Positions 1 to 39,807 of a stretch of DNA of 39,807 nt are shown here, in pieces. Position 1 is the stretch's first letter, and every line of letters starts with the position of its first letter. Made by a program: the position numbers and the translations under genes. Origin of the DNA: Candidatus Melainabacteria bacterium (GTDB lineage: Bacteria > Cyanobacteriota > Vampirovibrionia > 2-02-FULL-35-15); assembly GCA_016193285.1 (NCBI GenBank), contig JACPSL010000007.1, positions 1 to 39,807 on the forward strand. Direction: 5' to 3'. The notes below the pieces were generated by a model, which was not told the origin of the DNA, did no database searches, and saw nothing but the letters and a program-made list of their open reading frames with translations.

Positions 1-136
1 GTTTTTGAGTTGCTATTAAAAAATTAACGTATAATTCTAAATCACATTTTGGTTTATTCATAGTACTCATCAAGACTTAGAATAAACCTTATTTGTGGCC
101 TTGCATTAAATGTGTTTACAAATCAACTGCGTATGA

Positions 137-433
137 TCTGTAAGTAATATAAAAATTATTCGTAAAGGAAATATCCTTAAATTAATAATCACAGGAAATA
201 ATTTCTTTAATAATGCTACAAGCAAAACTGAAATTTCAATTCTTCCAGGAGGTGATTTAAAAAGAAAAAGTAAGAAAATTACAAACAAAAAAGTACTAAA
301 TGTAGTTTATGAAATTACTAATAAAGAATTAAATGGAGAGGTGACTTTAAATATAATAAATGCTTATGGGCAAGTGATAAAAACATTTGAAATACCAGCT
401 AAAGATGGAATTTTTTCAATAGATTCGAAGTAA
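137..433 (+). pseudogene. Remnant of an exported IPT/TIG-like beta-domain protein
   Basis: A stop at 134-136 is followed by 98 open codons ending with TAA at 431-433 and no plausible ATG start. The translation has alternating hydrophobic beta-strand character (KLIITGNNF, TEISILPGG, GEVTLNIINAYGQVIKTFEI) like an immunoglobulin-fold IPT/TIG domain of a surface protein. The 'LIITGxNF' opening is typical of that fold. With no start and no signal peptide, I read it as the C-terminal remnant of a larger decayed gene. The sequence before it (1-136) shows nothing recognisable. Family assignment is by eye and weak; that the stretch was once coding is more likely than its exact fold. Confidence 0.4.
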
Positions 434-452
434 AAGCAGGATTGGATCTTTT

Positions 453-1589
453 TTAAATTATCTCTTTTAATAATGATTTTAAGTTGACAAATTCTATTTC
501 TAGTTCGCTAAACCTTTTAGTTAGGATCATATCTATGTCATTTGCTACTAAATAGTTTTTTCCTTTTGGATATTGTCTTCTAAAAGCTTCCATTCCTCTT
601 GAATCAAAACTATCGCTGTTCCACTTACATTCAATTGCTATTGGATCTTCTTTTCTTTTTTTTAGAATAAAGTCAACTTCATGTCCCCTTTTATCTCGCC
701 AGTAGTTGATTTGTCTTGTTTGCAAATTAGCTTGTATCTCGTTTAAGACAAAGTGTTCCCACAAGTACCCTAAATCTTCTCTTCTTAACTTATCCCAATC
801 TTTGTGATAGCAAATAAAACCAGTATCAAAAGCATATACTTTAGGAGCAGAAATTATTTCAGTAGGTTTATAAGAACTAAATGGTTTAATTATATGGAAT
901 ACAAAAGTTGACTCTAAAATTCTTAAGTAATTTATTATTGTCTGTCTACTAACTTCACATGGTTTTGCAAATTTGGAAGCTTCAAATATTCCACTACTCT
1001 GATTAAGAAGTAAATCAAAGAATTTTTGAAATGAGTCTTTTCTTTCCAATCTAAAAAGCTCTTGAATATCTTTAGCCCAATAATCATCCATCCATTCTTG
1101 AAAATACCGTTCAGGAACATTGTGAGACATGAAAAATTGTGGTAATCCACCCATGAACAAACGATGTTCTAAATCATCAGTTCTAAAATCTGTTAAGTCA
1201 TTAGTAATCATTGGTGTAAGCCATAATTTTTCTTTTCTTCCTGTCAGAGTGTCTCTAAATTTTTTTGAAGCTGTAATTGTTGATGAACCAGTTGCAATTA
1301 TTTTTATATTACTGAAATGATCTGTAGCAATTTTTAAGAGCTCAGATGGATTATCAAGTCTATGTACTTCATCTAAAACTATTCTCTTATTTCTTAATTT
1401 TGCTAAAAATGTTTCTGGCTCATTCATTAGTTTCCTTGTTTTAGGTAATTCACAATCAAAATATTCTATATTTTGCAAAGATTGACAGAGAAAAGTTTTT
1501 CCAACTCTTCTAACACCAGTCAACCAAATTAGTGATCGTTCTTTCCACAATGTGTTGATTTGCTTTATCCAGAAATTCCTTATAACCAT
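453..1589 (-). CDS. AAA+ ATPase with DUF4143 C-terminal domain
   Basis: A 378-aa protein of the widespread AAA_14/DUF4143 ATPase family, whose cellular role is poorly defined. The Walker A motif GVRRVGKT is at residues 25-32, the Walker B motif RIVLDEVH at 69-76, and a sensor-like IIATGSS follows. The C-terminal half carries the DUF4143 region, including a PD-(D/E)xK-like stretch (GHEVDFILKK...IAIECKW) around residues 305-327 that resembles a nuclease core. It is full length for the family. It stands alone, with no neighbour on its strand within about 90 nt downstream in transcription. These genes are common accessory cargo. Family assignment is confident; function is not known. Confidence 0.85.
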   Translation of the reverse strand: MVIRNFWIKQINTLWKERSLIWLTGVRRVGKTFLCQSLQNIEYFDCELPKTRKLMNEPETFLAKLRNKRIVLDEVHRLDNPSELLKIATDHFSNIKIIATGSSTITASKKFRDTLTGRKEKLWLTPMITNDLTDFRTDDLEHRLFMGGLPQFFMSHNVPERYFQEWMDDYWAKDIQELFRLERKDSFQKFFDLLLNQSSGIFEASKFAKPCEVSRQTIINYLRILESTFVFHIIKPFSSYKPTEIISAPKVYAFDTGFICYHKDWDKLRREDLGYLWEHFVLNEIQANLQTRQINYWRDKRGHEVDFILKKRKEDPIAIECKWNSDSFDSRGMEAFRRQYPKGKNYLVANDIDMILTKRFSELEIEFVNLKSLLKEII

Positions 1590-1677
1590 ATGTAGCTATA
1601 CTAGCATATAGTGCTACTGAATGCAATTATAGTTACATTTGGTACATATGACTTTCAGGATTGGTAATCTTAAATTA

Positions 1678-2739
1678 TTAAATTCTTTCTATTTTTCTAA
1701 TTGGTCTTTTTAAAACTTTTGGATCAATTCCTAACTTAATTACTTTTTCTTGACTGGTAAGATCCGTATAACTTTCAACAATATTAAACTTAAGATTTAA
1801 ATCAAATGGAGAAACTTCTAAACAAGTTTTATTTTCTTTTATTAAAGTTACATTTTTAAATTTTTCAGCTTGGTATAAAACTCCTGCACTGCCAAAAGCA
1901 TTGTATGGGACTATTATTTGAGATAGATCTAGAGCTGATAGCTGATAGCTAGAGATTGTTGGCGCATAACGTAATCCACTTATGACAGAGGGCAAAAAGG
2001 TTTTAGCAATGTATTCACTAGCTGATAGTGGTGAAATATTTTTATAATTAATTTCTTCATTAGATAATAAAACAGGAGCATGTGCAGCAACTAAACCAGT
2101 GCTTGCTGAAACAATATGTGAAATTATTGCTTCAACTCCACCAATTGGATCAACTCCTTTTCCTAGCTTATAGTTTGTATTTAAGTCATAATCTGGAATA
2201 GCAGAACATATGGCAATTGCTGTGATTCCTTTTTCTTTTAACATTAATGCTTTTTTAATTAAACTTTCAATATTTTTAATTTTGCCAGTTGAAAATCCAT
2301 GTTCATTTATTTCTACTGAAACTTCTAATGGTTTATCGGTTAATGTCCAATACTTTATTTCACAGCCGTAGAAAGCTCTTAAAGCATTTAAAACATTTAT
2401 TTCATAATTAAGTCTTTCATCATTAATACCAGAATCAAATATAACCCCGATTTTATTTTTTTTGTTTGGGATTAAACTAAATTTTCCAAGTAAAAATTGA
2501 TCTAGTAAAAACCCTTCAAGATAAATTATGTTTTCTGGAATGTCTGTTAAAACAGCTCCGTTAACAACATTTGGATGAGTAATTAAATATTTTGACTTAC
2601 TTGCAATAAGCTTAGCTATTGGATTTGCATCACCTGCATAACCACCAATTGTTGCTCCTATGCCTGTTGGGATAATCAGGCAGGAAATTTCTTCTTTTGG
2701 GGCAGGTGTAAAACCTGCCCTTACAAAACCTGCCCCCAC
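1678..2739 (-). CDS. DUF3326 family protein, 5' end uncertain
   Basis: The protein carries the hallmark of the cyanobacterial/plastid DUF3326 family: LIIPTGIGATIGGYAGDA near the N-terminus, followed by LITHPNVVNGA and, later, GKGVDPIGGVEAIISH. Biochemical function is unknown. The start given is a GTG that lies inside a palindromic repeat encoding VGAGFVRAGFTPAP. The same frame stays open upstream for 66 codons to a TAA at 2938-2940, without any ATG, GTG or TTG. The upstream translation looks coding-like (for example VNYVEELQGFIRDPFA). So either translation starts at a rare codon (ATA or ATT), or the 5' end has suffered a frameshift, or the GTG is real. The family core itself begins just after the repeat. 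Its presence supports a cyanobacteria-related host. Confidence 0.75.
   Translation of the reverse strand: MGAGFVRAGFTPAPKEEISCLIIPTGIGATIGGYAGDANPIAKLIASKSKYLITHPNVVNGAVLTDIPENIIYLEGFLLDQFLLGKFSLIPNKKNKIGVIFDSGINDERLNYEINVLNALRAFYGCEIKYWTLTDKPLEVSVEINEHGFSTGKIKNIESLIKKALMLKEKGITAIAICSAIPDYDLNTNYKLGKGVDPIGGVEAIISHIVSASTGLVAAHAPVLLSNEEINYKNISPLSASEYIAKTFLPSVISGLRYAPTISSYQLSALDLSQIIVPYNAFGSAGVLYQAEKFKNVTLIKENKTCLEVSPFDLNLKFNIVESYTDLTSQEKVIKLGIDPKVLKRPIRKIERI
2699..2739. repeat. Palindromic element, GGGGCAGG type, one and a half copies
   Basis: GGGGCAGGTGTAAAACCTGCCC is followed at once by TTACAAAACCTGCCCCCAC, so one full palindrome and a partial second copy are fused. It lies in frame in the DUF3326 gene and encodes VGAGFVRAGFTPAP just before the conserved core. 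Confidence 0.8.
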
Positions 2740-2985
2740 AGCAAACGGATCCCTAATAAATCCTTGTAATTCTTCTACGTAATTTACATTGAAATATAGT
2801 TTTTCTTTTGATGATTTAATAAGATTGCATTTAATTATGTAAGAAATTTTGTCTTGAATAAGATTAAAAACTTTACTCCATTTAAATAATTTTGGATTGT
2901 CTATTTCTATTATTTTGTGTTGGAGTTTTATTTGTCTTTATAAAGATAATTTTTTTTAAAGTACTTAATAGTTTAACATTGTCTT

Positions 2986-3540
2986 ATGACAATTTTAAAG
3001 GGTATCCCTAAAAGGATAGTAATAATAGGATCTGCTGGTACAGGAAAAACCACATTATTTGAAGCACTGCAAAAAAAAATTAAATTAAAACCTATTAAAG
3101 AACAAGCAAGAGTTGTATGTAAAGAACTTGGTTACAGAAATATTTATGAAATAGAAGATCCAAACAAGTTTAGACTTTTAGTACTTGAAAGACAAATAAA
3201 ATTAGAAGAAAAATTAAAACAGTTTATTTCAGATAGATCGTGTATTGATTGTTGGATTCATTGGGTGAGGTGGAGTTATGGTATACATAAAACATTTGAA
3301 TCTGAAAAATATTTTAAGACTGCTTTTCTCCAGTCACTAAAATATTCTCATATAATTTATCTTCCACGGTTAATAACTTCTAAGGAAGATGGTTTTAGAT
3401 GGAATAATGAAGATTATCAAAATCAGATAGACAGACTATTTAAAGCAACTCTTTTGAAATGGCAGTTAATGAATAGAACTTATATTATAAGATCATCAAA
3501 TTTAAAAGAAAGAGTTAAAGAAGTCTTAGATTTCAGCTAA
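2986..3540 (+). CDS. AAA_28-like P-loop NTPase/kinase
   Basis: A 184-aa single-domain P-loop protein. Walker A is GSAGTGKTT at about residues 15-23, at the end of the first beta strand (RIVIIGSAGTGKTTLFEAL). The layout (short N-terminus, P-loop, 'SDRSCIDCWIHW' region equivalent to the D-R-x-x-x-D of AAA_28/NadR-type kinases, IIYLP strand, C-terminal lid) fits AAA_28 proteins, several of which are nucleotide or nicotinamide-riboside kinases. The substrate cannot be told from sequence. It is divergent from the DUF3326 gene, and its last 15 nt overlap the end of a small convergent ORF. ATG at 2986 is the only reasonable start. Confidence 0.7.
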   Translation: MTILKGIPKRIVIIGSAGTGKTTLFEALQKKIKLKPIKEQARVVCKELGYRNIYEIEDPNKFRLLVLERQIKLEEKLKQFISDRSCIDCWIHWVRWSYGIHKTFESEKYFKTAFLQSLKYSHIIYLPRLITSKEDGFRWNNEDYQNQIDRLFKATLLKWQLMNRTYIIRSSNLKERVKEVLDFS

Positions 3541-3702
3541 TATCTTTAAAGATTTAGTCATGTAATTTTCACAAGTATTAAAGTCTTGTTGTTTTAAAAG
3601 TTCTTTTGCTTCCTGGATTGCTACATAATAACAAAACAAATCCGGACTTTTACCTACAGTTTTTAAAAGCATCTCCCTAATTAAGTCAGTTTTTTTGCTC
3701 AT
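3526..3702 (-). CDS. Small unknown protein, 58 aa
   Basis: A short ORF starting MSKKTDLIREML and ending LKILAEI, with ATG at 3700-3702 and TAA at 3526-3528. It has an amphipathic, Lys/Glu/Leu-rich, helix-like composition with three cysteines. It lies 28 nt downstream of the alpha/beta hydrolase on the same strand, separated only by an 8-bp tandem repeat. This suggests cotranscription. The 3' end overlaps the convergent AAA_28 gene by 15 nt. I do not recognise the family. It is supported as a gene by filling the gap between two genes and by its natural-looking composition. Confidence 0.55.
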   Translation of the reverse strand: MSKKTDLIREMLLKTVGKSPDLFCYYVAIQEAKELLKQQDFNTCENYMTKSLKILAEI

Positions 3703-3706
3703 AATT

Positions 3707-3746
3707 TTAATTCTCTAATTCTTTAATTCTCTAATTTTCTAGTTTC
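3707..3746. repeat. Degenerate 8-bp tandem repeat (TAATTCTC units)
   Basis: Successive units read TAATTCTC, TAATTCTT, TAATTCTC, TAATTTTC, TAGTTTCC. The repeat spans the stop of the alpha/beta hydrolase (whose last residues KLEN are encoded by it) and the 5' leader of the 58-aa ORF. Confidence 0.7.
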
Positions 3747-4570
3747 CCCTCAGGGTTATCCCTTTGATCTATCCACTGAACAATATCATCAACTATTTGA
3801 TTGAGTTCATCTTCTATAAATAAGTCATGGAATGAATTTGTATAAATCTTCTTACATTTGTTTTTTGATTTTATTTTGTTAAAAAAGTCTTCCATAACAG
3901 CTGTTGAGCAAACCATATCCTTGCCAGCTATTAACATAAGTACAGGTTGATCTAAATATTTGAAACTATTTTTGCTTGCCAGAGTTAATAAATATACTTG
4001 AAGATATATGTTTGCTTTTACATTAATTACTCTTAATGGATCTTGTTTAACTTTTAACTCGGTTTCTTTATTTTGTGTAAGCAACTCTGGTCCAAATGGC
4101 AAAAAAATATTTTCATTTGGTTTAACTATTGATTTAAAAATTACTGGAATTATAAAGTTAAATAATGGCCAAGTCTTATAGTGTCCTTCAAAACCTGGGA
4201 CTGAAAGTATCCAACCATTTGCTTTTACTTTTTTAGTGAGGATCATTGCAATTAATGCACCTAAGCTATGACCAAGAATAAATACTGGTTTTGTTATATT
4301 AAAATCATTTAAAAATCTTTCTAATATATCTTTTGTTATGTTAATCCAGTCTTTGTAACTTTCAATAGTCCCTTTTGGATATTTGCTTTGACCAAAACCA
4401 GGTAAATCAAATGAAAATAAATTTATATTATTCTGATTTAATAAGTTAGCTGCATTATCAAACCATAAACAGTGTCCACCTAATCCATGTATAGCAAACA
4501 AATTTGCTTTAGCTGATTTTGTTTCCCAAAACCTATAATAAACTTTCTCAAAATATCCATCATGTAGCAT
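3731..4570 (-). CDS. Alpha/beta hydrolase (monoacylglycerol lipase/S33-like)
   Basis: A 279-aa alpha/beta hydrolase. The oxyanion-hole region is FAIHGLGGHCLWF near residue 26, the nucleophile elbow is GHSLGA near residue 100, the acid is in LMLIAGKDMVCS, and the catalytic His is in NSFHDLFIED near the C-terminus. The N-terminal style (YYRFWETKSAKANLFAIHGLG) and size fit the Hydrolase_4/lysophospholipase group, which cleaves monoacylglycerols or lysolipids. There is no signal peptide, so it is probably cytoplasmic. It is divergently arranged with the DUF4330 gene, the two starts being about 38 nt apart. The C-terminal residues come from a tandem repeat, so the native end may have been altered. 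The substrate is inferred from the family only. Confidence 0.85.
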   Translation of the reverse strand: MLHDGYFEKVYYRFWETKSAKANLFAIHGLGGHCLWFDNAANLLNQNNINLFSFDLPGFGQSKYPKGTIESYKDWINITKDILERFLNDFNITKPVFILGHSLGALIAMILTKKVKANGWILSVPGFEGHYKTWPLFNFIIPVIFKSIVKPNENIFLPFGPELLTQNKETELKVKQDPLRVINVKANIYLQVYLLTLASKNSFKYLDQPVLMLIAGKDMVCSTAVMEDFFNKIKSKNKCKKIYTNSFHDLFIEDELNQIVDDIVQWIDQRDNPEGKLEN

Positions 4571-4608
4571 GTTATAAGAATATAATATTGTGTATGAACG
4601 TGGTAGAA

Positions 4609-5100
4609 ATGAAAAGTAAAATAAATATTTTAGATCTTTTGTTAGTATTAACGGTTGCTTTTAGTGTTTCTGGGTACTTATTTTCAAAAGCTGAAAAAGT
4701 TGGCATAAATAAAGTTATTGAAGACAAAGAAAACATTGCAATTGAAGTGCTTCTCGCAGATGTTTCTTCTCTTAATGGTAATTTTTTTAAAGCTAATGAA
4801 GAAGCTGCAATAACCATTAGAAATAGACCATATACAAAATTAAAAATAATTAAAGTAGAAGAAAAGAAAAAACTTATTACAATTCCAGATTTTAAAGGTT
4901 CTTATAAGGTGGTAGAAGATCCTGCTCGAATTAATATAAGAGACTGCCATGTTACTTTAGCTGATACTGCTTTAAAAACAAAAGATGGCTATGTAGTAGG
5001 AGGAAATAAGATTAAAATTGGAAATCAAATTGAACTTGAAGGTTTTAATTACAGGCTAAGTGGAAAAGTAATAAATGTCTATCCCATCTCTAATTATTAA
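4609..5100 (+). CDS. DUF4330 family protein
   Basis: About 163 aa from ATG 4609 (MKSKINILDLLLVLTVAF...). One N-terminal transmembrane segment is followed by a beta-rich soluble domain with the pattern of cyanobacterial DUF4330 proteins (KINILDL start, DVTLxxxAxxKDGYVVGGNKIKIGxxIELEG-like end). Function is unknown. An upstream in-frame ATG at 4594 is possible, but 4609 matches the family's usual KINILD start. A TATAAT at 4581-4586 lies just ahead in the short divergent gap to the hydrolase. The 3' end overlaps the next gene by 26 nt, so the two are probably translated from one message. Another pointer to a cyanobacteria-related genome. Confidence 0.7.
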   Translation: MKSKINILDLLLVLTVAFSVSGYLFSKAEKVGINKVIEDKENIAIEVLLADVSSLNGNFFKANEEAAITIRNRPYTKLKIIKVEEKKKLITIPDFKGSYKVVEDPARINIRDCHVTLADTALKTKDGYVVGGNKIKIGNQIELEGFNYRLSGKVINVYPISNY

Positions 5101-6418
5101 ATTAGACAGCTGGTCAGATACTACAATAAAAGAATCTTTTATAGGGATAATATTTAAGAAATTTTTCTCTACGCCGATCCGCCGTTACGCCGTTACGCCG
5201 TTACGTTCTTTGCTCTATATCTCAATTTGTTTTTTATTTGCTTCTCTTTCTTTTCCTCAATTTGCAAATGACAGATTTGGCATAGGTGTAATAATTTTAT
5301 TTTGTTTTTTAGTTTTTTTATTAAATATTTTTTTAAACAATTTCCTATTAAAAGCAAATTTTAACTTTATAGATTTTCTAATCTTAGTTTTTTTATGTAT
5401 TTTAATAATAAGTACTTTTAGTTCTTATTTTTTAAAAGAAAGCATTGTTGGACTTTACAAATATATTATTTTTTTTCTTTGGTATTTTTTAATAAAACTT
5501 ACCTTGCAAAATTCTTCCAGTAAGTCTTTTTTTCTTCTATGGTGCTTTTTAATTTCATGTGCTGTAGTAACTTCAATTATAGGGATAAATCAGTATTTTA
5601 TTGGAGTTGAACCTTTAGCAACCTGGGAAGATCCAGAATTTGAAAATACTCATACACGAGTTTACTCAACTCTTGGAAACCCTAACTTGCTTGGAGGATA
5701 CTTGCTTTTACTTTTACCAATTACTGTTCTTTTGCCTTATCAAATTAAGACTAGCTTTATGTTAAAGTTATTGTTTTTTAGCGTGAGTATCTTGATATTA
5801 GTTTGTTTAATTTTTACTGGCTCGCGAGGAGGATATCTAGGATTAATTTCCGGAATTCTTTCAGGTGCAATTATTATTTTTCAGAAAAGCAATTTTAAAA
5901 AGCTTGTATTTTTTCTAGTACTTTTAATTTTTTCTTCTGGAATTATTTTTTTGTTCCCAATAATCCAAGAAAGGCTTTTAACAATCTTTACATTGAGAGA
6001 GCATACAAGTAATAGCTATAGAATTAATGTTTGGTTAGCTTGCTTTAAAATGTTAAAAGATAATTTTCTCTTTGGGGTTGGACCAGGAAATAACACTTTT
6101 AGATTAGCTTATGGCTTATACATGATAAGTGGTTTTGATGCACTTGCTGCATATAATATTTTTCTTGAAATTGCTATTGAAACCGGAATTATAGGAGCCT
6201 TTATATTTATATTAATTTTCTTAACTTCATTTTTAAAATTATATAGTTTATTTTGGAATAAAGGTAATATTTTTGCTCTTGGTTTATTGCTCTCACTAAT
6301 TGCAATAATTGTACATGGAATGTTTGATACTGTTTTTTTTAGAGGACAAATTTTTATACCCTACTTTTTTTTATTAGCTTCGATTGGTAGAATGGAAATT
6401 AGAGAATTGGAGAATTGA
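5075..6418 (+). CDS. O-antigen ligase family membrane protein (Wzy_C/IctB-like)
   Basis: A 447-aa polytopic membrane protein with about ten or more hydrophobic segments. Family signatures include RVYSTLGNPNLLGGYLLLLLPI in the middle, TGSRGGYLG after it, and a large loop with SYRINVWLACFKMLKDNFLFGVGPGNNTF, ending in a segment like NIFLEIAIETGIIG. This is the Wzy_C region of O-antigen ligases and polymerases. The cyanobacterial IctB subgroup has the same architecture, with an N-terminus like this one (LDSWSDTTIKES). Its proposed bicarbonate role is disputed, so I call only the superfamily. It overlaps the DUF4330 gene by 26 nt and shares its stop with the TTG start of rsfS. An 8-bp tandem repeat encodes part of its N-terminal cytoplasmic tail. 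Confidence 0.8.
   Translation: MSIPSLIIKLDSWSDTTIKESFIGIIFKKFFSTPIRRYAVTPLRSLLYISICFLFASLSFPQFANDRFGIGVIILFCFLVFLLNIFLNNFLLKANFNFIDFLILVFLCILIISTFSSYFLKESIVGLYKYIIFFLWYFLIKLTLQNSSSKSFFLLWCFLISCAVVTSIIGINQYFIGVEPLATWEDPEFENTHTRVYSTLGNPNLLGGYLLLLLPITVLLPYQIKTSFMLKLLFFSVSILILVCLIFTGSRGGYLGLISGILSGAIIIFQKSNFKKLVFFLVLLIFSSGIIFLFPIIQERLLTIFTLREHTSNSYRINVWLACFKMLKDNFLFGVGPGNNTFRLAYGLYMISGFDALAAYNIFLEIAIETGIIGAFIFILIFLTSFLKLYSLFWNKGNIFALGLLLSLIAIIVHGMFDTVFFRGQIFIPYFFLLASIGRMEIRELEN
5169..5208. repeat. 8-bp tandem repeat (TTACGCCG units) in frame in the ligase gene
   Basis: Units CTACGCCG, ATCCGCCG, TTACGCCG, TTACGCCG, TTACGTTC. It is GC-rich against an AT-rich background. It is read in frame as TPIRRYAVTPLRS between the N-terminal tail and the first membrane segment. 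It shares the core CGGATCGGCG (opposite strand) with the repeat at the rsmI start. Confidence 0.75.
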
Positions 6419-6420
6419 GA
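6398..6420. repeat. 8-bp tandem repeat at the ligase/rsfS junction
   Basis: ATTAGAGA, ATTGGAGA, ATTGAGAA units. They encode the last residues of the ligase (RELEN), its TGA stop and the overlapping TTG start of rsfS. Confidence 0.65.
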
Positions 6421-6816
6421 ATCAAACAAGCTACAATAAAAAAAGAAGCTAAGAAAAAAAATGATTTAGAATTTGCAATTATAGCTGCAAATGCAGCAGA
6501 AGAAAAAAAAGGTGAAGATGTCCTATTGTTAGATGTCAGTAAGTTAACAATTGTTGGAGACTATTTTTTAATTATTACAGCAAAAAGCCCAGCACAAATA
6601 GAAGCTATTGCAGAGTATATTACTGAAGAATTAAATAATTTAAATTATAAATTAATTTCAAAGGAAGGTTTTGCTTTAAGTAATTGGATGGTGCTGGATT
6701 TTGGAAATATTGTTGTTCATATAATGAGCAAAAAGATAAGGGAATATTATAAGCTTGAAAGGTTTTGGAGCAATGCAACTTTTATAGAAAAAAAATTGTG
6801 GAGAAAAGCATCATAG
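6415..6816 (+). CDS. rsfS: Ribosome silencing factor RsfS (Iojap family)
   Basis: A 133-aa Iojap/RsfS protein. It binds ribosomal protein L14 and blocks subunit joining when nutrients are short. The typical order is present: AIIAANAAEEKKGEDVLLLDVSKLT, then GDYFLIITAKSPAQIEAIAEYI, then SNWMVLDFGNIVVHIMSKKIREYYKLERFW, which is the diagnostic C-terminal half. The start is TTG at 6415, overlapping the TGA of the upstream ligase in a tandem repeat. This gives an N-terminal tail (MRIKQATIKKEAKKK) longer than in most homologues. The next gene begins inside its 3' end. In many bacteria rsfS sits with nadD and a histidinol-phosphatase-type gene; that context is absent here. Confidence 0.92.
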   Translation: MRIKQATIKKEAKKKNDLEFAIIAANAAEEKKGEDVLLLDVSKLTIVGDYFLIITAKSPAQIEAIAEYITEELNNLNYKLISKEGFALSNWMVLDFGNIVVHIMSKKIREYYKLERFWSNATFIEKKLWRKAS

Positions 6817-7187
6817 TAAAACATAAAAAAAAAAGAATTCTTCAAATAATTGACTACATTTACCCGTTGACAAAGCTTTCAAAGAATAAATATGAAATTA
6901 AAGATCATATAAATCTTTCAGGTATAAATCCATTAACGGGTCCTAAATTTATTCCATTAAATAATATATATATTTCAAAAAAGGGAATTATAGTTTGTGG
7001 GTTAAAAAAAGGAGTTGTTCCAAATATTCATGAAAAGAAGGTTTTACAAAGACTAAATGTAAGTGCTTATTGTTATAATCTAGTTTCTACAGTTATTTAT
7101 GCATCATATTTGGGATTTAAGGTTAAAGCAATTGGAATTCTAAATGTTAAACACAAGACACATACCAGTAGTACTTGTAATTCTTGA
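6798..7187 (+). CDS. Half-length purine nucleoside phosphorylase-like protein
   Basis: About 130 aa matching the C-terminal half of the PNP/MTAP (family 2) fold. DHINLSGINPLTGPKF corresponds to the family's DHINLxGxNPLxGPN motif. The tail LNVSAYCYNLVSTVIYASYLGFKVKAIGIL corresponds to the GADAVGMSTVPEVIVARHxGLRVLGIS stretch, but with the catalytic-region residues changed. The N-terminal half with the phosphate-binding loop is missing, and rsfS occupies that place. The start is uncertain: TTG at 6765 gives a longer form that overlaps rsfS by 52 nt. GTG 6798 still overlaps rsfS. The 3' end overlaps gpmI by 44 nt. It is unlikely to be an active phosphorylase. It may be a decayed gene kept for translational coupling, or a new small protein. 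Confidence 0.5.
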   Translation: MEKSIIVKHKKKRILQIIDYIYPLTKLSKNKYEIKDHINLSGINPLTGPKFIPLNNIYISKKGIIVCGLKKGVVPNIHEKKVLQRLNVSAYCYNLVSTVIYASYLGFKVKAIGILNVKHKTHTSSTCNS

Positions 7188-8775
7188 TGGCTGGGGTATA
7201 TCTAATAATAAAAATGGAAATGCAATAGCAGAAGCTAATCTTCCAAACTTCAATTTTTTTCTTAAAGAATATCCAAATACTATTTTGTATACAAGTGGTA
7301 AAGCTGTTGGGCTTCCTGATGGTGTTATGGGTAATTCAGAAGTTGGACATGAAAATATTGGTGGAGGCAGAATTGTTACTCAAAAGCTAACCCTTATAAG
7401 CCAGGCAGTTAAAGACAGCTCGTTTTTTAAAAATAAAACATTGTTAAATGCGATTGAACATGTAAAAAAGAACTCTTCTAAGTTACACATTATGGGATTA
7501 ATTAGTGAAGGAGATGTACATAGTCACTTAGGGCATTTGTATGCATTGTTTGAACTTGCAGCAAGACATAACGGAGAAAACGGAGAAGAAATAAATAAAG
7601 TTTTACTTCATGCAATAACTGACGGGAGAGATGATCCGCCTAAAAATGCAATCCAATTATTAAAAAAAGTAAAAGAAAAAATAAAAATAATTAATGGAAA
7701 AATTTCTACTGTATGTGGTCGTTATTATGCTATGGATAGAGACAATAGATGGAACAGGATAAAACGTTATTATGACTTAGTTACAAAAGGTATTGGACTT
7801 AAAGCTGAAAGTGCTATATGTGCTGTAGAAAATGCATATTTAAGAGGAGAAAAAAGTCAAAGTGAAACAAATTGTCCACTTGAAAATTCTGATGAGTTTA
7901 TAATGCCTACATTAGTAGGTACAAAAGAAGATTTAATCTCTAATAACGATGCTGTTATATTTTTTAATTTTAGACCAGATAGAGCAAGGGAAATTACTAC
8001 TGCATTAACGCAAGTTACTTTTGGTGAATTTCAAAGAGAAATATTCCCTAAAAATTTATATTATGCATGTTTAACTGAATATGATATAAAGCTCCATAAT
8101 AAACAATATGCTAATCCAATTGTTCCAACTGCGTTTACACATAAAGAGCTGCCCAAAGTAAATAAAGATAAATCTCTTGGAGAGTTAATTTCTATGCTTA
8201 ATCAAAAGCAAATTAGAATTGCTGAAACTGAAAAATATAGACATGTAACAAGTTTTTTTAATATGGGAAGGCAGGAAGAATATAAAGGAGAAGAAAGAAT
8301 ATTAGTACCTTCTCCAAAAGTTGCTACATATGATTTAAAACCAGAAATGAGTGCAAATGAGGTTTGTACAAAAACAACTTCTGCAATTTTATCCAAAGAC
8401 TATTCTTTAATAGTGGTAAATTTTGCAAATGCAGACATGGTTGGTCATACAGGAATTATTAGTGCAACTATCAGAGCTGTGGAAACAGTAGATAAAGCTT
8501 TAGGAGAAATTTACAAAGCAATACAAGAAACAAGTGGTACATTAATAGTTACTAGCGATCATGGAAATGCAGATCAAATGTTAAATGAAGATGGTTCGAT
8601 CAGAACTGCTCACAGTTTGAATCCTGTGCCATTTATATTAATAAACAATGCTTTAAAAAATATTAGATTAAAACAAAATGGTTGTTTAGCAGACATTGCA
8701 CCTACAATACTTGATATTATTGGAATTGAAAAACCAAAAGAAATGACAGGAGCAACATTGAGAATTGAGAATTGA
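7144..8775 (+). CDS. gpmI: 2,3-bisphosphoglycerate-independent phosphoglycerate mutase
   Basis: A 543-aa GpmI. It interconverts 3- and 2-phosphoglycerate in glycolysis, using two Mn ions and a phosphoserine intermediate. N-terminal VVLVILDGWGIS supplies the first metal Asp, and GNSEVGHENIGGGRIV contains the active-site Ser. HAITDGRDDPPKNA, GRYYAMDRDNRWNR, FFNFRPDRAREIT, NFANADMVGHTG and VTSDHGNADQM cover the remaining substrate and metal sites. Length is slightly above the usual 505-515 aa. ATG 7144 lies inside the PNP-like gene (44-nt overlap). The last residues LRIEN and the stop are formed by a tandem repeat. Enolase, the next glycolytic step, is also in this window but in another unit. 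Confidence 0.97.
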   Translation: MLNTRHIPVVLVILDGWGISNNKNGNAIAEANLPNFNFFLKEYPNTILYTSGKAVGLPDGVMGNSEVGHENIGGGRIVTQKLTLISQAVKDSSFFKNKTLLNAIEHVKKNSSKLHIMGLISEGDVHSHLGHLYALFELAARHNGENGEEINKVLLHAITDGRDDPPKNAIQLLKKVKEKIKIINGKISTVCGRYYAMDRDNRWNRIKRYYDLVTKGIGLKAESAICAVENAYLRGEKSQSETNCPLENSDEFIMPTLVGTKEDLISNNDAVIFFNFRPDRAREITTALTQVTFGEFQREIFPKNLYYACLTEYDIKLHNKQYANPIVPTAFTHKELPKVNKDKSLGELISMLNQKQIRIAETEKYRHVTSFFNMGRQEEYKGEERILVPSPKVATYDLKPEMSANEVCTKTTSAILSKDYSLIVVNFANADMVGHTGIISATIRAVETVDKALGEIYKAIQETSGTLIVTSDHGNADQMLNEDGSIRTAHSLNPVPFILINNALKNIRLKQNGCLADIAPTILDIIGIEKPKEMTGATLRIEN

Positions 8776-8790
8776 GAATTGGAGAATTAG
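8759..8790. repeat. 7/8-bp tandem repeat at the gpmI 3' end
   Basis: GAGAATT units repeated three times, then GGAGAATT and AGAAA. It encodes the gpmI C-terminus and stop and fills the gap to the next gene. Confidence 0.65.
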
Positions 8791-8796
8791 AAAAAT

Positions 8797-9402
8797 ATGG
8801 TAGATGAAAAAGTAAAACAAATTATAAATAATCACATTACTTATGCACAAAAATTTATTCTTGATCATAAAAAAGAATTTTCTTCCTGGAGTACTATTTA
8901 TCATAGGTTTATAAAAAAGGATAAAGTTGATTATGTAATGGACTATACAAAAGAAATTATTAAACGAATGGAAAGAGACAAAACATCCTCGCAAACTGCT
9001 ATGCAAATTACAGAGGTTCTTATGCCAGAAATGCAAGGTATGAAAAAAGAAATTATCCTAACGGTTTTACCGCTAACATTAGGGTTTATCTTATTAATTG
9101 TTTTTTCATTTTTATTTAGTTTTACTAGACCTTTTAATTTTACAAATCCATTTTTAATTTACTATTCAATTGGTATTTTTATTGGCAGTATTTTATTTGG
9201 GTTGGGACTTGTGCTTAGAAAAAAAATGAAATTAAAGACATTAACTAGAACAATGTTATTTCAAGCAGCAATGGCTTATGGTGCAAGTAAAATGCAAGGG
9301 CAAGGTAGTTTTGGTGCATTTAGAATCTTAGAAGAAATGAAAACTAAACAAGGGAAAGAATTACAGATTAGAATTACACAGCCAAAGATTATGTATAAGT
9401 AG
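8797..9402 (+). CDS. Unknown two-TM membrane protein
   Basis: A 201-aa protein. A soluble N-terminal helical region (residues 1-85, Lys/Glu-rich) is followed by two hydrophobic segments (about residues 86-110, LTVLPLTLGFILLIVFSFLF, and 120-145, FLIYYSIGIFIGSILFGLGLVL). A basic cytoplasmic tail ends with RITQPKIMYK. There is no signal peptide and no motif that I recognise. It starts 21 nt after gpmI and is probably the last gene of that run. Convergent accC follows, with a palindromic element between them. Confidence 0.6.
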   Translation: MVDEKVKQIINNHITYAQKFILDHKKEFSSWSTIYHRFIKKDKVDYVMDYTKEIIKRMERDKTSSQTAMQITEVLMPEMQGMKKEIILTVLPLTLGFILLIVFSFLFSFTRPFNFTNPFLIYYSIGIFIGSILFGLGLVLRKKMKLKTLTRTMLFQAAMAYGASKMQGQGSFGAFRILEEMKTKQGKELQIRITQPKIMYK

Positions 9403-9407
9403 AACAA

Positions 9408-9438
9408 GTAGGGGTCAAATCTACAGATCTGCCCTCTA
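9408..9438. repeat. Imperfect palindromic element between the membrane protein and accC
   Basis: GTAGGGGTCAAATCTA faces CAGATCTGCCCTCTAT, an imperfect inverted repeat of the GTAGGGGCAG type. Its TAG (on the minus strand) is the accC stop codon. Confidence 0.6.
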
Positions 9439-10776
9439 TAACTCCTTAGCAACAAAATCAGTACTAAAGTCACCAGAAATAAATTTTGGATGTTCAAGAA
9501 CTTTTAAGTGAAATGGAATTGTTGTTTGAATTCCTGTAATTGCAAATTCGTCAAGTGCTCTAATTCCTCGATTAATTGCACCTCCTCTGGTTTCATCCCA
9601 AACAATAAGCTTTGCAATCATAGAATCGTAGTAAGGTGGCACTGTATAACCAGGATAACAATGACTATCTATTCTTACTCCTAATCCCCCTGGAGTTATA
9701 TATCCATCAATACTACCTGATGACGGGGCAAAATTATTTTCTGGGTCTTCAGCATTTATTCTAAATTCAATTGCATGTCCATGGATTTTTATATCATTTT
9801 GTTTTAACCAGAGCTTTTCACTGCTTGCAATTCTAATTTGAGCTTTTATTAAATCAATGTTGCAAACCATTTCAGTAACAGGATGCTCAACTTGAATCCT
9901 TGTATTCATTTCCATAAAATAAAAATTCTTTGTATCAAGATCTAAAATAAACTCAACTGTGCCAGCATTTCTATAACCAATTGACTTAACAGCATTAATT
10001 GCAATATTCCCGATTTTCTCTCTCAACCTGTTGTCAATATGAATACTTGGTGCTTCTTCTAAAAGCTTTTGATGCCTTCTTTGAAGAGTACAATCTCTTT
10101 CTCCAAGATGAATTACACTTCCATATTCATCAGCTAAAATTTGAACTTCAATATGCCTAAGTTTTGTTATATATTTTTCAAGATAAATCCCAGGATTTCC
10201 AAAAGCATTATTTGCTTCCTGGGAAGCTGATTCAATGCTTGTAAGTAACTGGTCATCATCATAAGCAATTCTCATGCCTCTTCCGCCGCCACCAGCAGTT
10301 GCTTTTACAATTACTGGATAACCTATTTTTTTTGCTTCGTTAGTTGCTATCTTTGGATCATTAATTAGCCCTTCTATGCCTGGTATGACTGGTATACCTG
10401 CTTTTTTCATAATTTTTTTTGCAGTTGCTTTATCGCCCATTGAAGAAATATTAGCTGGTGTAGGTCCAATAAATTTAATTCCATGTGATTCACACATTTC
10501 TGCAAAAGTAGGATTTTCTGCTAAAAAACCATAACCAGGATGAATTGCATCAGCTCTTGTTAATATTGCTGTACTAATAATTGAAGGAATATTTAAATAA
10601 CTGTTTGCTGATTTTGCAGGACCAATACAATATGCTTCATCAGCTAATTGAACATGCAACAAATTACTGTCTGCTTCAGAATATATTGCTACAGTTTCAA
10701 TTCCAAGTTCACAAGCTGCTCTTAAGATCCTAAGAGCAATTTCTCCTCTGTTTGCGATTAGAATTTTTTTAAACAT
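9436..10776 (-). CDS. accC: Acetyl-CoA carboxylase, biotin carboxylase subunit
   Basis: A 446-aa biotin carboxylase, the ATP-dependent first half-reaction of acetyl-CoA carboxylase in fatty acid synthesis. It opens with FKKILIANRGEIALRILRAACELGI. The ATP-grasp glycine-rich loop is VKATAGGGGRGMRIA, and the biotin/bicarbonate site residues lie in GERDCTLQRRHQKLLEEAPS and MEMNTRIQVEHPVTEMV. GYxxPPYYDSMIAKLIVW closes the conserved part. Length is typical. It is not next to accB here (accB is at 34.2-34.6 kb), although the two are often adjacent in other bacteria. The stop codon lies in a palindromic element, and another perfect palindrome sits before its start. Confidence 0.97.
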   Translation of the reverse strand: MFKKILIANRGEIALRILRAACELGIETVAIYSEADSNLLHVQLADEAYCIGPAKSANSYLNIPSIISTAILTRADAIHPGYGFLAENPTFAEMCESHGIKFIGPTPANISSMGDKATAKKIMKKAGIPVIPGIEGLINDPKIATNEAKKIGYPVIVKATAGGGGRGMRIAYDDDQLLTSIESASQEANNAFGNPGIYLEKYITKLRHIEVQILADEYGSVIHLGERDCTLQRRHQKLLEEAPSIHIDNRLREKIGNIAINAVKSIGYRNAGTVEFILDLDTKNFYFMEMNTRIQVEHPVTEMVCNIDLIKAQIRIASSEKLWLKQNDIKIHGHAIEFRINAEDPENNFAPSSGSIDGYITPGGLGVRIDSHCYPGYTVPPYYDSMIAKLIVWDETRGGAINRGIRALDEFAITGIQTTIPFHLKVLEHPKFISGDFSTDFVAKEL

Positions 10777-10783
10777 TTTTATC

Positions 10784-10811
10784 GTAGAGACGCCTGGCCA
10801 GGCGTCTCTAC
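10784..10811. repeat. Perfect 28-nt palindromic element between rplL and accC
   Basis: GTAGAGACGCCTGG is followed by its exact reverse complement. It fills most of the 39-nt gap between the rplL stop and the accC start. It has no T-run, so it is not a classic terminator. It could cut or weaken the message between the two genes. Confidence 0.9.
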
Positions 10812-10815
10812 GGGT

Positions 10816-11190
10816 CTATTTTAGTTCTACCTTGCCACCAGCTATTTCAATTTTCTTTTTAATTGTTTCAGCTTCGTCTTTTTTAATCCCGGTTTTTAAT
10901 GGTTTGGGTGCACCATCTACAAGATCTTTTGCTTCTTTTAAACCAAGTCCAGTGACTTCTCTAACTACTTTTAAGACTTCAATTTTCTTATCACCTGAAC
11001 TTGCTAAAACAACATCAAAAGTATCTTTTTCTTCAACTGGTGCCTGTGTTCCACTAGCTGCTGCTGCTACTGCAACAGGTGCAACTGCTGTAACACCAAA
11101 TTTATCCTCCATCATTTTTTTCAGTTCTGCTGCTTCAAGAACTGTAAGTGAGGCTATATCCTCAAGTAACTTTTCTGTTTTTGTTGCCAT
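10816..11190 (-). CDS. rplL: 50S ribosomal protein L7/L12
   Basis: A 124-aa stalk protein that recruits elongation factors. The N-terminal dimerisation domain ([27 protein letters not shown]) is followed by an Ala-rich hinge ([17 protein letters not shown]). The globular C-terminal domain [39 protein letters not shown] is nearly consensus. It has a good Shine-Dalgarno (GGAGGAAAAT on the minus strand). It is one nucleotide downstream of rplJ, the standard rplJL pair. Confidence 0.98.
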
Positions 11191-11191
11191 T

Positions 11192-11719
11192 TTATTTTCC
11201 TCCTATATTTTTCTTTGCTACTTCTTCAGTAAGTAGTGCAATATCTCTAATCAAATTTTCAAATACACAAGCTATACCAGAAACATTTGCTACAAGAAGA
11301 CCTGCTATTTGACTAAGTAAAATATCTTTAGATGGTAAGTTTGCAAAAGTCCTGATCTCATTTTTAGTTAATAACTTGCCATCAAGAATTCCACCTTTAA
11401 TTTCTCCTTTTTCAATTTCTTTAATGAAGCCAACTAATGTCTTAGCACACGCTGAAGGTTCTCCATAACCTAGTAAAAGTGCAGTTGGACCTTCTAAAAG
11501 ATTTTCTATTTCACAGAGGTTAGTATCCTTTATAGCGAGCTTAATTAAAGTGTTTTTTGCAATCTTGTAATCAGCATTATTTTTTTTAAGTTTCTTTCTA
11601 AGTTCTGCAATTTCAGAAACCGTGAATCCTCTATAATCTGTTGCAACTGCTAAAGCTGTTTTAGCAATTTTTTGTTTTAGATCACTAACTATTTCTTTTT
11701 TAATTTCTAAATTTTTCAT
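11192..11719 (-). CDS. rplJ: 50S ribosomal protein L10
   Basis: A 175-aa L10 that anchors the L7/L12 stalk to 23S rRNA. Conserved stretches include [41 protein letters not shown] and [19 protein letters not shown]. The C-terminal helix that binds L12 dimers is present. The gene is preceded by the L10 leader with an attenuator-like hairpin and its own promoter. L1/L11 are not upstream in this window; an unknown 110-aa gene is. Confidence 0.97.
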
Positions 11720-11741
11720 TGTTTTTTTTGTTTCTACCTAA

Positions 11742-11771
11742 ATAAAAAACCCTCTATTAAAATTAAGAGGG
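11742..11771 (-). terminator. Attenuator terminator in the rplJ leader
   Basis: On the minus strand CCCTCTTAATTTTAATAGAGGG forms a 7-bp stem followed by TTTTTTATT. It lies between the L10 leader fold and the rplJ start. This is the position expected for L10-controlled attenuation of rplJL. Confidence 0.8.
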
Positions 11772-11852
11772 CCAAAGACAATTTTATTTAATACCTCTTC
11801 TAGGTTTTATTTTTAAAGACAATGCCTCCTAGATATCTTTGGCGTTTTGTAG
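11772..11852 (-). ncRNA. Ribosomal protein L10 leader
   Basis: The transcript upstream of rplJ has the L10-leader layout. A closing stem pairs GCCAAAGA (5' side, plus-strand 11836-11843) with TCTTTGGC (plus-strand 11771-11778). Between them lie the GGAGGCA and AACCTAGAAGAGGT internal stems, with a kink-turn-like loop. Free L10(L12)4 is known to bind this RNA in many bacteria and repress rplJL. The terminator follows immediately, which suggests control by transcription attenuation. Exact pairing in the middle was not computed. Confidence 0.75.
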
Positions 11853-11858
11853 ACTTAT

Positions 11859-11887
11859 ATAATGCACTATACAGTACATAAAGTCAA
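11859..11887 (-). promoter_or_regulatory. Sigma70-type promoter of rplJL
   Basis: On the minus strand TTGACT (plus-strand 11882-11887), a 17-nt spacer, then CATTAT (plus-strand 11859-11864). The predicted start falls just before the L10 leader. Confidence 0.6.
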
Positions 11888-11914
11888 AAAATAATTTGTA
11901 ACAACCAGATTTTA

Positions 11915-12247
11915 TCAGTAATATTGTGTGGATGATTTTTTATAATATTTCAAGAGATCAAGACGTGCATACATTAAACCAAATGGACCAACTTCTTCCA
12001 TTAATTCTCCTGTAAGTGGGAGATTATTTGCAACATTTCTTACTCTTGCATCAATTTGATAGTTAGTTTTAGCAATTCTCTTTTGTTTTTTAATCTCATC
12101 TAAGTGTCCAACAAAACTAGAAACAGCATGATTTAATTTTTCTAACTGAAAAGTATTTCTACTGTAGACACCAGTAAAAGAACCAGGTACTACTCCACAA
12201 GATAATGCAATAGTAGGTAATTGATTTTGTACAAGCGCTATGGCCAC
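11915..12247 (-). CDS. Unknown 110-aa protein
   Basis: GTG start (MAIALVQNQLPTIALS) preceded by AAAAAGGAAATCATTTT, an AGGA-type ribosome site about ten bases upstream. The composition is normal and helical, with a hydrophobic patch near the N-terminus and a basic middle (DEIKKQKRIAKTNYQIDARVRNVANNLP). No motif or family is recognised. It lies upstream of the rplJL promoter and is probably the last gene of the nagA group, or stands alone. ATG alternatives inside would remove the conserved-looking N-terminus, so I kept the GTG. Confidence 0.55.
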   Translation of the reverse strand: MAIALVQNQLPTIALSCGVVPGSFTGVYSRNTFQLEKLNHAVSSFVGHLDEIKKQKRIAKTNYQIDARVRNVANNLPLTGELMEEVGPFGLMYARLDLLKYYKKSSTQYY

Positions 12248-12364
12248 AAAATGATTTCCTTTTTGTTTTAAAAATTAAGTTTTGAAAAACTAATTACTTT
12301 TTTAATTTAATATAGGGTCCTCCATGAAAAGTTTAATCAAAATAAGATTAAGCTTTGGTAAAAA

Positions 12365-12583
12365 TCAGTATTTTAAAAAAGACCAGTATGCTTTAATAAC
12401 TCCTTCTGGAGTATGCTCTTTAGTAATTTTTGAAAAGAACGGTAATTTACTATAAACAGGTAGCTCACTGCGATTAGTTCTTATCTCTTTACACAATGAA
12501 AAATAAGCAAGAATATTACCTGGCAGTGAAATATCTTTAATTCTTCTTTCTTTTAGTAAGCTATATTTTGATTTTTCACTCAT
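12365..12583 (-). CDS. Unknown 72-aa basic protein
   Basis: ATG 12581-12583 opens a 72-aa basic protein (MSEKSKYSLLKERRIKDISLPGNI...). AGGGG about a dozen bases upstream could serve as ribosome site. No family is recognised. It sits in tandem with two other small unknown genes behind nagA. It could be a real small protein or a chance frame. The absence of any competing frame and tandem placement favour real. Confidence 0.4.
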   Translation of the reverse strand: MSEKSKYSLLKERRIKDISLPGNILAYFSLCKEIRTNRSELPVYSKLPFFSKITKEHTPEGVIKAYWSFLKY

Positions 12584-12659
12584 ATAGCATATTTACCCCT
12601 AATGGATATCTCTACTCAGAGCTTACCCTAAGCAAAATTAACTATGTGAGTTATATCAC

Positions 12660-12959
12660 TTATGAAAATCTTGCTTCCTCAAGTAGCACTAATTTCCTAG
12701 GATCTAAATAAACCCAGAGGTCGCCTGGTCTCCACATTATTGTTTCATCACTTACATAAAGATACATAAGTAATCTTCTTATAATTTCTCTAGCTTTTTT
12801 ATTTTGTTTTCCTCTTGGATCATTTGCAAGTTTTGTTCTTAAGATGACAGCTTCTTTTCTGGTTTTACAAAAAGCAGGCCCAGGATTAGGTCCACTAGAC
12901 CTGCATAAAATTGCAACTTTTCCATTTGGCTGAGGCCAACCAAGTACATAAGCTTCCAT
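12660..12959 (-). CDS. Unknown 99-aa protein coupled to nagA
   Basis: From ATG 12957-12959 (MEAYVLGWPQPNGKVAILCRSSGP...) to YLDPRKLVLLEEARFS. A TTG two codons further upstream overlaps the nagA stop, so translation is probably coupled to nagA whichever start is used. The central region is Arg/Lys-rich (KTRKEAVILRTKLANDPRGKQNKKAREIIRRLL), with Trp-rich ends. No known family is recognised. The high share of Trp, Gly and Pro and a clear domain-like pattern argue that it is translated. Confidence 0.55.
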   Translation of the reverse strand: MEAYVLGWPQPNGKVAILCRSSGPNPGPAFCKTRKEAVILRTKLANDPRGKQNKKAREIIRRLLMYLYVSDETIMWRPGDLWVYLDPRKLVLLEEARFS

Positions 12960-12961
12960 AG

Positions 12962-14161
12962 TCAATAGTTTAAGAAGATGTTATCTCCTATAATGGTTCC
13001 CTTAACTACATTTCTTTTTGTATTCCAGAAAATTATGTTTGCTTCTTTTCCTAAGATTATTTTCCCTAATCCTAGATTCTGGGCTATTTTTAATTGATTT
13101 GAAATTGGAAGAGAAGCTGAAATTAAACTTTCTTCTAAGTTTGAAACTTTCCAGTTTATTAAATTAGCAACACAATTGTCTAATGTATCTTGCGAGCCAC
13201 CTAAAATGTTTTGTAATTTAGATTGATTATAAAAATCAGATGAAACAAGGTCAGAGACTAATGAAAAATGATTTTTATCTTTATATTCTCTTAGTATTGA
13301 AACAACTTGTCTATTTACATGTACTCCATCAGCAATTACTGTACATAAAACCTCATTACTTTTTAAGAGTGCAAGCATAATTCCATCTTTATCTGGATTA
13401 ATTTTGTTATTATCTTCAAGCTTAGATCTTAAAACCTGTAAATTTAAATCACCTTTGCCTCTATGTATAAATCCATCAATTCCTCTCATTGCATTAAACA
13501 TATGAGTAGCAGTCTTTAAGTTATATTCATTTATTGCTTTTAAACCTTCTTTATAAGTAGCATTTGTATGCCCGATAGAAACCAAGATATTGTTTCTTTG
13601 TAAAAATTTTATTGCTTCGCCTGTTTTATCAAGCTCAGGTGCTAAAGTAAACATTACAACATTTTCTTTTATAAAAGGTTCAATATTTTTAATAGTTAAA
13701 TCTTGTTTTGAATATTTACTTTCATGAACCCCAAACTTAGAAATAAAAATTCCTTCAATATGAATTCCTAAAATTTTTGCACCTGGCTTATCACTAGATT
13801 TTTTAATGTGAGAATTAATATGATTAATTAGTTCAATAATTTGACTTTCAGTCCTTGTAATTATAGTTGGGCAGAATGCTACAACTCCATGAAAAGCTAA
13901 ATCTTGTCTTAAAGCATCAATACTAGAAAAGTCAGGAAATTTCCAAAAACTACAATCCTTAAAACCATTTACCTGTACATCTATAAAACCTGGAGAAATA
14001 ATACAATCTTGTAAATCAATTGTTATGAAGTCACTATTAAAATCTTTTTGTTTTAATCTAACCTTTCCATCAATAACAAATAATTCATTATCAATGTCTA
14101 AACCAATAACCCGAGTAAAATTTGTTAATCTTAATTTATTGATTTTTTTTATGGTATGCAT
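12962..14161 (-). CDS. nagA: N-acetylglucosamine-6-phosphate deacetylase
   Basis: A 399-aa amidohydrolase that removes the acetyl group from GlcNAc-6-phosphate in amino-sugar and peptidoglycan recycling. Motifs in order: ISPGFIDVQVNGF near the N-terminus; ILGIHIEGIFIS (the family's H-x-E-G metal region); VSIGHTNATYKEGL; THMFNAMRGIDGFIHRG; CTVIADGVHVNR; LVSDLVSS, where the catalytic Asp is expected. Length is typical (about 380-400). No nagB accompanies it. The usual HIEGPF reads HIEGIF and the region before the C-terminus is divergent, so substrate preference may differ. Confidence 0.88.
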   Translation of the reverse strand: MHTIKKINKLRLTNFTRVIGLDIDNELFVIDGKVRLKQKDFNSDFITIDLQDCIISPGFIDVQVNGFKDCSFWKFPDFSSIDALRQDLAFHGVVAFCPTIITRTESQIIELINHINSHIKKSSDKPGAKILGIHIEGIFISKFGVHESKYSKQDLTIKNIEPFIKENVVMFTLAPELDKTGEAIKFLQRNNILVSIGHTNATYKEGLKAINEYNLKTATHMFNAMRGIDGFIHRGKGDLNLQVLRSKLEDNNKINPDKDGIMLALLKSNEVLCTVIADGVHVNRQVVSILREYKDKNHFSLVSDLVSSDFYNQSKLQNILGGSQDTLDNCVANLINWKVSNLEESLISASLPISNQLKIAQNLGLGKIILGKEANIIFWNTKRNVVKGTIIGDNIFLNY

Positions 14162-14214
14162 GATCTAATAATCATATTAAACCAATTAATCTGTATCACT
14201 GAAAGGCTATAACC

Positions 14215-14243
14215 TAGACAAATCAAGGCTTTTAGCATATCAT
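14215..14243 (+). promoter_or_regulatory. Likely promoter of the HU gene
   Basis: TAGACA (14215-14220), 17-nt spacer, TATCAT (14238-14243), 34 nt before the HU start codon. Confidence 0.5.
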
Positions 14244-14277
14244 CAAGATTAGGCAAAAATGAAACTGGAGGAATTTT

Positions 14278-14556
14278 ATGAATAAACAAGACTTAATCTT
14301 ACAAATTGCAAATAAATTACAAATTACTCAAAAGAAAGCAGATGAAATGTTGTCGTGTATTCTTGAATCTATTATGAAATCTCTTTCTAAGGGAGATAAG
14401 GTAACTTTAGTTGGATTTGGAACATTTGAACCAAGGAAAAGAAAAGAAAGAAAAGGAAGAAATCCAAAAACAGGGGAAGCAATTATGATCCCAAGTGGAA
14501 CAGTTCCAAAATTTTCAGCTGGCAAACAATTTAAACAAACAGTTAATCGCAGATAA
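14278..14556 (+). CDS. hup: HU family DNA-binding protein
   Basis: A 92-aa histone-like HU protein that bends and compacts DNA. It starts MNKQDLILQIANKLQITQKKADEML. The DNA-contacting arm GFGTFEPRKRKERKGRNPKTGEAI and the closing region MIPSGTVPKFSAGKQFKQTVN are consensus. GGAGGAATTTT gives a strong ribosome site. It is the only plus-strand gene in the interval from 9.4 to 23.8 kb. Its 3' end overlaps the convergent rsmI gene by 14 nt. Confidence 0.97.
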   Translation: MNKQDLILQIANKLQITQKKADEMLSCILESIMKSLSKGDKVTLVGFGTFEPRKRKERKGRNPKTGEAIMIPSGTVPKFSAGKQFKQTVNRR

Positions 14557-15295
14557 AATTAAAATTTAATATTAAAACAATCTCACCTTTTAAAGGCTTA
14601 GCCTCTAATTGAAGGACTAAGTCTTTAATATTTCCAGACCAATTTTCTTCATAAATTTTTGAGATCTCTCTTGAATAAAAGATTTTAATATCTGGGTAAA
14701 TATTATAAATTTCTAAAAGATATTTTTTTAAATCATGTGGTGCAACAAATATTACTACAACTTTGGCTCTTTCTTTAAGTGAAGAAATTATTTTTTCTCT
14801 TTTTGACTTTTTAGCAGGTAAAAAACCTAAAAATAAAACTTCTCTTAAATCAAAACCACAAGCAGACAAAGCACTAGTCAAAGAACTTGGTCCTGGAATA
14901 GAAATAATTTTAATATTATTTTTTCTTAAGTGAGTTATGAGTCTTGATCCAGGATCTGAAATTAAAGGTGTGCCAGCATCTGAAACAAGAGCAATATTTT
15001 TACCTTCCTTTAATAAGGATAAAATCTCTTGTGTAGATTTTTCTTCATTATACTTATGCAAAGAAATTAATTTTGATTTAATCTCATATTTATTTAAAAG
15101 CCTGACTGTAATTCTTTTGTCTTCGCATAGTATATAATCTACTTCTTTTAATATTCTAAGAGCACGTAATGTAATATCTTCAAGATTACCAATTGGTGTT
15201 GCTACTATATAAAGAATTGGTGAGTGGACAATGGGGCAATTCATCAGTTCGTCAATTCGCCAGTTCGCTACCTCGCCGGCTCGCCGATCCGTCAT
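14543..15295 (-). CDS. rsmI: 16S rRNA (cytidine-1402-2'-O)-methyltransferase
   Basis: A 250-aa tetrapyrrole-methylase-fold enzyme that 2'-O-methylates C1402 of 16S rRNA. Signature stretches are LYIVATPIGNLEDITLRALRILKEVDYILCEDKR, SLHKYNEE, LVSDAGTPLISDPGSRL and ISIPGPSSLTSALSACG. The C-terminal domain is shorter than in E. coli. The ATG at 15293-15295 overlaps the ATP-binding gene's stop (ATGA), but the first 20 or so residues (TDRRAGEVANWRIDEL) are encoded by a tandem 8-bp repeat. An internal ATG at 15244 would give the usual family start. So the repeat has added an N-terminal extension or displaced the start. Confidence 0.95.
   Translation of the reverse strand: MTDRRAGEVANWRIDELMNCPIVHSPILYIVATPIGNLEDITLRALRILKEVDYILCEDKRITVRLLNKYEIKSKLISLHKYNEEKSTQEILSLLKEGKNIALVSDAGTPLISDPGSRLITHLRKNNIKIISIPGPSSLTSALSACGFDLREVLFLGFLPAKKSKREKIISSLKERAKVVVIFVAPHDLKKYLLEIYNIYPDIKIFYSREISKIYEENWSGNIKDLVLQLEAKPLKGEIVLILNFNFICD
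15244..15295. repeat. 8-bp tandem repeat forming the rsmI N-terminus
   Basis: Units read CAGTTCGT, CAATTCGC, CAGTTCGC, TACCTCGC, CGGCTCGC, CGATCCGT. It lies at the junction of the ATP-binding gene and rsmI, supplies the overlapping start, and is GC-rich relative to its surroundings. Confidence 0.75.
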
Positions 15296-16068
15296 ATATC
15301 TGCTCCCATAAATAAATCAGGTTGTGATATTTTTTCAAGGATCTGGTTTCTAACATTTACTAATTGTGGATTTTTAAAATCTCTAGGTCTTGATACTGCA
15401 ATAGTTGTATCAAGCAAAAGTTTTCCAGGCTTCCCGCCAATTACTAAAATCCTGTCTCCTAGCTTCAAAGCCTCATCAACACTGTGGGTTACAAATAAGA
15501 CTGTTTTTTTTGTTTTTGTCCACAATCTTAGTAACTCAATTTGCATATTTTCTCTTGTTTGTTGATCTAATGCACCAAAAGGTTCATCTAAAAGTAATAC
15601 TTCAGGATCAACAGCTAATGCTCTTGCAATTGCAACTCTTTGTTTCATACCACCTGAAAGTTGAGCTACTGAATGATTCTTATAATCTGCAAGCCCTACA
15701 AGATTTAAATATTCAAGAGCTTTTTCTTTAGAGTGATTTTTACTGTGGTTCTTAGTAGTAAGACCAAAAGCAACATTATCTAAAATATTTAGCCAAGGAA
15801 ATAATGCATAGTCTTGAAAAACAAGTGTTCGTGTGCTATCCGGCCTTCGTATAGGTTTAGAATTAAACAAAATATTGCCAGAATTTGATTTTATAAATCC
15901 TGCAACAAGTCCTAAAATAGTAGTTTTTCCAGAACCTGATGGACCTAAAATACAAACAAACTCTTCAGCAAAGATTTCAAAGCTTAAACCTCGTAAAACA
16001 ATCTCATCTCTAGAAAAATTATTAAATAATTTCGAGACATTTATAAATTGTATTTTAGGTTCAATCAT
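15292..16068 (-). CDS. ABC transporter ATP-binding protein (SsuB/TauB/NrtD type)
   Basis: About 258 aa, the ATPase of a nitrate/sulfonate/taurine-type importer. Walker A is GPSGSGKTT, the Q-loop is in LVFQDYALFPWLNILDNVAFGL, the signature is LSGGMKQRVAIARAL, Walker B with Glu is VLLLDEPFGALD, and the switch His is in LFVTHSVDEAL. I chose ATG 16066-16068 because it forms an ATGA overlap with the permease stop. A longer frame from 16080 would add only MGTA. The three transporter genes run SBP-permease-ATPase. The substrate is not decided by sequence. Confidence 0.92.
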   Translation of the reverse strand: MIEPKIQFINVSKLFNNFSRDEIVLRGLSFEIFAEEFVCILGPSGSGKTTILGLVAGFIKSNSGNILFNSKPIRRPDSTRTLVFQDYALFPWLNILDNVAFGLTTKNHSKNHSKEKALEYLNLVGLADYKNHSVAQLSGGMKQRVAIARALAVDPEVLLLDEPFGALDQQTRENMQIELLRLWTKTKKTVLFVTHSVDEALKLGDRILVIGGKPGKLLLDTTIAVSRPRDFKNPQLVNVRNQILEKISQPDLFMGADI

Positions 16069-16817
16069 TGCAGTCCCCATGCTATTCTTACACGTCTTTC
16101 AATCATTCCAAAGAAAATATTTTCAGTTAAAAACCCAATTACTCCAATAGTTGTAATCATTGCAATTACTTGAGCCATATCTGCAAGCGATCTTCCAAGC
16201 TCAAGTGTTTGTCCAATGCCAGCTCCACTTATAAAAAGTTCACCAGCTATTAATGCTCTCCATGCAAATGCCCAGCTTAATCTTAAGCCAGTTACAAGTT
16301 CAGGAATCATTGCTTTTATAATAACGTTTTTGTATAAATGTAATCCTCTGGAGCCAAGTGTTTGAGCTGCTCTTATTAAACTCTGTGGAATATTTTTCAT
16401 AGCATTTTTTGTACTTAATGCAATAGGTAAAATAGCTTCTAAAATAATAATAAAAATTACTGCGCTATCAGTTATTCCAAACCAAAGTAAGGCAAGTGGA
16501 ACCCACGCAACACTTGGGATTGACTGAAGTGAAAGGATCATTCTACCGAAAGTAATGTCAAGTATATAATATCTAGCAATTAATATTCCAATAATAACTC
16601 CAACACCAAGTGCTAAAAAATAACCTGTTAAAACTCTAACAAGCGAATAAGATATTGCAATTGAATAATTTCCTTTTAAGAATCCATAATAAAAACTATC
16701 TATTACTTCAAATGGTTCTGGAAGTATGTAAGAAGGAGTATTAGTAAGCTTTACAAACAAAAACCATATAAAAAATAAAAGTATAAAAAAAACAATTCTA
16801 ATAATGGTAGTTTTCAT
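16065..16817 (-). CDS. ABC transporter permease (SsuC/TauC type)
   Basis: A 250-aa inner-membrane permease with about six hydrophobic segments. The family's coupling region is at RAAQTLGSRGLHLYKNVIIKAMIPELVTGLRLSWAFAWRALIAGE (EAA loop and following helix). SLQSIPSVAWVPLALLWFGITD is another strong signature of the sulfonate/nitrate group. It overlaps the binding-protein gene by 20 nt and the ATPase gene by 4 nt, so the three are translated as one operon. Confidence 0.92.
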   Translation of the reverse strand: MKTTIIRIVFFILLFFIWFLFVKLTNTPSYILPEPFEVIDSFYYGFLKGNYSIAISYSLVRVLTGYFLALGVGVIIGILIARYYILDITFGRMILSLQSIPSVAWVPLALLWFGITDSAVIFIIILEAILPIALSTKNAMKNIPQSLIRAAQTLGSRGLHLYKNVIIKAMIPELVTGLRLSWAFAWRALIAGELFISGAGIGQTLELGRSLADMAQVIAMITTIGVIGFLTENIFFGMIERRVRIAWGLQ

Positions 16818-17712
16818 AATAACCTGCTTTTACTCCAATTTCTTTAAACTTATTTAATAAATTTAAATTAACCTTATTTTCAAACTTACATCTATCAAAG
16901 GATTTTTTAATTATACTTGAATCAATTTGTTTTTTCGAAATATTAGAAATAGCTTTTGTAACAATTTCTATTGATTCTTTAGGATTTTTAATAATGAATT
17001 CATTTATCTTTTTATGGGCATTTAAAAATTTTTCCACCAAATCAGGATGTTCTTCTGCATATTTTTTATTTACTATAAGTAATGTAACAGGATAATCTTG
17101 TCCATTTAAAATAGATTTTTCATCTATAAGTAATTTACAAACACCTTTTTTAATTAAAATTATTCCCCAAGGTTCTGGTAAGCAAGCAGCATCAATTGAC
17201 ATTGTAAAAAAAGCAGTTCCAGTATCTTGTGGTGGAATTGCAATAATTTTTACCTTATCTGTTAAATTGTTTTTCTCTAAAAACAATCTTAAAAGTAAAT
17301 CCTGTGTGTTGCCATATTGTGGAATGGCGATGCGAGAACCCTCCTGTAGAGACGTTGCGCGCAACGTCTCTACAATGGTGGTGCCACCGTTACATGCTCC
17401 TGCTAACAATTTAATTGGTACTTTTCTGTAAAGGGCATTAATAAAAGGTCCTGGGCCTACGTATGCAATATCAATTTGATTAGTTATAAATGCATCAATA
17501 ATACTATTCCCAACTACAAAATGAATTAGTTTTAATTTTATATTACTTGTAAGTTCATCTTGAAATATATTTTTTTCAATTCCAATAAGTGCTGTTGCAT
17601 GAGTAACATTTGGCATGTATCCAAGGCGGAGATTTTTTTCATTTTTTAATTTATTTGACGAACAGGATGTAAAGAATAAGACAATTAATAAAACATAAGT
17701 AATAAATTTCAT
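16798..17712 (-). CDS. ABC substrate-binding lipoprotein (NMT1/SsuA-like)
   Basis: A 304-aa lipoprotein. Residues 1-17 form a signal with lipobox FTSC (Cys17). LRLGYMPNVTHATALIGIEK, then DAFITNQIDIAYVGPGPFINALY, then the DAACLPEPWG region place it in the NMT1/SsuA family for sulfonates, nitrate or similar small solutes. A 28-nt palindrome is read in frame as IVETLRATSLQ after LLAGACNGGTT, in the loop before the second lobe. ATG 17710-17712 overlaps the hicA stop (ATGA). The permease gene begins within its last 20 nt. Confidence 0.9.
   Translation of the reverse strand: MKFITYVLLIVLFFTSCSSNKLKNEKNLRLGYMPNVTHATALIGIEKNIFQDELTSNIKLKLIHFVVGNSIIDAFITNQIDIAYVGPGPFINALYRKVPIKLLAGACNGGTTIVETLRATSLQEGSRIAIPQYGNTQDLLLRLFLEKNNLTDKVKIIAIPPQDTGTAFFTMSIDAACLPEPWGIILIKKGVCKLLIDEKSILNGQDYPVTLLIVNKKYAEEHPDLVEKFLNAHKKINEFIIKNPKESIEIVTKAISNISKKQIDSSIIKKSFDRCKFENKVNLNLLNKFKEIGVKAGYYENYHY
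17346..17373. repeat. Perfect 28-nt palindromic element in the binding-protein gene
   Basis: GTAGAGACGTTGCG followed by its exact reverse complement. It is read as VETLRATSL in frame on the minus strand. Confidence 0.9.
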
Positions 17713-17933
17713 CTAGTGTTAATCCATTCATCTATATTAATATTTGCTTGTTTTAAAATTCTTGAAAGCAATGAGACACCAATATCACCTTTATGTGGGT
17801 TTGGTATTGTAATAACTAAGTTACCTTTAATCATGTAAGGATGTCTTCCACCTATAAATGGTCCAATAAAGCCGAATCTTTTAAACTTTCTAACTAGTTC
17901 TTTCCAATTAACAGGGAGTAATCTTTTACTCAT
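17709..17933 (-). CDS. hicA: HicA-family type II toxin (mRNA interferase)
   Basis: A 74-aa HicA/YcfA protein with a dsRBD-like fold that cleaves mRNA. The sequence VNWKELVRKFKRFGFIGPFIGGRHPYMIKGNLVITIPNPHKGDIG has the family order: K-x-L-x-x-x-GF, then G-x-H with the catalytic His in GRHPYM, then a basic beta strand and IPxHxG-like element (here IPNPHKGDIG). HicB is just upstream, 6 nt away. The stop codon overlaps the ATG of the transporter binding protein, which is unusual for a toxin gene. Confidence 0.85.
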   Translation of the reverse strand: MSKRLLPVNWKELVRKFKRFGFIGPFIGGRHPYMIKGNLVITIPNPHKGDIGVSLLSRILKQANINIDEWINTR

Positions 17934-17939
17934 TCATTG

Positions 17940-18182
17940 TTATACCTTTAATGGTCTTAAACTATAATTTTTAATTTTTGGAATTGGTAGTTTTCTTTGT
18001 AGTCTAATTATTATCCAACCTTCAAGTACACTCTTTAAATTTCTTCTGCATTCTTCCAAAGTTTTTCCATTTGCCCATACGCCTCTACAAATAGGAATTT
18101 CAGCATAAAATTTTTCTTTTTCACCGAGAAGAATTTTATACTTTGCTGTTTCTAAAGCTGCATTAATATAATCAATAATCAT
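17940..18182 (-). CDS. hicB: HicB-family antitoxin
   Basis: An 80-aa protein with the partial RNase-H fold of HicB antitoxins: YKILLGEKEKFYAEIPICRGVWANGKTLEECRRNLKSVLEGWII corresponds to the family's 'YxAxxPxxPGxxxxGxTxEEAxxNxxExxxxxL' pattern. A separate C-terminal DNA-binding domain is not evident, so autorepression may differ. It precedes hicA, the less common gene order, known in many HicBA-type loci. About 180 nt of sequence precede it, containing the out-of-frame tail of the neighbouring 303-aa gene. Confidence 0.8.
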   Translation of the reverse strand: MIIDYINAALETAKYKILLGEKEKFYAEIPICRGVWANGKTLEECRRNLKSVLEGWIIIRLQRKLPIPKIKNYSLRPLKV

Positions 18183-18275
18183 AACTAAATATTATATCCA
18201 ATTTAGCAGTAAGTAGTATTAAGCAACTTGGGATGAACTTTCTAGCTTAAGTTTATAATCACTAATTCCACTTAA

Positions 18276-18371
18276 TTAAGATTTTTCCTTACTTCTTTCT
18301 TCAACAATTGGGAATTGATTACCATCACCCAAATACTCTTTTACTGCTTGTCCTGCTACTTTTAATCCCAC
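18276..18371 (-). pseudogene. Out-of-frame continuation of the 303-aa protein
   Basis: On the minus strand 31 codons from GTG 18369-18371 to TAA 18276-18278 read VGLKVAGQAVKEYLGDGNQF and on to a Lys/Glu-rich end. The frame is shifted by one base relative to the gene above. It overlaps the end of that gene (KNKWD-stop) by 10 nt. The loss of a single A in AATAA(A)GTGGG would join the two frames. I read it as a recently detached C-terminal tail, or a sequencing error. It is too short to be convincing as an independent gene. Confidence 0.45.
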
Positions 18372-19273
18372 TTATTTTTTTCTTCCTCAGGAACTACAAC
18401 AGTTGGTACATCTGCTTCAATAACCTTTGTTTGAGGAGCTTCTGCTGGTTCAACTTTTGGAAGCCCGAGACCTGTAGCTAGATATACTTTACCTAATGCT
18501 TCTTCCGCTGCTTCAAGCAATATTTTTCGTGTGAGTACTTCTTCCTTGTACCTGGATTCGGAAAGTTGCTCGATATCTACTGCACTTTGAATATTATCCA
18601 TCTTATCCCAGAATGGATGCCGCATTAATTCAAGGTGCATGCCCTTAAGCAGTTTTCCTTCCCTATCAACTTGTTTTTCTGGATGATCTGGTTCGTAATA
18701 ATGCAAAAGAAGTGCTCTTATTGCACAGTCAGTTTTTACGTTTAATTCAGTTTGAGCTTTTGCTTTTGCTATCGGTAGTTCTTGAACCTTTGGTGTAGCT
18801 ATCTCTAAAGCTATACTCCATAAGTCTAGAACAGCCTGGTTAATTGCATCAGGAATACTTTTAAATTTTCTAGGTTCTGGCCTACTTAATACTTCCACTA
18901 ATTGCCGGCCGCCACCTAAGTATTGATCTAGTTTTTCTTTTGCAACTTCTAGACTTACTTGTATATTACCCATCTCTTCTTTATTACCATCTGTATAAAG
19001 TTTAAGAATTTCAGCTTTAAGAGTGTTGTCTAAATATGGATTTTTTATTAATTCAATAAGTGTAAGAATAGTAGGATCAACCTTATCACCTAAGTGTTCT
19101 TGTATCCGTGCTCTAATTGCAGCATCAGTATGAACGTTTGGAGCTGTAAATGCTCCAGCCATTTGTAATCCAGCTTCTGTTGCTTTCTTTTCTGTTAATT
19201 TTCTAGCGTATGGATAGATGTCCATAACTGCTCTATCAATAGAGACAAGCGTATTTTCTATTCTAATTGTCAT
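18362..19273 (-). CDS. Unknown 303-aa protein with two internal repeats
   Basis: A soluble, acidic, helical protein with no recognised family. It contains a tandem duplication of about 100 residues. The first unit (SIDRAVMDIYPYARKL...NVHTDAAIRARI...LIELIKNPYLDN) aligns with the second (AINQAVLDLWSIALEI...NVKTDCAIRALL...LELMRHPFWDK). There is no signal peptide. A strong ribosome site (AAAAAGGAGTTTATC) supports the start. The C-terminus is Pro/Glu-rich and may originally have continued in another frame (see 18276-18371). It lies between superoxide dismutase and HicBA with about 180 nt on each side, so it is probably monocistronic. Confidence 0.7.
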   Translation of the reverse strand: MTIRIENTLVSIDRAVMDIYPYARKLTEKKATEAGLQMAGAFTAPNVHTDAAIRARIQEHLGDKVDPTILTLIELIKNPYLDNTLKAEILKLYTDGNKEEMGNIQVSLEVAKEKLDQYLGGGRQLVEVLSRPEPRKFKSIPDAINQAVLDLWSIALEIATPKVQELPIAKAKAQTELNVKTDCAIRALLLHYYEPDHPEKQVDREGKLLKGMHLELMRHPFWDKMDNIQSAVDIEQLSESRYKEEVLTRKILLEAAEEALGKVYLATGLGLPKVEPAEAPQTKVIEADVPTVVVPEEEKNKWD

Positions 19274-19451
19274 GATAAACTCCTTTTTTTATTTTTAAAA
19301 GCAAATTATTTTTATAATCTCACCATTAGAAAAATTGCAAATGTATTGCTTAAGCTCTGTAAACTTATCTAGAGATTAAATTTTTTTAAGGCTGAGTGGA
19401 TTATATAAATACACTCATCTGTGAATTAAAGTTTTAAGAACTCTTCAATAG

Positions 19452-20060
19452 TTAATCTAATAATCTACTCTCTACAGTTTTCCAGCAGATGTTTTGCCAG
19501 AAAGCATCAATATATTTTCCTCTTTCTGTTGCTTTGTAATCTCCAATATATGCATGTTCCCAGACATCCATTGCAAGAATTGGTTTATAACCTGCTGGAT
19601 TTCCAATTTCATGATCACTTACAAAATGATTTGAAAGTTTTTTAGTTAGAGGATCTTGGTAAAGAATTGCCCAGCCAATGCCTCTCATTTTTCCTACATT
19701 TTTAAAATCATTTTCAAAAGTAGAAAAGTCCCAGAAACATTCACAGATTTTTTTATAAAGTTTTGAACCTTGATCTATTTGACTACTATTAGGTATCATA
19801 TTATCAAAATAGTATTCATGTAAGATCATTCCATTGTATTCAAAACCAGATCTCCTTTTTAACTCACTATATTCTGGAGTACCTGACTTTCCTGCTTTTG
19901 TTAGTTCTTCTACTTTTTGATTTAAGATGTTTGTATTGTTTACATATCCTTGAAAAAGCTTAAAATGTTCTGCAAGCTGTGCATCTGAAATTCCTTTTAG
20001 GCCTTTTAAGTTTGAAAATGTTCTAGCTGTGTAAAGTGTTGTTGTAGTTATTGTTGCCAT
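19452..20060 (-). CDS. Divergent Fe/Mn-type superoxide dismutase
   Basis: A 202-aa SOD-fold protein. Likely metal ligands are His in QLAEHFKLFQGYVNNTN, His in GMILHEYYFDNM, and Asp and His in AMDVWEHAYIGDY, which is the diagnostic DxWEHAY. GIGWAILYQDP matches the GWxWL region. It differs from housekeeping FeSOD/MnSOD: the N-terminal HHxxHHxxYV motif is reduced to EHFKLFQGYVNN, and EIGNPAGYKPILAMDVWEH replaces the usual TPLLTxDVWEH. So it belongs to a divergent branch. Enzyme activity is plausible but not proven. AAGGAGACAAAAA precedes ATG 20060. Confidence 0.8.
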   Translation of the reverse strand: MATITTTTLYTARTFSNLKGLKGISDAQLAEHFKLFQGYVNNTNILNQKVEELTKAGKSGTPEYSELKRRSGFEYNGMILHEYYFDNMIPNSSQIDQGSKLYKKICECFWDFSTFENDFKNVGKMRGIGWAILYQDPLTKKLSNHFVSDHEIGNPAGYKPILAMDVWEHAYIGDYKATERGKYIDAFWQNICWKTVESRLLD

Positions 20061-20136
20061 TTTTTTGTCTCCTTTTTCTAACTAATTAAAAGAATAGCCA
20101 ATATTTTAATTAATGATATGTATTTTTTAATTTTTT

Positions 20137-20178
20137 TTAACGTAAAACTTTCCTTAAATACCGTCCTGTGTATGATCC
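20137..20178 (-). pseudogene. Duplicated uvrA C-terminal tail
   Basis: The minus strand reads GSYTGRYLRKVLR then TAA, the usual C-terminal end of UvrA proteins. It lies immediately past the hepT stop. The genuine uvrA ends KSYTGQYLKKALKL at 20927-20968. The nucleotide match between the two tails is high over about 30 bp (ATCATACACAGGAC is identical). The mntA-hepT cassette therefore lies between two copies of the uvrA 3' end. Confidence 0.75.
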
Positions 20179-20183
20179 CTCTT

Positions 20184-20603
20184 TTAAAACTCATTAAGTA
20201 GGTATTTGATGTTTTTATAGTAAGGAGAATTTAGCAATGTAGAGATTTGTTCTTTTTTGATCTCGGTTTTTTTAACAAGTAAAATACAAATTTCTTTAAG
20301 TTTATCAAGCTTGTTGTTTACTATATCCCAAATAATATTGGGATCAATGCCTTTATAATTATGTGAAAGAAAATTTCGAAGTCCAATTACTGATTTCCAT
20401 TCAAAATCTGTTATTGATTTTAATTCATCGTCAATTTTTCTTGCTTCTTCTCCAATTACAATTAAAAGGTTAATTGTAGCATTAAATTCTTTTTGTAAAT
20501 TAGCTTCAAAAAAGTCATTAGCATTCTTAAAGTCATTTTTATAGACTTTGATTTTTTCAATGGCTTCCAGGATAGAAAGAAGATACAAAATATTTTTATT
20601 CAA
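20184..20603 (-). CDS. hepT: HepT-like toxin (DUF86, HEPN RNase)
   Basis: A 139-aa HEPN-domain protein with the R-x4-H-x-Y motif as RNFLSHNY, the active site of HepT RNases, set in an all-helical fold. In MntA-HepT systems the toxin is inactivated when MntA AMPylates the Tyr of this motif. It overlaps mntA by 8 nt and ends 6 nt before the duplicated uvrA tail. It appears intact. Confidence 0.85.
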   Translation of the reverse strand: MNKNILYLLSILEAIEKIKVYKNDFKNANDFFEANLQKEFNATINLLIVIGEEARKIDDELKSITDFEWKSVIGLRNFLSHNYKGIDPNIIWDIVNNKLDKLKEICILLVKKTEIKKEQISTLLNSPYYKNIKYLLNEF

Positions 20604-20898
20604 TTTTTATATTTTCCTTTCCGATTTCTTCTTTAATAATAGGATTCATTGAGTCAAAATATATTAAATCCACTTCGCTGCCTAACAGGCTTTGCATTTC
20701 ATCTTTTGCATTTAAAAAATTATCCCAAGTTTTAAAAAGATTATTTTTTACTTTTACAGCTATATCAACATCACTATTTACTCCAGCTTCGTTTCTTACG
20801 TAAGAGCCAAATAAAAAGATGGTTTCAAAGCCATAATCTTTTTCTAGTTTTGGTTTAATCTCTCTTAGTAATCTAATTATTTTATCTTTATCTAGCAT
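20596..20898 (-). CDS. mntA: MntA-like nucleotidyltransferase antitoxin
   Basis: A 100-aa minimal nucleotidyltransferase. FLFGSYVRNEAGVNSDVDIAV is the GS-x10-DxD active site, and VDLIYFDSMNPI supplies the third acidic residue. In the known pair it adds AMP to the HepT tyrosine and so neutralises the toxin. The start is 28 nt downstream of the uvrA stop. Base composition does not differ obviously from the neighbours. Confidence 0.85.
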   Translation of the reverse strand: MLDKDKIIRLLREIKPKLEKDYGFETIFLFGSYVRNEAGVNSDVDIAVKVKNNLFKTWDNFLNAKDEMQSLLGSEVDLIYFDSMNPIIKEEIGKENIKIE

Positions 20899-20926
20899 AA
20901 TTTACAGATATTATAGCTATTTAAAC

Positions 20927-23806
20927 TTAAAGCTTCAATGCTTTTTTCAAATACTGTCCTGTGTATGATTTCTCACATCTTGTAATGTCTTTTGGTGTTC
21001 CTTCACAAACAATTTCTCCACCTCTATCTCCACCTTCTGGGCCTAAATCAATTATCCAGTCTGCTTGTTTAATTACATCAAAATTATGTTCGATAACTAC
21101 TACAGTATTTCCTGTATCAACTAATCTGTTTAAAATTAAAAGTAAATGATCTACATCATGCCAATGTAAACCAACAGTTGGTTCATCTAATAAATAAATT
21201 GTTTTCCCTGTGCTTCGCCTTGAAAGTTGTTCTGCAAGTTTTACTCTTTGTGCTTCACCGCCAGAAAGAGTAGTAGCTGGCTGACCAAGTTTTATATATC
21301 CTAAACCTACGTCAAATAAAGTTTGTAATTTTGTTTTTGCTTTTGGTATAGCATCAAAAAAGCTAAGAGCCTCATCTACAGTCATATCTAAAACATGGCT
21401 TATTGAAGCTCCTTTAAATTTTACTTCTAATGTTTCAAGATTATATCTTGCACCTTTACAAACCTCACAAGTTACAAATACAGAAGGTAAAAAACTCATT
21501 TCAATTTCATTTAATCCTTCACCATGGCAAGCCTCACAACGACCACCTTTTACATTAAATGAAAATCTGCCTTTTTGATATCCTCTTGCTTTTGCTTCAT
21601 TTGTCATTGAAAATACATCCCTAATAACATCAAATAATCCTATGTATGTTGCAGGATTACTTCTTGGAGTTCTGCCTATAGGGCTTTGATCAATAACTAT
21701 AACTTTATCAATATTTTCTATACCTATTACATCATCTAAAAAATGAGGACTTGGAACTGAACCATAAATTTTATGTTGTAAATATTGAAACAAAAGATCA
21801 CTTATTAAACTAGATTTTCCAGAACCACTAACCCCGGTTACTACTATAAATTTTCCAAGATGAACTTTTACATTAATATTTTTTAAATTGTTTAATTTTG
21901 CTCCAAGAACTTCTAAAAACTTTCCATTTCCTTCTCTTCGTCTTTGTGGAATACTTATGATTCTTTTACCTGATAAAAATTCACCAGTTATAGAATTACT
22001 AGCTAAAATTAAATCTGGTATTTTTCCTGTTGCAATTATTTCACCACCATGCAAACCAGCTTTTGGTCCTATATCAATCAAGTAGTCACCTGTACGAATT
22101 GTTTCTTCATCATGTTCTACTACAAGCAAAGTATTTCCAAGATCTCTGAGTTTTTTTAAAGTGTTTAATAACCTTGTGTTGTCTCTTTGATGAAGACCAA
22201 TTGAAGGTTCATCTAAAACATATAAAACTCCCGAAAGCCCGGAACCAATTTGTGTAGCTAATCTAATTCTTTGAGCTTCGCCTCCTGATAAGGTATTTGC
22301 TGATCTATCTAAAGAAAGATAATCTAAGCCAACATCAATTAAAAACTTAAGCCTTGATTTAATCTCAATTAAAAGTTGATGTGAAATTCTTTTTTCTATT
22401 TCTGAAAGTAAATCCGATAAACCAAGAAAACATTCCATTGCTTTTTTTATTGAATAAGAACAAAGCTCTGAGATTGAAACATTGGCAACAGTTACAGCAA
22501 GCATTTGTGGTTTTAATCTTTTTCCATCACAATCTTTGCAAGGGGTTTTTGTCATGTAACTTTCTAAGTCTTCTTTATATTTTTCAGATTCAGTTTCTTC
22601 GTATCGTCTTTTAAGCTGGTTTAAAACTCCTTCAAAATGTCCTTTATAAGTCCAGACTTCATCTCCATTCCATGAGTCAACTGTAAACTTTATTTCTTCA
22701 TCTTTTGTCCCATATAAAATAACATCTTGTACTTTTTTAGGAAGCTCTTTCCAAGGAATATTCAAGCTAAACTTATAGTGTTTTGCTAATGATTCAAAAA
22801 GCTGTTCATAGTACACATTATTTGTTTTAGCCCATGGCAAAATCACACCACAAGACAATGATTTTGTAGGATCCGGGACTACAAGATGAGGATCAAACTC
22901 AGCATGATATCCTAAGCCATGACATGAAGTACATGCTCCATAAGGACTATTAAAACTAAATGCTCTTGGTGATAATTCAGGAATTGATCCATGTCCAAAT
23001 GGACACGCTAATTTTTCACTAAATACAAAATCTTTTCTTTTATCTTGCTCTTCAATTATTACAATCCCATCTCCTCGTTTTAGTGCAAGAGATAGACTAT
23101 CTGTAATTCTAGATCTAGATTGTTTTTTTACAACAATCCTATCAATTACAAGTTCTATACTATGTTTTAAATTTTTTTCAAGATTTATTTCTTCTTCTAA
23201 TAAATATGTTTTCCCATCAATTCTTACTCTAGTAAAACCTTCACTTGCTAAAGCACGAAGTAATGCTTGATATTCACCTTTCTTGCCTTGGATTAAAGGG
23301 GCTAGCACATGAACTTTTGAATCTTCATCTTGTGATAAAACCTGATCAACAATTTGATCAATAGTTTGTGATTGGATTTTTTCATTACATACATGGCAAT
23401 GAGGTATACCAATTCTTGCATATAAAAGTCTAAGGTAGTCATAAATCTCAGTAACAGTAGCAACAGTTGATCTAGGATTATGGCTTGTGGATTTTTGATC
23501 AATTGAAATAGCAGGGCTTAAGCCTTCTATTGATTCAACATCTGGTTTATCTAATTGTCCTAAGAATTGTCTTGCATAAGATGAAAGACTTTCTACATAC
23601 CTTCTTTGCCCTTCTGCAAAAATAGTATCAAAGGCAAGTGAGCTTTTCCCAGAACCACTAACCCCTGTTATAACAACTAACTTATTTTTTGGAATGTCAA
23701 TATCTATGTTTTTTAAATTATGTTCCTTTGCACCTCTTACTTTTATATAAGAAGCATTTGTGTCAAACGTTGCTTTCGTTTTTTCTATTAATTTCTCTGT
23801 AGACAT
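20927..23806 (-). CDS. uvrA: Excinuclease ABC subunit A
   Basis: A 959-aa UvrA, the damage-sensing ATPase of nucleotide excision repair. It has two ABC ATPase modules: Walker A sequences GVSGSGKSSLAFD and GVSGSGKSSLISD, signatures LSGGEAQRIRLA and LSGGEAQRVKLA, and Walker B LYVLDEPSIGLHQRD and IYLLDEPTVGLHWHD. The C-terminal zinc module is CEACHGEG...CEVCKGA. Conserved Cys pairs before the insertion domain are also present. I chose ATG 23804-23806 (MSTEKLIEK). An upstream in-frame ATG at 23827 lies inside a palindromic element. The C-terminus KSYTGQYLKKALKL has a sister copy beyond hepT. Confidence 0.97.
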   Translation of the reverse strand: MSTEKLIEKTKATFDTNASYIKVRGAKEHNLKNIDIDIPKNKLVVITGVSGSGKSSLAFDTIFAEGQRRYVESLSSYARQFLGQLDKPDVESIEGLSPAISIDQKSTSHNPRSTVATVTEIYDYLRLLYARIGIPHCHVCNEKIQSQTIDQIVDQVLSQDEDSKVHVLAPLIQGKKGEYQALLRALASEGFTRVRIDGKTYLLEEEINLEKNLKHSIELVIDRIVVKKQSRSRITDSLSLALKRGDGIVIIEEQDKRKDFVFSEKLACPFGHGSIPELSPRAFSFNSPYGACTSCHGLGYHAEFDPHLVVPDPTKSLSCGVILPWAKTNNVYYEQLFESLAKHYKFSLNIPWKELPKKVQDVILYGTKDEEIKFTVDSWNGDEVWTYKGHFEGVLNQLKRRYEETESEKYKEDLESYMTKTPCKDCDGKRLKPQMLAVTVANVSISELCSYSIKKAMECFLGLSDLLSEIEKRISHQLLIEIKSRLKFLIDVGLDYLSLDRSANTLSGGEAQRIRLATQIGSGLSGVLYVLDEPSIGLHQRDNTRLLNTLKKLRDLGNTLLVVEHDEETIRTGDYLIDIGPKAGLHGGEIIATGKIPDLILASNSITGEFLSGKRIISIPQRRREGNGKFLEVLGAKLNNLKNINVKVHLGKFIVVTGVSGSGKSSLISDLLFQYLQHKIYGSVPSPHFLDDVIGIENIDKVIVIDQSPIGRTPRSNPATYIGLFDVIRDVFSMTNEAKARGYQKGRFSFNVKGGRCEACHGEGLNEIEMSFLPSVFVTCEVCKGARYNLETLEVKFKGASISHVLDMTVDEALSFFDAIPKAKTKLQTLFDVGLGYIKLGQPATTLSGGEAQRVKLAEQLSRRSTGKTIYLLDEPTVGLHWHDVDHLLLILNRLVDTGNTVVVIEHNFDVIKQADWIIDLGPEGGDRGGEIVCEGTPKDITRCEKSYTGQYLKKALKL

Positions 23807-23812
23807 TTTTTT

Positions 23813-23840
23813 GTAGGGGCATAGCACGCTATGCTCCTAC
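23813..23840. repeat. 28-nt palindromic element upstream of uvrA
   Basis: GTAGGGGCATAGC and GCTATGCTCCTAC arms with one mismatch. It lies between the divergent uvrA and transglycosylase starts (58 nt apart) and would occupy the uvrA leader. Confidence 0.8.
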
Positions 23841-23863
23841 TATCATATAATTAATTTGACTTT

Positions 23864-25990
23864 ATGAAATTAAAATTAAATCTAGCTTTAGTTGCTCTTT
23901 TGCTTTTAGTCTTTTTAGTCCCAATTCAATTTTTATTTAATCCACAAGAAACAATACCAGACGAAAAACCTATTGCTAAAGAAAAACTCTTAAAAGGCAT
24001 TAGGATAAGTAAAGTTAATACAGAAGAAGCAATTAATTATTTAGAAAATTTAAAAGATCTCCCTAAATATACTGATTACAAAAGAGATTATCTTCTTGCA
24101 AGACTTTATGAAAGGAAAAATAATTACAATAAATCAATTTTAATTTATGAAAAGCTTTTAAGTGAAAACTATCCTTTTAAAGAAAGAGTAATTTTTCACT
24201 ATGCAAATTTAAATACATTAACAAATAACGATAAAGTTGCTTTAGTTTATTTTAAAAAACTAATTCATGATTTTCCAAGCTCAAAATCAATTCCACAAAG
24301 CCTTTATTATTTAGCTCAAACTCTTATGAGACTTAAATTAAATGAAAAAGCAATTGAAACCCTTGTAAATTTAAAATCTAAATATCCAAACACACAATAT
24401 GGCATAGCAACAAATTATTATCTTGGAGAGTTTGCCCTTTATAAAAATAATTTCGAAGAAACACTAAGCTTTTGGAGAAAATATTTAGAGGAAAGTCCAG
24501 ATGGCCGTTTTGCGAATGAAATTGCAGATATTCTTAAAGGTAATTTAAATTTTAAGTTAAATTCTTACGACTTTTCTTTACTTGGAGATGTCTTTTATCA
24601 TAAAAAAGATTATAAGAACTCAATTTACTTTTATAAACTAGCAAATAATCCTAAAGATTATTTTAATTTAGGTTATTCACTCTTTAGACTAGCTAGAAAA
24701 AGTGAAGCAAAAAACTATTTTTACAAACACACAAAAAATTTTCCAAAAGCAGAAAATGCAAAACTTTCACTTCTTTATGCTTCAAGATGTATACCAAGCT
24801 TTATGCAAAGGGCATTTTGGGCAGCTGCTAAAAAAGATATTCCTGAACTTATTTCTTATACAAAATATAAAGAAGCAATCTTAGAAGAAAGCAAAAGAAA
24901 GAAAGAAGAGTTGCTTAGAGAATTTATTTCTACTTATCCAGAAAGTGAGTTTATTCTTGATAGTGTATGGGAAATAATGTGGCAAAAAATACAAGATAAA
25001 GATTATGCTAGTGCAAAAGAAATTGGAGAGAAATATAGTAACTTAAAATCTGACACAAGCTGCAAAATAGGATTTTGGCTAGGAAAAATTGAAGAAATTA
25101 CAAATCAAAAGCTTAAAGCAATAGAGTGTTACAAAAAAGTTAGTGATTTATTATTTGATAATTATTATTCTTTTAGAGCAAGAGCTAGATTGCTTGCACT
25201 AACTGGAGGTGAAGATATTGGATGGAAACAAAAAATAAGCAATCATACAAATAATGTCAACTACACAATTCCACCTATTATAAAACCTGAGACTATAAAA
25301 AGTTATTATGGTGCAACAGTTTTAGAACTTATTAATATTCAAGAATTTAATGAAGCAATCGATTTAATTGGAATAAATAAATCAGCATCAAAAAAAACGA
25401 CCTCCTGGCTAAAAGCTTTAAATGGTGAATATGAAAGTTCCATAAACACTGCAGCTTTACTCTTAGCTCAGTACAACTTAAAATCAAATAATTCTCTGTG
25501 GAAGCTTGCATATCCATTATATTTTTGGGAATTGATTGATGAGGTAAGTAAAGATTATTTAAACATTGATCCTTTTTTAATTTGTAGCTTAATAAGACAA
25601 GAGTCAAGATTTGACAAAGATGCAAAATCTATTTCAGGTGCATTAGGACTTATGCAATTAATACCACCAACTGCTAGAACAGTTTCAAGGCAAAAAAATA
25701 TTAATTTAACCTCGCTTGAACTACTTCAAGCTCCCCAAATAAATATTTTATTAGGTACGCATTATTTAAATGGTTTAATTTCAGACTTTAACAATCCTTT
25801 ATTTGCTGTTAGTAGTTACAATGCAGGACCAGTTGCAGTAAAAAACTGGATTTATAGATTTAATAAAGAAGGCAAAGATCTAGATTTTTTCGTAGAAGAA
25901 ATTCCATACAATGAAACAAGAAATTATGTAAAAAAAGTTTTTGCTAATTATTGGACTTATTTAAGGATTTATGCCGCTGGTCAGACTTGA
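23864..25990 (+). CDS. TPR-containing soluble lytic transglycosylase
   Basis: A 708-aa cell-wall enzyme that cleaves the MurNAc-GlcNAc bond. The N-terminal hydrophobic segment (residues 4-26) is a signal or anchor. A long helical superhelix of TPR-like repeats follows (about 40-540). The SLT domain is at the C-terminus: SLIRQESRFDKDAKS with the catalytic Glu, GALGLMQLIPPTA, and SSYNAGPVAVKNW. This resembles Slt70 organisation with a different repeat scaffold. Its last 19 nt (IYAAGQT-stop) coincide with the 3' end of tRNA-Leu on the other strand. Confidence 0.92.
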   Translation: MKLKLNLALVALLLLVFLVPIQFLFNPQETIPDEKPIAKEKLLKGIRISKVNTEEAINYLENLKDLPKYTDYKRDYLLARLYERKNNYNKSILIYEKLLSENYPFKERVIFHYANLNTLTNNDKVALVYFKKLIHDFPSSKSIPQSLYYLAQTLMRLKLNEKAIETLVNLKSKYPNTQYGIATNYYLGEFALYKNNFEETLSFWRKYLEESPDGRFANEIADILKGNLNFKLNSYDFSLLGDVFYHKKDYKNSIYFYKLANNPKDYFNLGYSLFRLARKSEAKNYFYKHTKNFPKAENAKLSLLYASRCIPSFMQRAFWAAAKKDIPELISYTKYKEAILEESKRKKEELLREFISTYPESEFILDSVWEIMWQKIQDKDYASAKEIGEKYSNLKSDTSCKIGFWLGKIEEITNQKLKAIECYKKVSDLLFDNYYSFRARARLLALTGGEDIGWKQKISNHTNNVNYTIPPIIKPETIKSYYGATVLELINIQEFNEAIDLIGINKSASKKTTSWLKALNGEYESSINTAALLLAQYNLKSNNSLWKLAYPLYFWELIDEVSKDYLNIDPFLICSLIRQESRFDKDAKSISGALGLMQLIPPTARTVSRQKNINLTSLELLQAPQINILLGTHYLNGLISDFNNPLFAVSSYNAGPVAVKNWIYRFNKEGKDLDFFVEEIPYNETRNYVKKVFANYWTYLRIYAAGQT

Positions 25991-26054
25991 ACTGACAAGG
26001 GCTTTCGCCCGGCTGATTTTGAGTCAACTGCGTTTGCCATTTCGCCACAGCGGC
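25972..26054 (-). tRNA. tRNA-Leu (anticodon CAA)
   Basis: An 83-nt class II tRNA. The acceptor GCCGCTG pairs with CAGCGGC and discriminator A. The D-arm GGCGAAATGGCAAACGC, the anticodon loop CTCAAAA with CAA in the middle, the long variable arm GGGC-GAAA-GCCC, and the T-arm GTCAG-TTCAAGT-CTGAC are all visible. CCA is not encoded. It reads UUG codons. The 3' end overlaps the transglycosylase stop region. Confidence 0.95.
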
Positions 26055-26063
26055 ATAAGAAAC

Positions 26064-26069
26064 ATTATA
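26064..26069 (-). promoter_or_regulatory. Probable -10 element for tRNA-Leu
   Basis: TATAAT on the minus strand, ending ten bases before the tRNA 5' end. No convincing -35 is seen. Confidence 0.45.
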
Positions 26070-26084
26070 CAATTTAAACTTAAA

Positions 26085-26807
26085 CTACTTACTTAAGTTC
26101 TTGTCTTGCAACATATCAACTACTTCATGATCATGAGTTGCTTTTGGTTTTGTAATTGAATCTGAAATTAGTGAACTAGCTTTATTAATGCTATAAGACA
26201 TACGAATAGCATTTTCATAAATACTTCTTGTCATATATTCTTTTTCACTTTGATTATATTCCCGATTGATCATTAATTCAGAAAAACCAATAATAGTAGA
26301 AAGAGAAGAATTTAATTCTCTAATTAACCAACTTAAATCTTTATTGTTTATAAAACAAGGATTCTTTTCAAAGAAAGGAGTTGTAGTTATAGAACTTGAA
26401 ATATCTTCTGATTTTTTAATGCGATCAGGGTCACGAATATAAATTAATGACATTGCAAAAACATAAGAACTCATGAAAAATAATAATTTAAATCCATTCA
26501 GCAATGTAATACTTGAAATTCCAAAAGTTATAATATAAGCAAAAACTAAACCTGTCCCAAATAATTGATTTAAAACTATTCCTCTTTTTGCTCTTTCTTT
26601 TTGAACTTCTGGATCTCTTATGTAGACTACTGTAAGACTAACTAATAATGAAGCCATAAAATATATTAACTCTAAACCATTTAAAATTACTTGTGCAGAA
26701 ATACCATACATTGCACAATACATAAATATTAGAAATGCACCTATTGCTTGATTGCTTAATATGCTATTTCTCACAAGTGTTTTAACTTGTTTGTCTGCTT
26801 TCCACAT
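26085..26807 (-). CDS. Four-TM protein with degenerate histidine-kinase dimerisation domain
   Basis: A 240-aa protein. A 2-TM unit ending in YIRDP is duplicated: NQAIGAFLIFMYCAMYG...VVYIRDPEVQK (about residues 19-70) and NQLFGTGLVFAYIITFG...LIYIRDPDRIK (about 79-131). A C-terminal segment WLIRELNSSLSTIIGFSELMINREY...EYMTRSIYENAIRMSYSINKASSLI has the pattern of a HisKA helix pair (SHELRTPLTxIxGxxELL). The phosphoacceptor His position is Arg. There is no ATPase domain. It is therefore a pseudo-kinase-like or scaffold protein, not an active kinase. It is monocistronic, upstream of tRNA-Leu on the same strand. Confidence 0.6.
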   Translation of the reverse strand: MWKADKQVKTLVRNSILSNQAIGAFLIFMYCAMYGISAQVILNGLELIYFMASLLVSLTVVYIRDPEVQKERAKRGIVLNQLFGTGLVFAYIITFGISSITLLNGFKLLFFMSSYVFAMSLIYIRDPDRIKKSEDISSSITTTPFFEKNPCFINNKDLSWLIRELNSSLSTIIGFSELMINREYNQSEKEYMTRSIYENAIRMSYSINKASSLISDSITKPKATHDHEVVDMLQDKNLSK

Positions 26808-26967
26808 TTGTTTTTACTCTTACTATTTCAATTTAAGTTTACACACCATTTAAGGACATTACATAGTTGGATAACCCTCATTAATAAATTTCAAGGGATA
26901 AATGCTCTATCTATAATTTTAAAGATTAAAATATTTTCATTGTACAGGCAGTTAACCCTAACAAATA

Positions 26968-29362
<2,395 letters not shown>

Positions 29363-29995
29363 CTACATATTAAACACCCTATCTCCTGCATCACCTAATC
29401 CTGGGATAATAAATCCTTTTGAATTTAAATAGGGATCAATTCCAGCAACATAAAAACGAACATCAGGAAATTTTTCTTCTAGTTTCTTTTTTGCACCTTC
29501 AGAAACAATTACACTTATTACATAAATCTTAGAAACTCCTAAAGCTTTAATTCTTTCTAAGACACTAGAAATAGTTCCGCCAGTAGCAAGCATAGGTTCA
29601 AGCACAAAAAATATTGATTTCTTACTTGTTTTTTTAGGGAGTTTATCAAGGTACCAGTTTGGCTTAAGTGTGACTATACTTCTATATAAACCGACATGTG
29701 CAACTTTTGCTTCTGGAATTAAACTTTTAATTCCAGTAAGCATTCCTAGTGCTGCTCTTAGAACCGGGACTATATAAATATTTTTTTGATTTATAAACTT
29801 TGCTTGAGTTCTTTTTAAAGGAGTTTTTATGTCTTTCTTTAAAGTAATCCCATCTAAGGATGATATTGCCTCTGAAAATAAAAGTAGTCCAATATTTTCA
29901 AGTGCAGTTCGGAATTGTTCTGAAAGGGTTTTTTTATCCCTTGCAATATTTAACCAATGAGTAGTCAAGCTGTTTGAAGATTTTATTACTGGCAT
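29363..29995 (-). CDS. upp: Uracil phosphoribosyltransferase
   Basis: A 210-aa UPRTase that salvages uracil to UMP using PRPP. VPVLRAALGMLTGIKSLIPEAKVAHVGLYR is the substrate-binding block. The PRPP loop is FVLEPMLATGGTISSVLERIKALG (usually VxDPMLATGG; here EPMLATGG). The C-terminal uracil-recognition part is GIDPYLNSKGFIIPGLGDAGDR, where the consensus is GIDxxLNxxGYIxPGLGDAGDR. It lies 42 nt upstream of eno on the same strand. Together with the cytidine deaminase at 35.2 kb it suggests pyrimidine salvage. Confidence 0.96.
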   Translation of the reverse strand: MPVIKSSNSLTTHWLNIARDKKTLSEQFRTALENIGLLLFSEAISSLDGITLKKDIKTPLKRTQAKFINQKNIYIVPVLRAALGMLTGIKSLIPEAKVAHVGLYRSIVTLKPNWYLDKLPKKTSKKSIFFVLEPMLATGGTISSVLERIKALGVSKIYVISVIVSEGAKKKLEEKFPDVRFYVAGIDPYLNSKGFIIPGLGDAGDRVFNM

Positions 29996-30094
29996 TTTCC
30001 TTAACCTAACCTCTTAACCTTACGAGATTAAGACAATTAAAAAACAAATTTATTTTATCAGCTATTAAATTTCATTATCTTTTAACATTTGGTA

Positions 30095-30124
30095 TTGCGT
30101 TTTAGATTAAGGTTATGTCATAAT
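30095..30124 (+). promoter_or_regulatory. Possible promoter of the 264-aa gene
   Basis: TTGCGT, 18-nt spacer, CATAAT, about 80 nt before the ATG. A TATAAT-like motif also lies near 30171. Weak. Confidence 0.3.
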
Positions 30125-30202
30125 CAAAACAGATTATAACCAAAAGAAAAATGGTTTTAATTTTTTTAATATAATATTCAAGAAATTATTTAAGGAGACA
30201 AG

Positions 30203-30997
30203 ATGTTTATATTACTTGCACCAACTCCAGCAGTAACAACAGATACAGTAGGAAGAATTATTGAAACAGCTAAAAGACAAGCACAAGCTGCTGCTGCTGC
30301 ATATGGTACTGCTAGAAGAGTAGGAAAACAAACGGTACAAGAAGTAATGAAAGAGTCACAAGGTAAAAAGCCACCACCTGAAATTGCAGAAGTAGCAAGA
30401 AGACTACCTACAGCAGATGGAACTGAAAGCTTGCAAATGAAACCCACAAGAAAAGGTTTAGATGTTCACAACAGTCTCACAGAAGAAATAAAACAATTTG
30501 ATAAATCACCTGAAGTTGTTGAAGGCAGGAAAAGCAAAACTAAAAGCATTGCAAATTACTATGGTAGAAAAGGACCTGCAACTGCTTATATTACTGTAAG
30601 CCATGGAATTTCTGAAATAGTTACAAGTCACTATACTAAAGATAAAAAAGCAACAGAAGCTCAAGCAAAAAAGTGGATACCAAAAGTTGTTGCTGCTCTT
30701 GAGGTATATGAAAAAACAGGGACTGTACCAAAAGAAGGATTTGAAAGATTTGCAAATGCAGTAGGCATTATAAAAGGTACAATTGAAGGATTAGAGCTGA
30801 AGGGAGCAGCTGATAATAAATATACTGTAAGACTAGATGCACTTGTTGCTAAAGCTGAAGAAATGTCTAAAGGTACAGCAAATCAAACAGCAGAAGAGAT
30901 TATTGAGCAATATAAAAAAGCTCAAGAAGCTCCACCAGTAGCAGGAAAAGTTGGACCAAGAGAAGAACAGGCTCTACCAAAAAAGAGAGCAGCATAA
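30203..30997 (+). CDS. Unknown 264-aa Ala/Lys-rich protein
   Basis: ATG 30203 follows a clear ribosome site (AAGGAGACAAG). The N-terminus MFILLAPTPAVTTDTVGRII has weak hydrophobic character, then an Ala-rich helix (AKRQAQAAAAAYGTARRVGK). The rest is helical and charged, with RKGPATAYITVSHGISEIVTSHY and IIKGTIEGLELKGAADNKYTVRLDALVAKAEEM as the most domain-like stretches. The tail is Pro/Lys-rich. I recognise no family. It is alone on its strand, with a strong hairpin terminator right after the stop shared with the 5S rRNA gene. Its length and good signals make it a real gene. Confidence 0.7.
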   Translation: MFILLAPTPAVTTDTVGRIIETAKRQAQAAAAAYGTARRVGKQTVQEVMKESQGKKPPPEIAEVARRLPTADGTESLQMKPTRKGLDVHNSLTEEIKQFDKSPEVVEGRKSKTKSIANYYGRKGPATAYITVSHGISEIVTSHYTKDKKATEAQAKKWIPKVVAALEVYEKTGTVPKEGFERFANAVGIIKGTIEGLELKGAADNKYTVRLDALVAKAEEMSKGTANQTAEEIIEQYKKAQEAPPVAGKVGPREEQALPKKRAA

Positions 30998-31016
30998 AAA
31001 AATAAAATTAACTAAT

Positions 31017-31050
31017 TAAAAACCCTCCGCTTTCACGGAGGGTTTTTAAA
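31017..31050. terminator. Bidirectional terminator between the 264-aa gene and 5S rRNA
   Basis: ACCCTCCG-CTTTCA-CGGAGGGT stem flanked by TTTTT on the plus strand and by AAAAA (T-run on the minus strand) on the other side. It can stop transcription from both directions. Confidence 0.9.
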
Positions 31051-31057
31051 TTTAAAA

Positions 31058-31176
31058 TCCCTGGCACATGACTATCTTCTCTAAACCTTGCGATTTAAAT
31101 ATTGTCGTTGCTAGCTGTCTTTACCGTCCTGTTCGGAATGGGAAGGGGTGTGTTCCAACCGCATAAGCACCAAGGA
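31058..31176 (-). rRNA. rrf: 5S ribosomal RNA
   Basis: 119 nt on the minus strand. The 5' end TCCTTGGTGC and 3' end GTGCCAGGGA pair as helix I. The central ACACCCCTTCCCATTCCGAACAGG is the universal 5S loop region, and GCAACGACAATATT with GTCGTT continues the fold. No 16S or 23S is adjacent: on its upstream side lies pepA on the opposite strand, and downstream is the shared terminator. TATAAT at plus-strand 31184-31189 sits at the right distance for a start at the mature 5' end. Confidence 0.95.
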
Positions 31177-31183
31177 GATATTT

Positions 31184-31189
31184 ATTATA
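31184..31189 (-). promoter_or_regulatory. -10 element of the 5S rRNA gene
   Basis: TATAAT on the minus strand, seven bases before the predicted mature 5' end. The -35 region is not convincing. Confidence 0.55.
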
Positions 31190-31220
31190 CAACAAAATAA
31201 AAAAACACCACTAGCAGATT

Positions 31221-31246
31221 GTAAGGGCAGGTTTAAAACCTGCCCC
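31221..31246. repeat. Palindromic element upstream of pepA
   Basis: GTAAGGGCAGGTTTAAAACCTGCCCC, GGGCAGG type, in the leader of pepA and just upstream of the 5S promoter. Confidence 0.8.
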
Positions 31247-31282
31247 AACAGGTTAAAATTGGTCTTATTAGAAAGGGAAAAA

Positions 31283-32797
31283 ATGAAAGTAATCTTAAAA
31301 AATCAAAAATTAGAAAATATAAAATGTGATGTACTGATTGTAAATCTTTTTGAAGGAGTTAAAACTCCAGGAGGTGGAACTGGAGCAGTTGATCTTGCTC
31401 TTAAGGGCTTAATAAAAAAAATAATTAAAGAAGAAGATTTTAAAGGAAAAATTGGTTCAACACTTGTAATTAGAACAAATGGTCAAATCCCAGCTAAGAA
31501 AGTTATTGTAGTTGGGCTTGGAAAAAAAGAAAAGTTTAATCTTGGTGGGGTTCGAAAAGTAGCAGCAGCATCTTTAAGAACAGCAAAAAAAGAAAGCGGA
31601 AAAACAGTTTGTACTATTTTACATGGCGCAGGCGGAGAAAAAATTGAGAGAATTAATCCAAAAGATACAGCACAAGCAATTACTGAAGTAGCACATCTTG
31701 CGCTTTATGAGTTTACTAAATATAAATCAAAAGATAAAAATGAATCAAAACATGAGATTAATACATTAATAATTGCTGAGATTGATAAAACAAAATTAAA
31801 AAATGTTGAAATTGGAATTAAAAGAGGAAATATAGTTGCAAAAGCTCAAAAACTTGCACGTGATTTAGTTAGTGAACCAGCATTATCAGCTACTCCTACA
31901 AAACTTGCAAATGTTGCAAAACAAGTAGCAAGAGAAAATAAATTAAAGATTAAAGTTTTAGACAGGGATAATTGTAAAAAACTTAAAATGGGTGCATTTT
32001 TAGCAGTAGCACAAGGCAGTAAAGAACCACCAAAATTTATTGAGATAAAATATATTCCAAAAAAGAAACCAAAAAAACATATAGCAATTATTGGAAAAGG
32101 AATAACATTTGATTCAGGAGGACTTTCGCTTAAGCCAGCAAATTCAATGGAAACAATGAAAGATGATATGTCTGGAGCAGCAGCAGCAATTGCAACAATG
32201 AGTACAATAAGGGAACTAAAACCAGATGTTGCAGTAACTATGATAGTTGCAGCTACTGAAAATATGCCAAGCGGAAGTGCATACAAGCCAGGGGATGTTA
32301 TTCGTGCAATGAATGGAAAGACTATTGAGATTTTAAATACAGATGCAGAAGGACGTGTAACTCTTGCAGATGCTATTTCATATGCTGCAAAACAAAAGCC
32401 AGATGAAATAGTTGATCTTGCAACATTAACAGGTGCATGTGTAGTTGCACTTGGAGACACAGCTAGTGGAGTTATGACAAACAATCAAAAACTTGTAGAG
32501 AAAATTATTAAAGCAGGAAATGAAGCTGGAGAAAGAATGTGGCAATTACCTATTTATGATGAAGATAGAGAAAAAATAAAAAGTGATATTGCAGACATGA
32601 TAAATACTGGTTCAAAAGGAAAATCAGGTGCACAAAATGGCGCAGTATTTATTGAAAAGTTTGTAAATGATATTCCATGGGTTCACATTGATATTGCAGG
32701 GCCATCATGGATAGATAAAGAAAATGATTATGGACCAAAAGGGCCAACAGGAGTAGGAGTAAGAACGTTGATTAATTATTTAACGAATTATGCCTAA
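31283..32797 (+). CDS. pepA: Leucyl aminopeptidase (M17)
   Basis: A 504-aa cytosolic M17 metallo-aminopeptidase that removes N-terminal residues from peptides. The catalytic domain carries GKGITFDSGGLSLKPANSMETMKDDMSGAAA with metal ligands and the Lys, then NTDAEGRVTLADAI with the second metal ligands, and IDIAGPSW near the end. The N-terminal domain GVKTPGGGTGAVDLALKG and VVGLGKKEKFN is typical. A reading frame open from 31148 would run through the 5S rRNA gene and the palindrome, so I start at ATG 31283 (MKVILKNQKLE), behind GAAAGGGAAAA. It overlaps radA by 8 nt. Confidence 0.95.
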   Translation: MKVILKNQKLENIKCDVLIVNLFEGVKTPGGGTGAVDLALKGLIKKIIKEEDFKGKIGSTLVIRTNGQIPAKKVIVVGLGKKEKFNLGGVRKVAAASLRTAKKESGKTVCTILHGAGGEKIERINPKDTAQAITEVAHLALYEFTKYKSKDKNESKHEINTLIIAEIDKTKLKNVEIGIKRGNIVAKAQKLARDLVSEPALSATPTKLANVAKQVARENKLKIKVLDRDNCKKLKMGAFLAVAQGSKEPPKFIEIKYIPKKKPKKHIAIIGKGITFDSGGLSLKPANSMETMKDDMSGAAAAIATMSTIRELKPDVAVTMIVAATENMPSGSAYKPGDVIRAMNGKTIEILNTDAEGRVTLADAISYAAKQKPDEIVDLATLTGACVVALGDTASGVMTNNQKLVEKIIKAGNEAGERMWQLPIYDEDREKIKSDIADMINTGSKGKSGAQNGAVFIEKFVNDIPWVHIDIAGPSWIDKENDYGPKGPTGVGVRTLINYLTNYA

Positions 32798-34184
32798 AAC
32801 TTCATCAAAATGGGCCTGTCAAGAATGTGGTTATATTTCACCAAGTTATTTAGGGAGATGTCCTGAGTGTAATTCTTGGGGAAGTTTAATTGAAGAAATC
32901 ATTTATAAAGGTAGAGGCGTTGCGTGCAACGTCTCTACGGAAAATAATTTTAATTTAATTTCAGATATTGATCTTTCAAGGATTGAAAGAATTAAATCAT
33001 TTGATAAAGAGTTTGATAATGTTTTAGGTGGAGGTTTTGTACCTGGAACATTAGTTTTACTTGCAGGAGAACCTGGTATTGGGAAATCAACAATTTTATT
33101 ACAAGTAGCAGATTATTTATCCAGTGTAGAGGCAGGTTTAAAACCTGCCTCTACAAGGGTTGCATATATTACTGCTGAAGAATCAATCTACCAAGTGAAG
33201 ATTCGAGCTCGTAGACTAGGTTTATCAAGTGAAAATCTTTTACTTCTTGCAGAAAATAATTTAGAAATAATTTTAAATTTAATTGAAACTGCAAAGCCTA
33301 ATTTTTTAATTATTGACTCAATTCAAGCAATTTATACTCCAGATTTAGAAGGTACTGCTGGCAATGTTAGTCAAGTTAGAGAATGTGCAAATAAGCTTTT
33401 AAGAATTGCAAAAGATAAAAATATAACAACTATTTTAGTAGGGCATGTAAATAAAGAAGGATTAATTGCAGGACCAAAAGTTCTAGAACACATTGTTGAC
33501 ACAGTTTTATATTTTGAAGGAGAAAAGTTTCACAATTTTAGAATTTTACGTGCTACAAAAAATCGTTTTGGATGTACTGATGAAATTGCAGTATTTGAAA
33601 TGAAAGAATCCGGGTTAAAGCCAATACCTAACCCAAGTTTTTTATTTATGTCACAAGAAAAAGAAGCTGTACCGGGAAGTGCTTATACTGCTTTAGTTGA
33701 AGGAAGTAAAACAATAATTGCTGAAGTCCAAGCTTTAGTAGGAGGTACTACTTATGCTACTCCTCGTCGTGTTGCCAATGGTTTAGATTACAATCGTGTT
33801 TTACAAATAATTGCAATTTTAGAAAGAAGAGTTGGATTTAATTTTTCAAAACATGATCTTTTTGTAAATCTTGTTGGAGGTTTAACTTCTTATGAACCAG
33901 CTCTTGATTTATCTATTGCTATGTCTATAGTTAGTTGTAAGCAAGATGTAATCTCGATGAAAAAAACAGTTTATATTGGTGAAATTGGTTTAACTGGAGA
34001 AATTAGACAAGTAAATCAAATTGAAAACAGAATTAAAGAATGTATCAAATTAGGATTTGAAAGAGTTGTAATTCCTGTAGGGGAAGGTTTTAAGCCTGCC
34101 CTCCTAAATGAAATAGAAATTATTCAAGTAAAAAAAGTTTTAGATGCAATCAGATTAAGTCTTGTACCTCTACTTGAAAGTTGA
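32790..34184 (+). CDS. radA: DNA repair protein RadA with three inserted palindromes
   Basis: A 464-aa RadA, a RecA-like branch-migration helicase. The N-terminal C4 zinc finger is CQECGYISPSYLGRCPEC. Walker A is GEPGIGKST, Walker B LIIDSIQA, the RadA motif KNRFG is in RATKNRFGCTDEIAVFEM, and the C-terminal Lon-like domain includes LVGGLTSYEPALDLSIAMSI and VYIGEIGLTGEIRQV. Three palindromic elements are read in frame: GRGVACNVST (linker after the zinc finger), VEAGLKPAST (before the RVAYITAEES strand) and VGEGFKPALL (near the C-terminus). All lie in surface or linker positions, so activity is probably retained. It overlaps pepA by 8 nt. Confidence 0.96.
   Translation: MPKTSSKWACQECGYISPSYLGRCPECNSWGSLIEEIIYKGRGVACNVSTENNFNLISDIDLSRIERIKSFDKEFDNVLGGGFVPGTLVLLAGEPGIGKSTILLQVADYLSSVEAGLKPASTRVAYITAEESIYQVKIRARRLGLSSENLLLLAENNLEIILNLIETAKPNFLIIDSIQAIYTPDLEGTAGNVSQVRECANKLLRIAKDKNITTILVGHVNKEGLIAGPKVLEHIVDTVLYFEGEKFHNFRILRATKNRFGCTDEIAVFEMKESGLKPIPNPSFLFMSQEKEAVPGSAYTALVEGSKTIIAEVQALVGGTTYATPRRVANGLDYNRVLQIIAILERRVGFNFSKHDLFVNLVGGLTSYEPALDLSIAMSIVSCKQDVISMKKTVYIGEIGLTGEIRQVNQIENRIKECIKLGFERVVIPVGEGFKPALLNEIEIIQVKKVLDAIRLSLVPLLES
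32911..32938. repeat. Palindromic element 1 in radA
   Basis: GTAGAGGCGTTGCG faces TGCAACGTCTCTAC. It is in frame as GRGVACNVST, between the zinc finger and the ATPase core. Confidence 0.9.
33126..33154. repeat. Palindromic element 2 in radA
   Basis: GTAGAGGCAGGTTT and AAACCTGCCTCTAC arms, perfect. It is in frame as VEAGLKPAST, in the loop before the strand leading to AEES. Confidence 0.9.
34077..34106. repeat. Decayed palindromic element 3 in radA
   Basis: GTAGGGGAAGGTTTTAAGCC and TGCCCTCCTA, GGGCAGG type with mismatches. It is in frame as VGEGFKPALL near the C-terminus. Confidence 0.7.
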
Positions 34185-34191
34185 AAGTTTT

Positions 34192-34602
34192 TTAACCTTG
34201 TTCAATTCTCATCAGCACTTGTCCATATTCTACAGTTTGATTATCTTTTACTAATATTTCTTTTACAGTACCATTAACTTCAGAAGGTAGTTCATTCATT
34301 ATTTTCATTGCTTCAATAATACATAAAACCCGGCCTGATTTTATTTTTGAACCAATTTGAACAAATGGTTCAGCTCCAGGACTTGGTGAAATATAAAATG
34401 TACCAACCATTGGTGATTTAACCTCATATAAACCCTTTTGTAGAGACGCATGGCTATGCGTCTCTACTGTAGGAATAATTTTTCCTTGAAGATCTTTTTT
34501 TACAGTAATCTTCCCATCTGTAGTTTCAATACTGATTTCTGAAAGCCCTTTTTCTTTTAGGTACTTAGTAAGCTCTTCAATTTCTTTCCAAGGTATTTTC
34601 AT
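34192..34602 (-). CDS. accB: Biotin carboxyl carrier protein of acetyl-CoA carboxylase
   Basis: About 136 aa from ATG 34602 (MKIPWKEIEELTKYLKE), preceded by AAGGA nine bases upstream. The C-terminal biotinyl domain KSPMVGTFYISPSPGAEPFVQIGSKIKSGRVLCIIEAMKIMNELPSEVNG contains the biotinylated Lys in EAMKIMNE. A palindrome is read in frame as VETHSHASL in the flexible linker between the N-terminal helical part and the biotinyl domain. It follows efp with 14 nt between them, the gene order of cyanobacteria. The carboxylase subunit accC is about 24 kb away in this window. Confidence 0.96.
   Translation of the reverse strand: MKIPWKEIEELTKYLKEKGLSEISIETTDGKITVKKDLQGKIIPTVETHSHASLQKGLYEVKSPMVGTFYISPSPGAEPFVQIGSKIKSGRVLCIIEAMKIMNELPSEVNGTVKEILVKDNQTVEYGQVLMRIEQG
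34440..34467. repeat. 28-nt palindromic element in the accB linker
   Basis: GTAGAGACGCATGG and CTATGCGTCTCTAC arms with one mismatch. It is in frame as VETHSHASL. Confidence 0.9.
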
Positions 34603-34616
34603 TAACCACAATCCTT

Positions 34617-35180
34617 CTATCCTTTGACTCTATCAATGTACTGATTGTTTCTGGTATCAATCCTAACAATATCTCCGATATTTACAAAAAATGGTACTTG
34701 TACTTCAGCGCCGGTTTCAAGTGTTGCTGGTTTATTATTACCTGCTGCAGTATCACCTCTATAAGCAGGTGGTGTGTCAATAACCCTAAGTTCTACATGA
34801 GCTGGCAAATCAATACCAACTATCCTCCCATCAAAAAATAAAACCATTACATTTGTTTGTTCTTTTAAGTATTTTACTTGTTCTCCAATTTGTTCCTCGC
34901 TGACTTCAATTTGCTCATAAGACTGTGTATCCATAAAAGTAATAGATGTACCTGTTTTATATAGATATTGCATTTCTCTTTTTTCTACATTTGCTACTGG
35001 TAATCTTTCACCACCACGAAATGTAGTTTCAATTACATTACCCTTTTCAATATTTTTTAATTTGGCCCTGACAAATGCTGCACCTTTACCAGGTTTTACA
35101 TGTAAAAATTCAACTACAGACCAAACGCTGTTATTCCAAATAATTGTTTGCCCTGTTCTAAAATCATTTACTGATATCAT
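34617..35180 (-). CDS. efp: Elongation factor P
   Basis: A 187-aa EF-P that rescues ribosomes stalled at polyproline. Domain I contains VVEFLHVKPGKGAAFVRAKLKN with the apical Lys of the KPGKGAA loop. Domain II has FMDTQSYEQIEV. Domain III has VPFFVNIGDIVRIDTRNNQYIDRV. Length is normal. The start is 23 nt from the divergent cytidine deaminase start. accB follows on the same strand, as in cyanobacteria. Confidence 0.97.
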   Translation of the reverse strand: MISVNDFRTGQTIIWNNSVWSVVEFLHVKPGKGAAFVRAKLKNIEKGNVIETTFRGGERLPVANVEKREMQYLYKTGTSITFMDTQSYEQIEVSEEQIGEQVKYLKEQTNVMVLFFDGRIVGIDLPAHVELRVIDTPPAYRGDTAAGNNKPATLETGAEVQVPFFVNIGDIVRIDTRNNQYIDRVKG

Positions 35181-35203
35181 TTATAACAAAAGGATTTTAC
35201 CAT

Positions 35204-36082
35204 ATGTCAGGCGGAGAAATAATACATTCATATAAAGAAAAAGAGATTGAAGAGTTACTAATTAACTCAAATTTATCTTTTGATAACTTAAAGTATCTAG
35301 CTAAAGAAGTATCAAGCAATTCCTGGTCACCATATAGTCATTTCCCTGTTGGAGCAGTAGTTGTTGGTGTTGACCAAGATAAAAAGCTAAAAATTTTTTC
35401 AGGTACTAATGTAGAACCAACTGTACCTACAAGTATTTGTGCTGAAAGAGTAGCTATTTTCAATGGGATTTCAGCAGGATATAAAAAATTTATTGCTTTA
35501 GCTATAAGTGTTCCAAAAGCACTTGAGAATTTTTCAAGTGAAATTGAAATAAACAAAATTACTCCTTGCGGTGCTTGTAGGGAAGTCATTTTACAAAAGC
35601 TAGATCAAAAAGGAATTATTTTACTTGATGGTACTGACAGAACATTTACTCCAAAAGAACTTTTACCTCATCCAATTTTAGATCCAAACAAATTAAAATC
35701 ATTAACTATTGAAGAGCTAGATCTACTAGATCTAGCTCGTACAGCACTTAACAATGCACATACTCCATATTCAAAAGAAAAATATGGAGTTGCAATTTTG
35801 CTAGAAAATACCAAAGAAAAATTTTCTGCTTGTACAGTAGACAGCAATTCGTTTGGTTGTTCAAGTGAACCTTTAAGAGCTATTTTTGGAACCTTTATTG
35901 CAAAGTGTGGAATAAAAAATAAAACTAAAGCAATTGTTTTTGCTTACCCGTTTGTAAAATATCCTTCTGGTGATGCTTTGCAATTAATTTCTGATTATAC
36001 AGATCCAAAAATAAAAATTATAATAGACAATATGGGTGTAACAACTATTGAAGAACTGTTACCGTGGGCTTTTAAATTGTAG
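35204..36082 (+). CDS. cdd: Two-domain cytidine deaminase
   Basis: A 292-aa deaminase of the E. coli-type two-domain architecture. The N-terminal catalytic domain has SPYSHFPVGAVVV, TSICAERVAIF (zinc and catalytic Glu), and TPCGACREVILQKL (two zinc Cys). The C-terminal half (about 175-292) repeats the fold: ARTALNNAHTPYSKEKYGVAIL, GCSSEPLRAIFG, but without the zinc residues, as usual for the broken second domain. It converts cytidine or deoxycytidine to uridine. The stop codon TAG is part of a palindromic element. upp at 29.4 kb provides the next step of uracil salvage. Confidence 0.93.
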   Translation: MSGGEIIHSYKEKEIEELLINSNLSFDNLKYLAKEVSSNSWSPYSHFPVGAVVVGVDQDKKLKIFSGTNVEPTVPTSICAERVAIFNGISAGYKKFIALAISVPKALENFSSEIEINKITPCGACREVILQKLDQKGIILLDGTDRTFTPKELLPHPILDPNKLKSLTIEELDLLDLARTALNNAHTPYSKEKYGVAILLENTKEKFSACTVDSNSFGCSSEPLRAIFGTFIAKCGIKNKTKAIVFAYPFVKYPSGDALQLISDYTDPKIKIIIDNMGVTTIEELLPWAFKL

Positions 36083-36106
36083 AGACGCGGTTAACCGCAT
36101 CTCTAC
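36079..36106. repeat. 28-nt palindromic element at the cdd stop
   Basis: GTAGAGACGCGGTT and AACCGCATCTCTAC arms with one mismatch. The TAG of its first bases is the cdd stop codon. Confidence 0.85.
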
Positions 36107-36109
36107 TTG

Positions 36110-36176
36110 TGTAACCTTTGGTTACATAAAAAGATTAAATTTTTTTAATCTTCGTGCAATGTAACCAATGGTTACA
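36110..36176 (+). promoter_or_regulatory. Paired 17-bp palindromic sites upstream of comM
   Basis: TGTAACCTTTGGTTACA (36110-36126) and TGTAACCAATGGTTACA (36160-36176), exactly 50 bp apart (about five helical turns). Between them lies an AT hairpin, AAGATTAAA-tttt-TTTAATCTT. The two sites look like operators for a dimeric regulator controlling comM. They differ in sequence from the dispersed palindromes. The core GTA-N9-TAC is one base longer than the NtcA consensus GTA-N8-TAC. Confidence 0.5.
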
Positions 36177-36210
36177 TCATTTTAAAAAGTTATTTGTTTA
36201 AATATCACCA

Positions 36211-37806
36211 ATGGCAATTCAAGAAGAAGAAATTAAAATAATTGAAGAAGATACTAAACATTATTTTGCAAAAATAAATTCATGTGGATTAATTGGTGTA
36301 AATGCTTACCCTGTTGAAGTTGAAGTAGATATTTCAAGTGGGTTACCAAATTTTATTTTAGTTGGATTACCTGATGCTGCTGTAAATGAATCAAGAGAAA
36401 GAGTAAGAGCTGCTATTAAAACAAGCAACCTGGAATTTCCAAGTAAAAAGATTACTGTTAATCTTGCTCCAGCAGATACAAAAAAAGCTGGACCTACTTA
36501 TGATTTGCCAATTGCAATTGGAATTCTTGCAGGGTATGGAATAGAGACGCATGGCCATGCGTCTCTACTTAATAAAGAAAACGTGGAAGAACTCTTTATA
36601 GTTGGAGAGTTGGGACTTTCAGGAAAAGTCCGTCAGGTAAATGGTGTACTATCTTTTGTAATTTTAATCCAAAAGTTAGCAAAAGAAAAAAATATTAAAG
36701 GAATTATAATTCCAAAAGAAAATGCTTATGAAGCTTCATTAATTGAAGGAGTAAAAATTTATCCTGTATCAGATTTAAAGGAAACAATAAACATAATAAA
36801 TAATTTAAACAAGATAAAGCCATTTCAAAAAGAGTTTGCCCCATCCTGTGAAATTAAAACTAATGCAATTGATTTTAGTGATGTAAAAGGACAAAAACTA
36901 GCTAAAAGAGCACTTGAAATATCTGCAAGCGGAGAACATCATTTACTTATGATAGGTTCTCCAGGAAGCGGAAAATCTATGCTTGCTCAAAGGCTTACAA
37001 CTATATTGCCACCATTAAACAATGAAGAAAAAATTGAAGTAACTCAAATATATTCAATTTGTGGAAAGCTAAATAAAGAAAGAGTCTTAATTTCAGACAG
37101 GCCATTTAGATCCCCGCATCATAATTCAAGTATTGCTGGCTTAATTGGCGGTGGTTCTATTCCAATCCCAGGAGAAATTTCACTAGCTCATAAAGGAGTT
37201 TTATTTTTAGATGAATTAACAGAGTTTCAAAAATCTGCTCTGGATAGTTTAAGGCAAGCAATTGAATTAAAAGAAATAACAATTTCAAGATCACGAAAAA
37301 GCATAACTTTTCCATGTGATTTTACATTAGTTACAGCATGTAATCCTTGTCCATGTGGATACTTTGGCGACACAGTAAAAAAATGTATCTGTAGCATAAA
37401 CAACATAAAGAAATATCTAGCTAAAATTTCTGGTCCAGTTTTAGATAGAATTGATTTACAACTTGAAGTAAAAAGACTTAGTGAAAGCGAGCTTACAAGT
37501 AATAAAAAAGAAGAATGTTCAGATAAAATTTTAGAGAGGATCTTAAAAGCAAGAGATGTACAAAAAAGAAGGTATAAAACTAACAGTCACTTAACAAGTA
37601 AAGAAATAAAACTTTATTGTAAGTTAAATTCAACTAGTGAAAAAGTTTTAAAAGAAGCAATTAAAACCTTTAGTTTAACAGCAAGGAGCTATGACAGGCT
37701 TTTAAAAGTATCCAGAACAATTGCTGACTTGGAAAGTTCAGATATTATTTGTGACGAACATATATTAGAAGCACTACAATTTAGGTTGAACGCATTCATA
37801 AAATGA
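36211..37806 (+). CDS. comM: ComM/YifB-family magnesium-chelatase-like ATPase
   Basis: A 531-aa AAA+ protein. In other bacteria ComM is a branch-migration helicase needed for natural transformation. The N-terminal Lon-protease-like domain has FILVGLPDAAVNESRERVRAAI and NLAPADTKKAGPTYDLPIAIGIL. Walker A is IGSPGSGKSMLAQRL, Walker B VLFLDELTEF, and the conserved NPCPCGYFGD is present. RIDLQLEVKR marks the C-terminal domain. A palindrome is read in frame as IETHGHASL at the variable linker between IGILAGYG and ELFIVGELGLSG. The stop overlaps the next start by 4 nt. Paired 17-bp palindromes upstream may regulate it. Confidence 0.95.
   Translation: MAIQEEEIKIIEEDTKHYFAKINSCGLIGVNAYPVEVEVDISSGLPNFILVGLPDAAVNESRERVRAAIKTSNLEFPSKKITVNLAPADTKKAGPTYDLPIAIGILAGYGIETHGHASLLNKENVEELFIVGELGLSGKVRQVNGVLSFVILIQKLAKEKNIKGIIIPKENAYEASLIEGVKIYPVSDLKETINIINNLNKIKPFQKEFAPSCEIKTNAIDFSDVKGQKLAKRALEISASGEHHLLMIGSPGSGKSMLAQRLTTILPPLNNEEKIEVTQIYSICGKLNKERVLISDRPFRSPHHNSSIAGLIGGGSIPIPGEISLAHKGVLFLDELTEFQKSALDSLRQAIELKEITISRSRKSITFPCDFTLVTACNPCPCGYFGDTVKKCICSINNIKKYLAKISGPVLDRIDLQLEVKRLSESELTSNKKEECSDKILERILKARDVQKRRYKTNSHLTSKEIKLYCKLNSTSEKVLKEAIKTFSLTARSYDRLLKVSRTIADLESSDIICDEHILEALQFRLNAFIK
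36541..36568. repeat. 28-nt palindromic element inside comM
   Basis: ATAGAGACGCATGG and CCATGCGTCTCTAC arms with one terminal change. It is in frame as IETHGHASL. Confidence 0.9.
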
Positions 37807-39185
37807 AAAAATTTTTTCTCTTATTAATTCTAATAATATTCTTTCTAGTTAGCTGTTCTGCAAATCGTAATCAGGGCAGGATTTATCCTGCCCTGACAGA
37901 GATCACCTATTGGCAATACTGGACAGGTTTTGAAGGAAGAGCAATTGAAAAGCTTGTAAATAAATTCAATAACACACATAAAAACATAAAAGTAAAAATG
38001 CTTACTATTTCAGAGCCTAGAAAAAAAACCTTGCTTTCAATAATTGGTGGGACACCGCCTGATGTAATAAGTTCAATTGCAGCATGGATACCTGAACTTG
38101 CATCAAGAAATGCTTTAATTCCACTGGATGATTTTTGCAAGGAAAACAGGATAAATGAAAAAATCTTTATAAGTGCTTACTGGAAAATGCTAAATCTATA
38201 TGGGCATACATGGGCATTACCAACAACACCAACTGCAACAGCTCTTTACTGGAATAAAAACTTATTTAAAAAAGCTGGATTAAATCCTGAAATGCCACCT
38301 AAAACCTTAAAAGAATTAGAAGAATATTCTAGTAAACTTACAATTAAAAACAAAAAAGGACAGATTAAGCAAATTGGGTTTTTACCAAGCTGGCCTTCAT
38401 GGGCATTTGGATTTTATGGAATATTATTTGGTGGAAGCTGGGTGAACAATGGAAGTAGAGACGTTGCATGCAACATCTCTGCAAATAATCCAAAAAATAT
38501 TGAAGGGTGGAATTGGGCTTGTGGATTTATAAAAAGACTAGGTTCAAAAAATATTCAGCTTTTTCAAGAAGAGTTTGGAAATATACAAGGTCCTAACAAT
38601 CCTTTTTACACTGAAAAAATTGCACTTGAGATTAACGGTACATGGGAAGGAAACTTTATTCCTCGTTTTGCTCCAAATATAAAATGGGGAGCTGCTCCAA
38701 TGCCGACATCTAGAGACATTGCATGCAATGTCTCTACAATTGTTGATTGTGACTGTATATTAATTCCAAAAGGTTCAAAACATCCACGTGAAGCTTTTGA
38801 ATTTATAAAGTGGCTTTTAAAACCTGAAAATATAGAAGAGCTTTGTATAGCACAAGGAAAATTTTCCCCGCTTATTGTTTCAGGCAATGAAAATTTTATA
38901 AAGAGACATCCTCATCCTTACATAAAAGTTTTTATAGATCTTGCAAAATCAAAAGGTGCTGTTTATTTTCCTCAAGCAACATTTTACGAGTTTTACAGAA
39001 GAGAATTAAAAAGAGCATTTGAAAGTGTAATGAGATTAGAAAAAGAACCTAAAGATGCACTTGATGAGGTGCAAAAGAGAATGGAAAGAGAATTAGAAAG
39101 AGAGAGAAAATATGAGAGGTTGAGAACAAGAATGAATGGCAACCCCATTTCTACGAACACATCATTCGCAACGAAACAGAATTAA
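37803..39185 (+). CDS. Family 1 solute-binding lipoprotein with three inserted palindromes
   Basis: A 460-aa extracellular sugar-type ABC binding protein. The lipobox LVSC with Cys18 follows a hydrophobic signal. ITYWQYWTGFEGRAIEKLVNKFN and the ...LLSIIGGTPPDVIS region are typical family-1 features, and the Trp-rich core WALPTTPTATALYWNKNLFKKAGLN is conserved. Three palindromes are in frame: NQGRIYPALT (just after the signal), SRDVACNIS and SRDIACNVST (in two surface loops). The C-terminus MNGNPISTNTSFATKQN derives from the RAYT remnant, so the natural end was lost. It overlaps comM by 4 nt. No sugar permease follows. Confidence 0.88.
   Translation: MKKFFLLLILIIFFLVSCSANRNQGRIYPALTEITYWQYWTGFEGRAIEKLVNKFNNTHKNIKVKMLTISEPRKKTLLSIIGGTPPDVISSIAAWIPELASRNALIPLDDFCKENRINEKIFISAYWKMLNLYGHTWALPTTPTATALYWNKNLFKKAGLNPEMPPKTLKELEEYSSKLTIKNKKGQIKQIGFLPSWPSWAFGFYGILFGGSWVNNGSRDVACNISANNPKNIEGWNWACGFIKRLGSKNIQLFQEEFGNIQGPNNPFYTEKIALEINGTWEGNFIPRFAPNIKWGAAPMPTSRDIACNVSTIVDCDCILIPKGSKHPREAFEFIKWLLKPENIEELCIAQGKFSPLIVSGNENFIKRHPHPYIKVFIDLAKSKGAVYFPQATFYEFYRRELKRAFESVMRLEKEPKDALDEVQKRMERELERERKYERLRTRMNGNPISTNTSFATKQN
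37871..37896. repeat. Perfect palindromic element 1 in the binding-protein gene
   Basis: TCAGGGCAGGATT and its mirror, GGGCAGG type. It is in frame as NQGRIYPALT between the lipobox and the mature domain. Confidence 0.85.
38455..38482. repeat. Palindromic element 2 in the binding-protein gene
   Basis: GTAGAGACGTTGCA and TGCAACATCTCTGC arms with two mismatches. It is in frame as SRDVACNIS. Confidence 0.85.
38710..38737. repeat. Palindromic element 3 in the binding-protein gene
   Basis: CTAGAGACATTGCA and TGCAATGTCTCTAC arms. It is in frame as SRDIACNVST, the same reading phase as the copy at 38455 and the first radA copy. Confidence 0.85.
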
Positions 39186-39286
39186 ATAAAATTAGAGAAT
39201 ATATAATTAATAATCCTCTGCAATGGGAATTCGACACAGAGAATGCAAAATTAGCTCACATCCACAAAATTGTAAACTTCCTGTAA
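39128..39286 (+). pseudogene. C-terminal remnant of a REP-associated tyrosine transposase (Y1_Tnp)
   Basis: In the frame one base off the binding-protein gene, the sequence reads KNEWQPHFYEHIIRNETELN, then KIREYIINNPLQWEFDTENA, ending in TAA at 39284-39286. The 'FYEHIIRNExELxxIREYIxNNPLxWExD' pattern is the C-terminal hallmark of RAYT/Y1_Tnp proteins. Everything before it is missing: the upstream sequence is the end of the binding-protein gene. RAYTs are known to mobilise short palindromic REP elements. Confidence 0.8.
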
Positions 39287-39398
39287 CGGTTATTGGTTTA
39301 CAGGTATGGGTAGGATCGGAACATGTACCACTGCAGTTTGGTACGTTGCCTCCACAAGGACTACCAACTAATACCAAACGTGAAAAATAAACCAACAT
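39207..39398 (-). CDS. Possible Cys-rich fragment, 63 aa
   Basis: On the minus strand the frame reads VLVGSPCGGNVPNCSGTCS and on to a short Cys-rich end with CxC spacing like that of small secreted Cys-rich domains (CGGxCPxGxxC...CxC). It overlaps the RAYT remnant on the opposite strand. There is no clear signal peptide or ribosome site. It may be the tail of a lost gene or a chance frame. Confidence 0.25.
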   Translation of the reverse strand: MLVYFSRLVLVGSPCGGNVPNCSGTCSDPTHTCKPITVTGSLQFCGCELILHSLCRIPIAEDY

Positions 39399-39402
39399 AT
39401 CA

Positions 39403-39465
39403 CGTCATTCCGAGGAGCAGAGCGACGTGGGAATCTCCAAAACGTTAGGAGATTGCCACGCCTCG
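39403..39465. repeat. GTCATTCCGAG repeat, copy 1 with inverted end
   Basis: CGTCATTCCGAGGAGCAGAG continues to CGACGTGGGAATCTCC. It is followed by GGAGATTGCCACGCCTCG, which can pair with CGTGGGAATCTCC to form a hairpin. It is more GC-rich than the surroundings. Sequences of this pattern are dispersed repeats in many unrelated bacteria. Confidence 0.75.
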
Positions 39466-39499
39466 TTTCCATATGTGTCAACTTAAGGATAATGTAAAA

Positions 39500-39534
39500 C
39501 GTCATTCCGAGGGCTGAAAGCCCGTGGGAATCTC
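39500..39534. repeat. GTCATTCCGAG repeat, copy 2
   Basis: CGTCATTCCGAGGGCTGAAAGCCCGTGGGAATCTC. The internal GGGCT-GAA-AGCCC hairpin is a variant of copy 1. It touches the stop of the GIY-YIG remnant. Confidence 0.75.
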
Positions 39535-39622
39535 ATAACGTTATATCATCATATAAATCTTTCCAAGTTGGATTTAATTCATTTATTAGTTTCAGCTTTT
39601 TGTTCCTTGTCCATGACTTGTA
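39533..39622 (-). pseudogene. C-terminal remnant of a GIY-YIG nuclease
   Basis: On the minus strand the frame reads YKSWTRNKKLKLINELNPTW then KDLYDDITL and TGA at 39533-39535. This matches the C-terminus of small GIY-YIG (URI-type) endonucleases, which end with a pattern like 'IKxWxRxxKxxLIxxxNPxWxDLYxxI'. The upstream part is cut off by the end of the IS3-family element at about 39624. Confidence 0.65.
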
Positions 39623-39623
39623 A

Positions 39624-39807
39624 TGTACTGAAGAATTAGGGCCACAACAAAGAGTGATACATTTCATCCAGAAAAAAGGAGGAAATATGTCACGAAAGAA
39701 AACAGATTATTCAACTGAGTTTAAGAAAAAAATTGTTCTTGAGGTTTTAAGACAAGAACAAACGGTAAATGAGATAGCAGTTCAATATAACGTTATCCCA
39801 AGAAATA
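39624..39807 (+). mobile_element. IS3-family insertion sequence, left end (cut by window)
   Basis: The putative terminal repeat begins TGTACTGAAGAATTAGGGCC, with the TGTACTG start common in the IS150 group. It is followed by a leader with AAAAGGAGG and the first transposase ORF. The right end lies beyond the window. Confidence 0.65.
39687..39807 (+). CDS. IS3-family transposase OrfA (partial)
   Basis: ATG 39687 follows a strong ribosome site (AAAAAGGAGGAAAT). The first 40 residues, MSRKKTDYSTEFKKKIVLEV then LRQEQTVNEIAVQYNVIPRN, are the start of an IS3-family OrfA helix-turn-helix (the 'YSxEFKxKxVLExLxxExTxxEIAxxYxVxP' pattern). The gene runs off the window end. It cut the neighbouring nuclease gene. 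Confidence 0.85.
   Translation, partial: MSRKKTDYSTEFKKKIVLEVLRQEQTVNEIAVQYNVIPRN

Follow-up and report, generated by a model that had tools for sequence, protein, structure and literature searches.

The 39,807-nt stretch of DNA analyzed here (the window), from a draft genome of a Candidatus Melainabacteria bacterium, contains a single 5S rRNA gene, at 31059-31174 on the minus strand. The gene is full length, as the match to the Rfam 5S model found by cmscan (RF00001) covers model positions 1-120, and its score of 52 bits is above the gathering threshold of 38 (E 3.7e-8). The same search of the whole window revealed no 16S or 23S rRNA gene. Besides the 5S gene, cmscan and a tRNA search found one tRNA, tRNA-Leu(CAA) at 25971-26055 (minus strand), which overlaps the 3' part of a 708-aa open reading frame (ORF; 23864-25990, plus strand) by 20 nt. 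A prior sequence-only reading had described the 5S gene as free-standing, flanked by protein genes on the opposite strand and without a 16S or 23S gene nearby, and all of this holds. Upstream is a divergent leucyl aminopeptidase gene (lap, 31283-32797, plus strand; NCBIfam NF002083), whose start codon lies 108 nt from the 5S 5' end and which is followed by radA. Downstream is a convergent 264-aa ORF (30203-30997, plus strand), which matched nothing in NCBIfam or Pfam and, by tblastn (E 1e-3), nothing in the other loci inspected from families f1, f4, and f6 (see below). The next conserved neighbor on that side is the uracil phosphoribosyltransferase gene (upp, 29363-29995, minus strand; TIGR01091). 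We took a 212-aa frame antisense within lap as spurious. With that frame set aside, the nearest listed minus-strand ORF of at least 80 aa upstream of the 5S gene is 3 kb away, so read-through into the 5S gene is unlikely and the gene probably needs a promoter of its own.

The same reading had placed a -10 element before the gene and a terminator after it, and we identified both. The hexamer TATAAT (31184-31189, minus strand) sits 9 nt ahead of the first Rfam position of the 5S rRNA. At this gene alone it is mildly unusual (P 0.013, 300 shuffles), and a consensus promoter scan of the window listed no promoter at the 5S gene. The -35 position expected of a sigma-70-type promoter, after a 16-nt spacer, holds a poor match (GTGGTG, 31206-31211, minus strand; 2/6), which is why the promoter may rely on AT-rich upstream DNA or be weaker. 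Bacterial -10 elements usually lie 5-8 nt from the transcription start, which would put the start here some 1-4 nt ahead of Rfam position 1; the sequence-only reading had placed it at the mature 5' end. Helix I of the 5S rRNA can be extended, with the preceding TC pairing with the following GA, so there may be no leader at all. Behind the gene, a hairpin of ~14 pairs with a T run occupies 31016-31049 (minus strand; -22.9 kcal/mol for the 50-nt stretch). The hairpin is symmetrical, and this intrinsic terminator is therefore probably shared with the convergent 264-aa ORF. A rule-based terminator scan of the window found none at the 5S gene; in our reading, it missed the hairpin because the rule looks for a T run beyond the stem, whereas the Ts of this hairpin are themselves base-paired stem residues.

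We located the other rRNA genes in the draft genome, which comprises 1,813,604 bases (1.81 Mb) in 39 contigs and is 96.14% complete. It contains one 5S gene (that of the window), one 16S gene, and one 23S gene, on different contigs and none near another. The 16S gene (contig C39, 21321-22810, minus strand) lies between an ATPase/DUF4143 gene and rpsO-pnp. The 23S gene (contig C31, 16360-20014, plus strand) is flanked by a glycosyltransferase gene on one side and a UPF0047 gene on the other, and the intervening gaps contain small frames. Both are inside their contigs with protein-coding frames on either side, and searches with Rfam and ARAGORN recovered no further rRNA gene and no tRNA in the 14 kb around the 16S gene or the 19.5 kb around the 23S gene. 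Within 1.5 kb upstream of the 5S gene there is no 23S 3' end but the divergent protein gene instead. All three rRNA genes are thus dispersed in the draft, which bears out the earlier suggestion of a broken rRNA operon. A complete operon with its own 5S gene, the finding that the suggestion had named as its counter-case, did not appear in the draft; the ~4% of the genome that may be missing leaves a small chance of an unseen rRNA copy.

We profiled the linkage of 5S and 23S genes in 77 genomes, including this one. A 5S match was found in 60 and none in 17 (among them G005 of family f1, the family of our genome, and G020 of f6). For each 5S gene, the upstream 1.5 kb (1.07 kb in G039) were searched for a 23S 3' end. 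The 5S gene was unlinked from 23S in all 23 genes of three families (f1, 10/10; f4, 9/9; f6, 4/4) and linked in all 33 genes of five others (f2, 14/14; f3, 7/7; f5, 8/8; f8, 2/2 testable; f9, 2/2). No call was made for G016, G021, G049, and G064, which have too little sequence upstream of the 5S gene. The counts also leave out a second 5S hit of G053 that BLAST did not locate (L021, L186), the second copies of G017 (L188, linked) and G027 (L187, with 31 nt upstream only), and a 60-nt partial BLAST place in G035. One f4 genome (G033) carries all three genes on a single 351-kb contig, at about 55, 141, and 198 kb.

Other arrangements occur elsewhere in the class. The 16S gene is apart from a 23S-5S pair in the four f2 genomes in which a full-length 16S gene away from contig ends allowed its placement to be judged (G011, G035, G040, G076). 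In f8, 16S, 23S, and 5S are consecutive (G017, G027). Family f3 shows operon-like spacing in G041, G053, G059, and G032 (the last with a 1.4-kb spacer), adjacent 16S and 23S genes in G036, and a 4.3-kb 16S-23S spacer on one strand in G012. Among genomes of the same phylum outside the class, presumably cyanobacteria, 8 of 10 stretches around the 5S gene hold 16S and 23S in operon-like order; of the other two, one had no 16S gene found in the stretch (G094) and one is cut by a contig end (G107).

The surroundings of the 5S gene are conserved within f1. Each of the ten f1 genomes with a 5S match has a divergent lap whose start is 109-350 nt away from that of the 5S gene and, on the opposite side, an upp gene beginning at a distance of 1.0-1.3 kb from the 5S start. 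Next to this lap, a second lap-like gene or fragment is present in some f1 relatives (L050, L053, L056). The closest lap homologues are nine records with 73-83% identity, eight from Candidatus Melainabacteria and one from Candidatus Caenarcanales, an order of Vampirovibriophyceae within Melainabacteria (NCBI taxonomy). One record is from groundwater by name, and the names nzgw and SSGW suggest groundwater for others. In all nine, a 5S gene precedes lap by 124-350 nt and is read from the other strand; in the remaining 71 of the 80 loci, BLAST detected no 5S gene. These comparisons bear on the concern that the 5S gene was misjoined in binning or assembly. The window sequence is probably a metagenome assembly, judging from its draft state and from its named relatives, which are all MAGs. 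However, such an artefact is barely credible, because the same arrangement recurs in the nine records, which span several isolate name series, and in nine f1 relatives; the 5S sequences of the relatives are identical to those of the records, and the two sets are not independent. In a 2014 genome table, as far as the excerpt goes, Caenarcanum bioreactoricola is listed with 16S and 23S and no 5S, which was perhaps missed or outside the assembly (PMC4040986).

The neighbors differ in the other two unlinked families. Inspection of four f4 genomes placed pnp (NCBIfam-confirmed) at distances of ~0.3 kb (G033), 1.2 kb (G023), and 2.0 kb (G018) from the 5S start; it was not seen near the 5S gene of the fourth, G013. 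Among f6 genomes, the start of rpoB (NCBIfam-confirmed) is ~280-320 nt away from that of the 5S gene in G015 and G025, but not in G030. From these differing neighbors in the genomes inspected, we conclude that the 5S gene settled in different places.

Phylogenetic analysis of 16S and 23S sequences (44 rows, several with one gene only, including 20 from f1, f4, and f6 and nine same-phylum outgroups) revealed that f1, f4, and f6 form one clade with 100/100 support; the deeper branch order was not settled. A single loss of 23S-5S linkage in the ancestor of these families is therefore the simplest history. Several independent losses are conceivable, given that the 5S contexts differ among the three families. 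Dispersal might have arisen as a by-product when the genome shrank or the lineage came to depend on a host, as in Buchnera or Wolbachia, and genome size allows a partial judgement of this. Our genome has 1.8 Mb and the linked f2 genomes are larger (3.0-8.1 Mb), and excerpts of the literature tie unlinked rRNA genes to symbiosis (PMC7761764) and their decoupling especially to genomes below 2 Mb (PMC8172020). Against this, the linked f5 genomes with a 5S match are themselves small (1.8-2.0 Mb), and the largest dispersed genomes have 2.8 Mb (f1) and 3.1 Mb (f4). Linked and unlinked genomes of the class cannot be told apart by size alone, and we regard the by-product explanation as unlikely. The sequence-only reading had compared the unlinked gene with those of some reduced genomes: this is a fair analogy as far as the excerpted literature goes (PMC8172020), and size by itself does not carry it.

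We compared the 23 unlinked 5S genes with the base pairs of the Rfam model, using 500 shuffles that do not control for kinship among the rows. Of the cells in the Rfam helices, 86.4% are paired, compared with 80.2% after shuffling (0/500 as high), and sliding the pair partners lowers this to 28-45%. Both sides are altered in 14 pairs (7/500 shuffles as high) and in 64 cells (0/500), and covariation is 0.324 compared with 0.191 in shuffles (0/500). For three of the 34 Rfam pairs (columns 22-59, 73-102, and 68-107), most rows show no pairing. This pattern is not that expected of a pseudogene. It thereby speaks to a further explanation, in which the window holds a surplus or degenerating copy and the assembly lost a normal operon, complete with a 5S gene, when repeated rRNA operons collapsed. 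A draft of 39 contigs at 96% completeness would allow such a loss, and the 52 bits of the window 5S are the third-lowest best score among the 60 genomes with a match. However, the single 5S, 16S, and 23S genes found are each inside a contig, each of the ten f1 genomes with a 5S gene has exactly one match in the same lap context, and genes of this type have covarying helices and a conserved -10 element. We consider an extra or decaying copy highly improbable.

The -10 element is conserved upstream of the f1 genes. TATAAT is perfect in nine of ten genomes and TACAAT in the tenth, with a gap to the 5S gene of 8 nt in eight genomes, 9 nt in ours, and 6 nt in G003. The summed match is 59/60, where shuffles averaged 41 and reached at most 48 (0/300 as high). 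Together with the last bases before the 5S gene, these columns are nearly the only conserved ones in ~50 nt upstream; this conservation across f1 makes the TATAAT in our genome convincing. Two f1 relatives have a perfect TTGACA (6/6) at the -35 position. All nine f4 genes show an extended -10, with TGC ahead of TAAGAT, TATAAA, or a similar hexamer, and all four f6 genes combine TTGACA with a spacer of 17 nt. The clade therefore shows three promoter types at the same spacing: TATAAT without a consistent -35, extended -10, and TTGACA with a weak -10. Elements resembling a promoter, located 6-9 nt ahead of the 5S gene, scored at least 10 in 23/23 unlinked versus 1/33 linked genes, with the caveat that the joint score (-35 plus extended -10) and its cut-off of 10 were both chosen after the sequences had been seen and that related genomes are not independent. 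A blind search for the best hexamer had put the -10 wrongly in several f4 and f6 genes and was redone with this score. The blind search itself gave a sum of 41/54 in f4 (0/300 shuffles as high), and a plain TATAAT search in f6 gave 18/24, which is not above chance (68/300 as high).

Terminators were found in two of the three unlinked families. A hairpin with a T run lies within 75 nt of the 5S gene in 10/10 f1 and 9/9 f4 genomes; in the shuffle control, which covered f1 only, 0/100 shuffles reached the hairpin score in any genome. In the four f6 genomes, no terminator meeting these criteria was found within 75 nt.

We searched for processing stems around 16S and 23S genes by local pairing between 200-nt flanks, with 30 shuffles per gene. 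The 16S gene of our genome has a flanking stem of ~31 pairs (z 9.4) and the 23S gene one of ~25 pairs (z 8.5); both had been overlooked by duplex energies over 80-nt flanks, which we abandoned. In f1, stems exceeded all 30 shuffles for 16S in 5/6 genomes (the failure, in G006, is at a contig end) and for 23S in 5/5, and compensatory differences between f1 genomes were seen by eye. Across all families tested, stems exceeded every shuffle in 22/27 16S and 19/22 23S genes. Linked genes carry them too, so the stems are not peculiar to dispersed genes. A possible outer 23S processing stem consists of the partly complementary segments CTGAAAACTGCATACA upstream of and TGTATGCAG after the 23S gene (L005:9541-9556 and 13542-13550), with fuller complementarity in relatives such as G001.

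A promoter-like TTG[AC]TA-N17-TATTAT starts 175-287 nt before the 16S gene in 6/6 f1 genomes examined; it occurred in 0-2 of 500 shuffles each, a comparison in which the pattern itself was derived from an earlier scan of f1 sequences. In type it differs from the 5S promoter. For the 23S gene, the five f1 genomes scanned yielded no convincing promoter. RNase III was detected in 39/40 genomes including ours, 38 of them over the cut-off. RNase M5 reached the TIGR00334 cut-off in none of the 40, ours included (19.9 bits); weak matches in 21/40, all listed ones in open frames of at least 403 aa, look like Toprim domains of other proteins. Loss of RNase M5 is uninformative as a correlate of a free 5S gene, since no genome of the 40, linked or not, reaches the cut-off.

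We interpret the window gene as the working, and probably sole, 5S gene of a bacterium with a fully dispersed rRNA operon, in which each rRNA gene would be its own transcription unit (probability about 0.88, as judged from sequence comparisons). RNA polymerase would start ~0-4 nt from the mature 5' end of the 5S rRNA and stop at the hairpin. With a nearly leaderless start and this stop, the 5S rRNA would require 3' trimming alone and hardly any processing, if any, at its 5' end. The 16S and 23S rRNAs would be cut from separate precursors by RNase III, and rRNA stoichiometry would be set by three separate promoters and not by co-transcription. The 23S-5S separation would have happened once, in the ancestor of f1, f4, and f6, followed by differing places and promoter types.

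More tentatively, and with slightly less than even confidence, we propose that this clade makes its 5S rRNA almost ready, starting no more than ~4 nt from the mature 5' end and ending, for f1 and f4, at a terminator just 3' of the gene. Production of 5S rRNA would thereby be freed from 16S/23S transcription and from 5' endonuclease processing. The three promoter types at one spacing suggest rebuilding or strong remodelling within one old clade in which dispersal is fixed. Eukaryotes, with their separate 5S genes, offer a comparison for such freed production.

Dispersed rRNA genes have precedents. In Leptospira interrogans, according to an excerpt (PMC3037291), 16S, 23S, and 5S are physically separate without an operon and there is one 5S gene; this resembles our genome in the dispersal of all three genes and the single 5S, whereas Leptospira belongs to another phylum and has two 16S and one or two 23S copies. 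In Thermoplasma acidophilum, an excerpted source reports all three genes unlinked (PMC7761764). The full unlinking is the same, but Thermoplasma is an archaeon. Its promoters differ from the bacterial type found here. In CPR genomes, 16S-23S is often and 23S-5S sometimes unlinked, the latter being "very unusual" in bacteria in the words of the passage available (PMC8172020); the unlinking is clade-specific as here, in an unrelated lineage. The excerpted literature also describes a 16S gene apart from a 23S-5S unit in Helicobacter pylori, Borrelia, and Wolbachia (PMC7761764, PMC3037291), with RNase III involved with the separate precursors in Helicobacter (same sources), and a reference title alone gives 23S-5S as one unit in Buchnera (PMC8172020). 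These bacteria share the broken operon and separate precursors but keep 23S and 5S together, which resembles family f2 and not our genome. An earlier survey found fewer RNase III genes in unlinked genomes and a later one no significant difference, as summarized in part of PMC7761764; our genome has kept RNase III. Given Leptospira, Thermoplasma, and some CPR bacteria, the dispersal reported here is a clade-wide addition to a known phenomenon. We found no description of dispersed rRNA genes in Melainabacteria or of tight 5S promoters in a search that did not take in the main survey of unlinked rRNA genes, so that this absence is not proof; the passages seen of two Melainabacteria genome papers (PMC4040986, PMC3787301) do not mention the term 'rRNA operon'.

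The class offers a natural series, from operon-like order in some families, through 16S apart with 23S-5S together in one, to all three genes apart in one clade. Co-transcription is the textbook means of making rRNAs in equal amounts, and the series serves the question of how rRNA stoichiometry and processing survive operon loss. Unlinked rRNA genes are reportedly widespread (Brewer et al. 2020). Amplicons spanning 16S-ITS-23S will presumably miss these Melainabacteria. As a separate observation, the 23S gene of our genome holds an insertion of ~695 nt with an ORF for a LAGLIDADG endonuclease (L005:11937-12485; PF00961, E 1.6e-22). In the relative G006, the 23S gene is interrupted at roughly the same position and contains a further insertion of ~400 nt.
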